Of a stretch of 64,000 bases of DNA, positions 1-64,000 are shown piece after piece. Under the pieces are notes generated by a model. That model saw only the letters and a list, made by a program, of their open reading frames with translations. It did not search any database and was not told where the DNA came from. How positions within the stretch are numbered: position 1 is the stretch's first letter; every line of letters begins with the position of its first letter. Position numbers and translations under genes: made by a program. This stretch comes from Bauldia sp. Its GTDB lineage: Bacteria > Pseudomonadota > Alphaproteobacteria > Rhizobiales > Kaistiaceae. The stretch is from positions 1-64,000 of the forward strand of contig JAHCJZ010000007.1 of assembly GCA_026126025.1 (NCBI GenBank), written 5' to 3'.

Positions 1-1990
1 CGGCGCGGCCGCCGACACGAGGCGGCGTGCCGAAAGCGGCCGCAAGTCCCGCCGCCGCGAGCCGGAGCCGGAGGACGATTTCGACGAGCCGGGCGACCGC
101 CAGGGCCGGATGGACGTGATCCTCGGCGCCGTCACCCACACCGGCTACCGCGTCGGCGGCGCGATGAAGCGGATCGGCCGCTCGATCAGGGGCATGGCCG
201 ACGGCTTCGGCGACCGCCGCGGCGAGGACGAGGAGCACCTCTTCGCGCCCCGCGCGCCGCTGCCGGTGCCGGAGCCCCGTGTCGCCCGCCGCGGCGACAG
301 CTGGGACGACCCGCCCGACGACGCCTATGACGATTGGGACGACCGCTACCCCGGCGACGCGTTTGGCGACGAGCGCTATCGCGCGCCGGATGAGGACGAG
401 GCGCCCGCCCCGCCACCGCCGCGCGCGCGGAAGAAGGCGCCGGCCGCCGCCGGTCGGCGCCGCGCCCCCGGTGCGCCCTACAAGCCGCCGAAGCTCGAAT
501 TCCTCGCCGCGCCGCCGCGCAATTCCCGCGGGCCGCAGTTGAGCCGGGAGGCACTGGACGAGAATGCGCGCATGCTGGAATCCGTGCTCGACGATTTCGG
601 CATCCGCGGCGAGATCGTCCACGCCCGTCCCGGCCCGGTGGTGACGCTCTACGAGCTGGAGCCTGCGCCTGGCATCAAGTCGTCCCGCGTCATCGGCCTT
701 GCCGACGACATTGCCCGCTCGATGAGCGCGATCGCCTGCCGCGTCGCCGTCATCCCCGGCAAGAACGCGATCGGCATCGAACTCCCCAACGAGCGCCGCG
801 AGACGGTGTATCTCCGCGAGCTGCTCTCGGCCGAGGAGAACACCGAGAACAAGCCCCGCCTCCCGCTCCTCCTCGGCAAGACGATCGGCGGCGAGCCGGT
901 GATCGCCGACCTCTCGCGCATGCCGCATCTCCTCGTCGCCGGCACCACCGGCTCGGGCAAGTCCGTCGCGATCAACACCATGATCCTGTCGCTGGTCTAC
1001 CGGCTCTCGCCGGAGGAGTGCCGGCTGATCCTGATCGACCCGAAGATGCTGGAGCTCTCCGTCTATGACGGCATCCCGCACCTCCTGACGCCAGTCGTCA
1101 CCGATCCGAAGAAGGCGGTCGTCGCGCTGAAATGGACGGTGCGCGAGATGGAGGACCGCTACCGCAAGATGTCGAAGGTGGGCGTGCGCAACATCGACGG
1201 CCTCAACGCCCGGGTGAAGGAGGCGAAGGCGAGCGGGCAGACGCTGACCCGCTCGGTCCACACCGGCTTCGACCCCGACACCGGCGAGCCGATCCTCGAG
1301 CATGAGGAGCTCGACTTCCAGCCGATGCCCTACATCGTCGTCATCATCGACGAGATGGCCGACCTGATGATGGTGGCGGGCAAGGAGATCGAGGGCGCGG
1401 TGCAGCGCCTCGCCCAGATGGCGCGCGCCGCCGGCATCCATGTCGTGATGGCGACGCAGCGCCCGTCGGTCGATGTCATCACCGGCACCATCAAGGCGAA
1501 CTTCCCGACCCGCATCTCCTTCCAGGTCACGTCGAAGATCGACAGCCGCACCATCCTCAACGAGCAGGGCGCCGAGCAGCTGCTCGGCCAGGGCGACATG
1601 CTCTACATGATGGGCGGCGGCCGCATCCGCCGCGTCCACGGCCCCTTCGTCGCCGACGACGAGGTCGAGAAGGTGGTGGCGCATCTCAAGACCCAGGGCG
1701 TCCCCGATTATCTCGAGGCGATCACCGAGGCGCCCGACGAGGACGAGGATGGCGACGGCGGCTTCGGCGGCGGCGATGGCGAGGAGTCCAACGACCTCTA
1801 CGACCGCGCCGTCGCGGTGGTGCTGCGCGACCGCAAGGTCTCGACCAGCTACATCCAGCGCCGCCTCTCGATCGGCTACAACCGCGCCGCCTCGCTGATC
1901 GAGCGCATGGAGAAGGAAGGCGTCATCGGCGCCGCCAACCATGCCGGCAAGCGCGAGATCCTCGTCGAGGGCGGAGACGACCGCTACTGA
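1..1990 (+). CDS. ftsK: DNA translocase FtsK, 3' part (5' end outside window)
   Basis: DNA-pumping ATPase that clears and sorts the terminus region at the division septum. The reading frame is open to the left edge, so the N-terminal membrane anchor and part of the linker lie outside the window; the ATG at 110 is internal. Visible order: an acidic, Pro/Arg-rich linker, the alpha/beta motor with Walker A GTTGSGKS (nt 941-964) and Walker [12 protein letters not shown] (near nt 1331-1364), then a C-terminal gamma winged helix (nt about 1795-1975, motif [16 protein letters not shown]) that reads the KOPS/FRS polar motifs. The TGA stop shares one base with an ATG of the downstream lolA frame. Family identity is certain. 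Confidence 0.96.
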
Positions 1991-2055
1991 TGGCGGGCCT
2001 GTCGCGAAATCGCCACACCCTGCGCCTAGCGCATCCGAGCGGGGGCAGCAGCATC

Positions 2056-2886
2056 ATGGAACACCATCCGGCCATGCGCCCCCTCGGCGGCACGACACGG
2101 GCCTTCATCGCGCTCCTCGGCGGCGGCGCGATCCTCGCCGCGCTCCTCGTCGCCTCCGCCGCCTCGGCGCAGGACGGCGCCGCGCCGCCGATCGACCTCG
2201 CCCCCCCGCCCGCGCAGGAGCCGCAGCGCGATCCCGGCCCGATCGCCCCCGTGCCCTATCCCAACCCGCTCTTCGCCGGCGGGCGCGCACCCGCACCGGC
2301 CGTGGCGGCGCCCGCCGCCCAGCCTGCGCCGGCGCAGCCGCAGCTCTCCTACGCCCAGCAGCAGGCGCAGGCGCTGCAGCGCATCCACACCTATTTCAAC
2401 GCCGTCCGCACCATGACCGGGCGCTTCACCCAGATCGCGCCCGACGGCACCCTCCAGGAGGGCGTCTTCACCATGTCGCGCCCGGGGCGGATCAACTTCG
2501 ATTACACCAACCCCGACGAGCTGAAGGTGATCTCCGACGGCACGACGGTGATGGTGCAGAACGATTTCGCCCGCACCCAGCAGACCTATTTCCTCCGCCA
2601 GACGCCGCTGCGCTACCTCCTCGCCGACCACATCGACCTCACCTCGGATTCGACGGTCCGCGACATCATCCTGGAGGGCGACCTCATCACCGTCGTCCTC
2701 ACCGAGGACAACGAGACCGACGGCTGGCTGACGCTGATGTTCGACCCGGAGACCTACGAGCTCCGCCAATGGGCGACGACCACCCAGGGCCAGACCGTCA
2801 CGGTCGCGATCTACGACACCCGCACCAACCAGCCCGTCGACGACCAGCAGTTCCGCATCTTCGTCTGGACCGACATCCCGATGTAG
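2056..2886 (+). CDS. lolA: Outer-membrane lipoprotein carrier protein LolA
   Basis: Periplasmic chaperone carrying lipoproteins from LolCDE to the outer membrane. About 276 aa from this start: a signal peptide (hydrophobic run then ASAASAQ, cleavage near residue 39), a Pro/Ala-rich segment, then the LolA fold with RTMTGRFTQ, the motif MSRPGRINFDY, and DGTTVMVQND. The frame is open from an ATG at 1990 overlapping the ftsK stop, but that start would put over 40 residues before the hydrophobic core, so ATG 2056 (or 2074) is preferred. ftsK-lolA-xth order is conserved in Alphaproteobacteria. The Pro/Ala insertion after the signal peptide makes it longer than typical LolA. Confidence 0.9.
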   Translation: MEHHPAMRPLGGTTRAFIALLGGGAILAALLVASAASAQDGAAPPIDLAPPPAQEPQRDPGPIAPVPYPNPLFAGGRAPAPAVAAPAAQPAPAQPQLSYAQQQAQALQRIHTYFNAVRTMTGRFTQIAPDGTLQEGVFTMSRPGRINFDYTNPDELKVISDGTTVMVQNDFARTQQTYFLRQTPLRYLLADHIDLTSDSTVRDIILEGDLITVVLTEDNETDGWLTLMFDPETYELRQWATTTQGQTVTVAIYDTRTNQPVDDQQFRIFVWTDIPM

Positions 2887-3192
2887 CGCGGCATACTCGC
2901 TGGCTGGCGCTCGACAGCAAACCAGCACACCCGTCCCGGCCCTGAGCAGGGACCCATTGGCCGATCCCCCGGACGACTCGCAGCGGCTTGATCCAGAAGC
3001 CGGCAACCCACAGGCGCCAGCCCGGCAACGGGCAAATCTGCCGAGCCGCCAATAGGTCTCGGGTCGAGCCCGGGACGGTGCAAGGGGACATGGGAGAGGG
3101 ACGGCGTGAACGGCTGTTCGTCGGGTCTTCATCGCGGTTGATTTGCCCGCGGGCGCGGCCTACCTCCGGGGGCCTCGCATCGCCCGCCGGAC
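2887..3192. repeat. lolA-xth intergenic gap with long imperfect inverted repeat
   Basis: This 306-bp gap has no convincing gene. It holds one long imperfect inverted repeat. The left arm, about 2931-2964, contains CCGTCCCGG and GGGACCCATTGGC. The right arm, about 3047-3078, contains GCCAATAGGTCTCGGG and CCCGGGACGG. Arms pair over some 34 nt with a loop near 80 nt. This resembles the REP/MITE-like intergenic elements common in high-GC Alphaproteobacteria. A short open frame across it reads through both arms and is not believed. Confidence 0.6.
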
Positions 3193-4047
3193 ATGACCCT
3201 CACCGTCGCCACCTGGAACATCAATTCGGTTCGCCTCCGGATCGACATCGTCGGCGCCTTCCTCAAGGCTTACCGGCCCGACATCCTCTGCCTCCAGGAG
3301 ATCAAGTGCCGGGCCGAGCAGTTCCCGCGCGCCTCGTTCCGGCGTCGCGGCTATCCGCACATCGCGGTCAACGGCCAGCGCGGCTATCACGGCGTCGCTA
3401 TCGTCTCGCGCCGCCCATTCCTGACCGAATCGAACCGCGGCTTCTGCGGCATCGACGACGCCCGCCACATCGCGGTCACCGTCGAGGATGACGGCGCTCC
3501 GCCGCTGACGGTCCACAATTTCTACGTCCCCGCCGGCGGCGACGAGCCCGACCCCGCGGTGAACCCGAAATTCGCCCACAAGCTTGCCTTCCTCGACGAG
3601 ATGCATGGCTGGCTCACCGGCCCGGAGACCGACCGCCCCGCGGTGATGGTCGGCGATCTCAACGTCGCACCGCTCGAGCACGACGTCTGGTCGCACCGCC
3701 AGCTGCTGCGCGTCGTCAGCCACACCGAGGAGGAGGTGACGCGGCTGGAGAAGGTGCGCGCCGCGGGCGGCTGGGTCGACGCGCTGCGCCACTTCGTGCC
3801 GCCCGAGGAGAAGCTCTACACCTGGTGGAGCTATCGCGCCCATGACTGGCAGCTCTCCAACCGCGGCCGCCGCCTCGACCACATCTGGGTCACCCCGCCC
3901 CTCCTCCCCCGCCTCACCGGCATCGAAGTCGTCCGCCTCGCCCGCGGCTGGAAGCGCCCCTCCGACCACGTCCCGGTCATCGCCCGCATCGGACCTGCGG
4001 TGCCGGCGGCCGATGACGTGCGTGTCTCGGAACTCCTCCCGGGATGA
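3193..4047 (+). CDS. xth: Exodeoxyribonuclease III / AP endonuclease
   Basis: Mg-dependent 3'-5' exonuclease and apurinic/apyrimidinic endonuclease of base-excision repair. At 284 aa it is slightly longer than E. coli ExoIII. Motifs in order: WNINSVR near the N-terminus, metal-binding E36 in LQEIK, YVPAGG, D155/N157 in GDLNVAP, GRRLDHIW, and the catalytic S-D258-H259 in SDHVPV. All catalytic positions are present. The 3' end is overlapped on the opposite strand by a 3' extension of the flavin monooxygenase frame, which is probably not meaningful protein. Confidence 0.95.
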   Translation: MTLTVATWNINSVRLRIDIVGAFLKAYRPDILCLQEIKCRAEQFPRASFRRRGYPHIAVNGQRGYHGVAIVSRRPFLTESNRGFCGIDDARHIAVTVEDDGAPPLTVHNFYVPAGGDEPDPAVNPKFAHKLAFLDEMHGWLTGPETDRPAVMVGDLNVAPLEHDVWSHRQLLRVVSHTEEEVTRLEKVRAAGGWVDALRHFVPPEEKLYTWWSYRAHDWQLSNRGRRLDHIWVTPPLLPRLTGIEVVRLARGWKRPSDHVPVIARIGPAVPAADDVRVSELLPG

Positions 4048-5561
4048 CGCCCACGGCGCCGGAGTGACGAGGCGCGCGACCCGCAGACCGCTACGGGACC
4101 CCGCGGACCGAACCAGATCGTCAACGCGTCGGTGAGACCCGTGGTGGCGGCCGTCTCCCCGACCCACGCCACATAGCCGTCGGGTCGGATGAGCACGGCG
4201 GTCGGCGCCGCGACCGCGCCGACGACGGGCAGCTCCCATGAGCCTTCATGGGCCGCGCTCACCGCCCTCACCCGGTCGGCCCACCCCGCGAGGTCGAAAT
4301 TGCCGTGGGCAGCGAAGCTGAGCAGCACCGGCCGCGCGTCATGCAGCAGGGTGAAAACTCGCGTCGGCCCGTCCGCGGTCTCGAGGTCGAGATCCGGCAT
4401 GCGGCGGCCGAGGAGGGGGTGTCCGGCGCCGAGATCGTAGCGGATGCCGAGGCCCGACATCTCCGCGCCGAGGCGCTGGCGCGGTTCGTCCATCGCGAGC
4501 AGCTCGCCCAGCATCTCGCGCACGGCCCTGGTGCGGTCGTCGTCGGGCCGGAGCGCGACCGAGGCCAGCGTGCGGCTGAGGACGCGGGCGGCAACCGGAT
4601 GGCGCTCGGCCTGGTAGGTGTCGAGGAGGCTCGCGGGCGCCGTCCCCTTCACGACCTGCGCCAGCTTCCACCCCAGATTCACCGCGTCCTGCACCCCGGT
4701 CTGGAGGCCCTGCCCGCCATCCGGCGGATGGATATGCGCGGCATCGCCGGCCAGCAGCACCCGTCCGACGCGATAGGACGCGGCCTGCCGCGCGGCGTCG
4801 GTGAAGCGGGAGAGCCAGGTCGGACTGTGGACGCCGAAATCGGTGCCGTAGACCGCGATCATCCCCTTTCTGAGATCGTCGAGATCGGGCTCGCCGGCCG
4901 CGCCCGCGTGCTGCTCCGTGACCATGATGCCGGCGCGCTTGCCGTCTTCCAGCCTGCTGAGCGCATGAATGCCGATCGCGTCACGACGAATGCCCCATTC
5001 CGGCGGCTCTTCGGACAGCTCCGCCTCCGCGATCAGATTGCTCGTCGTCGGATCGGTGCCGGGAAAGGCGATGCCCGCTACCTTGCGCACCAGGCTGCGG
5101 CCGCCGTCGCACCCGACGAGGTAGCGGGCCTGCAGCCCACGGCCGTCGGAGAGCGTGACGGCGACGCCGGTGTCGTCCTGCGTGAAGCCTGTCACCGCGG
5201 TGCCGCGATAGATCGGCACCCCCAGCTCGCCAACCCAGCCGGCGAGAATGCGCTCGGTATGGGCCTGCCACAGCGCGAGCCCGTAGGGATGCCGGGTCGG
5301 AAAATCGCTGATGTCGAGCCGGACACCGGCGAACCCGGCGACCTGCGCCTTCTGCCCCTCCGCCAGGAAGCGATCGGCGATCCCGCGCTGGTCGAACACC
5401 TCGATCGTGCGCGCGTGAAGCCCGCCCGCGCGCCGCCCAGCAAGGTCCTGGCTCGGGCGCCGTTCGACGATGGCGACATCGACCCCCGCCAGCGCCAGCT
5501 CGCCCGCCAGCATCAGCCCGGTCGGTCCGCCCCCTGCAATCACCACCGCATGATCGGTCAT
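3831..5561 (-). CDS. FAD-dependent aromatic-ring-type monooxygenase with 3' read-through
   Basis: Single-component flavoprotein monooxygenase of the PheA/TfdB/MhpA type (FAD_binding_3), using NAD(P)H and O2 to hydroxylate an unknown, probably aromatic, substrate. Seen: GGGPTGLMLA dinucleotide fold at residues 10-19, DG motif in GCDGGRS, and GDAAHIHPPDGGQGLQTG with the FAD-binding GD. A C-terminal thioredoxin-like domain ends near residue 485 (about nt 4107). The frame then continues 91 Arg/Ser-rich residues without a stop, 217 nt of it antisense to xth, so the normal stop looks lost or shifted. It sits between otherwise conserved xth and cNMP genes. Rifampicin or phenol hydroxylase activity cannot be told from sequence alone. 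Confidence 0.8.
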   Translation of the reverse strand: MTDHAVVIAGGGPTGLMLAGELALAGVDVAIVERRPSQDLAGRRAGGLHARTIEVFDQRGIADRFLAEGQKAQVAGFAGVRLDISDFPTRHPYGLALWQAHTERILAGWVGELGVPIYRGTAVTGFTQDDTGVAVTLSDGRGLQARYLVGCDGGRSLVRKVAGIAFPGTDPTTSNLIAEAELSEEPPEWGIRRDAIGIHALSRLEDGKRAGIMVTEQHAGAAGEPDLDDLRKGMIAVYGTDFGVHSPTWLSRFTDAARQAASYRVGRVLLAGDAAHIHPPDGGQGLQTGVQDAVNLGWKLAQVVKGTAPASLLDTYQAERHPVAARVLSRTLASVALRPDDDRTRAVREMLGELLAMDEPRQRLGAEMSGLGIRYDLGAGHPLLGRRMPDLDLETADGPTRVFTLLHDARPVLLSFAAHGNFDLAGWADRVRAVSAAHEGSWELPVVGAVAAPTAVLIRPDGYVAWVGETAATTGLTDALTIWFGPRGPVAVCGSRASSLRRRGRHPGRSSETRTSSAAGTAGPMRAMTGTWSEGRFQPRARRTTSMPVRRGRRGGVTQMWSRRRPRLESCQSWAR

Positions 5562-5736
5562 ATCCGCCTCCCCGAATCACGCCGCACGCTCGCGCGGCGC
5601 GGTTGCAAGGCTGCGGAATCTAGGCACGGCCGCGGCAATGCCAATTCTTGAAGTGAACTATCTCGGCGCCATCTATTTTCCAGGCGGCCAATTCAAACGC
5701 CGCTCTTCCCCCAGACGAAGCGGGACCGCCGGGCTG

Positions 5737-6198
5737 CTAGTCCCCCCGCCGCAGCATCGCCTGCACGCGCCGGAGCTCGCCGATCGTGGTGTTGACCCGC
5801 TCCGCCAGCCGCTTGTGGAGCGAGGACGCGACCCGCGGATATTCCTCCAGCATGCGGCGCATCGCCGGGCGGCTGATGTCGAGGACGGTGGCGACGCCCG
5901 CGGCGGTCGCGGTGGAGCGGCGGCGGGTGGCGATGAAGAGCGGCAGTTCGCCGATCAGGCAGCCGGGCCCGGCGCGCTCCAGCATCCGCCGCGCCTCGCC
6001 GGCGCCGGTCGAAAGCTCGATCGTGCCGAACACCACGACATAGCCGCCGCCGGCTTCCTCACCCTCGCGGAACAGGATCTCGCCATTGACGAGGTCGCGC
6101 CGGTTGGCGCTGAAGGCGAGGAGCCGCAGCTGGTCGCCGGCGAGGTCGTCGAACAGCGGGACCTCGGACAGGAGCTTGATGTCGCTTTCGAGGCTCAC
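5737..6198 (-). CDS. Cyclic nucleotide-binding (Crp/Fnr-type) domain protein without HTH
   Basis: 153 aa, essentially one cNMP-binding jelly roll (residues about 8-120) followed by a helical tail. It contains DLVNGEILFREGE, the phosphate-binding-cassette-like GCLIGELPLF, and RRRSTATAAGVATVLDISR. There is no C-terminal helix-turn-helix, so it is a stand-alone sensor or adaptor rather than a CRP-type transcription factor. It lies 19 bp downstream of the response regulator gene on the same strand and is probably co-transcribed. The cassette lacks the RxTAA Arg of true cAMP binders, so the ligand is uncertain. Confidence 0.85.
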   Translation of the reverse strand: MSLESDIKLLSEVPLFDDLAGDQLRLLAFSANRRDLVNGEILFREGEEAGGGYVVVFGTIELSTGAGEARRMLERAGPGCLIGELPLFIATRRRSTATAAGVATVLDISRPAMRRMLEEYPRVASSLHKRLAERVNTTIGELRRVQAMLRRGD

Positions 6199-6217
6199 CG
6201 GGTCGGTCCCCGGCCCG

Positions 6218-6901
6218 TCACGGCACCAGCCGGTAGCCGCCGCCCTCGGTGACGAGAAGCTCGGCCTCGGCCGGCTTCTTCTCGATCTTCTGGCGCAGGC
6301 GGTAGATGTGCGTTTCGAGCGTGTGGGTGGTCACGCCGCTATTGTAGCCCCACACCTCGTGGAGCAGCACGTCGCGCGTCACCACCTTCTCGCCGGCGCG
6401 GTAGAGATATTTGAGGATCGCAGTTTCCTTCTCGGTGAGGCGCACCTTCTGGCCGCGCTCGTCGACGAGGAGCTTGGCGCTCGGCCGGAAGGTGTAGGGA
6501 CCGATGGTGAAGGTCGCGTCCTCGCTCTGGTCGAACTGCCGCAGCTGCGCCCGGATGCGGGCGAGGAGCGCCGCGAAGCGGAACGGCTTGGTGACGTAGT
6601 CATTGGCGCCGGAATCGAGACCGCGCACGGTGTCGCTCTCCGAATCCTGCGCCGTCAGCATGATGATCGGCGCCTTGAAGCCGCCGGCGCGCAGCTGCTT
6701 CACCGCATCGCGGCCGTCGATGTCGGGAAGGCCGACATCCATCACCACGAGATCGGGCTTGTCCTTCCGCGCCCGCTCGACGCCGTCGAGCGCGGTCCGC
6801 GCCTGGAGGATGTCGAACTCCTCGCTGAGCGCGAGTTGCTCGACGAGGCTTTCCCGCAACATGTCGTCGTCGTCCACGACCAGAAGCTTGCGCGCGGTCA
6901 A
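6218..6901 (-). CDS. OmpR/PhoB-family response regulator
   Basis: Two-domain response regulator of about 227 aa. The receiver has the acidic cluster VVDDDD (residues 8-13), phospho-acceptor D55 in VVMDVGLP, T in MLTAQ and K in VTKPF. The winged helix is C-terminal (RLTEKETAILKYLYRAGEKVVTRDVLLHEVWGY, then THTLETHIYRLRQKIE). I choose the TTG at 6901 because the receiver starts directly there and AGGAAA lies 7 nt upstream; the frame continues further upstream without domain content. No histidine kinase gene is adjacent. The downstream gene is the cNMP-binding protein. Confidence 0.9.
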   Translation of the reverse strand: MTARKLLVVDDDDMLRESLVEQLALSEEFDILQARTALDGVERARKDKPDLVVMDVGLPDIDGRDAVKQLRAGGFKAPIIMLTAQDSESDTVRGLDSGANDYVTKPFRFAALLARIRAQLRQFDQSEDATFTIGPYTFRPSAKLLVDERGQKVRLTEKETAILKYLYRAGEKVVTRDVLLHEVWGYNSGVTTHTLETHIYRLRQKIEKKPAEAELLVTEGGGYRLVP

Positions 6902-7036
6902 GGTTGGGTTTCCTGCCGGTTGAGCGTGCAACTCAGGACGCCGGCGGCCTGCCAGGCGCCGGGCGGCCGCAATGTGACCCGCGAGGGGTGTCAACGCAAG
7001 CGCCGCGCGCCTGCGCGACACTGTGATGGCCGCGAC

Positions 7037-7735
7037 CTACCGCGTCCCGAACAGCGCGCTGCCGATCCGCAGCTCCGTGGCGCCATAGGCGATCGCGAGC
7101 TCGAAATCCGCGCTCATGCCCATCGACAGCGCGGTAAGGCCGAGTTCGCGCGCGAGCTTCGCGGTCAGCGCGAAATGCGGTCCCGGCGGCTCGTCTAGCG
7201 GCGGGATGCACATCAGCCCGTCGATGGTAAGCCCGTAGACCGTCCGGCAGCGCTCCACGAAGGCGGCCGTCTCGGCCGGCGCGACGCCGGCCTTCTGCGG
7301 CTCCTCGCCGATATTGACCTGGACCAGGAGGCGCGGCGAGCGGCCCTGCTTCCGCATCTCCTTCGCGAGCGCATCGGCAATCTTGTCGCGGTCGACCGAG
7401 TGGATCGCGTCGAACAGCGCCACCGCCTCGGCCGCCTTGTTCGACTGCAGCGGCCCGATCAGCTCGACCGTCAGGCCCGGCGTCTCGGCCCGCAGCGCCG
7501 GCCATTTGGCCTTGGCCTCCTGCACCCGGTTCTCGCCGAACACGCGCTGACCCCCGGCGATCAAGGGTCGTATCGCATCCGAATCGAAGGTCTTGCTGAC
7601 CGCGATCAGCCGGGCCGAGCCCTCCGGCCGGCCGGCCTCGCGCTCGGCGACGGCGATCCGCCGCCGCACCTCGGCGAGCCGCGACGCCGCGGCCGCGTTG
7701 CCCTCATCCGCCCGGGCTCCTGCATCCGCTGGCAA
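7037..7735 (-). CDS. yggS: YggS-family PLP homeostasis protein
   Basis: Binds pyridoxal 5'-phosphate and controls its free pool; no catalytic activity is established for the family. Seen: TIM-barrel alanine-racemase-like fold with the PLP lysine in LIAVSKTF, GENRVQEAKAK, HSVDRDKIADAL, LVQVNIGEEPQKAG and SMGMSADFELAI. About 232 aa from TTG 7735. I favour this TTG over ATG 7750 because AGGAGG (7747-7742) sits 6 nt before it and would be inside the coding region if ATG were used. Divergent from leuS. Confidence 0.93.
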   Translation of the reverse strand: MPADAGARADEGNAAAASRLAEVRRRIAVAEREAGRPEGSARLIAVSKTFDSDAIRPLIAGGQRVFGENRVQEAKAKWPALRAETPGLTVELIGPLQSNKAAEAVALFDAIHSVDRDKIADALAKEMRKQGRSPRLLVQVNIGEEPQKAGVAPAETAAFVERCRTVYGLTIDGLMCIPPLDEPPGPHFALTAKLARELGLTALSMGMSADFELAIAYGATELRIGSALFGTR

Positions 7736-7741
7736 GTCGCA

Positions 7742-7747
7742 CCTCCT
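7742..7747 (-). promoter_or_regulatory. Shine-Dalgarno AGGAGG deciding the yggS TTG start
   Basis: A perfect AGGAGG on the minus strand lies 6 nt before TTG 7735. It overlaps the upstream ATG 7750 reading, which has no purine tract of its own at a suitable distance. Confidence 0.6.
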
Positions 7748-7832
7748 CATGATTGACCGGCGCCGCCTTTTGCGCTGATGGTCCGCCGGCCCGCGCGGCC
7801 GGTCATCCGGGCGCGCCGAACGGATATCTCGC

Positions 7833-10502
7833 ATGACCACGGAACGTTACAACCCGGCCGAGGCGGAGCCGCGCTGGCAGGCGGCGTGGGCCGAAGCCGG
7901 CATCTTCGCCACGCGGAACGACGACCCGCGGCCGAAATATTACGTCCTCGAGATGTTCCCCTACCCGTCGGGGCGCATCCATATGGGCCACGTCCGCAAC
8001 TACACCATGGGCGACGTGGTGGCGCGCTTCATGCGGGCGAAGGGCCACAACGTCCTCCATCCGATGGGCTGGGACGCCTTCGGCCTGCCGGCCGAGAACG
8101 CCGCCGCGCAGCGCGGCATCCACCCGCTTGTGTGGACCTACGAGAACATCGCGGCGATGCGCGATCAGCTGAAGCTGATGGGCCTGTCGCTCGACTGGGC
8201 GCGCGAATTCGCGACCTGCGACGTCGCCTACTACCACCAGCAGCAGAAGCTCTTCCTCGATTTCCTCGCCGCCGGCCTCGCCTACCGCAAGAGCGCCACC
8301 GTCAACTGGGACCCGGTCGACCAGACCGTGCTCGCCAACGAGCAGGTGATCGACGGGAAGGGCTGGCGCTCCGGCGCGCCAGTCGAGCAGCGCGAGCTGA
8401 CCCAGTGGTTCCTGAGGATCACAGCCTATAGCGACGAGCTCCTGTCGGCGCTGGATACGCTGGACCGCTGGCCCGACCGCGTGCGCCTGATGCAGCGCAA
8501 CTGGATCGGCCGCTCGGAGGGCCTGCGCGTCCGCTTCGCCCTTGCCGAAGGCGCGCCGGCCGGCTTCGGCGAGGTCGAGGTCTTCACCACGCGGCCGGAC
8601 ACGCTGTTCGGCGCGAGCTTCATCGCGCTCGCCCCCGACCACCCGCTGTCGGCCGCGCTGGGAGCGGGCAACCCGGAGCTCGCGGCCTTCATCGAGCGCT
8701 GCCGGCAGCGCGGCACCAGCACGGCGGCGATCGACACCGCAGAGAAGGAAGGCTTCGACACCGGGCTCCGCGCCGCGCACCCCTTCCGGCCCGGCGCGAC
8801 GCTGCCGGTCTATGTCGCGAACTTCATCCTGATGGAGTACGGCACCGGCGCGATCTTCGGCTGCCCCGCGCACGACCAGCGCGACTTCGAGTTCGCCACC
8901 AAATACCGCCTGCCGATCATTCCGGTGGTGGCACCGCTCGATCGTTTCGCAAGCGAATCGGACCTTGCGGCCTGGCTCGGCGCGTTCGGCGCCGACGGCG
9001 AGCCCTTCGTCGACGACGGCCGGCTGGTCAATTCCGAGTTCCTCGACGGGCTGTCCGTGGCCGAGGCCAAGGAGGCGGTCGCCCAGCGGCTGGAGGCGCA
9101 GTCCCTCAACGGCGCCCCGCAGGCGGCGCGCCAGGTGAACTACCGCCTCCGCGACTGGGGCATTTCGCGCCAGCGTTATTGGGGCTGCCCGATCCCGGTG
9201 ATCCATTGCGCGCGCTGCGGCGTGCAGCCTGTGCCCGAGGCCGACCTCCCCGTCACGCTCCCCGACGACGTCACCTTCGACAAGCCGGGCAACCCGTTGG
9301 CGCGCCACCCGACCTGGCGGAATGTCGCCTGCCCGAAATGCGGCGGGCCGGCAGAGCGCGAGACCGACACCATGGACACCTTCGTCGATTCGTCCTGGTA
9401 CTTCGCCCGCTTCACCGCACCCGACGCGCCGCAGCCGCTCGACCGCGCGGCCGCCGATTCCTGGCTGCCGGTGAACCAGTATATCGGCGGCATCGAGCAC
9501 GCGATCCTCCACCTCCTCTATTCGCGCTTCTTCACCCGCGCGATGAAGGCGACCGGCCATGTCGGGCTGAGCGAGCCCTTCGCCGGCCTGTTCACGCAGG
9601 GGATGGTGGTCCACGAGACCTACCGCCGCGCCGACGACAGCTGGGCCGCGCCGGCCGAGGTGCGGATCGAGGAGGACGGCGCAACGCGGCGCGCCTTCGA
9701 CCGCGCGACCGGCGAGGCGCTCGCCATCGGCCCGATCGAGAAGATGTCGAAGTCGCGCCGCAACACCGTCGACCCGTCCGACATCATGGGCACTTATGGC
9801 GCCGACACCGCGCGCTGGTTCATGCTGTCGGATTCTCCGCCCGAGCGCGACGTGATCTGGAGCGAGGCCGGCGTCGAGGGCGCGCACCGCTTCGTCCAGC
9901 GCGTCTGGCGCCTCGTCGGCGAGGTCAACCGCATCGCGCCCTTCCCCGGACTCGGCCACCAACCGCCGGTCGCGATGGACCCGCCGGCGCTGAAGCTCCG
10001 CCAGACCGCGCACCGCACGCTGAAGGCCGTCGAGGAGCACTTCGCCGCGCTCCGCTTCAACGTCGCGGTCGCCCGCATCTACGAGCTCGTCAACGCGATC
10101 GCCGCCGAGGTCCAGGCCGCGGGCACCTCCGGCGGCCCCGACGAGGGCGACCCGGCGACGTCCTACGCCGTCCGCGAGGCGTTCGAGCTCCTGGTCCACA
10201 TGATCGCGCCGATGACCCCGCACCTTGCCGAGGCCTGCTGGGACGCCCTCGGCGGCACCGACCTCATCGCGACCCGCGCCTGGCCCGAAGCCGACCCGGC
10301 GCTCCTCGCCCGCGACACCATCGTCCTGCCGGTGCAGGTCAACGGCAAGAAGCGCGCCGAGCTGACGATCGACGCCGGCGCCGCCATCGCCGACATCGAA
10401 GCCGCCACCCTCGGCCTCGACGCCGTCCAGCGCGCCCTCGAAGGCAAGCCGCCGAAGCGCGTCGTCGTGGTCCCCAACCGCATCGTCAACGTGGTGCTGT
10501 GA
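7833..10502 (+). CDS. leuS: Leucyl-tRNA synthetase
   Basis: Charges tRNA-Leu. 889 aa, full length for the bacterial class Ia enzyme. Signature 1 is [11 protein letters not shown] (residues about 44-53). The CP1 editing domain carries [12 protein letters not shown] and the GCPAHDQRD-type active-site region. A second signature, KMSKSRRN, lies near residue 637, followed by the anticodon-binding and C-terminal domains. In many Alphaproteobacteria leuS is followed by lptE and holA; here only a 148-bp repeat-bearing gap separates leuS and holA. Confidence 0.98.
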
Positions 10503-10509
10503 CGATGGC

Positions 10510-10611
10510 GGCAGTCGGCAGTCGGCAGTCGGCAATCGGGCAGGGGCGGCTCGCAGCCGGTTGTCCTCGGTCTCGCAACTCGACTGCCGACTGCCGACTG
10601 CCGACTGCCGA
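10510..10611. repeat. GGCAGTC heptad hairpin between leuS and holA
   Basis: The left arm (10510-10539) is four tandem copies of GGCAGTC/GGCAATC. The right arm (10581-10611) is four copies of the complement GACTGCC. The arms face each other across about 41 nt and can form a long stem. It is the same family as 58301-58370. The gap is non-coding. Confidence 0.8.
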
Positions 10612-10650
10612 ACGCGCGTCGCCCGCGTCGCCGAACGCGGCGGGCCTGCC

Positions 10651-11682
10651 ATGACCGAGTACAAGTTCGACAAGGCCGACCGCCTCATCGCCAACCCCGA
10701 ATCCGGCCCCCGGATCGTCCTGTTCTACGGCCCCGACCCGGGCGGCGTCACCGAGCGTGCGGCGATGATGACCGAACGCCTCGTCGGCAAGGATGCCTTC
10801 GCCGTCACCCGGCTCGACGCCGACGAAACGGGCAGCGAACCGGGTCGCTTAGCCGACGAAGTATTCGCCGGCTCCCTTTTCGCCGGTCGCCGCGTCGTGC
10901 GGCTGCGGACCGGCACGCGCAGCGTCGCGCCGGCGGTGCAGCCGATCCTCGACGCACCGCCGTCTGATACCTGGCTGATCATCGAGGCCGGCGACCTGCG
11001 GAAGGGCTCGCCGCTGCGCGCGCTGTGCGAGCGGGCGACGACCGCCGCCGCGATCCCCTGCTACGCCGACAACGACGCCGCGCTCGGCCGCATGATCGAC
11101 GACGAGGTCCGCAGCGCGGGACTCACCATCGCGCCCGAGGCGCGGCAGATGCTGGTCCCGCTGCTCGGCGCCGACCGCGCGGCGAGCCGCGCCGAGATCC
11201 GCAAGCTCTGCCTCTACGCCGCGTCGGGCGGCACGATCGGCGTCGCCGACATCAGCGCCGTGATTGGCGATGGTGCCGCGGTCGCGGTCGACGACGCGGT
11301 CGAGGCCGCGCTCCTCGGCGACGTCGCGGCCGTCGACCGCGGGATGCGCCGCCTGCTCTCTGCTGCCACCGCGCCCTCGACGGTCGCGACCGCCGCCGAG
11401 CGCCAGATCATCCAGCTCCACCGCCTCCGCGCCGCGATCGACCGCGGCTCCACTGCCTCCGCGGTGCTGCAGGCGATGCGCCCGCCGCCCTTCCCCGCGC
11501 GCCGCCAGGTGCTGGAGCAGCAGCTGCGCCGCTGGCCACGCCCGATGCTCGACTGGGCGCTGCAGCGCATCGGCGACGCTTCCCGCGACGCCCGGCTTTA
11601 TCCCGCCACCGGCGCGGCGATCGTCAGCGAAGCCCTGATCGCGATCGCCCTCCGCCCCGGGCGCCGCCAGAGCGCCGCCTAA
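10651..11682 (+). CDS. holA: DNA polymerase III delta subunit
   Basis: Clamp-loader subunit that opens the beta clamp. About 343 aa from ATG 10651. The N-terminal AAA-like domain (IVLFYGPDPGGVTERAAMM, with a P-loop-like but non-canonical motif as usual for delta) is followed by a helical lid and collar domains (AASRAEIRKLCLYA, IQLHRLRAAIDRG). The frame extends upstream into the heptad hairpin, but the conserved protein begins at this ATG. It converges on parB, with a TTCGTCATCC-type hairpin in the gap. Confidence 0.9.
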   Translation: MTEYKFDKADRLIANPESGPRIVLFYGPDPGGVTERAAMMTERLVGKDAFAVTRLDADETGSEPGRLADEVFAGSLFAGRRVVRLRTGTRSVAPAVQPILDAPPSDTWLIIEAGDLRKGSPLRALCERATTAAAIPCYADNDAALGRMIDDEVRSAGLTIAPEARQMLVPLLGADRAASRAEIRKLCLYAASGGTIGVADISAVIGDGAAVAVDDAVEAALLGDVAAVDRGMRRLLSAATAPSTVATAAERQIIQLHRLRAAIDRGSTASAVLQAMRPPPFPARRQVLEQQLRRWPRPMLDWALQRIGDASRDARLYPATGAAIVSEALIAIALRPGRRQSAA

Positions 11683-11690
11683 CCAACCCC

Positions 11691-11775
11691 TTCGTCATCC
11701 GGCGAAAGCCGGGGTCCAGAACGGCACGCGCCGCGCCCTCGACTTCTGGATTCTGGCCTTCGCCGGAATGACGAA
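11691..11775. repeat. TTCGTCATCCGGCGAA-type inverted repeat, possible bidirectional terminator
   Basis: Arms starting TTCGTCATCCGGCGAAAGCC (11691) and ending GGCCTTCGCCGGAATGACGAA (11775, with its first base trimmed) are near-perfect complements over about 30 nt. The element lies between convergent holA and parB. A second copy is at 63116-63200. No T-tract follows either arm, so a role as an intrinsic terminator is only inferred. Confidence 0.65.
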
Positions 11776-11815
11776 TAACGAGAAGGCGACCCTCGTTGGA
11801 TGGAGGATCAGACCA

Positions 11816-12691
11816 CTACCGCTTGAGCCTTCGGCAGATGTCGTCGAGCTGGTCGAGGTCGCTGTAGCGTACCCGGACTTCGCCGTGGCCGTCGGCGCGG
11901 TGGTCGATCGTGACGGCGAGGCCGATCGCGTCGGAGAGCGCCTTTTCCAGCGCGACGGTGTCGGCGTCCTTGGCGCGGGCGGGCCCGCTTTTCTTAGCCG
12001 CACCGCGCGACGGTTTGCCGGCTAATGACTCGGCGTCGCGCACCGACAGCCCGCCGATGACGATGCGCTTCGCCGCGGCGATCGGGTCGGACGCGGAGAG
12101 CAATGCGCGGGCGTGGCCGGCGGTGAGCTGGCCGTCGCGGAGATAGCCCTGCACCTCCTCCGGCAGCTTCAGAAGGCGGAGCGTGTTGGCGACATGCGGC
12201 CGGCTCTTGCCGATGACGTCGGCGAGCTCGCCCTGGGCGTAGCCGAACTGGTCGATCAGCTGCTGATAGGCGGTCGCCTCCTCGAGCGGGTTGAGGTCCG
12301 AGCGCTGGACATTCTCGATGATCGCGAGCTCCAGCGCCTCCTTGTCGGTGACGTCGTGGACGATCACCGGTACCTCGTGGAGCCCCGCCTGCTGCGCCGC
12401 ACGCCAGCGCCGCTCGCCGGCGATGATCTCGAAGCGGTCGGCGCTGCCTGCCACCGGCCGCACCAGGATCGGCTGGACGATGCCCTTCTCGCGCACCGAG
12501 CTGGTGAGGTCGGAGAGATCCTCCGGCGCGAAGCGCTTTCGCGGGTTGCGCGGATTGGGGCGGAGGAACTCGATCGGCACGCGCCGGCCGGCGCGGGCGC
12601 GCTCGACCGCCGCGGTGTCGTTGTCGACGCCGCCGATCAGCGCGGCAAGGCCGCGGCCGAGGGCCCGACGTCCGCTCTCTTCCGCCATCAT
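11816..12691 (-). CDS. parB: Chromosome partitioning protein ParB
   Basis: CTP-dependent DNA clamp that loads at parS and spreads to form the segregation complex. About 291 aa. The ALGRGLAALIGG N-terminus interacts with ParA. The ParB/Srx nucleotide-binding region includes IVQPILVRP and the GERRWRAAQQAG motif. A central HTH (ADVIGKSRPHVANTLRLLKLP) and a C-terminal dimerisation segment follow. Start ATG 12691 or 12688 (tandem ATGs). It lies 11 bp downstream of parA. Two perfect parS sites occur within 4.5 kb. Confidence 0.97.
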   Translation of the reverse strand: MMAEESGRRALGRGLAALIGGVDNDTAAVERARAGRRVPIEFLRPNPRNPRKRFAPEDLSDLTSSVREKGIVQPILVRPVAGSADRFEIIAGERRWRAAQQAGLHEVPVIVHDVTDKEALELAIIENVQRSDLNPLEEATAYQQLIDQFGYAQGELADVIGKSRPHVANTLRLLKLPEEVQGYLRDGQLTAGHARALLSASDPIAAAKRIVIGGLSVRDAESLAGKPSRGAAKKSGPARAKDADTVALEKALSDAIGLAVTIDHRADGHGEVRVRYSDLDQLDDICRRLKR

Positions 12692-12702
12692 GGGTCTCCG
12701 TC

Positions 12703-13533
12703 CTACGCGGCCGTCAGCCGCCTTTCGCGCTGGATGATCTCCGACGCGAGCTTCAGATAGGCCTGGCTGCCGCTCGACTTGAAGTCGTAGAGCAGCACCG
12801 GCTTGCCGTGCGACGGCGCCTCCGAGACGCGGACATTGCGCGGGATCACCGTCTCGTACACCGCATCGCCCATATGCGCCCGGACATCCGCCACCACCTG
12901 ACCGGACAGATTGTTCCGGCTGTCGAACATCGTGAGCACGATGCCGTGGATGGTGATCTCGGGGTTGAGCGTCTTCTTCACCTGCTCGACCGTCTGCAGC
13001 AGCTGGCTGAGGCCTTCGAGCGCAAAGAACTCGCATTGCAGCGGCACTAGCACCGAATGCGACGCCGCCATCGCATTGATGGTCAAAAGGTTCAGCGATG
13101 GCGGGCAGTCGATCAGGATATAGGTGAAGTTTCGCGACCGAATCGATGCGCCCGCCGTCTCGCTTTCGCCGGCCATCGCCGCGATCGCCGCGCGGAGCTT
13201 GAATGAGCGGTCGGCGTCGCCGGCGATCCCCAGCTCGACGCCGAGAAGGTCGAGCGTCGACGGCGCAACGGAGAGCTGCGGCACGGCGGTCGGCACCACC
13301 GCATCGGCCAGCTTCGCCTCGCCGACCATCACGTCATAGGTCGAGATCGCACGCGCTTCGCGCGAAATACCGAGGCCGGTGGAGGCGTTGCCCTGCGGGT
13401 CGAGGTCGATGATCAGCACCTCCTCACCGATCGCCGCGAGCGCGGTGCCGAGATTGATCGCCGTCGTCGTCTTGCCAACGCCGCCCTTCTGATTGGCGAG
13501 CGCAAGCACCCGCGGACGCTTCGACAAAGCCAT
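12703..13533 (-). CDS. parA: Chromosome partitioning ATPase ParA
   Basis: Walker-type ATPase that moves the ParB-parS complex over the nucleoid. 276 aa, typical chromosomal (no HTH) ParA. Deviant Walker A KGGVGKTT begins at residue 16, A' motif LIIDLDPQGNAS, Walker B ILIDCPPSL. The upstream rsmG stop is 3 bp before the ATG, indicating an rsmG-parA-parB operon. Start chosen where the conserved protein begins. Confidence 0.98.
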   Translation of the reverse strand: MALSKRPRVLALANQKGGVGKTTTAINLGTALAAIGEEVLIIDLDPQGNASTGLGISREARAISTYDVMVGEAKLADAVVPTAVPQLSVAPSTLDLLGVELGIAGDADRSFKLRAAIAAMAGESETAGASIRSRNFTYILIDCPPSLNLLTINAMAASHSVLVPLQCEFFALEGLSQLLQTVEQVKKTLNPEITIHGIVLTMFDSRNNLSGQVVADVRAHMGDAVYETVIPRNVRVSEAPSHGKPVLLYDFKSSGSQAYLKLASEIIQRERRLTAA

Positions 13534-13535
13534 GG

Positions 13536-14213
13536 CTAGGGCCTCCTGGATGCCGGGCGGGGCACAGCCCGCCTGAGCTCCACGATCACGCCGGAGCCGA
13601 GTCGGCTCGGATGTTCTACCAGATCGAGATTCCAGGCGTGAGACGCTTCTTCCCGCTCGGCCGCGAAGTCCGCACCTTTGTGCAGCCATGCCGGCACGCC
13701 CCGGGCGAGCAACGGCGCCGCGAGGGCGCAGAATTCCACCAGCGGCGCAAACGCGCGGGCCGAGATGGCGTCCACCGGCTCGCGCCACGACGCGATCACA
13801 TCCTCGATCCGCCCGGCATGAACCACCGCCGGCGCGCCGGTCTCGCGCGCCACGGTGCGGAGGAACGCGGCTTTGCGGCTGTTCGCCTCGACCAGGTCGA
13901 CCCGCGCGCCGGGCGTTTCGGCGAGGAGGATGGCGACCACCATGCCTGGAAACCCCGCGCCGCTGCCGAGATCGAGCCAGCGCCGCGCGTCCGGAGCAAG
14001 GGCGACGAGCTGCGCGCTGTCGGCCACATGGCGCTCCCAGACCGCGTCGAGCGTGCCCGGCGCGACGAGGTTCTTCACCCGCTGCCAGTCGCGCAGGAGA
14101 TCGACGTACCGGGACAGGCGGGCAAGTGTTTCACGTGAAACACCTGCAAGCCCTGCCCGCGCGACCGCGGTCTCAGGCGACGTCGCCGCATTGGGAGATG
14201 GCGGATGCTGCAT
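13536..14213 (-). CDS. rsmG: 16S rRNA (guanine527-N7) methyltransferase RsmG
   Basis: SAM-dependent methylation of G527 in 16S rRNA. About 225 aa from ATG 14213. Motifs: the GVSRETLARLSRYVDLL N-terminus, NLVAPG, WLDLGSGAGFPGM (SAM motif I), DLVEANSRKAAFL and ISARAFAPL. The codons for the VSRE part coincide with a perfect parS palindrome (14127-14142), so protein and centromere sequence overlap here. It is the first gene of the rsmG-parA-parB block. Confidence 0.96.
   Translation of the reverse strand: MQHPPSPNAATSPETAVARAGLAGVSRETLARLSRYVDLLRDWQRVKNLVAPGTLDAVWERHVADSAQLVALAPDARRWLDLGSGAGFPGMVVAILLAETPGARVDLVEANSRKAAFLRTVARETGAPAVVHAGRIEDVIASWREPVDAISARAFAPLVEFCALAAPLLARGVPAWLHKGADFAAEREEASHAWNLDLVEHPSRLGSGVIVELRRAVPRPASRRP
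14127..14142. promoter_or_regulatory. parS site 1 (inside rsmG)
   Basis: Perfect 16-bp palindrome TGTTTCACGTGAAACA, identical to the bacterial chromosomal parS consensus. It lies inside the rsmG coding region about 600 bp from parA. Confidence 0.95.
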
Positions 14214-14253
14214 GGCATGAGGAATAGTTGGTCTCCGCAGGCCGCGGAAGATC

Positions 14254-14361
14254 ACCCCCGGCCTCGTCCTGAGGTGCTCGCGAAGCGAAGGACCGCAGGA
14301 GCACACCAGCAATCCTTCGAGGCCCGGCTGCGCCGGGCACCTCAGGATGAGGTCGGGGTGC
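14254..14361. repeat. CCTCAGGATGAGG-type inverted repeat between mnmG and rsmG
   Basis: Left arm 14254-14280 (ACCCCCGGCCTCGTCCTGAG) and right arm 14336-14361 (CTCAGGATGAGGTCGGGGTG) are near-perfect complements, enclosing a loop with a second small hairpin (GGCCCGGCTGCGCCGGGC). The gap between the mnmG stop and the rsmG start is otherwise empty. Confidence 0.7.
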
Positions 14362-14370
14362 GGCCCCGCC

Positions 14371-16248
14371 TCAGGCGACGTCGCTGCGGTCACGCGCCGG
14401 CTTCCGCGACAAGGCGAGGAGGAGCGAGAGCGCTGCCGGGGTCATGCCCTCGATGCGCGACGCCTGGCCGAGCGAGCGGGGGCGGGCGGCGCGCAGCTTC
14501 TCGCGGATCTCGTTGGAAAGGCCGGGGACGGTCGCGTAGTCGATGTCGGGAAGCGCGGCCGCTTCCTCGCGCGCCAGCGAGCGGATGTCGCGCTGCTGGC
14601 GATCGACATAGGCGGCGTAGCCTGCCTCGATCTCCAGTTGCGCGCCGACCGGCGCCGGGATGGTCGCGAACGCCGGCCAAATCGCGGCGAGCCGACCGAG
14701 ATCGACATCGGGAAAGCCGAGCAGGTCGTAGGCCGAGCGGCGGACGCCGTCGCGCTTGACCTGGAGGCCGTGCCGCGCCGCTTCATCCGGCGTAAGCGCA
14801 CGGGCGACTAGCTCGTTCCGCCACCGAATCAACGCAGCGTCCTTGGCCGCAAAGGCTTCGCGCCGGGCCCGATGGACAAGCCCGACGCGGATGCCGACGG
14901 GCGTCAGCCGCTGGTCGGCATTGTCGGCCCGCAGCGACAGGCGATACTCGGCGCGCGACGTGAACATCCGGTAGGGCTCCGACACGCCGCGAGTCGTGAG
15001 GTCGTCGACCATCACGCCGAGATAACCCTCCGCGCGGCTCACCGTGAACGGCCCGGCGCCGCCGGCCGCCAGCGCCGCATTGGCCCCGGCCAGCAGCCCC
15101 TGCGCCGCCGCTTCCTCATATCCTGTGGTCCCATTGATCTGCCCGGCCAGGAACAGGCCTTTCAGCCGCCGGGTCTCGAGCGTCGCCTCCAGCTCGCGCG
15201 GGTCGACGTGGTCGTATTCGATCGCGTAGCCCGGCCGGGCAATACGCGCGTGCTCCAGCCCCGGAATCGTGGCGACCAGGGCGGCCTGGACCTCCTCCGG
15301 AAGCGAGGTGGAGATCCCGTTGGGATAGACCCACGGATCGTCGCGCCCCTCGGGCTCAAGGAAGATCTGGTGTGACTCGCGATCGCCGAACCGCACCACC
15401 TTGTCCTCGATCGACGGGCAATAGCGCGGTCCGCGGCTCTCGATCTGCCCTGAATAGAGCGGCGACCGGCCGAGATTGGCGAGGATCACCGCGTGCGTCG
15501 CGGCGGTCGTGCGCGTGATCGCACAGGCGACCTGCGGCGTGGTGATCGCCGGCGTCAGGGTCGAGAACGGCTCCGCCGGCTCGTCGCCGGGCTGCTGCTC
15601 CAGCCCGTCCCAGTCGATCGAGGCGCGCTCCAGACGCGGTGGGGTGCCGGTCTTCAGCCGCCCGAGGAAGAAGCCCGCCCGTTCGAGCGTCGCGGACAGA
15701 CCTTCCGTCGGCGCCTCGCCGACCCGGCCCGCGGGAATCGTCCGCTCGCCGATATGAATGAGACCACGCAGGAACGTCCCCGTCGTCAGCACCACGGCGC
15801 GGCTGGGCAGGACGCGGCCGCCGGCCAGCATCACCCCCGTCACCGCACCATCGGTCACCACCAGGTCGGCGACCTCGCCCTCGATAACTGCGAGCCCCGC
15901 GGTCTCCCGCAGCGCCGCCTGCATCGCCGTCGCATAGAGCCTGCGGTCGGCCTGAGCACGCGGCCCGCGCACGGCCGCGCCCTTGCTCCGGTTCAGCACG
16001 CGGAACTGGATGCCGGCGGCGTCGGCCACCCGCCCCATCAGCCCGTCGAGGGCGTCAATCTCGCGGACGAGGTGGCCCTTGCCCAGCCCGCCGATCGCGG
16101 GGTTGCAAGACATGGCTCCGACCGTCGCCCAGCACTGCGTCACCAGCGCGGTCGACGCCCCGATCCGCGCGCTCGCGGCGGCAGCCTCGCAGCCAGCGTG
16201 GCCGCCGCCGACCACCACGACGTCGAAGGCGTGTTTCACGTGAAACAC
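14371..16248 (-). CDS. mnmG: tRNA uridine-5-carboxymethylaminomethyl modification enzyme MnmG (GidA)
   Basis: FAD protein that, with MnmE, installs cmnm5 on U34 of several tRNAs. 625 aa, full length. N-terminal FAD fold [14 protein letters not shown] (residues 10-23), [37 protein letters not shown], and the [17 protein letters not shown] region, with a C-terminal helical MnmE-binding domain. The first codons (MFHVKH) are read from a perfect parS site (16232-16247). The mnmE stop is immediately upstream, so mnmE-mnmG are co-transcribed. Confidence 0.97.
16232..16247. promoter_or_regulatory. parS site 2 (on the mnmG start codon)
   Basis: Perfect TGTTTCACGTGAAACA palindrome whose first base (minus strand) is the T of the mnmG ATG. 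ParB bound here would cover the mnmG translation start and the mnmE-mnmG junction. It lies 2.1 kb from parS site 1. Confidence 0.95.
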
Positions 16249-17605
16249 CTACTTCCCGATGCAGAACGAGGCGAACACAACATCCAACACGTCCTCCACG
16301 TCAACCGCCCCGGTCACCCGGCCCAGCGCCGCCGTCGCCACCCGCAGCCCCTCGGCCACGAGTTCGGCGGACGATGCGCCCAAGGCTTCGTCCAGCCCCG
16401 CCGCGGCTTCCGCCACCGCCACCGCATGGCGCTGCCGGGTCATCACGGTCGGTTCGGGCGGCAGCTGGGTACTAAGGAAAGCGCCGAGATCAGCGAGAAG
16501 CGCATCGACGCCCTGCCCGGTCACAGCTGACACCGGCCTCAGCCCCGCCCGGCGCGCGGCTTGTTCCGTTACCGAATCCATCAGGTCGGCCTTCGTCGCA
16601 ATCGCCCACAACACAGCCGCTGCGGCAGGCGGAGATACGTCCCGCCGGTCGCTGAGCCAGAGGACGAGGTCGGCCTCCGCGGCGCGGGCTTCGGCGCGCC
16701 GGATGCCTTCCCGCTCCACCTCCGATTCCGTGTCCCGCATCCCCGCAGTGTCCACCAGCGTCACCCGATAGCCGGCGACGTCGAGCGTCACCTCGATCAG
16801 GTCGCGCGTCGTCCCCGCCTCGCGCGAGACGATCGCCGCGTCACGGCCCGCCAGCGCGTTGAGGAGGCTCGATTTGCCAACATTGGGCGCACCGAGAATG
16901 ACCACCTCCGCGCCCTCGCGGATCCGCTCACCGCGCCGATGCCCAGCCAGCGCCGCGGCGAGCTCGTCGCGGAGCCGGGCGACGTCCGCTCGCGCTTCCG
17001 CGGTCCACGCCTCGCCGACATCCTCCTCGTCCGCAAAGTCGATCGAGGCCTCGATCAGCGCCCGCGCCTCGATCAGCCGCCGGCGCCATGATTCGTACTG
17101 GGTCCGAATCGATCCGCGGATTCCCTCCAGCGCTAGCGACCGCTGGGCCGCGGTCTCTGCGGCGACGAGATCGGCCAGCGCCTCCGCCTGGGTCAAGTCG
17201 ACACGCCCGGCGAGAAAGGCGCGTCGCGTGAACTCCCCGCGCTCCGCCGGACGAAAGCCGGGCAGCGCGGCCAGCGCGTCGAGCAGCGCGGCGACGACCG
17301 CGCGGCCGCCATGGAGGTGGAACTCCGCCACGTCCTCACCGGTGAAGCTCCCCGGCCCGGGAAAGAACAGGACCAGCCCCTCATCGATCGCCGACCCACC
17401 CCCCGGGTCATGGAAGGGGCGCAGCGTCGCAACTCGCGGCTCGGGTACGCCGTTGGCGACCTGCCCGAGCGCGTCGCGGACGCCGGGGCCGCTGACGCGC
17501 ACGATCGCAATCCCCGCCGGCGGCGCACCGCTCGCCAGCGCGAAGATGGTATCAACCGATCCCGGCCGCGTTCGCTCCGAATCCGCGGTCGGCAGGACGA
17601 GGTCC

Positions 17606-17607
<2 letters not shown>
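16249..17607 (-). CDS. mnmE: tRNA modification GTPase MnmE (TrmE)
   Basis: GTPase partner of MnmG for U34 modification. About 452 aa. N-terminal tetrahydrofolate-binding domain ([22 protein letters not shown]), helical domain, inserted G domain with G1 [10 protein letters not shown]3 DTAG and G4 TKAD, and the obligatory C-terminal CIGK. ATG 17607 is chosen; its start codon overlaps head-to-head with the ATG of the divergent YyaL gene (17606-17608) through one CATG tetranucleotide. An in-frame ATG at 17616 is an alternative. Confidence 0.95.
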
Positions 17608-19627
<2,020 letters not shown>

Positions 19628-19670
19628 TTTACCAGCATCGTTGCTGGTGACCTACACCAAGAGTTCCGCC

Positions 19671-19877
19671 ATGAGCGCCACACGCAAGATCACGGTTGAA
19701 GTCCCCGAGCACGTGCTAGCATCCGCGCAGGCATACACCGGCCTCGGGATCAGCGAGACGGTCCGCACCGCCCTGAAGCGGCTGGCCTCCATCCATGCCC
19801 AGCAGGAGCTGTTGAAGCTGCGTGGCACTGTGAAATTCTCGCTCTCTCTCGACGAACTTCGCGAGGATCGGACTTGA
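19671..19877 (+). CDS. VapB-type antitoxin (ribbon-helix-helix)
   Basis: 68 aa from ATG 19671. A short beta-strand (RKITVEVPEHVLASA) leads into two helices (GISETVRTALKRLASI), as in RHH DNA-binding antitoxins, and the C-terminal tail (LRGTVKFSLSLDELREDRT) would wrap the toxin. It overlaps the toxin gene by 4 nt (TTGA). A perfect inverted repeat lies upstream (19631-19648). The pair sits between a housekeeping gene and rho and is presumably accessory. Confidence 0.82.
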   Translation: MSATRKITVEVPEHVLASAQAYTGLGISETVRTALKRLASIHAQQELLKLRGTVKFSLSLDELREDRT

Positions 19878-20248
19878 TCGCGGCCGATGCCAGCAGCCTG
19901 GTCGCCTACCTCAAGGGCGAAGCGGGACGAGATGTCGAAATTCTCGCCCTGGCGCTGTCGGGCAACCAGCTTGTGCTGCCGCCCGCCGTCCTGACCGAGG
20001 TCCTCTCCGATCCCGTCGCTTATCCGACGATCGGCAGCCAAGTCGCCGACCTCGTCCTTCTGGAGCCGAGCGAGGGCTACTGGGACCGGGCTGGCGCCGC
20101 GCGACGGACCATCCACGCCCACGGCCTCAAGGCGCGAACCGCCGACGCGTTGATCGCGCAATCCTGCATCGACGCCGGCGTGGCGTTAATCACGCGCGAC
20201 CGCGACTTCCGGCACTTTGTGGAGCATTGCGGGCTGCAGCTGGCCTGA
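19874..20248 (+). CDS. VapC-type PIN-domain toxin
   Basis: 124-aa PIN-domain ribonuclease, expected to cleave tRNA or rRNA when free of antitoxin. Acidic residues are in place: D in IAADASSLVAYL, E in VLTEVLSD, D in RTADALIA, and D in ITRDRDF. The start is TTG, overlapping the antitoxin TGA by translational coupling. Converges on rho with a 32-bp gap. The RNA target cannot be read from sequence. Confidence 0.87.
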   Translation: MIAADASSLVAYLKGEAGRDVEILALALSGNQLVLPPAVLTEVLSDPVAYPTIGSQVADLVLLEPSEGYWDRAGAARRTIHAHGLKARTADALIAQSCIDAGVALITRDRDFRHFVEHCGLQLA

Positions 20249-20280
20249 CGGCCGACGGGCGTGACTGCCCGACCGGCCGG

Positions 20281-21546
20281 TCAGGTGTTCATCTGGTCGA
20301 AGAAGTCGGAATTGGTCTTGGTCTGGCGCAGCTTGTCGAGGAGGAACTCGATCGCGTCGGTGGTGCCCATCGGCATCAGGATGCGGCGGAGCACGTACAT
20401 CTTCTTGAGGATGTCGGGCGCGACCAGGAGCTCTTCCTTGCGGGTGCCGGAGCGGGTGATGTCGATCGCCGGGAAGGTGCGCTTGTCGGCCACCTTGCGG
20501 TCGAGGATGATCTCGGAATTGCCGGTGCCCTTGAACTCCTCGAAGATCACCTCGTCCATGCGGCTGCCGGTGTCGATGAGCGCGGTGGCGATGATGGTCA
20601 GCGACCCGCCTTCCTCGATGTTGCGCGCCGCGCCGAAGAAGCGCTTCGGCCGCTGCAGCGCGTTGGCGTCGACGCCGCCGGTCAGCACCTTGCCCGATGA
20701 CGGCACCACCGTGTTGTAGGCGCGGCCGAGGCGGGTGATCGAATCGAGGAGGATGACGACGTCGCGGCCATGCTCGACGAGGCGCTTGGCCTTCTCGATC
20801 ACCATTTCCGCGACCTGGACGTGGCGCGTCGCCGGCTCGTCGAAGGTCGAAGACACGACCTCGCCCTTCACCGAGCGCTGCATGTCGGTCACCTCCTCCG
20901 GGCGCTCGTCGATGAGGAGCACGATGAGGAAGCATTCCGGGTGATTGGCGGTGATGGAATGGGCGATGTTCTGGAGGAACACCGTCTTGCCGGTGCGCGG
21001 CGGCGCGGTGATCAGCGCGCGCTGGCCCTTGCCGAGCGGCGCGACGAGGTCGATTACCCTCGCCGAAAGATCCTTCCGCGTCGGATCCTCGGTCTCCATG
21101 CGGAAGCGCTCGGTCGGGTAGAGCGGCGTCAGATTGTCGAAGTGGATCTTGTGGCGGGCCTTTTCGGGGTCCTCGAAATTGATCGTGTTGACCTTGAGGA
21201 GGGCGAAATAGCGCTCGCCATCCTTGGGGCTCCTGATCTGGCCCTCGACCGTGTCGCCAGTGCGCAGCGAGAAGCGGCGGATTTGCGACGGTGAGATGTA
21301 GATGTCGTCGGGGCCGGCGAGGTAGTTGGCGTCGGGCGAGCGCAGGAAGCCGAAGCCGTCCTGCAGCACCTCGACGACGCCCTCGCCGATGATCTCGGTC
21401 TCCTGTGCCGCCAGCTGCTTGAGGATGGCGAACATCAGTTCCTGCTTGCGGAGCGTGGAGGCGTTCTCGACCTCCAGCTCTTCGGCAAATCCCAGGAGTT
21501 CCGGAGGCGTCTTGGCCTTCAGGTCCTGCAGTTTCATTTCTCGCAT
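20281..21546 (-). CDS. rho: Transcription termination factor Rho
   Basis: Hexameric RNA helicase for factor-dependent termination. About 421 aa from ATG 21546. The N-terminal helical and cold-shock RNA-binding region has [22 protein letters not shown]. The RecA-like core has Walker [14 protein letters not shown], Walker [17 protein letters not shown] and an arginine-finger region. Start chosen by the family N-terminus [10 protein letters not shown]. Last gene of the hemE-hemJ-rho run. Confidence 0.98.
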
Positions 21547-21754
21547 CGGCGCGGAATCTTTCACCCCGGACGGGGTCGTCGAAAAAGGGGAGGGAGGCAG
21601 AACTTGGGCCGGGCGGTCAAAGAGGCCGCCGGCATGGCGCACGAGGATCAGCGGGGAAGCTGGTCGGCGCCGGTCTGCACGGGAAGCGGTCGGAACATAA
21701 TGCGCCGCGGGCTCGCGGGCAAGCGCTGCCGGCGGAAAACGTGCCCGGACAGCA

Positions 21755-22195
21755 TCAGAACGGCTTGAGCACCACCAGGACGAGGATGCCGAGGAGGATC
21801 AGCGTCGGGATCTCGTTGACCATGCGGTAGGTGCGCGACGGCGTGGTGTTGGCGTCCGCGGCGAAGGTGCGGATGCGGCTGCCGAGCCAGCCATGGAGCC
21901 CGGACATGGCAAGGACGAGAGCGACCTTGGCCCACACCCAGCGCGCCTGTTCCCAGTCGCCGAAATAGACCAGCGCCCCGCCGGCGAGCCAGGTGGCGAT
22001 GATCGCCGGCGTCATGATGCCGCGATAGAGCCGACGCTCCATCACCTTGAAGGTCTCGGACTTGTCCGAGCCGCGCTCGGCATCGGCGTGGTAGACGAAG
22101 AGCCGCGGCAGGTAGAACATCCCGGCCATCCACGCGATCACCGCGAAGATGTGCACCACCAGCACGATGTTGTAGCCGGTCGATCCGAGCCCCAT
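21755..22195 (-). CDS. hemJ: Protoporphyrinogen IX oxidase HemJ
   Basis: Membrane heme-biosynthesis enzyme converting protoporphyrinogen IX to protoporphyrin IX. 146 aa with four predicted transmembrane helices. The conserved His lies in [24 protein letters not shown], and a further conserved segment is [20 protein letters not shown] 22195 is 4 nt after the hemE stop, so the two heme genes are coupled. Nearby rho is about 210 bp downstream. Confidence 0.9.
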
Positions 22196-22199
22196 CCCC

Positions 22200-23240
22200 T
22201 CAGCCCTTCCTGATCCGCGCCACCAGCCGCGCGACGTTCTCGATCGGCGTCTCCGGCACGATGCCGTGGCCGAGATTGAAGATGAACCGCCCGCCGGCAA
22301 GCGCCTCTAGGATGCGGTCGACGGCACGGTCGAGCCCGTCCCCGCCCGCCACCAGAAGCAGCGGATCGAGATTGCCCTGCACCGCGACCTTCGGCTGGAG
22401 CTCCGTGCGGGCATAGTCGAGCGGCACCGTCCAGTCGAGGCCGACGGCGTCGACCCCGGTCTCCGCGGCATAGGCGCCGAGGCGGAGCCCGATCCCCTTG
22501 GCGAAACCGATGATCCTCGCACCCGGTACGGCCGTCCGAACCTTGGCAACGATCGCCGCGGTCGGCTCGAGGCACCAACGGCGAAAGCCGTCCTCGTCGA
22601 GGACGCCCGCCCAGCTGTCGAAGATCTGCACCACGTCGGCGCCGGCTTCGAGCTGACCGACGAGATAGGCGGCCGACGCGTCGACCAGCCGTTCGATCAG
22701 CGCGGCGACGAAATCCGGGTCGCGCGCCGCGGCGAGCCGGGCCGGCGCCTGGTCGGTCGTGCCGTGGCCGGCGATCATGTAGGTCGCGACGGTCCACGGC
22801 GCGCCGCAGAAGCCGATCAACGTCTTCTCCTGTGGCAACTGCTCCCGGACCCGCGCAACCGTCTCCAGCACCGGCTGCAGGCGCTCGACCGTCCGCTCGA
22901 CCTCCAGCGCCGCCACCTCTTCCGGCCCGATCGGGTCGAGCTGCGGCCCCTCGCCGACGAGGAACCGCACGCTTCGGCCGAGCGCATGCGGGATGACGAG
23001 GATGTCGGAAAACAGGATCGCCGCATCGAGGTCGAAGCGACGGATCGGCTGCAGCGTCACCTCCGCCGCCAGATCGGGGCGGTAGCAGAGGTCGAGGAAC
23101 GACCCCGCCTCGGCCCGCGCCTTCCGGTACTCCGGCAGATACCGGCCGGCCTGGCGCATCAGCCAGACAGGGGGTGGATTGCGAACCTCACCCGCCAGCA
23201 CATCGACCAGCGCTCGGCCGGGCGGATGGTTAACAAACAA
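22200..23240 (-). CDS. hemE: Uroporphyrinogen decarboxylase HemE
   Basis: Decarboxylates uroporphyrinogen III to coproporphyrinogen III. About 346 aa. The N-terminal motif [16 protein letters not shown] carries the substrate-binding Arg residues. Further motifs are [26 protein letters not shown] and [15 protein letters not shown] 23240 puts this motif 23 residues from the start, as in other HemE. The frame remains open to ATG 23288, which would add an unconserved 16-residue leader reading through a DnaA-box-like site. The gene points away from the putative oriC, as in Caulobacter. Confidence 0.93.
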
Positions 23241-23278
23241 TGAAGGACTCTTGGTTTCTGCTTTTGCTTGGCGCTGGA

Positions 23279-23287
23279 TTAGCCACA
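23279..23287 (+). promoter_or_regulatory. DnaA-box-like site TTAGCCACA
   Basis: Differs from the consensus TTATCCACA at one position. It is located in the AT-richer side of the hemE-maf gap. Confidence 0.5.
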
Positions 23288-23305
23288 TTCATGGCCGTTC
23301 ACAAC

Positions 23306-23314
23306 CGATCCACA
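23306..23314 (+). promoter_or_regulatory. DnaA-box-like site CGATCCACA
   Basis: Two differences from TTATCCACA and one from the Caulobacter G-box TGATCCACA. It lies 19 bp from the neighbouring box in the same orientation. Confidence 0.45.
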
Positions 23315-23646
23315 AGGATGCGAGGCCGACCCGAGTCGGGCAGCGATGGAGCTGAACTGCGGGGAGAAGTTCCGGCCGGCATGGATAGGCCTTGGCCGGC
23401 AACATCGGGCGGAACAGCGGTGCGGTGTGGGTGACGGACAAGCGAAAGCCGGATGCCCGTTGTGCATCGACCAGCGCCGGGCGCCGTCCCGCGGAGAAAT
23501 CCGTTGATCGGAATCCGGCGGTCGGGGACAGTCGGGCGCCTCACCGGAGCGGAGCCAACCTTGTCAGCGTCAGCGCACATCCGTGAAAGAACGGCGGGGG
23601 AATCGCCGTCCGCATGCCTAACGGCCCTTGCGGGCCGGGTTGCTTG

Positions 23647-24267
23647 ATGCAACGGCGGGGGGCGGGAATCGGTTCCACGGGCCCGATCGTCCTTGCTTCG
23701 GGAAGCACGGCCCGCCGCAAGCTTCTCGCCGCGGCGGGTCTCACCGTGAAACTGGAACCGCATGGCGTCGATGAACGCGCGCTTGAACGGAGCCTCAGCC
23801 AGCCGACGCCGCGCCGCGTCGCCGCAGCGCTTGCCGCGGCCAAGGCGGTCGCGGTGAGCCGCCGCCTGCCCGACGCGACGGTGATCGGCGCCGACCAGAC
23901 GCTCGACCTCGACGGACGAACCTTGTCGAAACCCGCCGATCGTGTCGCCGCCGCCCGGCAGCTCCGCGCGCTCTCCGGCAGGACCCACACGCTTCACGCG
24001 GCGTTCGCCATCGCGAGCGGCGGCCGTGTCCTCGCCCGGCAGACCCGGTCGGCGCGCCTCACCATGCGCAAGCTCAGCGTGGCGGAGATCGACGCCTATC
24101 TCGACGCCGCCGGCGCCGCCGCAACAGCTAGCGTCGGCGCCTACCAGCTCGAAGGCACCGGCATCCGTCTGTTCGAGCGGATCGACGGCGACTATTTCAC
24201 CATCCTCGGCCTGCCGATGCTGCCGCTTCTCACAACCCTGCGGAAGCTCGGGAGGATCGCGCCATGA
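23647..24267 (+). CDS. maf: Maf-like nucleoside triphosphate pyrophosphatase
   Basis: House-cleaning enzyme hydrolysing dTTP/UTP or modified nucleotides. About 206 aa. N-terminal LASGSTARRKLLAAAG, VIGADQTLDLDG, and the ALSGRTHTLHAAFAI segment match the Maf/YhdE/YceF family. ATG 23647 is chosen; an upstream in-frame ATG (23614) has no conserved residues after it. The stop overlaps the aroE start (ATGA), beginning a maf-aroE-coaE operon on the plus side of the putative origin. Confidence 0.92.
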   Translation: MQRRGAGIGSTGPIVLASGSTARRKLLAAAGLTVKLEPHGVDERALERSLSQPTPRRVAAALAAAKAVAVSRRLPDATVIGADQTLDLDGRTLSKPADRVAAARQLRALSGRTHTLHAAFAIASGGRVLARQTRSARLTMRKLSVAEIDAYLDAAGAAATASVGAYQLEGTGIRLFERIDGDYFTILGLPMLPLLTTLRKLGRIAP

Positions 24268-25100
24268 GCGGTCCGGTGGCCTGCGTGGTCGGCTGGCCGA
24301 TCGCCCATTCGCGGTCGCCGGCCATCCATCGCCACTGGCTGAAGACCTACGGCATCGCCGGCGACTATGTCGCAAAGCCGGTTCCGCCGCCGGAAGCGGC
24401 GGCTTTCTTCGCTGGCTTCGCGCAGTCCGGCTTCGTCGGCGGCAATGTCACGGTGCCGCACAAGGAAGCCGCCTTCGCCGCTGCGACCGACCATGACGAG
24501 GCAGCCGCCGCGCTCGGCGCGGTCAACACGCTCTGGCTGGAGGACGGCGAGCTGCATGGCGGCAACACCGACGGCTACGGCTTCCTCGCGAATCTCGACG
24601 AGAACGCACCGGGCTGGGACTGGCCTGGCCTGGCGGTGGTGCTGGGGGCGGGCGGCGCGGCGCGCGCGGTGATCTGGTCGCTCGTTGGCCGGGGCTTCGA
24701 CCCCGTCATCGTCGTCAACCGGACCGTCGAGCGCGCCGAGGCGCTGGCCGAGCGCTTCGGCCCGACGGTGCGCGCCGCCGGCTGGGACGCGGTGCCCGGC
24801 GCGCTCGCCGAGGCGCAGATTCTCGTCAACACCACCTCGCTCGGCATGACCGGTCAGCCGCCGCTCGACCTCGACCTCACGCCGCTGCCCGACGAGGCGG
24901 TGGTTAACGACCTCGTCTATGTCCCGCTCGAGACCGGGCTTCTTGCCGCGGCGCGCCGCCGCGAGCTGACCGCGGTCGACGGCCTCGGCATGCTGCTCCA
25001 CCAGGCGGCGCCCGGCTTCGAGCGCTGGTTCGGTCAGCGGCCTGAGGTGACGCCGGAGCTGCGCGCAATCGTCGTCGCCGACCTGGAGCAGCATCGATGA
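24264..25100 (+). CDS. aroE: Shikimate dehydrogenase
   Basis: NADPH-dependent reduction of 3-dehydroshikimate to shikimate in aromatic amino acid synthesis. 278 aa. Substrate motifs GWPIAHSRSPAIH and GGNVTVPHKE (catalytic Lys), NTDGYGF, cofactor-binding GAGGAARAV, VNRTVERAE, and NTTSLGM. Overlaps maf and coaE by ATGA-type 4-nt junctions, so the three genes are translationally coupled. Confidence 0.97.
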   Translation: MSGPVACVVGWPIAHSRSPAIHRHWLKTYGIAGDYVAKPVPPPEAAAFFAGFAQSGFVGGNVTVPHKEAAFAAATDHDEAAAALGAVNTLWLEDGELHGGNTDGYGFLANLDENAPGWDWPGLAVVLGAGGAARAVIWSLVGRGFDPVIVVNRTVERAEALAERFGPTVRAAGWDAVPGALAEAQILVNTTSLGMTGQPPLDLDLTPLPDEAVVNDLVYVPLETGLLAAARRRELTAVDGLGMLLHQAAPGFERWFGQRPEVTPELRAIVVADLEQHR

Positions 25101-25687
25101 TTGTCATCGGCCTGACCGGAACCATCGCGAGCGGCAAGACCACCACCGCGGCGATGCTCGCCGAAGCCGGCATCCCGGTCTTCAGCGCCGACGAGGCGGT
25201 GCATCGCCTTTATGCCGGCCCCGCCGCGGCAAGGGTCGAGGCGGCGTTTCCCGGCGTGGTCGAGAGCGGCGTGGTCGACCGCAAGCGCCTCGGCGCGATG
25301 CTCGAGCTCGAGCCCTACCGGCTCGCCGACCTGGAGGCGATCGTCCACCCGCTGGTCCGCGCCGCCGAGGCCGCGTTCGTCGCCGAGGCGAATGCAGCGC
25401 GGCAGCCGATGGTGGTTCTGGAGATTCCGCTGCTGTTCGAGACGGGCGCGGAGGAGCGGATGGACGTCGTCATCACCACCACCGCGCCGGAGCCGCTGCG
25501 CCGGTCGCGCGCGATGGAACGCCTCGGCATGACGCCGGCGCGCTACCAGCTCCTGTCGGCGCGCCAGCACACCGATGCCGAGAAGCGCGCGGGGGCGCAC
25601 TATGTCGTGGACACCAGCCGCGGCATGGATGCGGCGGAGCGCGACGTCCGGGCTATACTGGCGAAGATTGCCGAGTCGCGGCGCTGA
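25097..25687 (+). CDS. coaE: Dephospho-CoA kinase
   Basis: Last step of coenzyme A synthesis. 196 aa. P-loop GTIASGKTTTAAM near the N-terminus, DEAVHRLYA substrate region, IPLLFETGAEERMDVVI, and RARHTDAEKRAGA-like lid (here ARQHTDAEKRAGA). Overlaps aroE by 4 nt; 17 bp before dnaQ. Confidence 0.96.
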   Translation: MIVIGLTGTIASGKTTTAAMLAEAGIPVFSADEAVHRLYAGPAAARVEAAFPGVVESGVVDRKRLGAMLELEPYRLADLEAIVHPLVRAAEAAFVAEANAARQPMVVLEIPLLFETGAEERMDVVITTTAPEPLRRSRAMERLGMTPARYQLLSARQHTDAEKRAGAHYVVDTSRGMDAAERDVRAILAKIAESRR

Positions 25688-25704
25688 AATCTCTGGTTCC
25701 CTAC

Positions 25705-26430
25705 GTGCTGACGCCCGCCCCAACGCGCGAGATCGCCTTCGACACCGAGACCACCGGCCTCGACCTCGCGGCCGACCGGATCATCGAGCTCGGCTGCGTC
25801 GAGCTGATCAACCACGTCCCGACCGGGCGGACGTTCCAGGCCTACATCAACCCGGAACGCGCCATGTCGATCGAGGCCTACCGGGTGCACGGCCTCTCCG
25901 ACGATTTCCTGAGGAACCAGCCGGTCTTCGCGCAGGTCGTCGACGAGTTCCTCGCCTTCGTCGACGGTGCGCCGCTGGTCGCGCACAACGCCGAGTTCGA
26001 CCTTGCCTTCGTCAATGCCGAGCTGGCGCGGCTCGGCCGTGTGAGCTGGGATTCGACCCGAGTGGTCGACTCCCTCGCCATCGCCCGCCAGCGCCACCCG
26101 ACCGCGCCCAATTCGCTCGACGCGCTCTGCTCGCGCTACGGCGTCGACACCAGCAAGCGCATCGTCCATGGCGCGCTCCTCGACGCGCAGCTCCTCGCCG
26201 AGATCTATGTCGAGCTCCTCGGCGGCCGCCAGGCGTCGCTGCTGTTTGATTCCGTCGGCGACCTGGCTGCGGCTGCCGGCTCGTCCGAGATTCGCATCGC
26301 GCTCCGCCGTCCCGAGCCGCGCCCGCTCCGCATCTCGGCCGAAGAGCTCGCGGCCCACGCCGCCTTTACCGCCGCCCTCGAGGGCGGCGGCCTGTGGCGG
26401 GCCTACCGCCCCGCCGAAATCGCGGCCTGA
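25705..26430 (+). CDS. dnaQ: DNA polymerase III epsilon subunit (proofreading exonuclease)
   Basis: 3'-5' proofreading exonuclease of the replicase, 241 aa, DEDDh type. Exo I is EIAFDTETTGLD, Exo II VAHNAEFDLAFVNAE, and Exo III HGALLDAQLLAEIYVEL. GTG start at 25705 just before the conserved N-terminus. Follows coaE, as in other Alphaproteobacteria, where secB usually comes next; here an acyltransferase gene intervenes. Confidence 0.95.
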   Translation: MLTPAPTREIAFDTETTGLDLAADRIIELGCVELINHVPTGRTFQAYINPERAMSIEAYRVHGLSDDFLRNQPVFAQVVDEFLAFVDGAPLVAHNAEFDLAFVNAELARLGRVSWDSTRVVDSLAIARQRHPTAPNSLDALCSRYGVDTSKRIVHGALLDAQLLAEIYVELLGGRQASLLFDSVGDLAAAAGSSEIRIALRRPEPRPLRISAEELAAHAAFTAALEGGGLWRAYRPAEIAA

Positions 26431-26452
26431 TCCTCCGGCGGCGACGGCGGAG

Positions 26453-28516
26453 ATGACGGGACGCGAAGCGGTCGATCCCGGAATCCTCAGCATTGGCCGG
26501 TCGTCGCGGACAAGCGCGCTCGCGCTCGACATTCAGGGCCTTCGGGCCGTCGCGGTCTTCCTCGTCGTCCTGTTCCATTTGTGGCCCGCATTAGCGCCCG
26601 GCGGCTTCGTCGGCGTCGACCTCTTCTTCGTCATCTCCGGCTACCTGATCATCGGCAATCTGCTGCGGGCGGCCGACAGGGACGGGCGGGTCGCCTTCAT
26701 CCCCTTCCTCGCCGCCCGCGTGCGGCGGATCGTTCCGGCGGTCGCGGCCGTCCTGATCGTGATCGGGCTGGCGTCGCCGCTCTTTCCCGCCACGGAGTGG
26801 TGGCCCGTCGCCGAGGAACTGCCGCCGAGCGCGCTGTTCTACGAGAACTGGTTTCTCGCCGCCCGCGCCGTCGACTATTGGGGCCGCGACGCCGATCCCA
26901 GCATTCTCCAGCACTTCTGGTCGCTCGGCGTCGAGTTCCAGTTCTACCTTGCCGCGCCGTTCCTGCTCATGGGCGCTACCTGGCTCGCCAGGCGCAGCGG
27001 CATTCCCCTCGTCCGGCTCGTCATCGTCCTGCTGCTGGCCGTCGCCGTCGCCTCGTTCGCCATCAGCCTGATCGAGACGGCCCACGACCCCCGCCGGGCG
27101 TATTTCGCGACGGAGGCGCGGGCCTGGGAGTTCGCGATCGGCGGCCTCGTCGCGGTACTCGGCCTTCGCGAGCGCGTCCTGTCCCGTCCGCCGTCGTGGC
27201 TCTCTGCCGCGAGCCTTGGCGGCATCGTCCTGATCGCGGTGGCCGTCCTGGCCCTCAACAGCGAGCGGCTGGTGCCGGGCTATGCGCTCCTCGCCTGTGC
27301 GGGCGCGGCGCTGCTCATCACCGGCGGCGCGGCGACGGTCGTCGGCCGCGTCCTCGCGCTGCGCCCCGTCGCCTGGGTCGGCGGCATCTCCTACGGCATC
27401 TACCTCTGGCACTGGCCGGTCATCATCGTCTGGCCCGGCGACGTCTCCGACGGCTATGGCGCGCTCGACGGCATCGCCATCATCGTTGCATCGGTCGGCC
27501 TCGCGGCGGTGACGCGATGGCTGGTCGAGGACCCGATCCGGTTCTCGCCGTCGCTCCGCAGCCGGCCGCTCCGCTCGATCGGGGTCGGACTCGTGCTGGC
27601 GGGCGCGGCGGCGGCGACGGCGATCGTCCCCTATCGGCTGGCGGCGGATCGCGACGGCGAGATCGAACGCCTCGCCGACCGTCGCCTCTATCCCGGCGCC
27701 CTGGCGCTCACCGATGGCGTCGTGGTGCCGGACGCCGACCGGCTGCCGTCCCTGTCACGGTCCGAACGGGACTGGCCCGAACCCTATCTCCGCGGCTGCC
27801 AGGCCGACATCAACGACGCGGCGCTGCGCACCTGCACCTATGGCGACCCCGAAGGCCGCCCGCATGTCGTGCTCATCGGGGATTCGCACGCCACCCAGTT
27901 CGCCGCCCCGATCATCGCCACCGCGCAGCAAAATGGCTGGCGCTACACGCACATGACCATGGGCTCCTGCCCCTTTGCCGACGCCGAAGTGCTGTTCGAA
28001 GGCCGTCCCTATACCCAATGCACCGCATGGAACGCAGCGGCCTTGGACGAACTCGGTCGGCTCGCGCCGGACTTCGTCGTCGTCGCCCAGTCGCGCAGCT
28101 ACGCGTTTGCCGACGTCCCGCGGTCGGGCGCTCGGGACGTAATGCGCGATGCGCTGCTCCGCCGCTGGGACCGGCTGATCGAAATGGGGATCGGCGTCAT
28201 CGCCATCGCCGATACGCCGAGCATGCCGCAGTCCTCGGCGGGCTGCCTCGTCAGCGGCGATGCGTCGTGTATCGTCGACCGGCCCGCGACAGCGCGTCAG
28301 GATCCCGTCCTCATGGCCGCGGCGCTGGAGCCCCGGGTCGCACTGGTGGACGTGACGGACGCGATCTGCGGCCCGTCAACCTGCGATCCGGTGGTCGGCA
28401 ACGTGCTGGTCTGGATGGACAGCAACCACCTGACCAACTCCTACGCCCTGACCATGACCGACCTTTTCGGCCGCGAGCTGGAGCGGGCGATGCGAGAAGC
28501 GGTGGCCGGCGAGTGA
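26453..28516 (+). CDS. OafA/YrhL-type membrane acyltransferase with SGNH domain
   Basis: 687 aa. N-terminal acyltransferase-3 membrane domain (about 10 TM helices, residues about 25-410) with ALDIQGLRAVAVFLVVLFHL, GGFVGVDLFFVISGYLI, FWSLGVEFQFYL and YGIYLWHWPVI. The C-terminal periplasmic SGNH hydrolase-like domain has the nucleophile motif GDSH (D477-S478-H479) and the D-x-x-H pair near residue 656 in WMDSNHLTNSY. Such proteins O-acetylate cell-surface polysaccharides; the acceptor is unknown. It interrupts the usual dnaQ-secB adjacency, suggesting gain. ATG 26453 is used; upstream frame overlaps dnaQ. Confidence 0.9.
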   Translation: MTGREAVDPGILSIGRSSRTSALALDIQGLRAVAVFLVVLFHLWPALAPGGFVGVDLFFVISGYLIIGNLLRAADRDGRVAFIPFLAARVRRIVPAVAAVLIVIGLASPLFPATEWWPVAEELPPSALFYENWFLAARAVDYWGRDADPSILQHFWSLGVEFQFYLAAPFLLMGATWLARRSGIPLVRLVIVLLLAVAVASFAISLIETAHDPRRAYFATEARAWEFAIGGLVAVLGLRERVLSRPPSWLSAASLGGIVLIAVAVLALNSERLVPGYALLACAGAALLITGGAATVVGRVLALRPVAWVGGISYGIYLWHWPVIIVWPGDVSDGYGALDGIAIIVASVGLAAVTRWLVEDPIRFSPSLRSRPLRSIGVGLVLAGAAAATAIVPYRLAADRDGEIERLADRRLYPGALALTDGVVVPDADRLPSLSRSERDWPEPYLRGCQADINDAALRTCTYGDPEGRPHVVLIGDSHATQFAAPIIATAQQNGWRYTHMTMGSCPFADAEVLFEGRPYTQCTAWNAAALDELGRLAPDFVVVAQSRSYAFADVPRSGARDVMRDALLRRWDRLIEMGIGVIAIADTPSMPQSSAGCLVSGDASCIVDRPATARQDPVLMAAALEPRVALVDVTDAICGPSTCDPVVGNVLVWMDSNHLTNSYALTMTDLFGRELERAMREAVAGE

Positions 28517-28541
28517 TCCCGTCCGGCCGGCGGCGCTGCGC

Positions 28542-29087
28542 CTAGCTGAGATTGGCCGGGGGCGGGGTGGCGGGCATGCCCTGCTCGCGCCGCTGGCGCT
28601 CGCGGAAGAGCGCCAGGAAATCGACCGGGTCGATCATCAGCGGCGGGAAGCCGCCATTGCGGGTCGCCTCGGCGAGCACCTGGCGCGCGAACGGGAAGAG
28701 AAGCCGCGGGCACTCGACCATCGACAGCGCCGTCATCTGGTTCTCCGGCACGTTCGACATGCGGAAGAGGCCGGCATAGACGAGCTCGGCGGCGAAGAGG
28801 CTGCGCTCGTCGTCCTTGGCGTTCGCCTCGATCTTCAGCGCCACCTCGACGTCGTTGCTCGAAAGCCGGTTGGCGGTGACGTTGATCCCGATGGTGATCC
28901 GCGGCGGCTGGCTACGCGGCGCGGTCAGCGCGGCCGGCGCTTCCGGGTTCTCGAAGGAGAGGTCCTTCACATATTGCGCCACCACGTTCATGCGCGGCGC
29001 GTTGGGATCGACCGGGATCTGCTGCGCACCGGCCGGGATGGCGTCGCTCGCATTCTTGTTGGCGCTGCCATTGCTGTCGTCGGCCAT
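28542..29087 (-). CDS. secB: Protein-export chaperone SecB
   Basis: Tetrameric cytosolic chaperone delivering unfolded precursors to SecA. 181 aa. A disordered N-terminus precedes the core with QYVKDLSFENPEAP, IGINVTANRLSSNDVEVALKIEA, YAGLFRMSNVPE and CPRLLFPFARQVLAEATRNGGFPPLMIDPVDF. A Pro-rich C-terminus follows. All core signatures are present. It sits downstream of fxsA on the same strand. Confidence 0.96.
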   Translation of the reverse strand: MADDSNGSANKNASDAIPAGAQQIPVDPNAPRMNVVAQYVKDLSFENPEAPAALTAPRSQPPRITIGINVTANRLSSNDVEVALKIEANAKDDERSLFAAELVYAGLFRMSNVPENQMTALSMVECPRLLFPFARQVLAEATRNGGFPPLMIDPVDFLALFRERQRREQGMPATPPPANLS

Positions 29088-29183
29088 TGTTCTGTCTCGC
29101 GGGTTGGGCGGCCTCCCTCGGCCGGCGTCGCGGGGTGGCTAGCATGGCCGGGGAGGCGGTGACAACCTCCGCGGCCCTCTGCT

Positions 29184-29684
29184 TCAGCTCCGGCCGTCGG
29201 AACCGCCCCACGGCGAATCCGGGCGCGGCGCGGATATGTCGCCGGCCTCAAGGTCGATCACCGGACCTGCCGCGCCCGCCGGCGGCGAACCGCGGCGCAC
29301 CGACGCGAAGGCCGCGACATTCGCCCGCATGCGCGGCAGCAGGAAGCGCCACGCCGCATCGCGCAGCGGCGGAATGAAGAGCAGGAGGCCGACGATGTCG
29401 GTCAGGAAGCCGAGGACGATCAGGAGCACCGCGGCGACGAGGATCACCACGCCATCGGCGATCTCCCGCGCCGGCACGCGGCCGGCGGCGGTTTCCGCCT
29501 GCATCCGGGCCATCACCTCGAAGCCCTGGGCGCGCAGTAGGATGACGCCGGCGACCGCCGCCGCGACGACGAGGCCGATCGTCGCGAGGACGCCGATCGC
29601 ATTGCCGACGACGATGAAGCCGGCGATCTCCAGGACGATGATCGCGACCGGGATTAAGCGAAGTAATCTAAGGGGCATTCGCAT
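29184..29684 (-). CDS. fxsA: FxsA-family membrane protein
   Basis: Cytoplasmic-membrane protein of the FxsA (phage T7 exclusion suppressor) family; cellular role is poorly known. 166 aa with several hydrophobic helices and the signatures LLRAQGFEVMARMQAETAAGRVPAREIADGV (split here by a helix turn) and FLTDIVGLLLFIPPLR. A hydrophilic tail (residues about 130-166) is extra. Divergent from the Tim44-like gene. Confidence 0.88.
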   Translation of the reverse strand: MRMPLRLLRLIPVAIIVLEIAGFIVVGNAIGVLATIGLVVAAAVAGVILLRAQGFEVMARMQAETAAGRVPAREIADGVVILVAAVLLIVLGFLTDIVGLLLFIPPLRDAAWRFLLPRMRANVAAFASVRRGSPPAGAAGPVIDLEAGDISAPRPDSPWGGSDGRS

Positions 29685-29821
29685 CTGGCCTTTATGCTGC
29701 TAAGGCTCATCTGGCGGGCATGGGGTGGATCGTCCCCCGACGCACCCTTACATAGGAAGCATCTGTTGCCCGCGCATCGCCCCGCACCCCTTGGCCGTTG
29801 CTGTCGTACGGACGCGTCTCC

Positions 29822-30541
29822 ATGAACGGTTTCGACCCTTATACGATCATCTTCCTCGTGCTGGCCGTGGTGATCATCCTCCGCCTCCGGAGCGTCCTCG
29901 GCCGCCGCACGGGGAACGAGCGGCCGCCGTTCGACCCGTTCCGCCGCAACGAGCCCGTCCGCCGCAGCGGCGACAAGGTCATCACCCTGCCGCCGCGCAG
30001 CGGACGCGAGATCGAGGCCGCGGTGACGCCGCAGAACGCGGCGGCCGACGCCGAGGTCAAGGTGAAGGAGATCGCTGCGCCCGGCAGCCCGCTGGAGGCG
30101 TCGCTGAAGGCGCTCCTCGCCGCCGACCCGGGCTTCGACCCCAAGGGCTTCCTGGAGGGCGCCAAGGGCGCCTACGAGATGATCGTGACCGCCTTCGCCG
30201 AGGGCGACCGCAAGACGCTGCGCATGCTGCTGTCGCGCGACGTCTATGACGGCTTCGTCGCCGCGATCTCCGAGCGTGAGAGCCGCAACGAGACCATCGA
30301 CTTCAAGTTCGTCGGCATCAGCAAGGCCGAGATCACCGACGCGGCGGTGAAGGGCCGCACCGCGCATGTCACCGTCCGCTTCAATTCCGAGCTGATCTCC
30401 GCGACCAAGGACAAGGACGGCACGGTGATCGACGGCGACGAGGTGAAGGTCAGCGAGGTCACCGACATCTGGACCTTCGCCCACGACATCGGCGCCCGCG
30501 ACCCCAACTGGAAGCTCGTCGCGACCGAGTCGGTCGAGTAG
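29822..30541 (+). CDS. Tim44/TimA-like inner-membrane protein
   Basis: 239 aa. An N-terminal membrane helix (YTIIFLVLAVVIILRLRSVLG) is followed by a basic linker and a C-terminal Tim44 domain (FLEGAKGAYEMIVTAFAEGDRKTLRMLLSRDVYDGF, read in two segments, and VTDIWTFAHDI). Alphaproteobacterial relatives of mitochondrial Tim44 are linked to membrane-protein or lipoprotein trafficking. ATG 29822. In many relatives mltA follows; here an Smr gene is next. Confidence 0.9.
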   Translation: MNGFDPYTIIFLVLAVVIILRLRSVLGRRTGNERPPFDPFRRNEPVRRSGDKVITLPPRSGREIEAAVTPQNAAADAEVKVKEIAAPGSPLEASLKALLAADPGFDPKGFLEGAKGAYEMIVTAFAEGDRKTLRMLLSRDVYDGFVAAISERESRNETIDFKFVGISKAEITDAAVKGRTAHVTVRFNSELISATKDKDGTVIDGDEVKVSEVTDIWTFAHDIGARDPNWKLVATESVE

Positions 30542-30566
30542 CCGGCGCCGCGGATCGGGCCGCGCC

Positions 30567-31106
30567 ATGACACGGCGCCGCCGCCAGCTCAGCGACGAGG
30601 AAGAGGCCCTCTGGCAGGGCGTGGCGCGATCTGTCGCGCCGCTCAAGCCCGGGCGAAAGCCGCCGGCGCCCCCAGCGAAACCGAAGGCGCAACCTGCGCC
30701 GCCCGAGCAAGCCGCCGCCCCCGCGGCCGTCGCGCCGCCGAAGCCGCGCGTCCGGCCGCCGCCGCCATCCCCCGCACCGCTCGACCGCCGCACGCTGTCG
30801 CGGCTCTCCCGCGGCCACATCGGCATCGACGGCCGGCTCGACCTCCACGGCCTCACCCAGGAAGCAGCGCATGAGCGGCTGATCGGCTTCCTCGTCCGCG
30901 TCCAGGCCGACGGCGGCCGCACGGTGCTCGTCATCACCGGCAAGGGCGACGATGGCGGCCCGTCTGACCGCGGCGTTCTCCGCCGCGCCGTCCCGCACTG
31001 GCTCGCCTCCCGGCCCTTCCGCGGCCTCGTCGCCGGCTTCGACGAAGCCACCCGCCACCACGGCGGCGCCGGCGCCCTCTATGTGCGGGTGAAGAAGAAG
31101 CGCTGA
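30567..31106 (+). CDS. Smr/MutS2-domain protein
   Basis: 179 aa. A long Pro/Ala-rich N-terminal region leads to a C-terminal Smr nuclease-like domain with LDLHGLTQEAAHERL, VLVITGKGDDG and LRRAVPHWL. Smr domains cut nucleic acids, in several cases at collided ribosomes; the target here is unknown. The stop is followed within 4 bp by a GGTGAAT heptad hairpin shared with the convergent hslU. Confidence 0.87.
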   Translation: MTRRRRQLSDEEEALWQGVARSVAPLKPGRKPPAPPAKPKAQPAPPEQAAAPAAVAPPKPRVRPPPPSPAPLDRRTLSRLSRGHIGIDGRLDLHGLTQEAAHERLIGFLVRVQADGGRTVLVITGKGDDGGPSDRGVLRRAVPHWLASRPFRGLVAGFDEATRHHGGAGALYVRVKKKR

Positions 31107-31110
31107 CGGG

Positions 31111-31188
31111 GTGAATGGTCAATGGTGAATGGTGAATGGCCCGGAGGCCAGCCAGGATTCCATTCACCATTCACTATTCACCATTCAC
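31111..31188. repeat. GGTGAAT heptad hairpin, copy 1 (convergent Smr/hslU)
   Basis: The left arm 31111-31139 and right arm 31160-31188 are 29 nt each and complementary with two mismatches. Each is four tandem heptads of the GGTGAAT type (with GGTCAAT and AGTGAAT variants). The loop is 20 nt. It occupies nearly the whole gap between the two stop codons. Confidence 0.85.
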
Positions 31189-31197
31189 TAGTCGCCC

Positions 31198-32556
31198 TCA
31201 GAGAATGAACCGCGACAGGTCCGTGTTGCGGGCGAGGTCGCCGACCTGGGCTTCGACATAGGCGGCGTCGATCGTGACCTCGTGGCCGCCGAGATCGGCG
31301 GCGCGGAAGGAGAGGTCGTCGAGCACCCGCTCCATCACCGTCTGCAGCCGCCGCGCGCCGATGTTCTCGACCGCGGCGTTGACGTCGACTGCGATCGCGG
31401 CGAGCGCGTCGATCGCGTCGTCGGTGAAGGTGAGCTTCAGGCCCTCCGTCTCCATCAGCGCGATGTACTGCTTGATCAGGCTCGCCTCGGTTTCCGTGAG
31501 AATGCGGCGGAAGTCCTGCTTGGTCAGCGGCCGGAGCTCGACGCGGATCGGCAGGCGCCCCTGCAGCTCGGGGAGGAGGTCCGAGGGCTTCGCGACATGG
31601 AACGCGCCCGAGGCGATGAAGAGGATGTGGTCCGTCTTCACCGGGCCGTGCTTGGTCGCGACCGTGGTGCCTTCGATCAGCGGCAGCAGGTCGCGCTGGA
31701 CGCCCTCGCGCGACGGCCCGCCGAAGCGGTCCGAGCCGGCGGCGATCTTGTCGATCTCGTCGAGGAAGACGATGCCGTCATTCTCGACCGAGGTGATCGC
31801 CTCGGAGACCACGGTCTCGTCGTCAAGCAGCTTGTCCGACTCCTCGGCAACCAGGATGTCATGCGAATCGCGCACGGTGGTCTTCCGCGCCTTGGTGCGG
31901 TTGCCGCCGAACGCCTTGCCGAGCATCTCGCCGACATTCATCACGCCGACGCTGGCGCCGGGCATGCCCGGAATCTCAAACGCCGGCATGCCGCCGCTGT
32001 CGCGGACCTGGATCTCGATCTCCTTGTCGTCGAGCGCGCCTTCGCGGAGTTTCTTGCGGAACGCCTCGCGGGTCGCCGGGCTGGAGGCCGGGCCGACCAG
32101 CGCATCGAGGACGCGCTCCTCGGCGGCGAGCTCGGCCTTGGCGTTGACCTCCTTGCGCTTGCGCTCCCGCACCAGCGCGATGCCGATCTCGACGAGATCG
32201 CGCACGATCTGCTCGACGTCGCGGCCGACATAGCCGACCTCGGTGAACTTCGTCGCCTCGACCTTGAGGAAGGGCGCGCCGGCGAGCTTGGCTAAGCGCC
32301 GCGAAATCTCGGTCTTGCCGACGCCGGTCGGGCCGATCATCAGGATGTTCTTCGGCAGCACCTCTTCGCGGAGCGCGCCGGTCAGCTGCTGGCGGCGCCA
32401 GCGGTTGCGCAGCGCGATCGCGACGGCGCGCTTCGCCTCCTTCTGCCCGATGATGTAGCGGTCGAGCTCGGAGACGATCTCGCGCGGCGAGAACGCAGCG
32501 GACGACGTCTCGGCCTTGGTCTCGCGGGGGGCGACGGCGGCGGTTGCGGCACTCAT
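31198..32556 (-). CDS. hslU: HslU ATPase subunit of the HslUV protease
   Basis: AAA+ unfoldase that feeds HslV. About 452 aa from ATG 32556. [17 protein letters not shown]-terminus, Walker [10 protein letters not shown], pore motif GYVGRD, intermediate (I) domain, Walker [13 protein letters not shown], sensor and C-terminal [18 protein letters not shown] ending in RFIL for docking into HslV. A short Ala-rich N-terminal extension is present. The start lies 1 bp after the hslV stop. Confidence 0.97.
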
Positions 32557-32557
32557 T

Positions 32558-33118
32558 CTACTCGGCCTCCAGCGATTCCAGGGTGACCTTGTCGTTGGTG
32601 TAGATGCAGATCTCGGCGGCGATCGCCATTGCCTTGCGGGCGATCGCCTCGGCCGACTGCTCGCTGTCGGCGAGCGCGCGGGCCGCAGCGAGGGCATAGT
32701 TGCCTCCCGAGCCGATCGCGGCAATGCCGCCCTCCGGCTCCAGCACGTCGCCGGTGCCGGTGAGGACCAGCGTCGTCGCCTTATCGGCGACGATCATCAT
32801 CGCCTCGAGCCGGCGCAGATAGCGGTCGGTGCGCCAGTCCTTGGCGAGCTCGACCGCGGCGCGCATCAGCTGCTCGGGATATTGCTCCAGCTTGGCTTCG
32901 AGCCGCTCGAACAGCGTGAAGGCATCCGCCGTGGCGCCGGCGAAGCCGGCGATCACCGTGCCCTTGCCGATCGGCCGAACCTTCTTCGCGTTCCGCTTCA
33001 TGACGGTGGCGCCGACCGAGACCTGGCCGTCGCCGGCGATGACGACCTTGCCGCCCTTCCGCACCGAGACGATGGTCGTTCCGTGCCAGGCGGGAAACGC
33101 TTCGGACGCCGCGCTCAT
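32558..33118 (-). CDS. hslV: HslV proteasome-like peptidase subunit
   Basis: Threonine protease core of HslUV. 186 aa with a 13-residue propeptide before the catalytic Thr in [11 protein letters not shown]. Other signatures are [31 protein letters not shown] and [16 protein letters not shown]. Perfect AGGAGG lies 7 nt upstream of ATG 33118. Divergent from hisB over a 235-bp gap; an RpoH-type promoter would be expected there but I could not identify one convincingly. Confidence 0.97.
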
Positions 33119-33353
33119 CGGCCGGCCTCCTGGCCGCAGAGGCGCTCGTCAGCGTGAACGGTGTTTAAGGAATCGCTGGAATAGACTGGAACAAGGGCCG
33201 CCAAGGCACCCTCCGGACTGTCCGGCCCGCGGAGCGGCGCCGGGTGTTGAACAGAGGCAACAGATAGGAAACGCGCCCGGCATTGGGAAGGGCGTGGCTG
33301 GCAGCGCGGCGGGCGCGCTGCTAAGAGGGCGTCCTTCCAAAGGAAAGAGTACC

Positions 33354-33941
33354 ATGCGCACGGCCACGGTGAACCGCCGGACCAGGGAAACCGACATTTC
33401 CGTCACCGTCGGCCTTGACGGCACGGGCGAAGCGTCGGTCGCGACCGGTGTCGGCTTCTTCGACCACATGCTGGAGCAGGTCGCCCGCCACGGCCTGATC
33501 GACCTCACCGTCGCGGCCAAGGGCGACCTCCACATCGACCAGCACCACACCTGCGAGGATGTCGGCATCGTCCTCGGCCAGGCCGTGAGGAAGGCGCTCG
33601 GCGACATGAAGGGCATCGTCCGCTACGCCGATGTGCACCTTCCGATGGACGAGGCGCTGACCCGCTGCGCGATCGACATTTCCGGCCGGCCGCATCTGGT
33701 GTGGAAGGTCGCCTTCACGCGCCCGAAGATCGGCGAGTTCGACACCGAGCTGGTCCGCGAGTTCTTCCAGGCCTTCGCCCAGCACGCCGGCATCACGCTG
33801 CACATCGAGACGCTCTACGGCGACAACAGCCACCACATCGCCGAAACCTGCTTCAAGGCCCTCGCCCGCGCCCTCCGCGCCGCGGTGGCCATCGACCCGC
33901 GCCAGCCTGAGGCCGTGCCCTCGACCAAGGGCATGCTGTAG
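33354..33941 (+). CDS. hisB: Imidazoleglycerol-phosphate dehydratase
   Basis: Sixth step of histidine synthesis, Mn-dependent. 195 aa, monofunctional type. Metal and substrate motifs [24 protein letters not shown] and [10 protein letters not shown] are intact. ATG 33354 is preceded by AGGAAAG. First gene of the hisBHAFE run, separated from hisH by an inverted-repeat element. Confidence 0.97.
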
Positions 33942-33950
33942 TTACTCACT

Positions 33951-34067
33951 TGAACCTCCCCCTGGTGGGGAGGTCGAAATCCGCCTTCGGATTTCGGGAG
34001 AGGGGCGCGGTCGCGCCCCTTCCCCGAAAGCCTGCGGCTTTCGACCCTTCCACCAGGGAAGGGTTCA
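33951..34067. repeat. AACCTCCCC-type inverted repeat, copy 1 (hisB-hisH)
   Basis: Left end TGAACCTCCCCCTGGTGGGG and right end CCAGGGAAGGGTTCA are complementary. The interior has nested hairpins (GAAATCCG-CCTT-CGGATTTC and GAAAGCC-TGC-GGCTTTC). About 117 bp long. Related copies lie at 34829-34972 and 59309-59448. Confidence 0.75.
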
Positions 34068-34154
34068 GGTGTTTCCTGGCTTCGACCGTCGTCGCCCCGG
34101 TGAAGGCACCGGCTTCAGCTTGCGCTGGCACGCGTAGTCTCTAACAACGCCGTC

Positions 34155-34802
34155 ATGACGATCGCGATCATCGATTACGGGGCCGGCAATCTCCGCTCGG
34201 CAACCAAGGCATTCGAGCTCGCCGTGACGCGCTCGGGTCGCCCCGAGGAGGTGCGCGTCACCGCCGATCCGGAGTTCGTCGCCAAGGCCGATCGCGTCGT
34301 GCTGCCCGGCGACGGCGCCTTCCGAGATTGCCGGGCCAATCTCGACGCAGTGTCGGGGATGATCGAGGCGATCGCCGCGGTGATCGAGGCGGGGCGCCCG
34401 TTCTTCGGCATCTGCGTCGGCATGCAGCTCCTCGCCAGCTGGGGCCTCGAGCATGGCCGCACCCGCGGCCTCGACCGCATCCGCGGCGAGGTCGACCTGA
34501 TCCGCCCCGCCGACCCGGCGCTGAAGGTGCCACACATGGGCTGGAACACGCTGACCGCCGTCAACCCGCACCCGCTGCTCGACGGCCTGCCGCTCGGGCC
34601 CGACGGCCTCCACGCCTTCTTCCTCCACGCCTACGCGCTGACCGCGAGCGACCCGTCGGACGTGGTGGCAACTGCCGACTATGGCGGCCCGGTCACCGCC
34701 ATCGTCGCCCGCGGCAACGTCGCCGGCACCCAGTTCCACCCGGAAAAGAGCCAGAAGCTCGGCCTCGCTTTGATCGCCAATTTCCTCGCCTGGCGGCCTT
34801 AG
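34155..34802 (+). CDS. hisH: Imidazole glycerol phosphate synthase glutaminase subunit HisH
   Basis: Glutaminase half of IGP synthase, passing ammonia to HisF. 215 aa. Oxyanion and active-site motifs: [15 protein letters not shown], nucleophile C87 in [11 protein letters not shown], and the His-Glu pair in [10 protein letters not shown]. All catalytic residues are intact. Within the his operon, flanked on both sides by AACCTCCCC-type repeats. Confidence 0.97.
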
Positions 34803-34828
34803 AAACCGGGACTTGGCCATGCATTTTT

Positions 34829-34972
34829 TCAACCTCCCCCTTGCGGGGAGGTCGAAGGTCGCGCAGCGAGCTTCGGGCGGGGGTGCTGAGCTTCGGCAGT
34901 GTCAAAGCCTGCCCGTCAACACCCCTCCCCGAAACGCTTCGCGTTTCGACCCTCCCGCGAGGGGAGGGTTCA
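34829..34972. repeat. AACCTCCCC-type inverted repeat, copy 2 (hisH-hisA)
   Basis: Outer arms AACCTCCCCCTTGCGGGGAG and CTCCCGCGAGGGGAGGGTT are complementary. An inner hairpin GAAACGC-TTC-GCGTTTC lies in the right half. About 144 bp, same family as 33951-34067. Confidence 0.75.
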
Positions 34973-35031
34973 GCCGGTGTGCGTTTCGCGGCTGGTTGAC
35001 CGCGCGCGTTGCCCGCCGCATAGAGCCGCGC

Positions 35032-35763
35032 GTGATCCTCTATCCCGCCATCGACCTGAAGGACGGCGCGTGCGTGCGCCTCGAGCGCGGCGCCATGGAC
35101 CGGGCGACGGTGTTCAACACCGACCCGGCGGCGCAGGCGCGCGCCTTCGCCCAGGCCGGCTTCGCGTGGCTGCACGTCGTCGATCTCAACGGCGCGTTCG
35201 AGGGCCGCTCGGTCAATGCCGGCGCCGTCGACGCCATCCTCGCCGCGACCGCGCTCAACGTGCAGCTCGGCGGGGGCCTCCGCGACATGGCGGGCATCGC
35301 AGCGTGGCTGGATCGTGGGGTCACCCGCGTGATCCTCGGCACCGCCGCGGTGCGCAACCCGGAGCTGGTGCGCGAGGCCTGCGGTGCCTTCCCCGGCCGC
35401 ATCGCCGTCGGCATCGACGCGCGCGGCGGCCGCGTCGCGGTCGAGGGCTGGGCCGAGGAGACCGACCTTGCCGCGGTCGACCTCGCGCGCCGCTTCGCCG
35501 ACGCCGGCGTCGCAGCGATCATCTACACCGACATCGACCGCGACGGCGTCTTCGCCGGCCTCAACCTCGACGCGACCCTGGCCCTGGCCGACGCGGTCCC
35601 GATCCCAGTGGTCGCGTCAGGCGGCCTCGCCTCGATCGAGGATGTACGCCGGCTAACCGATCCGCGCTATGCGAAGCTTGCGGGCGCCATCGCCGGCCGG
35701 GCGCTCTACGACGGCCGCCTCGATCCGAAGGAAGCGCTCGCGGTGCTGGCGGAGGCGGCATGA
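35032..35763 (+). CDS. hisA: ProFAR isomerase HisA
   Basis: TIM-barrel isomerase converting ProFAR to PRFAR. 243 aa from GTG 35032. Catalytic Asp in [28 protein letters not shown], second catalytic Asp in YTDIDRDG, and phosphate loop [12 protein letters not shown]. The longer frame upstream reads through the repeat and is not conserved. Confidence 0.96.
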
Positions 35764-35783
35764 CTGCGCCTCTTACTCCGCTC

Positions 35784-35803
35784 ATTCCCGCGAAAGCGGG
35801 AAT
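35784..35803. repeat. Small perfect hairpin in hisA-hisF gap
   Basis: ATTCCCGC-GAAA-GCGGGAAT is a perfect 8-bp stem with a GAAA tetraloop. The whole hisA-hisF gap (35764-35905) resembles a degenerate intergenic repeat, with a diverged right arm around TGGGTCCCCGCGGAG. Confidence 0.6.
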
Positions 35804-35905
35804 CCATCGCGACGAGCGCTGGTCACGCGGATCGCGTCGCTGCGCGACGAATCTTGCGCTGGGTCCCCGCGGAGACGAGCGGATGGGGGGAGGTGGAGTC
35901 GCCCA

Positions 35906-36685
35906 ATGACCCTGAAGACCCGCGTCATTCCCTGCCTCGACGTCAAGGACGGCCGTGTCGTGAAGGGCGTCAACTTCGTCGACCTGCGCGATGCCGGCGA
36001 TCCGGTGGAAGCGGCGCGGGCGTATGATGCGGCGGGGGCGGACGAGCTCTGCTTCCTCGACATCACCGCCAGCCATGAGGAGCGGGCGATCCTCCTCGAC
36101 GTCGTCACCCGCACCGCGGAGGCGTGCTTCATGCCGGTGACCGTGGGCGGCGGGGTGCGGACGCTGGACGACATCCGCGCGCTGATGCTTGCCGGCGCCG
36201 ACAAGGTGTCGATCAACACCGCCGCGGTGAACGACCGCGCCTTCGTCGGCCGCGCCGCCGAGAAGTTCGGCGCGCAGGCGATCGTCGTCGCGGTCGATGC
36301 CAAGAGAGTGAGCGCTGCCGGCGAGGCCGAGCGGTGGGAGATCTTCACCCATGGCGGCCGCCGCCCGACCGGGCTCGACGCGGTCGCCTATGCGCGGGAG
36401 GTCGCCGCGCTCGGCGCCGGCGAGATTCTCCTCACCTCGATGGACCGCGACGGCACCCGCGACGGCTATGACCTGGCGCTGACCCGCGCCGTCGCCGACG
36501 CGGTACCGGTGCCGGTGGTGGCGTCGGGCGGCGTCGGCAGCCTGCAGCATCTCGCCGACGGCGTCCTCATCGGCCACGCCTCGGCGGTGCTCGCCGCCTC
36601 GATCTTCCATTTCGGCGACTTTTCCATTCATGACGCCAAGGTCTATATGGCGGGCCGGGGCGTGCCGGTGCGCCTCGACGCCTGA
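35906..36685 (+). CDS. hisF: Imidazole glycerol phosphate synthase cyclase subunit HisF
   Basis: Cyclase half of IGP synthase, makes IGP and AICAR. 259 aa. Catalytic Asp in [34 protein letters not shown], second Asp in [28 protein letters not shown] 35906 matches the family N-terminus. Ten bp before hisE. Confidence 0.97.
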
Positions 36686-36694
36686 GGGGCACGG

Positions 36695-37015
36695 ATGAGC
36701 GGGTACAGCTTGGCGGACCTTGCCGCCACTATCGCCGCGCGGTCGGAGGCGCTGCCCGAGACCTCCTACACCGCGAGCCTCCTGCAGCAGGGGCCGGCCT
36801 ATTGCGCGCGGAAGTTCGGCGAGGAGGCGGTGGAGGCGATCATCGTCGCCACCGAGGGTGACGCCAGCCGCCTCGTCTCCGAGGCGGCGGACGTTATCTT
36901 CCACCTCCTGGTGATGCTCCGCGCCGCCGGCACGACGCTGGACGCGGTGATGGACGAACTCGAACGGCGCACCGCCCAGAGCGGCCATGCCGAGAAGGCC
37001 TCGCGGCCGAAGTGA
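36695..37015 (+). CDS. hisE: Phosphoribosyl-ATP pyrophosphatase HisE
   Basis: Second step of histidine synthesis. 106 aa, stand-alone type. Signatures: [28 protein letters not shown] (read in two parts) with the acidic metal-binding EEAVE, and [13 protein letters not shown]. hisE directly precedes coaA, an arrangement typical of Hyphomicrobiales. Confidence 0.95.
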
Positions 37016-37031
37016 AAGACGAAGCCATTTG

Positions 37032-37982
37032 ATGGACACCCGCGCGCCGGCGATCACGCCGCACCGCATCTTCACCCGCGACGAATGGGCGGGCCTGAGG
37101 GCCGACACGCCCATGACGCTGACCGCGGAGGAGGTGGCGCGGCTGCAGAGCCTCAACGACCCCGTGCCGCTCGACGAGGTCGAGGCGATCTACCTGCCGC
37201 TGTCGCGCCTTCTCAGCCTCTATGTCGCGGCGATGCAGCAGCTTTTCGCCGCGACCCGGACCTTCCTCGGCGCGACCGAGGGCAAGACGCCCTTCATCAT
37301 CGGCATCGGCGGCTCGGTGGCGGTGGGCAAGTCCACCGGCGCGCGGCTCCTGCGCGCGCTGCTGTCGCGCTGGCCGAACATGCCGCGGGTGTCGCTGGTG
37401 GCGACCGACGGCTTCCTCCTCCCCAACGCCGTCCTCGCCCGCGAGGGGCTGATGGAGCGCAAGGGCTTCCCCGAGAGCTACGACATGCCGGCGCTGCTCG
37501 GCTTCCTGTCCGAGATCAAGGCCGGCCAGCCGAAGGTGACCGCGCCGGTCTATTCGCACCTCGTCTACGACATCGTGCCCGGCGCGGTGGAGACCATCGA
37601 GCGGCCGGACATCCTCATCGTCGAGGGCCTCAACGTGCTGGAGACCTCGCCGCTCCCCCGCGACGGCCGCGACGTTCCCTTCGTGTCCGACTTCTTCGAC
37701 TTCTCGATCTATGTCGACGCCGAGGAACCGCTGATCCGCGCCTGGTATGTCGAGCGCTTCAAGAAGCTCCGCGAGACCGCGTTCAGCGACCCGCGCTCCT
37801 ACTTCCACCGCTACGCGTCGCTGTCCGACGCGGCGGCGGAAACGATCGCCACCGACATCTGGGAACGCATCAACCTGCCGAACCTCGTGAACAACATCCT
37901 GCCGACCCGGCCGCGGGCCGATCTGATCCTCAAGAAGGGCGCGAGCCACCGCATCGAGCAGGTCGCCCTGCGGCGGCTCTAG
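37032..37982 (+). CDS. coaA: Pantothenate kinase (type I, CoaA)
   Basis: Phosphorylates pantothenate, first and regulated step of CoA synthesis. About 316 aa. P-loop [60 protein letters not shown] and YFHRYASLS all match type I PanK. ATG 37032. Followed by grpE after 83 bp. Confidence 0.96.
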
Positions 37983-38065
37983 CAAGCTGGGACCCGGCTC
38001 CGGCCCTTGATTTCGGCGCTCCAAGGCCCGATATCCCGGCCAGCTTCAAGCATACCGAGGACGGC

Positions 38066-38725
38066 ATGGCCGAAGAGACCGACAACACGCCCGAAACGCC
38101 GGCCGGGGCGCCCGCGGAGCCTGCGGCCGAGGCCGCGCCGAAGGCCGGGGAGGCCTCCGTCGATGCGCGCATCGACGCGCTCCTCGCCGAGGTCGGCGCG
38201 CTCAAGGACCAGCTGCTGCGCGGCGCCGCCGACATGGAGAATCTCCGCCGCCGCACAGCGCGCGAGATCGCCGACGCCAAGCAATATGCGGTGACCGGCT
38301 TCTCCCGCGAGCTGCTGTCGGTGAGCGACAACCTTCGGCGCGCGCTCGACGCTGTGCCCGCCGAGGCGCGCGCCGCAGAGGGCCCGGCGAAGACGCTCCT
38401 CGAGGGCGTCGAGATGACCGAGCGGGAGCTGCTGCGCGTCATGGAAAAGCACGGCATCCGCCGGCTCGACCCCGTCGGCCAGAAATTCGACCCGCATTTC
38501 CACCAGGCGATCTTCGAAGCCGAGACCGCCGACGCGGCCCCCGGCACTGTGACCCAGCTCGTCCAGGCCGGCTACGCCATCGGCGACCGCGTGCTGCGCC
38601 CCGCTATGGTGGCGATCGCCAAGGCGCCGAAGCCGCCCGAGCCTGCCTCCGTCGAGACCCCAGCGCCGGACGCCGAAGCGCCTGCCAACGCCAACGAGCC
38701 CGCCGAAGCGTCCTCCGGGTCGTAG
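38066..38725 (+). CDS. grpE: Nucleotide exchange factor GrpE
   Basis: ADP-release factor for DnaK. 219 aa. A disordered acidic N-terminus, a long coiled-coil ([27 protein letters not shown]), and the C-terminal beta domain with [17 protein letters not shown] and [19 protein letters not shown] low-complexity Pro/Ala tail follows. Usually grpE sits after hrcA; here hrcA is some 16 kb away. Confidence 0.95.
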
Positions 38726-38726
38726 A

Positions 38727-40604
38727 CTACGCCGCGGCGTCGCCGGCGGCGTTGGCGAGCGCGGTGCGGAGCGCGCCGGGCGACACCGGCTTCTGCAGGA
38801 AGAGATCGAACCCCGCCTCGGATGCCGCGCCCCTGGCTTCCGGCAGCGCGTCGGCGGTGACGGCGATCAGCCGCAGCCGCGGTTTGCCGCCGGGGATCTC
38901 GCGCGCGCGGATCGCCGTGGCCGTTTTCCACCCGTCCATCGCGGGCAGATGGAGATCGAGGATCGCGACGTCGAAGGACGGGTCGGCTTCCGCGACCGCC
39001 ATCAGCGCCGCCTCGCCGTCCGCGACCTCGGTGACGCTGTGGCCGAAGCGCATCAGCACCGAGCGGATGAGGAGAGCGTTGATCGCATCGTCCTCGGCGA
39101 GGAGGACGCGAAGGCCGGTGCCCGGCGCGCGGGCCGGCGCAGGCTGCGGCCGCTGGTCGACCGGATCGGGCGCGAACGCGCCGTCCGGCGCGAGCAGCTG
39201 GTCGACGATCCGCAGCAGCGACACCCGCCGCACCGGCCGCACCAGATACGCCGCATAGCCGGCCTCCCGCATCTCCGCCACGCTCTGCCGGCGCCCCGGT
39301 GCGATCAGCACGGCGGCGGGAAGCGCGCGGCCGGCGGCGGTGCGGAGCTCGCCGAGCGCGCCGTCGCCGATCCGCGGGTCGATGAGGACGGCGTGAAACT
39401 CCTCCCCGGCCGCGGCAGCCGCGCCGGCGAGCGACGCGGCGCGGTGGACCGATTCCGCCACTGTGGCGGTCGCGCCGGCATCGCCGAGGAGCCGCGCCAG
39501 CACCGCCGGCGCCGGCCCGGGCGGCGCGGCGACGAGGATGCGGCGGCCGCCGAGATCGGCCACCGGCGCGGCCGGGGTGGGGACCTCGTCGGCGGGATGG
39601 ACCGGCGGCAGCGCGATCGTGAAGCTGAAGCGCGAGCCGCCCTCCGGCCGCGGCTCGGCGACGATGTCGCCGCCCATCTGGCGCACGATCTGCTGCGAGA
39701 TCGAGAGGCCAAGGCCGCTGCCGGCGCCGCGCGGCCGCTCGCTTTCGGGGCGCGACGCCGCGTCGAAGATGCGCGGCAGGTCGGCCGGCTCGATGCCGCG
39801 CCCGGTGTCGATGACGGCAAAGCGCACCGCGCCCGGCGCCGGCTCCAGCACGATCGTCACCCCGCCGGAATCGGTGAACTTCACCGCATTGCCGACGAGG
39901 TTGAGGAGCACCTGGCGCAGCCGCGGCGCGTCCGCCATCACCAGCGGCGCGATTCCCGGCGCGACCTGGACCGCGATGTCGAGCCCCTTGCCATGGGCGC
40001 GTGCGGCGAGGAGCTCGGCGACATCCTCGACCAGCGGCTCCAGCGCGGCCGGCTGGAGGTTGAGGTCGAACCGCCCGGCCTCGATCTTGGCGAAGTCGAG
40101 CATGTCGTCGACGAGGCCAAGCATCAGCTCGCCGGACGAGCGGATGGCGCGGGTGAAGGTCTCCTGCTCGGCGGTCTGCTCGGTGTCGAGGAGGACGCCG
40201 GCAAGGCCGAGGACGCCGGACAGCGGCGTGCGGATCTCGTGGCTGACCGTCGCGAGGAAGCGCGACTTGGCCGCGCTCGCGGCCTCGGCCTCCCGCCGCG
40301 CCTCGCTGACCTGACGGAGGTGCTCGGCATAGTCCTCCGCGCGCCAGGTCTGGTCGTCGCCGGTCTCGCCGGCGGGGGCCGGGGCGGCGGCAGCCGCCGG
40401 GAGCGGGGGGGATCGGGGCGGCGCCTGCTGCGGCGATGCCCGCAGGGCGCGGGCCATGATGAGGCCGCCCGCCGCGACGCCGCCGATGACGAGCCAGGGC
40501 GCGATCCCGCCGGGCAGCGCGAAGGCGATTCCGGCCAGCGCGGCCGCCGCGACGCCCAGCGCCATTCCCGGCGCAACGCGCCCGTTCCCTCGGTTACTCA
40601 TCAC
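38727..40604 (-). CDS. Hybrid sensor histidine kinase with degenerate and intact receivers
   Basis: 625 aa. Two N-terminal TM helices (about 11-30 and 33-52) with no periplasmic domain, a coiled linker, HisKA with H122 in ATVSHEIRTP, and HATPase motifs NAVKFTDSGG, DTGRGI and GSGLGLSIS. A first receiver-like domain lacks the N-terminal acidic pair (ILVAAPPG) and has Arg in place of the signalling Lys (LVRPVRR). A second canonical receiver has LLAEDDAIN, D550 in AILDLHLP and K in LQKPVSP. The stimulus is unknown and no phosphotransfer partner is adjacent. It abuts grpE tail-to-tail, one base apart. Confidence 0.88.
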   Translation of the reverse strand: MMSNRGNGRVAPGMALGVAAAALAGIAFALPGGIAPWLVIGGVAAGGLIMARALRASPQQAPPRSPPLPAAAAAPAPAGETGDDQTWRAEDYAEHLRQVSEARREAEAASAAKSRFLATVSHEIRTPLSGVLGLAGVLLDTEQTAEQETFTRAIRSSGELMLGLVDDMLDFAKIEAGRFDLNLQPAALEPLVEDVAELLAARAHGKGLDIAVQVAPGIAPLVMADAPRLRQVLLNLVGNAVKFTDSGGVTIVLEPAPGAVRFAVIDTGRGIEPADLPRIFDAASRPESERPRGAGSGLGLSISQQIVRQMGGDIVAEPRPEGGSRFSFTIALPPVHPADEVPTPAAPVADLGGRRILVAAPPGPAPAVLARLLGDAGATATVAESVHRAASLAGAAAAAGEEFHAVLIDPRIGDGALGELRTAAGRALPAAVLIAPGRRQSVAEMREAGYAAYLVRPVRRVSLLRIVDQLLAPDGAFAPDPVDQRPQPAPARAPGTGLRVLLAEDDAINALLIRSVLMRFGHSVTEVADGEAALMAVAEADPSFDVAILDLHLPAMDGWKTATAIRAREIPGGKPRLRLIAVTADALPEARGAASEAGFDLFLQKPVSPGALRTALANAAGDAAA

Positions 40605-40697
40605 ACCCTGCCGCGCTGCGGACGCCGGAAAGGCTACCCGGTCGGCGGCAGAGTCTCAAAATAGGCTTGCCAAGTGCTTTCCAGCCGGCGGCCGCGG

Positions 40698-41318
40698 TCA
40701 GGCGGCGAGCGCGGTCACGGCGCCGAACATGCGGAAGGAGAGCGATTCGGCGAGGTGGATGCGCCCGACCGCGTCGGCGCCGTCGAGGTCGGCCAGCGTA
40801 CGCGCGACCTTGAGGACACGGTGATAGCCGCGGGCGGAAAGCCGCATCGCCTCGGCGGCGTCGCGCAGCAGCGCCAGCGCCGCGCCGTCGGCCGCCACCA
40901 GCGTTTCGATCAGCGCCGCCGGGCATTGCGCGTTGGTCCGCACCCCGTCGGCGCCCGCCGCGGCGTAGCGCTGCGCCTGGACCGCCCGCGCCGCAGCGAC
41001 CCGGGCGGCGACCGCGGCGCTCGCCTCCGACGCCGCCGGGCCGATGAGATCGACCGCGGTGACCGCCGGCACCTCGATGCGGAGGTCAATGCGGTCGAGG
41101 AACGGGCCGGAGACCCGGGCCTGGTAATCGTCGGCGCAGCGCCGGCCGCGCCGGCAGGTCATGCCGGGCTCGCCCGCCATGCCGCAGCGGCAGGGGTTCA
41201 TCGCCGCGACCAGCTGGAAGCGGGCGGGATAGGTGACGCGATTGTTGGCGCGGGCGATCGCGACGGCGCCATTCTCCAGCGGCTGGCGGAGCGAATCGAG
41301 CGCCTGCGGCGTGAACTC
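40698..41318 (-). pseudogene. comM: comM, 3' fragment (split by transposon)
   Basis: C-terminal 40 percent of the Mg-chelatase-like AAA+ helicase ComM, which drives branch migration during natural transformation. Reads EFTPQALDSLRQ, VAAMNPCRCGM with its Cys-rich motif, SGPFLDRIDL, and LSARGYHRVLKVARTLADL. No start codon belongs to it except internal ATGs, the first at 41201. It continues in frame from the 45826-46745 fragment once the element and one 8-bp duplicate are removed (511 codons in all, with no internal stop). Confidence 0.93.
41311..41318. repeat. Left target-site duplication GTGAACTC
   Basis: The 8-bp sequence GTGAACTC is repeated at 45826-45833, on the other side of the element. 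Eight bp is the duplication length known for IS1595-family transposons. Confidence 0.9.
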
Positions 41319-41345
41319 CGGAATTATGTAGCTGTCTCACCCGCT
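41319..41345 (+). repeat. Left terminal inverted repeat
   Basis: 27 bp, starts CGGAATTATGTAGCTG and ends CACCCGCT. Exact complement of 45799-45825. Confidence 0.92.
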
Positions 41346-41384
41346 GACACTATGATCCCGCCGGTCGTGGGCGGGGGTGTCGGA

Positions 41385-42257
41385 ATGAGCGAAGCAGCGC
41401 GGGCTCTAAACAAGGTTCACCTGGACCAGTTTAGTGCGTCCAAGGCGGTGACCTTCTCCCGCATTCAGTCCATGTGGTGGCCGGCGTTTATCGAAGGCTT
41501 CGCGGCCAACGGCACCGCGTCCGTTGACGCTCTCGATTCATTCATGGACGCCGGCCGAGCAAAGATGCTCGAAATGGCTGTCGAGTATGCCAAGGGGAAG
41601 CACGACGAGGCTGACTTGGCGAAGACGGTCCAGCTCCAGACGCAGGTGCTCAAATCCAACACAGGTAAGATGTTTGAGCGCTTCGTGGGGCTAGCCGTCG
41701 CGCACGTTCTCTATGAGATGGATTCCGACTACTGCATCTTGCCGTTTGCGGGGCCGTTCATAAAGCTCTGCAACGGTGTCTCCGCTGAGCGTTTTATGGT
41801 GTCGGTTGCGCTCGGCGCCCACGCCCTCGAAACGAGGATCGACGCTGACCTCTTCGCTTTTAATCCGGACCAGGTCGATGGCGAGTTCTTCATGATCTCG
41901 ATCAAGTCGACCTTAAAGGATCGCTTCCACAACGTCCCTTTCTGGAATCTTCTCCGTAGGGCAGCAATGGCCACCGACTTACCTGAGATTCAGGCCAGAG
42001 ACGCAGCGATGCTTGGACGCGTGAAGTACGTTGCTATCTGTAGCGACCTCGCACTGGAGCAACCAGACTTTGCCACCGACGCTGGCGCTCGGCAGATGCT
42101 CCAGGTGGATGCGGCTCTTCTCGACGGGGCGTATGTTACGGCGTCCCGGGCAAAGGGCGTAGCCACGACAGGGCGGCATCTTGGACAGGACCGCGACGCC
42201 GCTTTCTTTCGGCTGCACTGCTTAACTGACTATTGGACGACAGGCAGAAACGCATGA
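41385..42257 (+). CDS. Type II restriction endonuclease, CCGG-family-like
   Basis: 290 aa from ATG 41385 (an in-frame ATG at 41352 would add 11 residues). An N-terminal helical part precedes a PD-(D/E)xK-type core. ETRIDADLF supplies an acidic residue, and FFMISIKSTLKDRFHN holds the S-x-K catalytic pair plus the K-S/T-x-L-(R/K)-(D/E)-R motif seen in BsaWI/AgeI/EcoRII-like enzymes that read CCGG or CCNGG. Paired with a convergent C5 methyltransferase. The family call rests on this motif and on context; the recognition sequence is inferred. Its 3' end overlaps the methylase gene by 122 bp tail to tail. Confidence 0.75.
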   Translation: MSEAARALNKVHLDQFSASKAVTFSRIQSMWWPAFIEGFAANGTASVDALDSFMDAGRAKMLEMAVEYAKGKHDEADLAKTVQLQTQVLKSNTGKMFERFVGLAVAHVLYEMDSDYCILPFAGPFIKLCNGVSAERFMVSVALGAHALETRIDADLFAFNPDQVDGEFFMISIKSTLKDRFHNVPFWNLLRRAAMATDLPEIQARDAAMLGRVKYVAICSDLALEQPDFATDAGARQMLQVDAALLDGAYVTASRAKGVATTGRHLGQDRDAAFFRLHCLTDYWTTGRNA

Positions 42258-43368
42258 CAGCCGCGCCGATGGCCTCCGCCATCATCGGGGGGACCGCGTT
42301 GCCGACCTGTTGCGTCTGGGAGCAGTAGCCGAGCCTCCGCATTTTGTTGCCGGTGGTCCGCTGGCCCATGAACTCATATCGGTCCGGAAAGCTCTGAATA
42401 CGCGCGAGTTCGCGAACCGTGGGAATCCGATTCAGCGTCGGGTGGAGGAAGTCAGTCGGCTCGGTGGTGATCGTTCGAGCGAGGCCGTTGAGCGGCCACC
42501 GCTGAATCCCTTGCTTGCCGTTGCGCAGCGCCTTGGGAATATCCAGGCAGGTGCCGCCCGCGGGAACGAGGCCATAGTAGTCCATCGTCGCCTGGCGGTG
42601 GCGGCTTGCTTCATGGTTGAAGATGGTCTTTGCGCCATCTCGCATCCGCCTCTGGTAATTGGTGCTGGGCCGCGCCGTGTATGTGAAGCCTTCCTCGCCG
42701 CTGTCGATGGCAGGAAGATCGCCAAGCGCATCGCCACAGGTCGTGTACGGGGTAAGGCCGCGTTCAAATAGGCCGCCGTCCTTGTTCCCGTAGGTCGCGG
42801 CCGGGTGGTCCGGCACCGCGCCCTGTCGCGCGCCAATCACTATTAGTCGGCGTCGCATTTGCGGAACACCGTAGTCGGCGGCGAAGACCGTCTTGGGTCG
42901 AAACGAGTATCCGGATGCAGCCAGCTCCTCTAGGACGTTTTCAAAGAGCCGACCGTTGTGAAGCGACTGGAGCCCGGTGACGTTCTCAAGAATGAAGTAA
43001 CGGGGCCTCAGCTCCCGAACGATGCGGATGAAGTCCCCGATCAGCGTGTTTCTTGGATCGTCAACGTCCTTCATTCCCGCCGTCGAGTAGCCCTGGCACG
43101 GCGGCCCGCCCGCGATCAGATCAATTTCCGGCTGACGCCTCGGATCTAGGCCTGCGGCGCGGAGAAGATCGGCTCCGGTTAGGTCGCGGATCGACGCATT
43201 CACCACGGGTACGTTCGGAAAGTTCCTCTTGAGGGTGAGGCAGGGGTGGGGGTGAACCTCGTTGGCAACGAGCGTCTTGAACCCGGCCATCTCAAGACCG
43301 AGCATCATTCCGCCAGCGCCGGCGAAAAGCTCAATGCAGGTAGGAGTCGCAAACTCTCGCGTACGCAT
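42136..43368 (-). CDS. DNA (cytosine-5-)-methyltransferase, restriction-modification type
   Basis: Protects the host from the partner endonuclease by methylating C5 of cytosine. About 410 aa. Motif I ELFAGAGGMMLGLEMAGF, motif IV GGPPCQGYS with the catalytic Cys, motif VI ENV in FILENVTG, motif VIII QMRRRLIVIG, a target-recognition region, and motif IX/X RELARIQSFPD and QVGNAVPPMMAEAIG. ATG 43368, or GTG 43371 in tandem. It is downstream of and probably co-transcribed with the DUF6471-like gene. The C-terminal 40 residues are encoded opposite the endonuclease 3' end. Confidence 0.94.
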   Translation of the reverse strand: MRTREFATPTCIELFAGAGGMMLGLEMAGFKTLVANEVHPHPCLTLKRNFPNVPVVNASIRDLTGADLLRAAGLDPRRQPEIDLIAGGPPCQGYSTAGMKDVDDPRNTLIGDFIRIVRELRPRYFILENVTGLQSLHNGRLFENVLEELAASGYSFRPKTVFAADYGVPQMRRRLIVIGARQGAVPDHPAATYGNKDGGLFERGLTPYTTCGDALGDLPAIDSGEEGFTYTARPSTNYQRRMRDGAKTIFNHEASRHRQATMDYYGLVPAGGTCLDIPKALRNGKQGIQRWPLNGLARTITTEPTDFLHPTLNRIPTVRELARIQSFPDRYEFMGQRTTGNKMRRLGYCSQTQQVGNAVPPMMAEAIGAAVMRFCLSSNSQLSSAAERKRRRGPVQDAALSWLRPLPGTP

Positions 43369-43389
43369 CACGCCTTCCCCTCACTCGCT

Positions 43390-43707
43390 TCACTCTTCGC
43401 CGAGATGAATTGTCCGACAGCCGATCGCTTCCATGCACTGGAAGAAGAAGACTGCGGTGAACGCTCCGCGGCCGATCTTGTTTGAAATGTTTCGTCGGTT
43501 CTCGCTGACGCCGATTGCCTCAAGGCGGTCAGCCAGGTCGGCATAGCTGAGGTTCTTCAGCTTCAATTGGGCCTTGAGCAGCCCCTTCACCCGAGCCTGC
43601 CACTGCTTCGTGTTTGCGCGTGCAACCACAGGAGAGTCACCGTATCCGATGTCTGAGTCATCGTAGTCGGTGCGAATGCCGTTGACAAGCCGTGTGGATA
43701 ACACCAT
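43390..43707 (-). CDS. DUF6471-like small protein, candidate R-M controller
   Basis: 105 aa. The core KGLLKAQLKLKNLSYADLADRLEAIGV reads like an HTH, followed by NRRNISNKIGRGAFTAVFFFQCMEAIG, which I recognise as the DUF6471 pattern. It precedes the methylase start by about 20 nt on the same strand and is divergent from the transposase, with only 5 bp between the two start codons. Gene order (small HTH-like gene directly before the methylase) is that of control proteins in R-M systems. A regulatory role is inference; the protein has no proven function that I know of. Confidence 0.72.
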   Translation of the reverse strand: MVLSTRLVNGIRTDYDDSDIGYGDSPVVARANTKQWQARVKGLLKAQLKLKNLSYADLADRLEAIGVSENRRNISNKIGRGAFTAVFFFQCMEAIGCRTIHLGEE

Positions 43708-43712
43708 ATTTG

Positions 43713-44723
43713 ATGTCAGACGACATCGAACGTGGTGTTTCCTTGGCTCAGCAGTTCCTCCTTTCGGCAGCGGCGCGGACGCTCTCTCTGAGCGCTATCG
43801 CCCGCATGTCGGATGAGGAGGCGCGGGCAGCGTTCCAGCGTATCCGTTGGGCCGAAAACGGCGGGGAGCCGTACTGCCCGCGTTGCGGTTGCCTCAAGGT
43901 CGGTCGCATTGCGACCCGGCCCGTGTGGAAGTGCGGCGACTGCCGCTATCAGTTCAGCGTCACGGCAGGGACGATCTTCGAGAACCGCAAGCGCCCGATC
44001 CGTGACTACCTCTTGGCGATTGCCATCTTCGTCAACGGCGCGAAGGGCCATAGCGCCCTCCAACTGAGCCGCGACCTCGACTGCCAGTACAAGACGGCGT
44101 TCGTGCTCGCGCACAAACTCCGCGAAGCTATCGCCGCCGAACAGGCCGGTCACCAGCTCGCAGGCACCGTCGAGATCGACGGCGCGTACTTCGCCGGGCA
44201 TCGGAAGCCCGCCAACAAGGCCGCCGACCGTATCGACCGTCGCCTTGCGGAGGAACAGACGGGCAAGCGCAAGGTGGTCGTGGTGCTCCGCCAGCGCGGC
44301 GGCCGGACACTCGCGTTCGTCACGCGCAAGGAAAGCGACGGCGTCGCCATCGTTCGCCAGCGCGTTGCCATGGGCAGCACCCTACAGGCCGACGAAGCGA
44401 GCGGATGGGACACCCTTTACGCCCACTACGACATGAAGCGGGTGAACCATCGCGTCGAGTACAAGGCCGCCGACGGCGCGAACACTAATCAAGCCGAGTC
44501 CTACTTCTCCCGGCTTCGGCGCGCCGAGATCGGCGTGCATCACCGGATCGGCGCTCGCCACCTTCTCCAGTACGCCCGCGAAATGGCGTGGCGTGAGGAT
44601 CGTCGCCGCGTCAGCAACGGCGGCCAGGCGAACGAAGTCGCGGCCCTCGCGCTCGGGCATCCCGTCAGCCGCGAATGGGCAGGCTACTGGCAGCGGTCAT
44701 TCCCGAAACAGGCAGCGGAGTAG
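43713..44723 (+). CDS. IS1595-family (ISXO2-like) transposase
   Basis: DDE-type transposase, 336 aa from ATG 43713 (a GTG at 43692 would overlap the divergent gene). N-terminal zinc ribbon CPRCG...CGDC (first Cys at 55), FSVTAGTIFENRKRPI, catalytic D in VEIDGAYFAGH, second D in LQADEASGWD, and the terminal NTNQAESYFSRLRRAEIGVHHRI region. All family hallmarks are present with no frameshift. Together with intact inverted repeats this makes the element potentially autonomous. Confidence 0.95.
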   Translation: MSDDIERGVSLAQQFLLSAAARTLSLSAIARMSDEEARAAFQRIRWAENGGEPYCPRCGCLKVGRIATRPVWKCGDCRYQFSVTAGTIFENRKRPIRDYLLAIAIFVNGAKGHSALQLSRDLDCQYKTAFVLAHKLREAIAAEQAGHQLAGTVEIDGAYFAGHRKPANKAADRIDRRLAEEQTGKRKVVVVLRQRGGRTLAFVTRKESDGVAIVRQRVAMGSTLQADEASGWDTLYAHYDMKRVNHRVEYKAADGANTNQAESYFSRLRRAEIGVHHRIGARHLLQYAREMAWREDRRRVSNGGQANEVAALALGHPVSREWAGYWQRSFPKQAAE

Positions 44724-44733
44724 GAAGCGGTCA

Positions 44734-45165
44734 ATGGCTGAGTCCCATGTCCTCACCGGCCTCATGGCGAAGCGTGCGGAGCTGTCGGGACAGGTCGAAA
44801 CCCTCCAGCGCGAGATGCGCGCGCTGGTGCTGGCTATCGACCATATCGATGCGACGATCCGAGTGTTCGATCCCGACGCCGATTTGGATGACATCAAACC
44901 CAAGTTGCCGCCCCGGCACTCGGCGTTCCGTGGTGAGGTAACCAGGCTCGTTCTCACCGCGCTGCGGAAGTCCAATAAGCCGCTGTCCGTCTCCGATCTC
45001 ACCCTTCATGTTGCCGCCGGTCGCGGGCTAAACAACGAAGACAAACCGTTCCTGCGCGTGCTTTCGAAGCGGGTCGGCGCATGTCTGCGGAACCTCCGCA
45101 AGAAGGAACTTGTGCGGCTTCGGCAAGAGCCCGGCCACGTTGGTCTGTGGGAGATCGTCAGCTAG
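44734..45165 (+). CDS. Coiled-coil/winged-helix-like passenger protein of the transposon
   Basis: 143 aa. The N-terminal helix (LMAKRAELSGQVETLQREMRALVLAIDHID) is probably coiled coil; a linker with PKLPPRHSAFRGEV follows. The C-terminal half (RLVLTALRKSNKPLSVSDLTLHV ... LRNLRKKELVRLRQEPG) looks like a winged helix. It starts 10 bp after the transposase stop, so it is co-transcribed. I recall similar genes next to IS1595 transposases in other Alphaproteobacteria. Function is unknown; a transposition accessory role is a guess. Confidence 0.7.
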   Translation: MAESHVLTGLMAKRAELSGQVETLQREMRALVLAIDHIDATIRVFDPDADLDDIKPKLPPRHSAFRGEVTRLVLTALRKSNKPLSVSDLTLHVAAGRGLNNEDKPFLRVLSKRVGACLRNLRKKELVRLRQEPGHVGLWEIVS

Positions 45166-45352
45166 CGGGCAGGCCCGGAAGGCGGACAACCTTCTGAGCA
45201 TGCATCTGCTTGAGCATGTCGATGATCAACGTCCGCGCGATTTCCGCGCGGTTGGTCCCGTATGCCTTGCTTGGAAGCAATTGCATCATCGTTTCAATGA
45301 TTTCGTCGGGGAGCGTCACGTTGAAGGACGTGGTGCCCGGAGCTGTCGCCAT
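45158..45352 (-). CDS. Ribbon-helix-helix protein of the transposon
   Basis: 64 aa from ATG 45352: TSFNVTLPDEIIETMMQLL (beta-strand and helix A) then NRAEIARTLIIDMLKQM (helix B), as in Arc/MetJ/CopG-fold repressors. A perfect 20-bp palindrome ends 10 bp upstream of the start (45362-45381), the expected place for an autoregulatory operator. The stop overlaps the convergent passenger gene by 8 bp. Could be an orphan antitoxin or a regulator of the element; no toxin-like gene is adjacent. Confidence 0.68.
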   Translation of the reverse strand: MATAPGTTSFNVTLPDEIIETMMQLLPSKAYGTNRAEIARTLIIDMLKQMHAQKVVRLPGLPAS

Positions 45353-45361
45353 GGAACCCTC

Positions 45362-45393
45362 GACATTGCCTTGGCAATGTCTCGGCATTGTCG
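45362..45393. promoter_or_regulatory. Palindromic operator upstream of the RHH gene
   Basis: GACATTGCC-TT-GGCAATGTC (45362-45381) is a perfect 9+2+9 palindrome. A third half-site, GGCATTGTC, follows at 45385-45393 with one base different. Three spaced half-sites directly upstream of an RHH gene are typical of cooperative RHH binding. Confidence 0.65.
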
Positions 45394-45548
45394 TACATTT
45401 TGTCGCGCGAAGCGATTCGACGTGACTGTTGCAAGATGGCGCGGCAGGATCGGATCGCAAGAGAGGGGCGGCCGAAGCCGCCCCCCAAGTACCTTCGGGC
45501 GAAGGTTAGTTCAGGCGTCCCGCAGGATAGCGGGGCGGCCGACGGAAG

Positions 45549-45573
45549 TGGGAGGTTACATCCTCCCATTTTT
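45549..45573 (+). terminator. Intrinsic terminator in the transposon right end
   Basis: TGGGAGG-TTACAT-CCTCCCA is a perfect 7-bp stem immediately followed by TTTTT, pointing in the plus direction. It could end transcription from the transposase/passenger genes or from an unrecognised short transcript. Confidence 0.65.
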
Positions 45574-45798
45574 CGTATCTAAGCCGCAGGTATCTGCGGA
45601 CAGAGACTGTCTTCACGTCTGTCGGGTCTTCCGTTTCCATTGTCGTTCTCCGGTTGCCGGGGCGGAGGATGCCCCGGTGCCAAAGGGCTCTCGCCCGGCG
45701 GTTGGAGAAGCGACGCGGTCGGGAATAGCCGACTCCAGCCAATATGCAAGATTCGATGGGAACCTACTAGAGAAAGTAGGCGTCGCTCACAGCATCTA

Positions 45799-45825
45799 AG
45801 CGGGTGAGACAGCTACATAATTCCG
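45799..45825 (-). repeat. Right terminal inverted repeat
   Basis: 27 bp, exact reverse complement of 41319-41345; followed by the second GTGAACTC copy. Confidence 0.92.
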
Positions 45826-45833
45826 GTGAACTC
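45826..45833. repeat. Right target-site duplication GTGAACTC
   Basis: Second copy of the 8-bp sequence at 41311-41318; it encodes part of the comM motif DELPEFT. Confidence 0.9.
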
Positions 45834-46745
45834 CGGCAGCTCGTCGAGGAAGAGGACGCCATTGTGCGCCAGCGACGCCTCGCCGGGCCGGATGTGCAGC
45901 CCGCCGCCGACCATCGCCGCCATCGAGGCGGAGTGATGTGGCGCGCGGAACGGCCGCCGCGCGCTGAGCCGGCCGCCGGGCAGCGCCCCCGCGATCGAGG
46001 CGATCATCGAGATTTCGAGGAGCTCCTTCGGCGCCAGCGGCGGCAGGATCGACGGCAGGCGCGCGGCGAGCATCGACTTGCCGGCGCCGGGCGGGCCGAC
46101 CATCAGGAGATTGTGGCCGCCCGCGGCCGCGACCTCGAGCGCGCGGCGCGCCGTCTCCTGGCCCTTCACCTCGGCAAGGTCGGGCATCGCGCCGTCGGCG
46201 GCGGCGACCGCCGGCTGCGGCCGCGGCAGGATCTGCGTGCCCTTGAAGTGGTTGGCGATGGCGATGAGGCTGCGCGGCGCGAGGATGTCCATCTCGCCGC
46301 TCGCCCACGCCGCCTCGGGGCCGCAGGCGTGGGGACAGATCAGCCCGAGGCCGCGGGCGTTCGCCGCCATCGCGGCCGGCAGCACGCCGGCGACCGGCGC
46401 GATCGTGCCGTCGAGCGCCAGCTCGCCGAGAACGACATAGCTGCCGAGGCGGTCCGCCGGGATTGCCCCGAGCGCGGCCATCAGCCCGAGGGCGATCGGC
46501 AGGTCGTAATGGCTGCCTTCCTTCGGCAGGTCGGCCGGGGCGAGGTTGACCGTGATGCGCCGGGCCGGCAGCGCGAGGCCGCTGGCATGAAGCGCGGCGC
46601 GCAGGCGCTCGCGGCTCTCGCCCACCGCCTTGTCCGGCAGCCCGACGATGGTGAAGCCGACGATGCCCGGCGCGATCTGCACCTGGACGTCGACCGCCAC
46701 GGCGTCGATGCCGCGAAACGCAACGGTGGTGACGTGACTGACCAT
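45826..46745 (-). pseudogene. comM: comM, 5' fragment (split by transposon)
   Basis: N-terminal 60 percent of ComM: the ChlI-like domain (VQIAPGIVGFTIVGLPDKAVGESRERLRAAL, read in parts; VNLAPADLPKEGSHYDLPIA), the AAA+ Walker A GPPGAGKSMLA, FRAPHHSAS, and Walker B GVLFLDELPEF, where the element enters. The truncated frame runs a few codons into the transposon before a stop. ATG 46745 fits the family start. Loss of the C-terminal part should inactivate the branch-migration helicase and reduce natural transformation. Confidence 0.93.
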
Positions 46746-46906
46746 CCGGCCCGGGCTCCCAGCTCCGGGGGAGCCTAGCGCAGGTTGCGGCGCCCCGCAA
46801 GAACAAGACGTGAACACTGAGCTCGGGCCGGAAATTTGACCGATCCCGGCAACCGGCCGGTCACCGCATCGGCGGATTCCGCTTGACCGTCACCTGTCGC
46901 CGCTCG

Positions 46907-47548
46907 TCAGGCGTGAAGCAGCTTGAACGCCTGACGCCAGTCGCCGCGCGCCTGGCAGGCAAGCACCCAGGTCATCACGAAGGCTTCCAGCCAGCGCGCC
47001 GCGTAGAGATTGCCGAGGTCGATCGTCGGCCAGCCGAAATCGGCGAGGATCGCGGTCACGGCCGCCTTGGCATCCGCATCGTCGCCGGCGATCATCATGT
47101 CGGGCGGGCCGCCGGGCAGATCGGGGCGGAACATCAGGCTGCTGGTGACGGTGTTGAAGGCCTTCACGACATGGGCGCCCGGCAGCAGGCGCTGCAGCGT
47201 CTCGCCGGCAGAATCATTTCCCTTGATCGAGAGATCGGGATAGCCTTTGGAGAAGTCGAGCGGGTTGACAGTGTCGATCACTGTTTTGCCGGCAAAGTTT
47301 CCGACGCCCGCCGCGCCGATGGCGGCCGCGAGCGCGTCGCCCTTCACCGCGACGACGACCAGCTCGCCGAATGCCGCCGCGTCCGCGAAGGTGCCGCTCG
47401 ACGCGTCGGCGCCGTTCTCCGCCTTCCACGCCGCGGCGTTGGCATTGTCGGCGCTGCGCGCGCCGAGCATCACCTGGTGCCCGGTCTTGATGAACCCCGT
47501 GCCGAGCGCGGTACCGACCGGGCCGGTGCCGAGAATGCCGATCTTCAT
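46907..47548 (-). CDS. NADP(H)-binding F420-reductase-like oxidoreductase (COG2085)
   Basis: 213 aa. N-terminal Rossmann motif KIGILGTGPVGTALGTGF, LVVVAVKGDAL, KTVIDTVNPLDF, VVKAFNTV and MMIAGDDADAKAAV match the NADPH-dependent F420 reductase-like family. The C-terminal helical domain ends WLEAFVMTWVLA. F420 use is not implied, since many relatives act on other substrates. ATG 47548. Downstream of the SDR and gshB on the same strand. Confidence 0.8.
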   Translation of the reverse strand: MKIGILGTGPVGTALGTGFIKTGHQVMLGARSADNANAAAWKAENGADASSGTFADAAAFGELVVVAVKGDALAAAIGAAGVGNFAGKTVIDTVNPLDFSKGYPDLSIKGNDSAGETLQRLLPGAHVVKAFNTVTSSLMFRPDLPGGPPDMMIAGDDADAKAAVTAILADFGWPTIDLGNLYAARWLEAFVMTWVLACQARGDWRQAFKLLHA

Positions 47549-47614
47549 TTCGAATCCTTCTCCGAGTGGCTGAAGTCGATGGAATGTGTGCGGCGCGATC
47601 CGCCGTCGCAAGGC

Positions 47615-48457
47615 TCACCGGCGGCGGAGGCCGACGCTGCGCGCGATGAGGCGGTCGAGAAGGCGCGGCGGAATCCGGCGCATCAGGAAGGACGACACCG
47701 GCGCGTCGTTCACCGCATAGCGGTGGCGCGCCCGGCGCACGGTGAGTGCCCGTAGCACCACCTCGGCGACGCGTTCGGCGGGGAGCCCCGCGCGGCCGGT
47801 GGCGTCGGCGATCGCCAGCATCCTGTCGAGGGCATCGCGATAGGCGGTGCGCGAATATTCGTCGGCGCCCTCGCCGACGCTCTTGTCCCAGATCGGCGTC
47901 GCGATCGACGCCGGCGCCACCACGATCACCGCTATGCCGTGGATCATCAGCTCGCGGCGCAGGCTGTCCGACAGGCCCTCCAGCGCGAACTTGCTCGCCG
48001 CATAGGCGCCGATGAAGGGCATCGCCATCCGCCCCGCGACCGAGGAGACGTTGACAATTCGTCCGGGCGCGCGCCCATCCCCGCCCTCCAGCAGCGGCAG
48101 GAAGGCCTGGGTGACGGCCAGCGCGCCGGTGACATTCACCGCGAGCTGCTCGCGGAAGCGGTCGAGCGAGAGGTGCTGCAGCGGCCCGGCCACCGCAATG
48201 CCGGCATTGTTGACCAGCGCACCGAGCCCCGCGCCGCCGGTGGCCGCAGCGACCTCCTCAGCGGCGCGGGCGATCGCGGGGTCGTCGGTCACGTCGAAGG
48301 TGAGCGCCGTGGCGCCCGGCACCGCCGCGGCGAAGGCGCGGGCATCGTCCGCGCTGCGCACCGAGCCGAACACCCGCCATCCCGCCGCGGCAAGGCGCAC
48401 CGCGACCGCCCGGCCGATGCCGGTGGAAACGCCGGTGACGACGGCCGCACGGCTCAT
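47615..48457 (-). CDS. Short-chain dehydrogenase/reductase
   Basis: 280 aa classical SDR. Cofactor motif VTGVSTGIGRAVA, NNAG in LVNNAGIAVAG, catalytic Ser in NVSSVAGR, and the YxxxK motif in YAASKFALEG. Substrate unknown. Its ATG is within ATGATGA overlapping the gshB stop, so it is translationally coupled to gshB. A conserved C-terminal tail (RHRYAVND, RLLDRLIARSVGL) is common in SDRs acting on lipid-like substrates, a weak hint only. Confidence 0.88.
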   Translation of the reverse strand: MSRAAVVTGVSTGIGRAVAVRLAAAGWRVFGSVRSADDARAFAAAVPGATALTFDVTDDPAIARAAEEVAAATGGAGLGALVNNAGIAVAGPLQHLSLDRFREQLAVNVTGALAVTQAFLPLLEGGDGRAPGRIVNVSSVAGRMAMPFIGAYAASKFALEGLSDSLRRELMIHGIAVIVVAPASIATPIWDKSVGEGADEYSRTAYRDALDRMLAIADATGRAGLPAERVAEVVLRALTVRRARHRYAVNDAPVSSFLMRRIPPRLLDRLIARSVGLRRR

Positions 48458-49404
48458 CATCGCTCCTGGAGCTTCGCCTCGATCGCGTCCCAGATCATCG
48501 CGGCGATGTCGGGTCCGCCGAAGCGGCGGATTTCGCGGATGCCGGTCGGCGAGGTGACGTTGATCTCGGTGAGCCGGTCGCCGATCACGTCGATGCCGGC
48601 GAAGAGGAGGCCGCGGCGGCGGAGTTCGGGGCCGATCGCCTCGCAGATCGCGCGGTCCCGCGGCGTGATCTCGGTCGGCAAGGCAGTGCCGCCGACATGC
48701 ATGTTGGAGCGCGCGTCGCCCGCCGGCGGCACCCGGTTGATCGCGCCGGCAAGGACGCCGTCGACCAGGATGATGCGCTTGTCGCCGGCGCGGACCTCCG
48801 GCAGGTAGCGCTGCACCACGAAGGGCTCGCGCCAGCGGTCGAGGAAGAGCTCGACCAGCGCGGCAAGGTTCTCGTCGTCCTCGCGGAGGCGAAACACTGC
48901 CGCGCCGCCATTGCCGTAGAGCGGCTTGAGGATGATGTCGCCGTGCTCCTTGCGGAAATCGCGGATCACCGCGGGGTCGCGGGTGACGAGGGTTTCCGGC
49001 GTCAGCTCGGGGAAATCGAGGACGAAGAGCTTCTCCGGCGCGCCGCGGACATGCGCCGGGTCGTTGACCACCAGCGTCTTCGGGTGGATGCGCTCCAGGA
49101 GGAAGGTGTTGGTGATGTAGGCCATGTCGAAGGGCGGGTCCTGCCGCAGCAGCACCACGTCCATCGTGGCAAGGTCGGTCACCACGCCTTCCCCGAGCGT
49201 GAAATGATCGCCCGGCGTGTCGCGCACCGTGACGGCCTCAAGCCGCGCCTCGACCCGGCCTTCGCGGAGCGCCACCCGGTCCGGCGTGGTGTGGAACAGC
49301 CGATGGCCCCGCCGCTCGGCCTCTAGCATCAGCGCAAAGGTCGAGTCCCCGGCGATGCGGATGCCGGCGATGTGGTCCATCTGGACGGCGACGGAGAGGG
49401 TCAT
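48457..49404 (-). CDS. gshB: Glutathione synthetase
   Basis: ATP-grasp ligase joining gamma-glutamylcysteine and glycine. 315 aa from ATG 49404. N-terminal [30 protein letters not shown] (in parts), [53 protein letters not shown] (in parts), and [13 protein letters not shown]. All motifs intact. gshB near comM, yraN and rsmI is a common alphaproteobacterial arrangement. Confidence 0.97.
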
Positions 49405-49512
49405 TGCAGGGACCTTGATGGTCGCACCGGTATGGGGAGCGGCCATGCCGAACGCAAGGCCTCGGCCTCAACCCGCCACCAACGCCCGTCGGAATGACGA
49501 CAAGGGGAAAGG

Positions 49513-49902
49513 TTAGAGCGCGCCGCCCGCGCCGAACGCGCCGACGAGGTGGCGCGGCAGGCGCCAGGGGGCGACGACGATCACGTCGAAGCGGAGCGTC
49601 AGGGCTGCCGCGGCCGGGTACCGCGCAAGATAGGCTTCGGCGGCGCGGGCGATCCGGGCGCGGCCTTGCGGGCTGATCGCCTCGAGGCCGGCGTCGCCGG
49701 TGCGCCGCGCCTTCACCTCGACGAAGGCGAGCGTCCGGCCGCGTTTGGCGACGAGGTCGACCTCGCCGACCGGGACGCGGAAGCGGCGGGCGAGGATGCG
49801 GTAGCCCTTGGCGCGCAGGAACGCGGCGGCCAGCGTCTCGGCGCTGCGGCCGCGGCGCTCGGCGCGGACCCGGCCGGCCGCGGGCGGGTCACGCATCGTC
49901 AT
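49513..49902 (-). CDS. YraN/UPF0102 endonuclease-like protein
   Basis: 129 aa. Conserved core AETLAAAFLRAKGYRIL, VGEVDLVAKRGRTLAFVEVKAR, containing the E...D...ExK pattern of Holliday-junction-resolvase-like nucleases, and ALTLRFDVIVV. Activity of the family is not settled. The start overlaps the rsmI 3' end (49889-49902), so the two are coupled. Confidence 0.9.
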   Translation of the reverse strand: MTMRDPPAAGRVRAERRGRSAETLAAAFLRAKGYRILARRFRVPVGEVDLVAKRGRTLAFVEVKARRTGDAGLEAISPQGRARIARAAEAYLARYPAAAALTLRFDVIVVAPWRLPRHLVGAFGAGGAL

Positions 49903-50809
49903 CGGCGTCCCGCTGGAGCTCCAGGATGCGGCTGTAGAGCTGCCGCCGCGGCAGGCCGCTCCGGCCGGCGACCAGCGTCGCGGCTTCGGCGACGCCGTGC
50001 TCGCGGAGCGCGGCGCGGAGCATTGCGTCGATGGCGGCGTCGTCAGGCGCGGCGGCGGGCGCCGGCGGGGCGACGAGGATCACGATCTCGCCCTTGACCG
50101 CGGCGTCCGCGTAGTGCGCCGCGAGCGCGGCCAGCGGCGCACGGCGGAATTCCTCGAAGGTCTTGGTGAGCTCGCGCGCCACCACCGCGCGGCGCTCCAT
50201 GCCGAGCACCGCAGCCATGTCGGCGAGCGCCGCGCCGAGCCGCTGCGGCGCCTCGTAGAACGCCAGCGTCGCCGGGATCGCGGCGAGCGCCGCCAGCCGC
50301 TTGCGGCGCGCGGTCTCGCGCGGCGGGAGGAAGCCGGCGAAGAGGAAGGTGTCGGTGGGAAGCCCGGCCCCAGCCAGCGCCGCCAGCACCGCCGAGGCGC
50401 CGGGAACCGGGATCACCGCATGGCCGGCCGCCACCGCCTCCGCGACCAGCCTGTAGCCGGGGTCGGAGATCAGCGGCGTCCCGGCGTCGCTGACGAGCGC
50501 CACCGCCTTGCCGTCGGCGAGCGCGGCGAGGAGCTTAGGCCGCTGCCGTGCCGCATTGTGCTCGTGATAGGCAAGGAGCGGCGCCGCGATCGCGTAGCGC
50601 TGCGTCAGCCGCGCCGTGATGCGCGTGTCCTCGCAGGCGACGAGGTCGGCCGCGGCGAGCGTCGCCAGTGCCCGCAGCGTCACGTCGCCGAGATGGCCGA
50701 TCGGCGTCGCCACGATATAGAGGCCGGGCGCGAGCGGCGGCGCCGCATGAGCATGGCCGTCGATCGCGAAGGAGCGCTTGCCGGCGGGCGGGTGCGGCAT
50801 CGCCGTCAC
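49889..50809 (-). CDS. rsmI: 16S rRNA (cytidine1402-2'-O) methyltransferase RsmI
   Basis: SAM-dependent 2'-O-methylation of C1402. 306 aa. Tetrapyrrole-methylase fold: APGLYIVATPIGHLGDVTLRAL, ACEDTRITARLT, LVSDAGTPLISDPGYRLV, PVPGASAVLAAL, FAGFLPP and FYEAPQRL. A C-terminal HTH-like domain reads GVAEAATLVAGRSGLPRRQLYSRILEL (in parts). Divergent from the downstream lipoprotein gene. Confidence 0.96.
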   Translation of the reverse strand: MTAMPHPPAGKRSFAIDGHAHAAPPLAPGLYIVATPIGHLGDVTLRALATLAAADLVACEDTRITARLTQRYAIAAPLLAYHEHNAARQRPKLLAALADGKAVALVSDAGTPLISDPGYRLVAEAVAAGHAVIPVPGASAVLAALAGAGLPTDTFLFAGFLPPRETARRKRLAALAAIPATLAFYEAPQRLGAALADMAAVLGMERRAVVARELTKTFEEFRRAPLAALAAHYADAAVKGEIVILVAPPAPAAAPDDAAIDAMLRAALREHGVAEAATLVAGRSGLPRRQLYSRILELQRDADDDA

Positions 50810-50910
50810 ACCCCCGGGATTTGCGTGCCGCCGCGGGGATGCGGCACGGTTTCGCCGCTTTGACTCCGCATCCCGGCCTTCGTAGGGTCCGCCGACACCA
50901 CGGCGGCGGT

Positions 50911-50916
50911 GAGGAG
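50911..50916 (+). promoter_or_regulatory. Shine-Dalgarno GAGGAG deciding a TTG start
   Basis: GAGGAG lies 7 nt before TTG 50924, giving a lipoprotein signal peptide of normal length. A GTG at 50909 in the same frame would place this motif inside the gene. Confidence 0.55.
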
Positions 50917-50923
50917 TGGGGCG

Positions 50924-52135
50924 TTGCGTAATCTATTCGCACGGGTGAAGGGCGGCTTCGGCATCGCCGGACTGGTGGCGGGATTGTTCCTGCTCGCGGC
51001 CTGCCAGGGCACGGGCGTCAATCTCGGCGGCGGCGCGGCGCCGACGCCGGGCAGCCAGCCGGTCACCGGCGAGGTGCTCGGCAACGGCTCGGTGCGCGTC
51101 GCGCTGCTCGTGCCGCTTTCCGCCAATGGCAATGCCGCCCAGATCGCCGCCAACCTCCGCAACGCCGCCGCGCTCGCGCTGCAGGAACTGCCCTCGGCCA
51201 ACATCCAGATCCTGGTGAAGGACGATCGCGGCACCGCCGAGGGCGCCCGCGCCGCGGCGAGCGAGGCGATCGCGCAGGGCGCCGAGCTCATCCTCGGCCC
51301 GCTCTTCGCGCAGTCGGTGTCGGGCGCGGCCAGCGTCGCCCGTCCGGCCGGGGTGCCCATCGTCGCCTTCTCCACCGATGTCAGCGTCGCCTCGCCGGGA
51401 GTCTATCTCCTCAGCTTCCTGCCGCGCTCCGACGTGATCCGCATCATCGCCTATGCCGCCGCACGCGGCCAGAGCTCGATCGCCGCGCTCATCCCCAACA
51501 ACGCCTACGGCACCGTCGTGGAAGGGGCGCTCCGCGAGGCGGCCGGCTCGACCGGCATCCGCCTCGTTGCCGTCGAGCGCTACGAGCTCGACCGCACCTC
51601 GATGCAGGAGAAGGCCGAGATCATCGCCGGCATCGTCAGCGCCGGGCAGGCCGACACCGTGTTCATGCCAGACGCCGGCGACGCCGCGCCGTTCCTGTCG
51701 CAGATCCTCGCCGCGCGCGGCGTGCGCCCCGGCGCGGTGCAGTTCATCGGCAGCGGCCAGTGGAACGACGACCGCATCCTCATGGAGCCGACGCTGGTCG
51801 GCGCCTGGTTCCCCGGCGCCGACGAGGCGGCATTCGACGCCTTCTCCGCCCGCTACGCGGCGGCCTACGGCGCGGTGCCGTTCCGCACCGCCAGCCAGGG
51901 CTATGACGCGGTGATCCTCGCCGCCGGGCTCACCGCCCGCTTCGGCGAATCGCGCTTCGCCGCCGCGACGCTGACCGACCCCAACGGCTTCCGCGGCATG
52001 GACGGCGCCTTCCGCTTCCTCTCCGACGGCAGCAACCAGCGCACGCTGGCGGTCTACCAGATCACCGGCGGCGGCGGCCGCACCACGATCGACCCGGCGC
52101 CCTCGAGCTTCGCGGCGCAGACCGCGACGAGGTAG
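50924..52135 (+). CDS. Penicillin-binding-protein-activator-like (LpoA-type) lipoprotein
   Basis: About 403 aa. Lipoprotein signal with lipobox LAAC (Cys near residue 28), then a type I periplasmic-binding-protein fold: VRVALLVPLSANGNAAQIA, ALALQELPSANIQILVKDDRGTAEGA (in parts), GAELILGPLFAQSVSGAA, and FRTASQGYDAVILAAGL. Such proteins resemble LpoA and branched-chain amino-acid binding proteins; a role in activating peptidoglycan synthases is inferred. TTG 50924 chosen for its Shine-Dalgarno. Divergent from rsmI, the usual neighbour of lpoA. Confidence 0.85.
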   Translation: MRNLFARVKGGFGIAGLVAGLFLLAACQGTGVNLGGGAAPTPGSQPVTGEVLGNGSVRVALLVPLSANGNAAQIAANLRNAAALALQELPSANIQILVKDDRGTAEGARAAASEAIAQGAELILGPLFAQSVSGAASVARPAGVPIVAFSTDVSVASPGVYLLSFLPRSDVIRIIAYAAARGQSSIAALIPNNAYGTVVEGALREAAGSTGIRLVAVERYELDRTSMQEKAEIIAGIVSAGQADTVFMPDAGDAAPFLSQILAARGVRPGAVQFIGSGQWNDDRILMEPTLVGAWFPGADEAAFDAFSARYAAAYGAVPFRTASQGYDAVILAAGLTARFGESRFAAATLTDPNGFRGMDGAFRFLSDGSNQRTLAVYQITGGGGRTTIDPAPSSFAAQTATR

Positions 52136-52136
52136 C

Positions 52137-52202
52137 GAATGGTGAATGGTCAATGGTGAATGGAAACGGGAATGACCCCCCATTCACTATTCACCATTCA
52201 CC
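52137..52202. repeat. GGTGAAT heptad hairpin, copy 2 (convergent LpoA-like/hemW)
   Basis: The left arm 52137-52163 has tandem GGTGAAT/GGTCAAT units, starting 2 bp after the upstream stop. The right arm 52180-52202 is the complement and directly abuts the hemW stop codon (52203-52205). The loop is 16 nt. Confidence 0.85.
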
Positions 52203-53360
52203 TCAAGCGGCCAAATCCGCCACCACCGCATCCAGCACGAACGACCCGGCCCGCGTCACCCGCACCCGGTGGTCGGTCAGCGTCTCGACCATGCCGTTGT
52301 CGATGAGGTCGGTGAGGCGGCGCGGATCGAGACGGCGGCCGGCGATGCGCTCGTAGCGGTCGAGGTCGAAGCCTTCGACGAGGCGGAGCCCCATCAGCAG
52401 CATCTCGTCGGCCTCCTCCTCGCGCGACAGCAGCTCGTCGAGGTCGAGCCCGTCGCCCCAGCTCTCGACCCGCTGCAGCCAGTGCTCCGGCGCGCGGATC
52501 GCTGCCGTGGCGTGGCGGCCGTCCTCCAGCAGCAGCCGGCCATGGGCGCCGGGTCCGATGCCGGCATATTCGCCGTAGCGCCAGTAGAGGAGATTGTGCC
52601 GGCACTCCGCGCCCGGCGCGGCGTGGTTGGAGATCTCGTAGGCTGGGCGGCCGGCGCGGTCGCAGACCTCCTGCGTCACCGCATAGAGCTCGGCCGCGTG
52701 CGCCTCGTCGGGCACCGCGAGCTTGCCGGCCTGGTAGAGGTCGAAATAGCGCGTCCCGGGCTCGATCGTCAGCTGGTAGAGCGACAGATGGTCGGAGGCG
52801 CGGGCGAGCGCCTCGGTGAGCTCGGTGCGCCATGACGCCGGCGACTGGCCGGGTCGCGCATAGATCAGGTCGAAGCTGGTGCGCTCGAAGGTGGCGGTCG
52901 CGACCGCGATCGCGGCCATCGCCTCGGCGACATTGTGCAGCCGGCCGAGCTGGCGAAGGTCGGTATCGCTCAGTGCCTGGACGCCGAGCGATACCCGGTT
53001 GACCCCCGCGGCGCGATAGCCGCGGAAGCGCTCCGCCTCGACGCTCGACGGGTTCGCCTCCAGCGTCACCTCTGCGCCGGGCGCGACCGTCCATGCCCCG
53101 GCGACCGCGTCGAGGATCGCCCCGACCGTCTCGGGCGCCATCAGCGAAGGCGTGCCGCCGCCGAGGAAGATCGACTCCACCGTGCGGCCGGGTGTCCGCC
53201 GCGCCGTCGTCGCAATCTCCGCGGCAAAGGCGGCGACGTAGCGCGCCTCGTCGACCGGCTGGTGGCGGACATGGCTGTTGAAGTCGCAATAGGGGCATTT
53301 CGCGGCGCAGAACGGCCAGTGGATATAGACCCCGAAGCCGGCGTCCGAGGGGTTCGCCAT
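52203..53360 (-). CDS. hemW: HemW-like radical SAM protein
   Basis: 385 aa. Radical SAM [4Fe-4S] motif C18-x3-C22-x2-C25 in HWPFCAAKCPYCDF, FLGGGTPSLM, VTLEANPSS, VNRVSLGVQAL, FDLIYARPGQ and the C-terminal HemW domain. Family members are heme chaperones rather than the oxygen-independent coproporphyrinogen oxidase HemN, which has a longer N-terminus absent here. Starts 5 bp after the rdgB stop. Confidence 0.94.
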   Translation of the reverse strand: MANPSDAGFGVYIHWPFCAAKCPYCDFNSHVRHQPVDEARYVAAFAAEIATTARRTPGRTVESIFLGGGTPSLMAPETVGAILDAVAGAWTVAPGAEVTLEANPSSVEAERFRGYRAAGVNRVSLGVQALSDTDLRQLGRLHNVAEAMAAIAVATATFERTSFDLIYARPGQSPASWRTELTEALARASDHLSLYQLTIEPGTRYFDLYQAGKLAVPDEAHAAELYAVTQEVCDRAGRPAYEISNHAAPGAECRHNLLYWRYGEYAGIGPGAHGRLLLEDGRHATAAIRAPEHWLQRVESWGDGLDLDELLSREEEADEMLLMGLRLVEGFDLDRYERIAGRRLDPRRLTDLIDNGMVETLTDHRVRVTRAGSFVLDAVVADLAA

Positions 53361-53365
53361 CGGGC

Positions 53366-54010
53366 TCACCCTTCGACGCCGAGATCGGCGACGAAGCGCG
53401 CGAAGGCCCGCGCCCGGTGCGACAGCGGCGTCTGCCCCGGCCGCCAGCCATGCTTCTCCTCGGCGGTCATCTCGCCGAAAGTGCGGTCGTGGCCGTCGGG
53501 GAGGAAGATCGGATCGTAGCCGAAGCCGTGGGCGCCGCGCGGCGGCCACAACAGCGTTCCCGCGATCTCGCCGCGCCATTCGCGGGTCTCGCCGCCGGGC
53601 GTCGCCAGCGACAGCACGGCGACGAACCGCGCCCGCCGCGCCTGCGGCGTGCGCGCTCCCGCGGCCTCCAGCCGCTCCTCGATCACCCGCATCGCCCGGG
53701 CGAAATCGCGGTCCGGTCCGGCCCAGCGGGCGGAGTGGATGCCCGGCTCGCCGCCCAGCGCGTCGACCGCAAGGCCGGAATCGTCGGCAAGCGCCGGCAG
53801 CCCCGACCCGTCCGCCGCGGCGCGCGCCTTGATGCGGGCATTCTCCTCGAACGTCGCCCCGGTCTCCTCGGGCTCGGGAAGGTTCAGCTCGGCTGCGGAA
53901 ACCACCGCGATGCCGAACGGCCGAATCAGTTCCTCCAGCTCGGCTATCTTGCCGCGATTGTGGCTGGCGATCACCAGCCGGTCACCGCGGCCGAGGCGCA
54001 GCGCGCTCAA
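53366..54010 (-). CDS. rdgB: XTP/dITP pyrophosphatase RdgB
   Basis: Removes non-canonical purine triphosphates (XTP, dITP). About 214 aa. [56 protein letters not shown] (in parts) and [10 protein letters not shown] are intact. TTG 54010 is chosen because it overlaps the rph stop (TTGA), with GTG 53974 as an alternative directly before the first strand. Part of rph-rdgB-hemW. Confidence 0.94.
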
Positions 54011-54720
54011 CTGACGGCGAGCCGCTGCAGCTCGATGAGCCGGGCGATGCCGGTCTTTGCCAGGCCGAGCAGCGCGCCGAACTCGGCCTCGGTGAAGGGG
54101 ATGCCCTCGGCGGTGCCCTGGATCTCGACGATCCCGCCGCGCCCGGTCATGACGAAATTGGCGTCGGTGCCGGCCTCCTGGTCCTCGGCATAGTCGAGGT
54201 CGAGCACCGGCGCGCCGCCTGCGATGCCGGCCGAGATCGCCGCGACATGGTCGGTCAGCGCCGCCATCGTGGTCATCGACCGCGCCTCCATCCACCGGAT
54301 GCAGTCGTGGAGCGCCACCCAGGCGCCAGTGATCGCCGCCGTGCGCGTGCCGCCATCGGCCTGGATCACGTCGCAATCGACGACGATCTGCCGCTCGCCG
54401 ATCGCGGCGACGTCGACCACCGCGCGGAGCGAGCGGCCGATCAGCCGCTGGATCTCCAGCGTCCGCCCGGACTGCTTGCCCGCCGCCGCCTCGCGCTTCA
54501 TCCGCTCGGTGGTCGAGCGCGGCAGCATGCCATATTCGGCCGTCACCCAGCCCTTGCCGGCGCCGCGCCGCCATGGCGGCACGCGCTCCTCCAGCGAGGC
54601 GGTGCAAAGGACGTGGGTGTCGCCGAACCGCACGAGGCACGAGCCCTCGGCATGCTTGGCGACGCCGCGTTCGAGGGATACCGCGCGCATCTCGTCGGCG
54701 GCGCGTCTGGAAGGTCGCAT
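54007..54720 (-). CDS. rph: Ribonuclease PH
   Basis: Phosphorolytic 3' exoribonuclease trimming tRNA precursors. 237 aa from ATG 54720. [37 protein letters not shown] (in parts), [32 protein letters not shown] and [22 protein letters not shown] (in parts) are all present. Divergent from hrcA with 106 bp between. Confidence 0.97.
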
Positions 54721-54826
54721 CAGGGGAGTCTCTCCGTTTCCCGGCGGCTTGTAGCCGCCGCCGGCGCTTCGGGCAAAGCGCGATTGCCGATTGCCATGGC
54801 ACCGCGGATATCCCATTGATTCGGCT

Positions 54827-55918
54827 ATGACAGACCAGTCCCCCCCGCCGGGCGAACGGTCCTCGCTGACCGCGCTTCAGGGCCTCGACCGCCGCTCGCG
54901 CGAGATCTTCCGCCGCATCGTCGAGACCTATCTGGAGACCGGCGAGCCCGTCGGCTCGCGCAACATCTCGCGCATGCTGCCGTCGACGCTGTCGCCGGCC
55001 TCGGTGCGCAACGTCATGGCCGACCTCGAGCAGCTCGGCCTCATCTTCGCGCCGCACACCTCGGCCGGCCGCCTGCCCACCGAGATCGGCCTCCGCTTCT
55101 TCGTCGATGCGCTGCTCGAAGTCGGCGACCTCTCGGCCGACGAGCGCCTGCGTATCGAGGCCGAGGTGCGCGCTTCGCGTCCCGGCCGCTCGATCGAGGA
55201 GGTGCTGTCCGAGGCGAGCCGCCTCCTCTCGGGCCTGTCGCGCGGCGCCGGCGTCGTCCTCGCCGGCAAGACCGACCTTCGCCTCAAGCATGTCGAGTTC
55301 GTGCGGCTGGAGCCGGCGAAGGCGCTGGTGATCCTCGTGGGCGAGGACGGCAGCGTCGAGAACCGCGTCATCGACCTCGATCCCGGTACCACGCCGTCGA
55401 CGCTGACCGAGGCGGCGAACTACCTCAACACCACGCTGCGCGGCCGCACACTATCCGACGCCGTGCGCGAGCTCGAACGCCGCCGCGCCAGCGCCCAGGC
55501 CGAGCTCGACCAGCTCACCGCGAAGTTGGTCGATGCCGGCATGGCGAGCTGGGCCGGCGCGGAGACCGGCCGCCCCGACACCCTCATCATCCGCGGCCGC
55601 TCCAACCTCCTCGAAGACATCCGCGCGGCAGAGGATCTGGAGCGCATCCGCCTCCTCTTCGACGACCTCGAAACCCAGCGCGAGCTGATCCAGCTCCTCT
55701 CGGGCGCGGAATCGGGCGAGGGCGTCCGCATCTTCATCGGCTCGGAGAACAAGCTGTTCTCGCTCTCCGGCTCGTCGCTGATCGTCGCCCCCTATCACGA
55801 CAAGGAGCAGCGCATCGTCGGCGTCCTCGGCGTCATCGGCCCGACCCGCCTCAACTACGCCCGCGTCGTGCCGATGGTCGACTACACCGCGAAGCTGGTG
55901 GGGCGGCTCATTGGGTGA
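54827..55918 (+). CDS. hrcA: Heat-inducible transcription repressor HrcA
   Basis: Represses heat-shock genes at CIRCE operators. 363 aa. N-terminal winged helix ([25 protein letters not shown], in parts; [19 protein letters not shown]), [20 protein letters not shown], and GAF-like domain with VFIGSEN-type [22 protein letters not shown] and [22 protein letters not shown]. No CIRCE inverted repeat is visible in its own upstream gap. grpE does not follow; the TGA stop lies within a GGTGAAT heptad hairpin instead. Confidence 0.96.
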
Positions 55919-55980
55919 ATGGTGAATAGTGAATGGTGAATGGGCGATCAGCGAGGTCCATTCACCATTGACCATTCACC
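55914..55980. repeat. GGTGAAT heptad hairpin, copy 3 (convergent hrcA/PfkB kinase)
   Basis: The left arm 55914-55943 has four tandem GGTGAAT/AGTGAAT units. The right arm 55958-55980 is the complement. The TGA of the first heptad is the hrcA stop (55916-55918), and the TGA of the opposite strand heptad is the kinase stop (55978-55976), so both proteins end inside the repeat. Confidence 0.85.
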
Positions 55981-56989
55981 ACTTACCCATCTCGAACCCC
56001 GCCTCCGCCGCGAGCTGCTTCAGCGGCGTCGCGGGGCGGGCGCCCATGTGCGAGATCACTTCGGCGGCCGCGAGCGAGCCGAGGCGTGCCGCGTCGGTCA
56101 GCGGAATGCCCCGGGCGAGGCCCAGCAGGAACCCGGCGGCGTAGAGGTCGCCGGCGCCGGTGGCGTCGACCACGGTCTCGACCGGGTCCACGGCGACATG
56201 GTCGATGCGGCCGGGCGTCACGACATAGGAGCCGTCCTCGCCCGAAGTGACCGCGGCGAGCGGCGCGTCGGCCTGGAGCGCCGCCAGCGCGGTCGGCAGA
56301 TGCGCGGTCTCGTAGAGCGAGCGGAGCTCGCCGACATTGGCGAGGAGGATGTCGACGGTGCGGCTGCGGATGAGGTCGAGGAACTCGGCGCGATAGCGGT
56401 CGACGCAGAACGAGTCCGACAGCGTCAGCGCGACCCGGCGTCCCGCGGCGTGGGCGAGCGTCGCCGCGCGGCGGAACGCGTCCTTCGCCCGCGGCGGATC
56501 CCAGAGATAGCCCTCGAGGAAGGTGATCGCGGACGCCGCCACCACGCCCTCGTCGATGTCCTCGGGCCCCAGCGCCTGCGCCGCGCCGAGATAGGTGTTC
56601 ATCGTGCGCTCGCCGTCGGGCGTGACGAGGATCATCGACCGCGCGGTCGGCACCCCGGCGTCGGCGAGCGGCGGCGTGTCGAAGGTGACGCCGAGCGCCC
56701 GCATGTCGTGGCGGTAGATCGCGCCGAGCTGGTCGTCGGCGACCTTTCCGATGAACGCGCCGCGTCCGCCGAGCGACGCCACGCCGGCGACCGTGTTGCC
56801 GGCGCTGCCGCCGGAGGATTCCACCGCCGGCCCCAGCGCGCCATAGATGCGCTCGGCCTCCGCGGCGTCGATCAGGCGCATCGAGCCCTTGGCGAGCCGC
56901 TCGCGGACGAGGAGGTCGTCGTCGGCGCGCGCCAGCACGTCGACGATGGCGTTGCCGATGCCGAGGACATCGAAGCGGAGTTCGGCCAC
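55976..56989 (-). CDS. PfkB-family carbohydrate/adenosine kinase
   Basis: 337 aa ribokinase-like kinase. DVLGIGNAIVDVLA, GGSAGNTVAGVASLGG, GKVADDQLG, and the catalytic anion-hole motif VDATGAGDLYAAGFLLGLA are intact. Alphaproteobacterial relatives are annotated adenosine kinase; the exact sugar or nucleoside is not certain. GTG 56989 is preceded by AAGGAG at 5 nt. Its C-terminus (MGKW) terminates inside the heptad hairpin. Confidence 0.9.
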   Translation of the reverse strand: MAELRFDVLGIGNAIVDVLARADDDLLVRERLAKGSMRLIDAAEAERIYGALGPAVESSGGSAGNTVAGVASLGGRGAFIGKVADDQLGAIYRHDMRALGVTFDTPPLADAGVPTARSMILVTPDGERTMNTYLGAAQALGPEDIDEGVVAASAITFLEGYLWDPPRAKDAFRRAATLAHAAGRRVALTLSDSFCVDRYRAEFLDLIRSRTVDILLANVGELRSLYETAHLPTALAALQADAPLAAVTSGEDGSYVVTPGRIDHVAVDPVETVVDATGAGDLYAAGFLLGLARGIPLTDAARLGSLAAAEVISHMGARPATPLKQLAAEAGFEMGKW

Positions 56990-57119
56990 GGGCGCTCCTT
57001 GAGCGAGAGGACGGCGGCTTATAGCGGCGGCTGCGGCCCCGGCCAATCCGCCCCTGTTCCATCGCGCTGTGCGAAGGGGCTATCCTCGCCGCGGCGGCTG
57101 GACGGAGGAGGACGCAACG

Positions 57120-58289
57120 ATGCTCTCTCGCCTGATCCTGAGCGGCGCGGTGCTGGTCGCGGCCGGCGCCGCCGCGGCGCAGACGCCAGTCTTCCGCGAC
57201 GTCACCGACACCAACCTGCCCGCGGGCGTGCTGAACGGTGCGTCGATGGATGCGCGGGCCTTCGACGCCGATGGCGACGGCGATCTCGACATCCTCGTCG
57301 CCTGCGAGTTCTGCCCCAACATCCTCCTCATCAATGACGGCAACGGTGTCTTCACCGACGAGAGCGCGGCGCGCATCCCGCGGACCAGGCATGACAGCGA
57401 GAACATCGGCGTCTCCGATTTCGACGGCGACGGCGACCTCGACGTCTTCATCGCCAGCGAGGACGACGCGATTCACGACTTCTGGCTCAATGACGGCACC
57501 GGCCATTTCGCCGACGCCGGCGACCGCATCCCGGTGCGGTCGGTGACCAATGGCGTCGTTGTCGCCGACATCGACGGCGACGGGTGGGACGACCTGGTGC
57601 TGGCGGTGAACGGCCAGGACCACATCCTCATCAATGACGGCGTTGGCGGCTTCCGCGACGAGACCGCGGCCCGTCTGCCGGCCTTCGCCGACATCACCCA
57701 GGGCATTGCGCTGGGCGACATCGACGGCGACGGCGACCCCGACATGATCTTCTCCAACGAAGGCCTGGACCGCATCCTCCTCAATGACGGCAGCGGCGTC
57801 TTCAGCGGCGACGCGGTGCTCCCCGCCCCGGCGCCCGACGAAACCCGCGAGATCGACCTCGCCGACATCGACGGCGACGGCGATCTCGACGCCTTCGCGG
57901 CGAATGTCCGCACCTTCATGGACGCCGATCCGCAGAACCGGATCTACGTCAACCAGGGCGACGGCACGTTTACGGAGGAGACCGCGGCGCGCCTGCCGCC
58001 CGACCGCGAGAACAATTTCTACGGCGCCTTCGTCGACATCGACGGCGACGGCGACCCGGACATCGTCACCGCCCACACCGACAATCTCGGCGGGCCCGGC
58101 AGCGGCCGCGTGCGCATCTACATCAACGACGGCACCGGCGTCTTCACCGACGAAACCGCGCGCTTCCTTCCCGACACCGCGCGCGGCAACGGCTTCGACC
58201 TCGAATTCGCCGACTTCGACGGCGACGGCGACGACGACCTCTACCTCGCCAACCGCCACGGCGCGGACCGGCTATTTCTGCGGGAGTAG
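57120..58289 (+). CDS. Secreted VCBS/FG-GAP seven-repeat beta-propeller protein
   Basis: 389 aa. Signal peptide (hydrophobic LSRLILSGAVLVAAGAAAAQ) then seven FG-GAP/VCBS-type blades. Each has a D-x-D-x-D-G-type calcium loop: FDADGDGDLDIL, FDGDGDLDVF, IDGDGWDDLV, IDGDGDPDMI, IDGDGDLDAF, IDGDGDPDIV and FDGDGDDDLY. Seven blades suit an integrin-alpha-like propeller. Probably extracellular or periplasmic and calcium-stabilised; ligand unknown. A purine-rich GGAGGAGG precedes ATG 57120. Confidence 0.87.
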   Translation: MLSRLILSGAVLVAAGAAAAQTPVFRDVTDTNLPAGVLNGASMDARAFDADGDGDLDILVACEFCPNILLINDGNGVFTDESAARIPRTRHDSENIGVSDFDGDGDLDVFIASEDDAIHDFWLNDGTGHFADAGDRIPVRSVTNGVVVADIDGDGWDDLVLAVNGQDHILINDGVGGFRDETAARLPAFADITQGIALGDIDGDGDPDMIFSNEGLDRILLNDGSGVFSGDAVLPAPAPDETREIDLADIDGDGDLDAFAANVRTFMDADPQNRIYVNQGDGTFTEETAARLPPDRENNFYGAFVDIDGDGDPDIVTAHTDNLGGPGSGRVRIYINDGTGVFTDETARFLPDTARGNGFDLEFADFDGDGDDDLYLANRHGADRLFLRE

Positions 58290-58300
58290 GGTTCGACGGG

Positions 58301-58370
58301 GCAGTCGGCAATCGGCAATCGGCAGTCGGGGCCTGAGTGATCGACTGCCGACTGCCTACTGCCGACTGCC
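58301..58370. repeat. GGCAGTC heptad hairpin, copy 2 (VCBS gene to ada-like gene)
   Basis: The left arm 58301-58330 has four tandem GGCAGTC/GGCAATC units. The right arm 58342-58370 is the complement (GACTGCC with one GCCTACT variant). The loop is 11 nt. Same family as 10510-10611, again between two genes read in the same direction. Confidence 0.82.
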
Positions 58371-58430
58371 TGCCAGAGGCTGTGCAGGAATCGGGTGGCG
58401 CCGCGAGGCGGCGGCGCCTAGATCGGGACC

Positions 58431-59297
58431 ATGAACGCGATGCTCCCCCTCCCCGACGCCGCCGCCCGCGACTATGACGTGGTCCGCCGCGTCATCGGCT
58501 TCATCTCCGGGAACGCGAAGGCGCAGCCCTCGCTCGACACCATCGCCGGCCATGTCGGCATGGAGCCGATGGCGCTGCAGCGCCTCTTCACCCGCTGGGC
58601 CGGGCTGACGCCGAAGACCTTCCTCCAGGCGGTGACGCTCGATCACGCCAAGCGCCTCCTCGACGAGAGCGCCTCGGTGCTCGATGCGGCGATCGAGACC
58701 GGCCTGTCCGGTCCGGCGCGCCTCCATGACCTCTTCGTGACGCATGAGGCGATGACGCCGGGCGCGTACAAGGCCCGCGGCGCCGGCCTCACCGTGCGCT
58801 GGGGCGCGCATCAGACGCCGTTCGGCACCGCGGTGGTGTTCGTCACCGAGCGCGGCCTCGCCGGCGTCGCCTTCGCTGATCGCGATGTCGGCGAGGTGCT
58901 GGACGACTACCATTGCCGTTGGCCCGAAGCGGCCTTCGTCGAGGACGCCGCGGCCACGGCGCCCGTCGCGGCGCGCGTCTTCGATCCCGCGCGCTGGGCG
59001 GCGGACCGCCCGCTCCGCATCGTCCTCATCGGCACCGATTTCGAGGTCCGCGTCTGGGAACGGCTCCTCACCATCCCCTTCGGCCGCGCCGCCACCTATT
59101 CCGACGTCGCCGCCGGCATCGGCCGGCCGAGCGCATCCCGCGCGGTCGGCGCCGCGGTGGGCCGGAACCCGATCTCCTTCGTTGTCCCCTGCCACCGCGT
59201 CCTCGGCAAGGGCGGCGACCTCACCGGCTACCGCTGGGGCCTCACCCGCAAGCGCGCCATGCTCGGCTGGGAAACCGGCCTCGCCGCCCGATCCTAG
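58431..59297 (+). CDS. AraC-HTH / O6-methylguanine-DNA methyltransferase (Ada-like)
   Basis: 288 aa bifunctional protein. The N-terminal AraC-type HTH (HVGMEPMALQRLFTRWAGLTPKTFLQ, read in parts) is followed by the alkyltransferase domain with IPFGRAATYSDVAA, ASRAVGAAVGRNPISF and acceptor C254 in VVPCHRVLG. It lacks the N-terminal zinc domain of E. coli Ada that accepts methyl phosphotriesters, so induction must differ. Repairs O6-methylguanine by suicide transfer. Confidence 0.92.
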   Translation: MNAMLPLPDAAARDYDVVRRVIGFISGNAKAQPSLDTIAGHVGMEPMALQRLFTRWAGLTPKTFLQAVTLDHAKRLLDESASVLDAAIETGLSGPARLHDLFVTHEAMTPGAYKARGAGLTVRWGAHQTPFGTAVVFVTERGLAGVAFADRDVGEVLDDYHCRWPEAAFVEDAAATAPVAARVFDPARWAADRPLRIVLIGTDFEVRVWERLLTIPFGRAATYSDVAAGIGRPSASRAVGAAVGRNPISFVVPCHRVLGKGGDLTGYRWGLTRKRAMLGWETGLAARS

Positions 59298-59308
59298 AAC
59301 GCGCCAAA

Positions 59309-59448
59309 TTCAACCCTCCCCTTGCGGGAGGGTCGAAACCGCGCAGCGGTTTCGGGGAGGGGTGCCGACTCCGAAGCGGGACGCGGCCTCAGCACCCCCT
59401 CCCGAACCGGCTTCGCCGGTTCGACCTCTCGGCAAGGGGGAGATTGAA
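59309..59448. repeat. AACCCTCCCC-type inverted repeat, copy 3 (convergent ada-like/gpmA)
   Basis: Outer arms TTCAACCCTCCCCTTGCGGG and CAAGGGGGAGATTGAA pair. Inner hairpins GAAACCGC-GCA-GCGGTTTC and GAACCGGC-TTC-GCCGGTTC are perfect. About 140 bp, same family as the two his-operon copies. Confidence 0.75.
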
Positions 59449-59464
59449 GGGAGTTGACCGGGAG

Positions 59465-60094
59465 CTACGCTGCCGCCTCCAGCATCACCCGCTCCGCGAG
59501 CGTGGTGTCCTCGTTGAAGCGGTAGATCACCGGGATGCCGGTGCCGAGCTCGAGCTTGATGATCTCGTCGGGCGTCATGCCTTCGAGCGCCATCATCAGC
59601 GCGCGGAGCGAGTTGCCGTGGGCGGCGACCAGCACGCGCTCGCCGCGCATCACATGCGGCTGGATGGTGTGGATGTAGTAGGGCCACACCCGCGCGCCGG
59701 TGTCGCGCAGCGACTCGCCGCCGGGCGGGGCAATGTCGTAGGAGCGCCGCCAGATATGGACCTGCTGCTCGCCCCATTTGGCGCGGGCGTCGTCCTTGTT
59801 GAGGCCGGTGAGGTCGCCATAGCCGCGCTCGTTGAGCGCAGCGTCGCGGATGGTCGGGAGGCCCGGCTGGCCGAGCTCCTCCAGCACCAGCTCCAGCGTC
59901 CGCTCGGCGCGGACGAGCTTCGACGTGAAGGCGATGCCGAAGGAGAGGCCGCGCGCCTTGAGCTCGCGGCCGGCGCGCCGGGCTTCGGTTTCGCCGAGCG
60001 GCGTCAGCCCGACATCGTGCCAGCCGGTGAAGAGGTTCTTGAGATTCCAGTCGCTCTGTCCGTGGCGGACGAGGACGAGGAGGCGGTCGGTCAC
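59465..60094 (-). CDS. gpmA: 2,3-bisphosphoglycerate-dependent phosphoglycerate mutase
   Basis: Interconverts 3- and 2-phosphoglycerate. 209 aa, the shorter alphaproteobacterial form. Phosphohistidine in [45 protein letters not shown], and second His in [14 protein letters not shown] 60094 start. Downstream of dapB on the same strand. Confidence 0.96.
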
Positions 60095-60143
60095 TGAGGC
60101 TCCATCGGTTGTCCCTGGCCGTGCATGCGCCGTGCCGGTCGGC

Positions 60144-60956
60144 TCATGCCGGAAGGTTGAGAACGTCGGCCATGGAATAAAGCCCGGGCGCCCGGCCGCG
60201 CGCCCAGAGCGCCGCGCGGATCGCGCCACGGCCGAAGATCGCCCGGTCGAGGGCCTGGTGGGAGAGCGAGACGACCTCGCCCTCGCCGGCGAAGAGGACG
60301 GCGTGCTCGCCGACGACGCTGCCGCCGCGCAGCGCCGCGAAGCCGATGTCGCCCGGCCGGCGCGGACCCGTCTCGCCGTCGCGCGCCCGCACCGAACGGG
60401 TGTCGAGGTCGATCCCGCGCCCGGCGGCCGCCTCGCGGCCAAGGAGGAGGGCGGTGCCCGACGGTGCGTCCACCTTGTAGCGATGATGCATCTCGACAAT
60501 CTCGATGTCGAAGCGGTCGTCGAGGGCGCGGGCAGCCTGGCGGACCAGTCCGGCAAGAAGGTTGACGCCAAGGCTCATATTGCCGGACTTCACGATCGGG
60601 ATCCGCCGCGCCGCGCCGGCGATCGCCGCCTCGTCGTCGGGCGAAAGACCCGTTGTGCCAATGATGTGGACGATTCCTGCCTCGGCGGCCGCTGCAGCGA
60701 AGGCGACTGTCGCCGCGGGTGTCGTGAAATCGATCATCGCGTCGGCTCCCGCAAAAGCGACAGCCGGGTTGTCCGATACCGTCACGCCCAGCCCGCCAAG
60801 GCCGGCCAGTACGCCAGCGTCGGTCCCGATCTCCGCCGCATCCGCGCGCTCGACGGCGGCGGCAAGGCGCACGCCGGCCGACCCGGCAATCAGCCGGATC
60901 AGCGTGCGGCCCATGCGGCCGGCGGCGCCGACCACGGCCAAGCGCATGTCGCCCAT
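60144..60956 (-). CDS. dapB: 4-hydroxy-tetrahydrodipicolinate reductase
   Basis: Lysine/diaminopimelate pathway reductase using NAD(P)H. About 270 aa. [14 protein letters not shown] cofactor motif, [27 protein letters not shown] and the catalytic [20 protein letters not shown] lies 4 nt before ATG 60956; ATG 60947 is the alternative. Confidence 0.96.
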
Positions 60957-61083
60957 ATCGCCTCCGATCGCGCACGGGTATAGCCGCCGCCCGTGACGGC
61001 GCAAGGGCGGCCCGGCAACGCTGCCCCGCAGAAACGCCACGTCACCCGGAACGCGAAGCAGAATGCGAACCTGCCCTCCTTGC

Positions 61084-61205
61084 GACTCCTCTCCCTGAAA
61101 GGGGGAGGATGGGTGGGGGTCCCGCGGCCGTGCGACAAGCGCGGCGTTCGAGATTGCCGGGCGGCCGCGTGACCACCACCTGCCTCCCCCTTTCAGGGGG
61201 AGGGC
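61084..61205. repeat. CTCCCCCTTTCAGGGGGAG-type inverted repeat at pyrF 3' end
   Basis: Arms CTCTCCCTGAAAGGGGGAGG (near 61084) and CCTCCCCCTTTCAGGGGGAG (near 61183) are related palindromic blocks about 100 bp apart. The right block contains the pyrF stop codon (61193-61195), so the last codons of pyrF are repeat sequence. Remaining part of the gap to dapB (60957-61083) is featureless. Confidence 0.6.
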
Positions 61206-61912
61206 CGACGTAGCGCTGCCGCGATCTCCGCGACGATGGCGCGTGCGGCGGTGGCAGGGTCGGGGGCGGTGAGGATCGGGCGGCCGACGACGAGGTAGTC
61301 GGCGCCGGCGGCGATGGCTTCGGCGGGGGTCGCGACGCGCTTCTGGTCCCCCGCGTCCGTGCCCGCGGGCCGTACGCCGGGTGTGATGATGAGCATGTCC
61401 GGGCCCACCACCTCGCGCACCGCGGCCGCTTCGCTGGGCGCTGCGACGATGCCGTCCATCCCGGCGGCTTTCGCGTCCCCGGCGCGGGCGATCACCTGCT
61501 CGCGGATGCGGCCGAAATAGCCGGCCTGCGCGAAGTCCGACTCGTCCATCGACGTCAGCACGCTGACGCCGAGGAGGCGAAGAGGCGCATCGCCGCGCGC
61601 GGCGACGGCGGCGCGCATCGCCTGCGGATAGCCGTGGATCGTCACGAATGTCACGCCGAGCCCGATGATGGAGCGGACGGCGTGCTCGACCGTCTGCCCG
61701 ATGTCGAGGAGCTTCACGTCGAAGAACACGGCATAGCCCTCGACGGCGAGGCGCCGCGCCAGATCGGCGCCGCCGGCGAAGGCGAGCTGCAGCCCGATCT
61801 TGAAGACGCCGACCTCGTCGCGAAGCTGCGTCACCATCGCTTCCGCCTCGGCGACCGTCGGCAAGTCGAGGGCGACGATGAGGCGCTCCTTCGGCGTCAG
61901 CGGGATTGCCAT
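61193..61912 (-). CDS. pyrF: Orotidine 5'-phosphate decarboxylase
   Basis: Last step of UMP synthesis. 239 aa from ATG 61912. [29 protein letters not shown], catalytic Lys/Asp motif [33 protein letters not shown] and DYLVVGRPI are intact. The ATG overlaps the upstream reductase stop (TAATG). C-terminal residues RPSP come from an inverted repeat. Confidence 0.95.
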
Positions 61913-62493
61913 TAGCCCGGCTCGGCGAAGCGCGCGGCGACCTCCACAAGCCGCGCGCACACGGTCCGCAGCAGCGTCAGCGGCGCCTCCTGCGTCAGGC
62001 TGCCGTGGTCGTCGAAGGCGGTCTTCGCCTGCGACACCGACACCTGCTCGGCGATGGTCAGCGCGCCATAGGCGGTGGCGATCACCTTGCGGAGGTCGAT
62101 CAGCGCCCGCGCCCCGCCGATCATGCCGTCGGACGTTGAGCCGATCGCATAGACCCGGCCGCGATGGTGCAGCTCGGCGGTGAGCTTCGGCCGGCTCGAC
62201 CAGTCGATCGCGTTCTTGAGGAGCGGCGGCAGCGAGTGGTTGTATTCCGGCGTCGCGATGAAGACGCCCTGATGGGTCTGGATCAGCCGGGCGAGCTTCC
62301 GCGCGTTCTCCGGGATGCCCTCGTCCTTCTCCAGGTCGCCATTGTAGATCGGCAGCGGATAGTCGCCGAGCGAGATCAGCGTCACCTCGGCGCCGAGGAG
62401 GCCGATCTCCTTCGCTGCCAGCGCCGCGAGCCTGGCGCTGAGCGAGCCGGTGCGGGTCGACCCGCCGAACACGAGAATCCTTGTCGCAGCCAC
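61912..62493 (-). CDS. NADPH-dependent FMN reductase
   Basis: 193-aa flavodoxin-like reductase (FMN_red). Phosphate-binding [16 protein letters not shown], central [19 protein letters not shown] and [18 protein letters not shown] are typical of quinone/azo/chromate-type reductases. Physiological substrate unknown. Stop overlaps the pyrF ATG, so it is translationally coupled. Confidence 0.92.
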
Positions 62494-62539
62494 GGCGAAC
62501 TCCTTTGCTCGCCCTATCTACCGGGGCGCGCTCCCGCGC

Positions 62540-63097
62540 TCAATCGAGCGGCCTGTAGGTCCACACTCGCGCCGGCGGGACGTTGAGGAGGATGAAGCCG
62601 CTGCCGTCGAGCCGGTACTCGCCCGGCGATTCCGGCACCGGCGGCTTCGGCGAATAGGAGAACTGGATGTAGCTGCCGCCCGGCGTGAGCCGCGCCAGCG
62701 CATCGAGCACCAGGGCTTTGCGCTGTTCCGGCGGGCGCAGCAGCAGCGGCAGCGACGACACCACCGCCGCGAACGGCCCCGGCGTCGCCTGCCGCAGGGT
62801 CGCGGCAAGGTCGTAGGCGTCGCCCTCGACCACCCGCACGCCGGGGCAGCGCCGCCGCACCTGCGCCGCGAAGTCGGGGTTGAACTCGATCGCCACGATC
62901 CGCTCCGGAGCCACGCCCCGCGCGATCAGCGCTTCCGTGACCACGCCGTTCCCCGGCCCCAGCTCCAGCACCGGCAGCGCCCCGCGCGGATCGACCCCCG
63001 CCACCATCCGCCGCGCCAGCGCCTTGCCGGACGGCGCGACCGCGCCCGTCGTGCCCCAGGTGCGGATGTAGCGGATCGTGTCGCCGATGACGCTCAC
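62540..63097 (-). CDS. PmtA-like SAM-dependent methyltransferase
   Basis: 185 aa. SAM motif VLELGPGNGVVTEALIARG, acidic loop IAIEFNPDFA, VVEGDAYDL, VVSSLPLLLRP and GGSYIQFSYSPKPP fit the PmtA-type phospholipid N-methyltransferases and the rRNA adenine-dimethylase-like fold. A role in phosphatidylcholine synthesis is likely from family and from its dnaJ-linked position, but not proven. About 145 bp from dnaJ, with an inverted repeat between. Confidence 0.82.
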   Translation of the reverse strand: MSVIGDTIRYIRTWGTTGAVAPSGKALARRMVAGVDPRGALPVLELGPGNGVVTEALIARGVAPERIVAIEFNPDFAAQVRRRCPGVRVVEGDAYDLAATLRQATPGPFAAVVSSLPLLLRPPEQRKALVLDALARLTPGGSYIQFSYSPKPPVPESPGEYRLDGSGFILLNVPPARVWTYRPLD

Positions 63098-63115
63098 GAC
63101 GTCACCGCCAACACC

Positions 63116-63200
63116 TTCGTCATTCCGGCGAAGGCCGGAATCCAGGCCCCGGAACGCCGCGCAAGCGGGTCTGGACCCCGGCCTTCGCCGGGGTGACGAA
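63116..63200. repeat. TTCGTCATTCCGGCGAA-type inverted repeat, copy 2
   Basis: Left end TTCGTCATTCCGGCGAAGGC and right end GCCTTCGCCGGGGTGACGAA are near-perfect complements, 85 bp overall, the same length as the copy at 11691-11775. Sits between dnaJ and the PmtA-like gene, both on the minus strand. Confidence 0.75.
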
Positions 63201-63242
63201 ACAATGCGTGCGGTGGAGGAAAGATGCGCGACCCGGCGCGGA

Positions 63243-64000
63243 TCACCGGCCGAGGCCCTCGAAGAGGTCGCGGACCTTGGCGAAGAAGCCAGCGGATTCC
63301 GGGTGGTTCTCGGCGGAGGAGGCGGCCTCGAACTGCTCCAGCAGCTCGCGCTGCTTGCGGGTCAGGTTCTGCGGCGTCTCGACATTGACCTGGATGTACA
63401 TGTCGCCGACCTGGTTGGAGCGCAGCACCGGCATGCCCTTGCCCTTGAGGCGGAACTGCTTGCCGGTCTGCGTGCCCTCGGTGACCTTCACCTTGGTCTT
63501 GCCGCCGTCGATGGTCGGCACGTCCACCTGGCCGCCGAGCGCGGCGGTGGTCAGCGACACCGGGACGCGGCAGTAAAGGTCCGCGCCCTTGCGGTTGAAG
63601 AACTCGTGGGGCTTCAGCGACACGAAGATGTAGAGGTCACCCGGCGGCCCGCCGCGAAGGCCCGCCTCGCCCTCGCCGGCGACACGAATCCGCGTGCCGT
63701 CCTCGATGCCGGCGGGGATGTTCACCGCCAGCGTCCGCTCCTTGGCGACGCGGCCGGCGCCGCCGCAGACGAGGCACGGGTCGGAGATCACCTCGCCGCG
63801 GCCCTGGCAGGTCGGGCAGGTGCGCTCGATCGAGAAGAAGCCGCCGGTCGAGGCGCGCACCCGGCCTTGGCCATGGCAGGTCGGGCATTGCCGCGGCGCC
63901 GAGCCGGGCTTGGCGCCGCTGCCCGTACAGGCGTCGCAGGCGACATGGGCGCGAAGGCTGATCTGCGCCGTCTTGCCGACATAGGCTTCCTCGAGGGTGA
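63243..64000 (-). CDS. dnaJ: Chaperone DnaJ, 3' part (5' end outside window)
   Basis: Hsp40 co-chaperone of DnaK. The frame is open to the right edge, so the J domain and Gly/Phe region lie outside. Seen: all four CxxCxGxG zinc repeats ([32 protein letters not shown]), [31 protein letters not shown], and the C-terminal client-binding domain. The last 60 residues ([14 protein letters not shown] ... LFEGLGR) are typical. Confidence 0.97.

Follow-up and report, generated by a model that had tools for sequence, protein, structure and literature searches.

An IS1595-family cargo transposon lineage of Alphaproteobacteria with a candidate exchangeable target selector

The element that interrupts comM in the Bauldia sp. 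contig JAHCJZ010000007.1 probably (about 0.7 by our estimate) represents a cargo transposon lineage of Alphaproteobacteria within the IS1595 family, which would carry an exchangeable target selector and, in this copy, a restriction-modification (R-M) cargo. Comparison of 70 delimited element sequences showed recurrent exact-site insertion in a few conserved genes, mostly at two codon positions of comM. It also showed a conserved core consisting of the transposase and a small protein termed ACC, usually together with a DUF6471 protein, and a cargo that varies between elements. The target class appears to follow ACC better than the transposase, a relation that is strong in the discovery set and partly replicated outside it.

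The element in comM and its genes

The element spans positions 41319–45825 (4,507 bp) of the window, the whole stretch of 64,000 nucleotides analysed. Its 27-bp terminal inverted repeats (41319–41345, plus strand; 45799–45825, minus strand) are identical at 27/27 positions, with arms of 28 bp in one measurement, and relatives have similar ends of the form CGGnnTTA(T/G)G. The 8-bp target duplications flanking them read GTGAACTC at 41311–41318 and 45826–45833; the left one lies at the comM codons from E305 on and reads GAGTTCAC on the minus strand, the comM sense. Re-reading of the sequence thus bore out, to the base, the repeats and duplicates given in the preliminary description. When end pairs with a duplication were searched de novo around the transposase, the observed pair ranked first, with a score of 46.0 against 32.0 for the runner-up, so that chance is no serious explanation.

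The interrupted gene encodes ComM (YifB), a Mg-chelatase-like AAA+ protein. Its 5' part (45834–46745, minus strand; Pfam ChlI and Mg_chelatase; start checked) and 3' part (40698–41318, minus strand; Pfam Mg_chelatase and Mg_chelatase_C; stop checked) give an open frame when rejoined without the element, and comM is uninterrupted at the insertion point in both same-genus genomes compared. In its own genome, a 45-contig draft, the left-end sequence matches the two ends of this element only, which indicates a single copy, and the whole element had no near match among phage records. Both the comM insertion and the site preference had been overlooked in the earlier reading.

The IS1595 (ISXO2-like) transposase (336 aa; 43713–44723, plus strand) matches Pfam DDE_Tnp_IS1595 (E 4.5e-40) and Zn_ribbon_IS1595 (E 6.2e-12) as well as NCBIfam IS1595 (E 5e-41). 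Residues D156, D227 and E262, which we take to be catalytic, and C55, C58, C74 and C77, presumably zinc-binding, are invariant in 16 aligned sequences including that of the window. The transposase is apparently intact and full-length, and its IS1595 domain, zinc ribbon and invariant residues agree with the previous assignment to an intact ISXO2-type enzyme. In the IS1595 family an N-terminal zinc ribbon is present in all groups except IS1016 and the target duplication is 8 bp (PMC8101967). The element accordingly has the DDE domain, zinc ribbon, terminal inverted repeats and 8-bp duplication of the IS1595 family; five more genes lie between its ends, which places it with the transporter IS and not with the simple, single-gene ones.

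The firm component of the R-M cargo is a C5-cytosine DNA methyltransferase (410 aa; 42136–43368, minus strand), which matches Pfam DNA_methylase (E 1.2e-64) and PADLOC MTase_II (E 1.2e-103), both near full-length. Its translation contains PCQGYS, ENV and RRR, which we take as methyltransferase motifs; judged from the near full-length matches, the intact DNA methyltransferase expected of a type II R-M system is present. The neighboring gene, whose 3' end overlaps that of the convergent methyltransferase gene by 122 bp, encodes a putative type II restriction endonuclease (290 aa; 41385–42257, plus strand). Its best Pfam match, RE_BsaWI (E 0.016; 15.7 bits, under the cut-off of 26.2), spans residues 151–195 and includes the stretch SIKSTLKDR, which to our eye resembles a PD-(D/E)XK active site. 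Homologues were found neither in plasmids nor in the PDB, and a genome contig scan returned 32 pattern matches, of which 0 were confirmed. Among 28 genomes of the host family the protein occurs in the window's own genome only, and 385 genomes of the class gave no match beyond itself. The AlphaFold model, computed without an alignment, had a pLDDT of 34.5 and was unusable. On this sequence evidence the endonuclease call is weakly supported and constitutes the weak point of the R-M reading.

The small genes comprise ACC (143 aa; 44734–45165, plus strand), the DUF6471 protein (43390–43707, minus strand; Pfam E 1.4e-28; start possibly further in) and a ribbon-helix-helix-like protein of 64 residues (45158–45352, minus strand). 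ACC, the candidate target selector, has no match in Pfam or NCBIfam; its predicted structure (pLDDT 91.6) consists of an N-terminal long helix and a C-terminal winged helix. The DUF6471 protein was judged by inspection to be a Cro-like helix-turn-helix protein, and no mention of DUF6471 was found in the literature searched. The 64-residue protein gave weak matches to NikR models (E 0.0043 and 0.0069) and has one similar ORF, in element L071.

Conserved core, cargo and insertion sites across 70 elements

The 70 elements were delimited at thresholds of 17/24 for the terminal repeat, 7/8 for the target duplication and 19/28 for the core, and 68 of them have a duplication matching at 8/8 bp. Another 30 rows without a passing end pair (three contigs occurring twice among them) stand outside this set, and L064, which shares a contig with L037, was removed before the count. 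ACC, of about 143 residues, was detected in 70/70 elements and DUF6471 in 50/70, whatever the cargo, at a model E of 0.01 or better and with models built partly from the same rows (13/70 for ACC, 9/50 for DUF6471). Neither was seen at any of 12 distant IS1595 control loci, inspected over ~1.5 kb per side. All three small genes listed in the preliminary description are present, but ACC and DUF6471, at 70/70 and 50/70, therefore belong to the transposon core and not to the R-M genes. A role of the small genes in R-M control was rejected, as two of them recur irrespective of the cargo.

Passenger ORFs were scanned from a length of 140 aa upward, or from 110 aa if another element contained a relative. 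Methyltransferase cargo was found in 5/70 elements, two of which reside in the window's genome, in comM and comEC. One other element carries a C5 methyltransferase together with a NotI-type endonuclease and Vsr. A convergent, overlapping pair is present in L087, where the partner of the methyltransferase matches NotI (E 3.3e-9). The preliminary description had proposed an endonuclease-methylase pair inside one IS1595 element; of this pair the methyltransferase is firm and the endonuclease putative, its match being sub-threshold. The proposal as a whole is supported in part. The outcomes that it had named as contradicting the proposal did not materialize. R-M genes were not seen at this locus in relatives lacking the repeats (comM is uninterrupted at this site in the 2 same-genus genomes, and the endonuclease is nowhere else in the 28 family genomes), and a methyltransferase or R-M genes accompany the ends in 4 of the 69 other elements. 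The same element at other sites, for which it had suggested a search, was not found with the endonuclease as query across the 385 class genomes, plasmids and the contig scan.

Insertions in comM account for 29/70 elements and fall at two codon positions only, with one insertion one base off; the DELPEF codons hold 16 of them and the E-x-L codons the other 13. Both orientations occur, at 8/8 for DELPEF and 8/5 for E-x-L, and L059 and L063, whose ACC and transposase are 90% and 91% identical, respectively, are oppositely oriented at one position; these insertions are therefore separate events. The frequency of comM insertions was 5/14 delimited elements in an evenly drawn class sample and 5/15 among later loci. 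Exact sites are shared in other genes by 12 more elements (DYP, 4; NHFR, 3; SLBB, 3; GT2b, 2), and some elements adjoin the 3' end of tRNA-Gln. In total, 191 site pairs have an identity of at least 0.52, whereas the highest shuffled value in 2,415 was 0.483. The lineage thus displays the recurrent exact target sites of site-selective transposons.

Many duplications at the DELPEF site read GAATTCnn, and many elsewhere contain GAA or TTC. At DELPEF, nearest neighbors are same-oriented in 13/16 cases, with 7.5 expected, which fits some descent in place. Elements with a comM-like ACC were also located elsewhere, in 6 genomes whose comM is insertion-free, indicating that targeting is not absolute. 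An explanation of these locations by a previously occupied comM was rejected on the same grounds; two of the six genes have one in-frame TGA.

ACC as a possible predictor of the target and alternative readings

The link between ACC and target was discovered and tested on one and the same set, of which 68 elements entered the neighbor and tree tests (L045, for its transposase frame, and L082, for its ACC length, are each missing from one table). Before the main test, L073, L113 and L122 were labelled after reading of their flanks, and L045 and L049 were set to "other". The nearest neighbor had the same target in 35/45 cases by ACC and in 19/45 by transposase, against a shuffle mean of 6.4 and maximum of 18; the earlier target labels gave 36/43 and 20/43. 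When neighbors were restricted to less than 65% transposase identity, the counts were 27/38 for ACC and 3/38 for the transposase. The ACC tree requires 7 target changes, the minimum for 8 classes, and the transposase tree 18, both being raw counts. Same-target pairs were separated from different-target pairs with an AUC of 0.87 by ACC and 0.56 by transposase; discrimination between just the two comM sites was weaker (0.74 and 0.55, respectively).

At loci outside the discovery set, ACC predicted the site correctly in 7/15 decided cases and wrongly in 8/15, and the transposase was correct in 2 of the same 15. Permuted predictions averaged 2.0 and reached at least 7 in a fraction of 0.0001 of 20,000 draws. 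Eight of the 15 decided rows were read by eye, L149, which shares a contig with L123, was removed before the held-out test, and L038/L105, on one contig, were omitted from the eye-read loci owing to an ACC match of only 33–34 residues. That short match belongs to the NHFR class, with which the flank of L038/L105, CATTTCCG, agrees. In the newly added delimited elements alone, 3/7 labelled predictions were correct for ACC and 2/8 for the transposase, with no clear difference, and the comM insertions L152 and L154 were found via the transposase neighbor and missed by ACC. In addition, the ACC gene is mostly located close to an element end, so that flank recombination could carry it together with the site.

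We propose that the transposase would cut and join the element ends, and that ACC may dimerize via its long helix and select the site by binding target DNA through its winged helix. The Cro-like DUF6471 protein, encoded divergently from the transposase gene, might regulate both the transposase and the cargo, which in this copy would be a type II R-M system. Loss of ComM should reduce recombination of foreign DNA during natural transformation, and the R-M cargo could destroy unmethylated DNA and penalize loss of the element. A broader picture, to which we give slightly less than even odds, is that ACC swaps retarget a widespread IS1595 lineage to exact comM codons, glycosyltransferase genes, a polysaccharide-export gene and the 3' end of tRNA-Gln. 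Its elements would carry R-M, toxin-antitoxin-like or unknown cargo, and their frequent disabling of comM, and once of comEC, would guard them against removal.

The site pattern could also arise if the transposase alone preferred GAATTC-like near-palindromes, comM recurring through its conserved codons and ACC tracking the target by co-inheritance or local recombination. The GAATTCnn duplications at DELPEF and the GAA or TTC elsewhere, the position of ACC close to one element end and the shared orientation of 13/16 DELPEF neighbors all speak for this account. The second comM site and the DYP, NHFR, SLBB and tRNA-Gln sites, however, share a short core at most, and such a core would be too common to specify one position per gene. 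Since the transposase also predicts the target poorly (AUC 0.56 and 18 tree changes, against an AUC of 0.87 for ACC) and close relatives are oppositely oriented at one position, we regard this account as unlikely on balance. Insertion without any target selection, near-random and with a comM excess that is harmless or favored through less transformation and less curing, is highly improbable. Diverse elements do repeatedly interrupt comM in Acinetobacter baumannii (PMC11472951), and loss of comM may therefore be under selection; but such selection should tolerate many positions, whereas 29/29 insertions fall at two. The 12 elements at common exact sites in other genes and those adjoining tRNA-Gln also speak against this reading.

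With regard to the cargo, the methyltransferase might be an orphan whose neighbor is no nuclease, making the pair an epigenetic module rather than an R-M system. The sub-threshold endonuclease match, the lack of a homologue in 385 class genomes and the unusable model agree with this possibility, which we nevertheless consider quite doubtful: the genes form a convergent overlapping pair as in L087, whose partner matches NotI at E 3.3e-9, and the weak RE_BsaWI match covers SIKSTLKDR, a stretch reminiscent of a PD-(D/E)XK active site.

Relation to known systems

Searches of the literature on IS1595 passengers, mobile R-M, comM and competence, judged mainly from titles and abstract openings, brought up no recognizable description of the lineage among the matches listed; this is no proof of absence.

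Tn7 employs the alternative target selectors TnsD and TnsE, so that a separate protein picks the site. A separate partner protein, the candidate ACC, likewise appears to choose the site here, but this protein is small and of the winged-helix type, and no ATPase partner was observed among the element's genes. If the proposal is true, the lineage would be an IS1595 counterpart of Tn7-type target choice, much smaller and with a specificity that is exchangeable and directly testable.

It would also be a second transposon lineage, besides AbaR, that homes on comM. The AbaR-type islands of A. baumannii are similar in that a transposon interrupts comM, and other comM interruptions in this species carry defence systems; AbaR differs in its Tn7-like TniA, TniC and Orf4, in contrast to the IS1595 transposase and ACC found here (PMC11472951). 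No Tn7-like transposition genes were found among the element's scanned proteins with Pfam and NCBIfam. Disabling of natural transformation by mobile elements to avoid their removal has been discussed for Acinetobacter and Legionella (PMC11472951). A comM-homing lineage bears on this idea, and in the window's genome comM and comEC, both competence genes, each harbor an element with restriction-type cargo.

The IS1595 transporter IS (tISCpe8, MTnSag1) similarly combine an IS1595 DDE transposase and passengers in one element (PMC5704250, PMC3129680); their accessible sections describe lincomycin resistance as well as mobilizable elements (IME), and say nothing of a partner like ACC, of R-M cargo or of a site in comM. 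R-M systems linked to insertion sequences are also on record: the excerpted text of PMC3031569 describes PaeR7I, with IS1/IS5, as moved or flanked by insertion sequences, and cites PluTI and a Rhizobium leguminosarum plasmid R-M system as transposon-like or IS-linked. In contrast to these, the R-M genes described here are cargo within one element, which encodes a transposase and a partner protein of its own.

Anatomy of the element and its insertion into comM

The window element (41319-45825) is bounded by perfect 27-bp inverted repeats and flanked on either side by the 8-bp duplicate GTGAACTC; the element is real, as the preliminary description had claimed. From the left, the first gene encodes a 290-aa protein with a weak match to RE_BsaWI (E 0.016, under the cut-off), and the second, on the opposite strand, a C5 methyltransferase (E 1.2e-64), the end of which overlaps the 290-aa gene by 122 bp. 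The next four genes encode a DUF6471 protein (43390-43707; E 1.4e-28), the IS1595 transposase (E 4.5e-40), a 143-aa protein without family, termed ACC, and a 64-aa ribbon-helix-helix-like protein. The cargo is most likely a restriction-modification (R-M) system with a putative endonuclease.

The element splits comM, a gene of the Mg-chelatase-like AAA+ type, into two halves. In both other genomes of the genus (three searched, including the window's own), comM runs uninterrupted across the site, without stops, at 80-81% DNA identity. Of 28 family genomes and 385 class genomes, only the window's own gave a match to the putative endonuclease gene. The left-end sequence, searched against its source genome, matched at both ends of the window element and nowhere else. 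A second IS1595 element of 4,426 bp, with the duplicate TGTAGGAG, lies on contig 41 of the same genome (L045:7219-11644), within a gene of which a fragment matches the Competence (ComEC) family (E 6.1e-19).

Relatives, cargo and recurrent target sites

Of 385 genomes sampled evenly across the class, 38 (the window's own among them) had a transposase hit with E ≤ 1e-30. We examined the regions around 20 matches besides the window's (48-64% identical) and 80 named genome-collection loci, selected by transposase similarity alone as the best 80 of 548 confirmed. Four of these 80 are metagenome bins with other labels (Paceibacterota L073, Bryobacteraceae L090, Chromatiaceae L112 and Stygiobacter L113), and the remainder are Alphaproteobacteria or "Proteobacteria" bins by name. 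Applied to 101 rows, window included, a script that detects element ends at fixed thresholds delimited 70 distinct elements. The shortest measures 1,874 bp and the longest 7,610 bp, with a median of about 3,900 bp; all 8 bases are duplicated in 68 of 70, and the G+C content is below that of the flanks in 67 of 69.

Pfam analysis of 150 of the 152 passenger ORFs meeting the length rule revealed, among the families listed (25 of 42), at least five Panacea and five M78 peptidase proteins, at least three N6/N4 methyltransferases, and at least two each of C5 methyltransferase, Fic and KilA-N. PADLOC assigned MTase_II to five members and RmrA to five, and L036 encodes a PemK-type protein. Methyltransferase cargo occurs in five of the 70 elements, namely the window, L087, L045, L062 and L079; the last three carry single-chain N6/N4 methyltransferases, with a Mrr nuclease domain in L045 and L062. 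The element L087 of Magnetospirillum sp. 64-120 (L087:4825-9629) encodes a C5 methyltransferase (E 1.1e-68), a NotI-type endonuclease (E 3.3e-9) and Vsr (E 5.4e-29), which by these matches is a predicted second R-M set within the lineage. In both C5 elements the endonuclease gene is convergent with the methyltransferase gene, and the latter is divergent from the transposase gene.

In total, 29 of the 70 elements, window included, sit in comM, at two places only: 16 at DELPEF (codons from E305; one shifted by one base) and 13 at E-x-L (codons from E241). Their orientation is mixed (8/8 and 8/5, respectively), and closely similar elements lie in opposite orientations at the same place, and therefore represent separate insertions. 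Family-2 glycosyltransferase genes form a second recurrent target, with four elements at DYP and three at NHFR, at exact conserved codons (L065, L088, L089, L124, L062, L073 and L131), and two in a related gene at another place (L117 and L132). Three elements occupy an SLBB export gene, and two, L055 and L125, the last codons of mnmE (FCIGK end); the ACC proteins of these two are nearest neighbours, their transposases not. L122 adjoins tRNA-Gln(ctg) (L122:6565-6646) on its 3' side, and L101 and L047, outside the 70, likewise abut it (L101:2658-2739; L047:10883-10965), and in all three an element end lies no more than about 8 bp from the tRNA 3' end; L113 follows the same ~25-base tail, where ARAGORN calls no gene. 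The comEC fragment, compared with the 70 joined sites, matched L045 itself alone.

L108, L118, L123 and L127 are inserted in or beside short hairpins resembling terminators or repeats; by ACC, L118 and L127 are nearest neighbours, and L108 has L127 as its nearest. Ends of two lineage elements appear nested or in tandem at one place in L078 (6547-10472), L095 (6305) and L047 (7569-10883).

ACC as a candidate target selector

ACC is present in 70 of 70 elements and DUF6471 in 50 of 70 (models at E 0.01 or better, which 13 and nine of them, respectively, helped to build). All 70 have a transposase; the script labelled 69, and that of L045, which it mislabelled, is open by the class-genome search. 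ACC also matched in all 15 elements delimited later, and in six plasmid records, all also in the transposase listing, three of which place the two within 40 bp of each other. Neither ACC nor DUF6471 was found within about 1.5 kb of 12 distant IS1595 loci (about a third identical). DUF6471 appears Cro-like by inspection, and a literature search under that name found no paper; in 34 of 49 cases its largest unlabelled neighbour is predicted to contain a membrane stretch. No NCBIfam model matched any of 47 ACC proteins. The alignment-based structural model of ACC (47 rows, pLDDT 91.6) consists of a helix of 44 residues and, C-terminal to it, a winged helix; Foldseek returned no hit at E 0.001 or better, its top rows (best E 6.6e-3) being mainly winged-helix proteins, SmtB, ZitR and Fur among them.

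Among 68 elements with both proteins (the discovery set), 45 cases were labelled; the target agrees with that of the nearest ACC neighbour in 35 of them and with that of the nearest transposase neighbour in 19 (5,000 shuffles gave a mean of 6.4 and a maximum of 18). For neighbours below 65% transposase identity, the target is shared in 27 of 38 by ACC versus 3 of 38 by transposase. The AUC for same-target pairs is 0.87 for ACC and 0.56 for transposase, or 0.74 and 0.55 for the two comM sites alone. Quick maximum-likelihood trees, counted without shuffle comparison, require seven target changes for ACC, the least possible with eight classes, versus 18 for the transposase. Where both genera are known, target-sharing ACC neighbours belong to the same genus in seven cases and to different genera in nine.

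A prediction rule, the ACC nearest neighbour at ≥45% identity, was recorded before the new regions were inspected. The 19 loci retrieved included one repeat; of the other 18, 15 were delimited, five of them in comM. The rule was right in three of seven labelled cases (L150, L151 and L158), naming the correct comM site of the two each time, and wrong in four (L147, L155, L157 and L160); it missed L152 and L154, both in comM, with "other" as nearest neighbour, and the remaining six had ACC neighbours below 45%. The transposase neighbour was right in two of eight labelled (L152 and L154), so that the new elements alone reveal no clear difference between the two predictors. Labelled predictions existed for 11 of 30 earlier loci that lacked a full end pair and were read by eye: four right (L047, L101, L128 and L133), four wrong (L077, L090, L110 and L097, the last in the correct gene at the other site) and three undecidable (L070, L078 and L095). 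Overall, ACC was correct in 7 of 15 decided predictions (permuted mean 2.0; at least 7 in 0.0001 of 20,000 draws), compared to two of the same 15 for the transposase neighbour (L101 and L133). The ACC-target association therefore extends beyond the discovery set, but it falls well short of a rule; comM has no insertion in six genomes where an element with a comM-like ACC lies elsewhere.

The anatomy, the exact recurrent sites, the differing cargo and the ACC-target association are evident from the sequences, and they make ACC a good target-selector candidate. We propose that ACC would bind target DNA and recruit the transposase, that DUF6471 might regulate the divergent promoters, and that the R-M pair might restrict foreign DNA and penalise loss of the element. 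The broader finding is that these IS1595 cargo transposons form a lineage whose target sites are narrow, with comM foremost. As described for other bacteria in PMC11472951, ComM is a helicase that aids recombination with heterologous DNA, and its loss reduces transformation.
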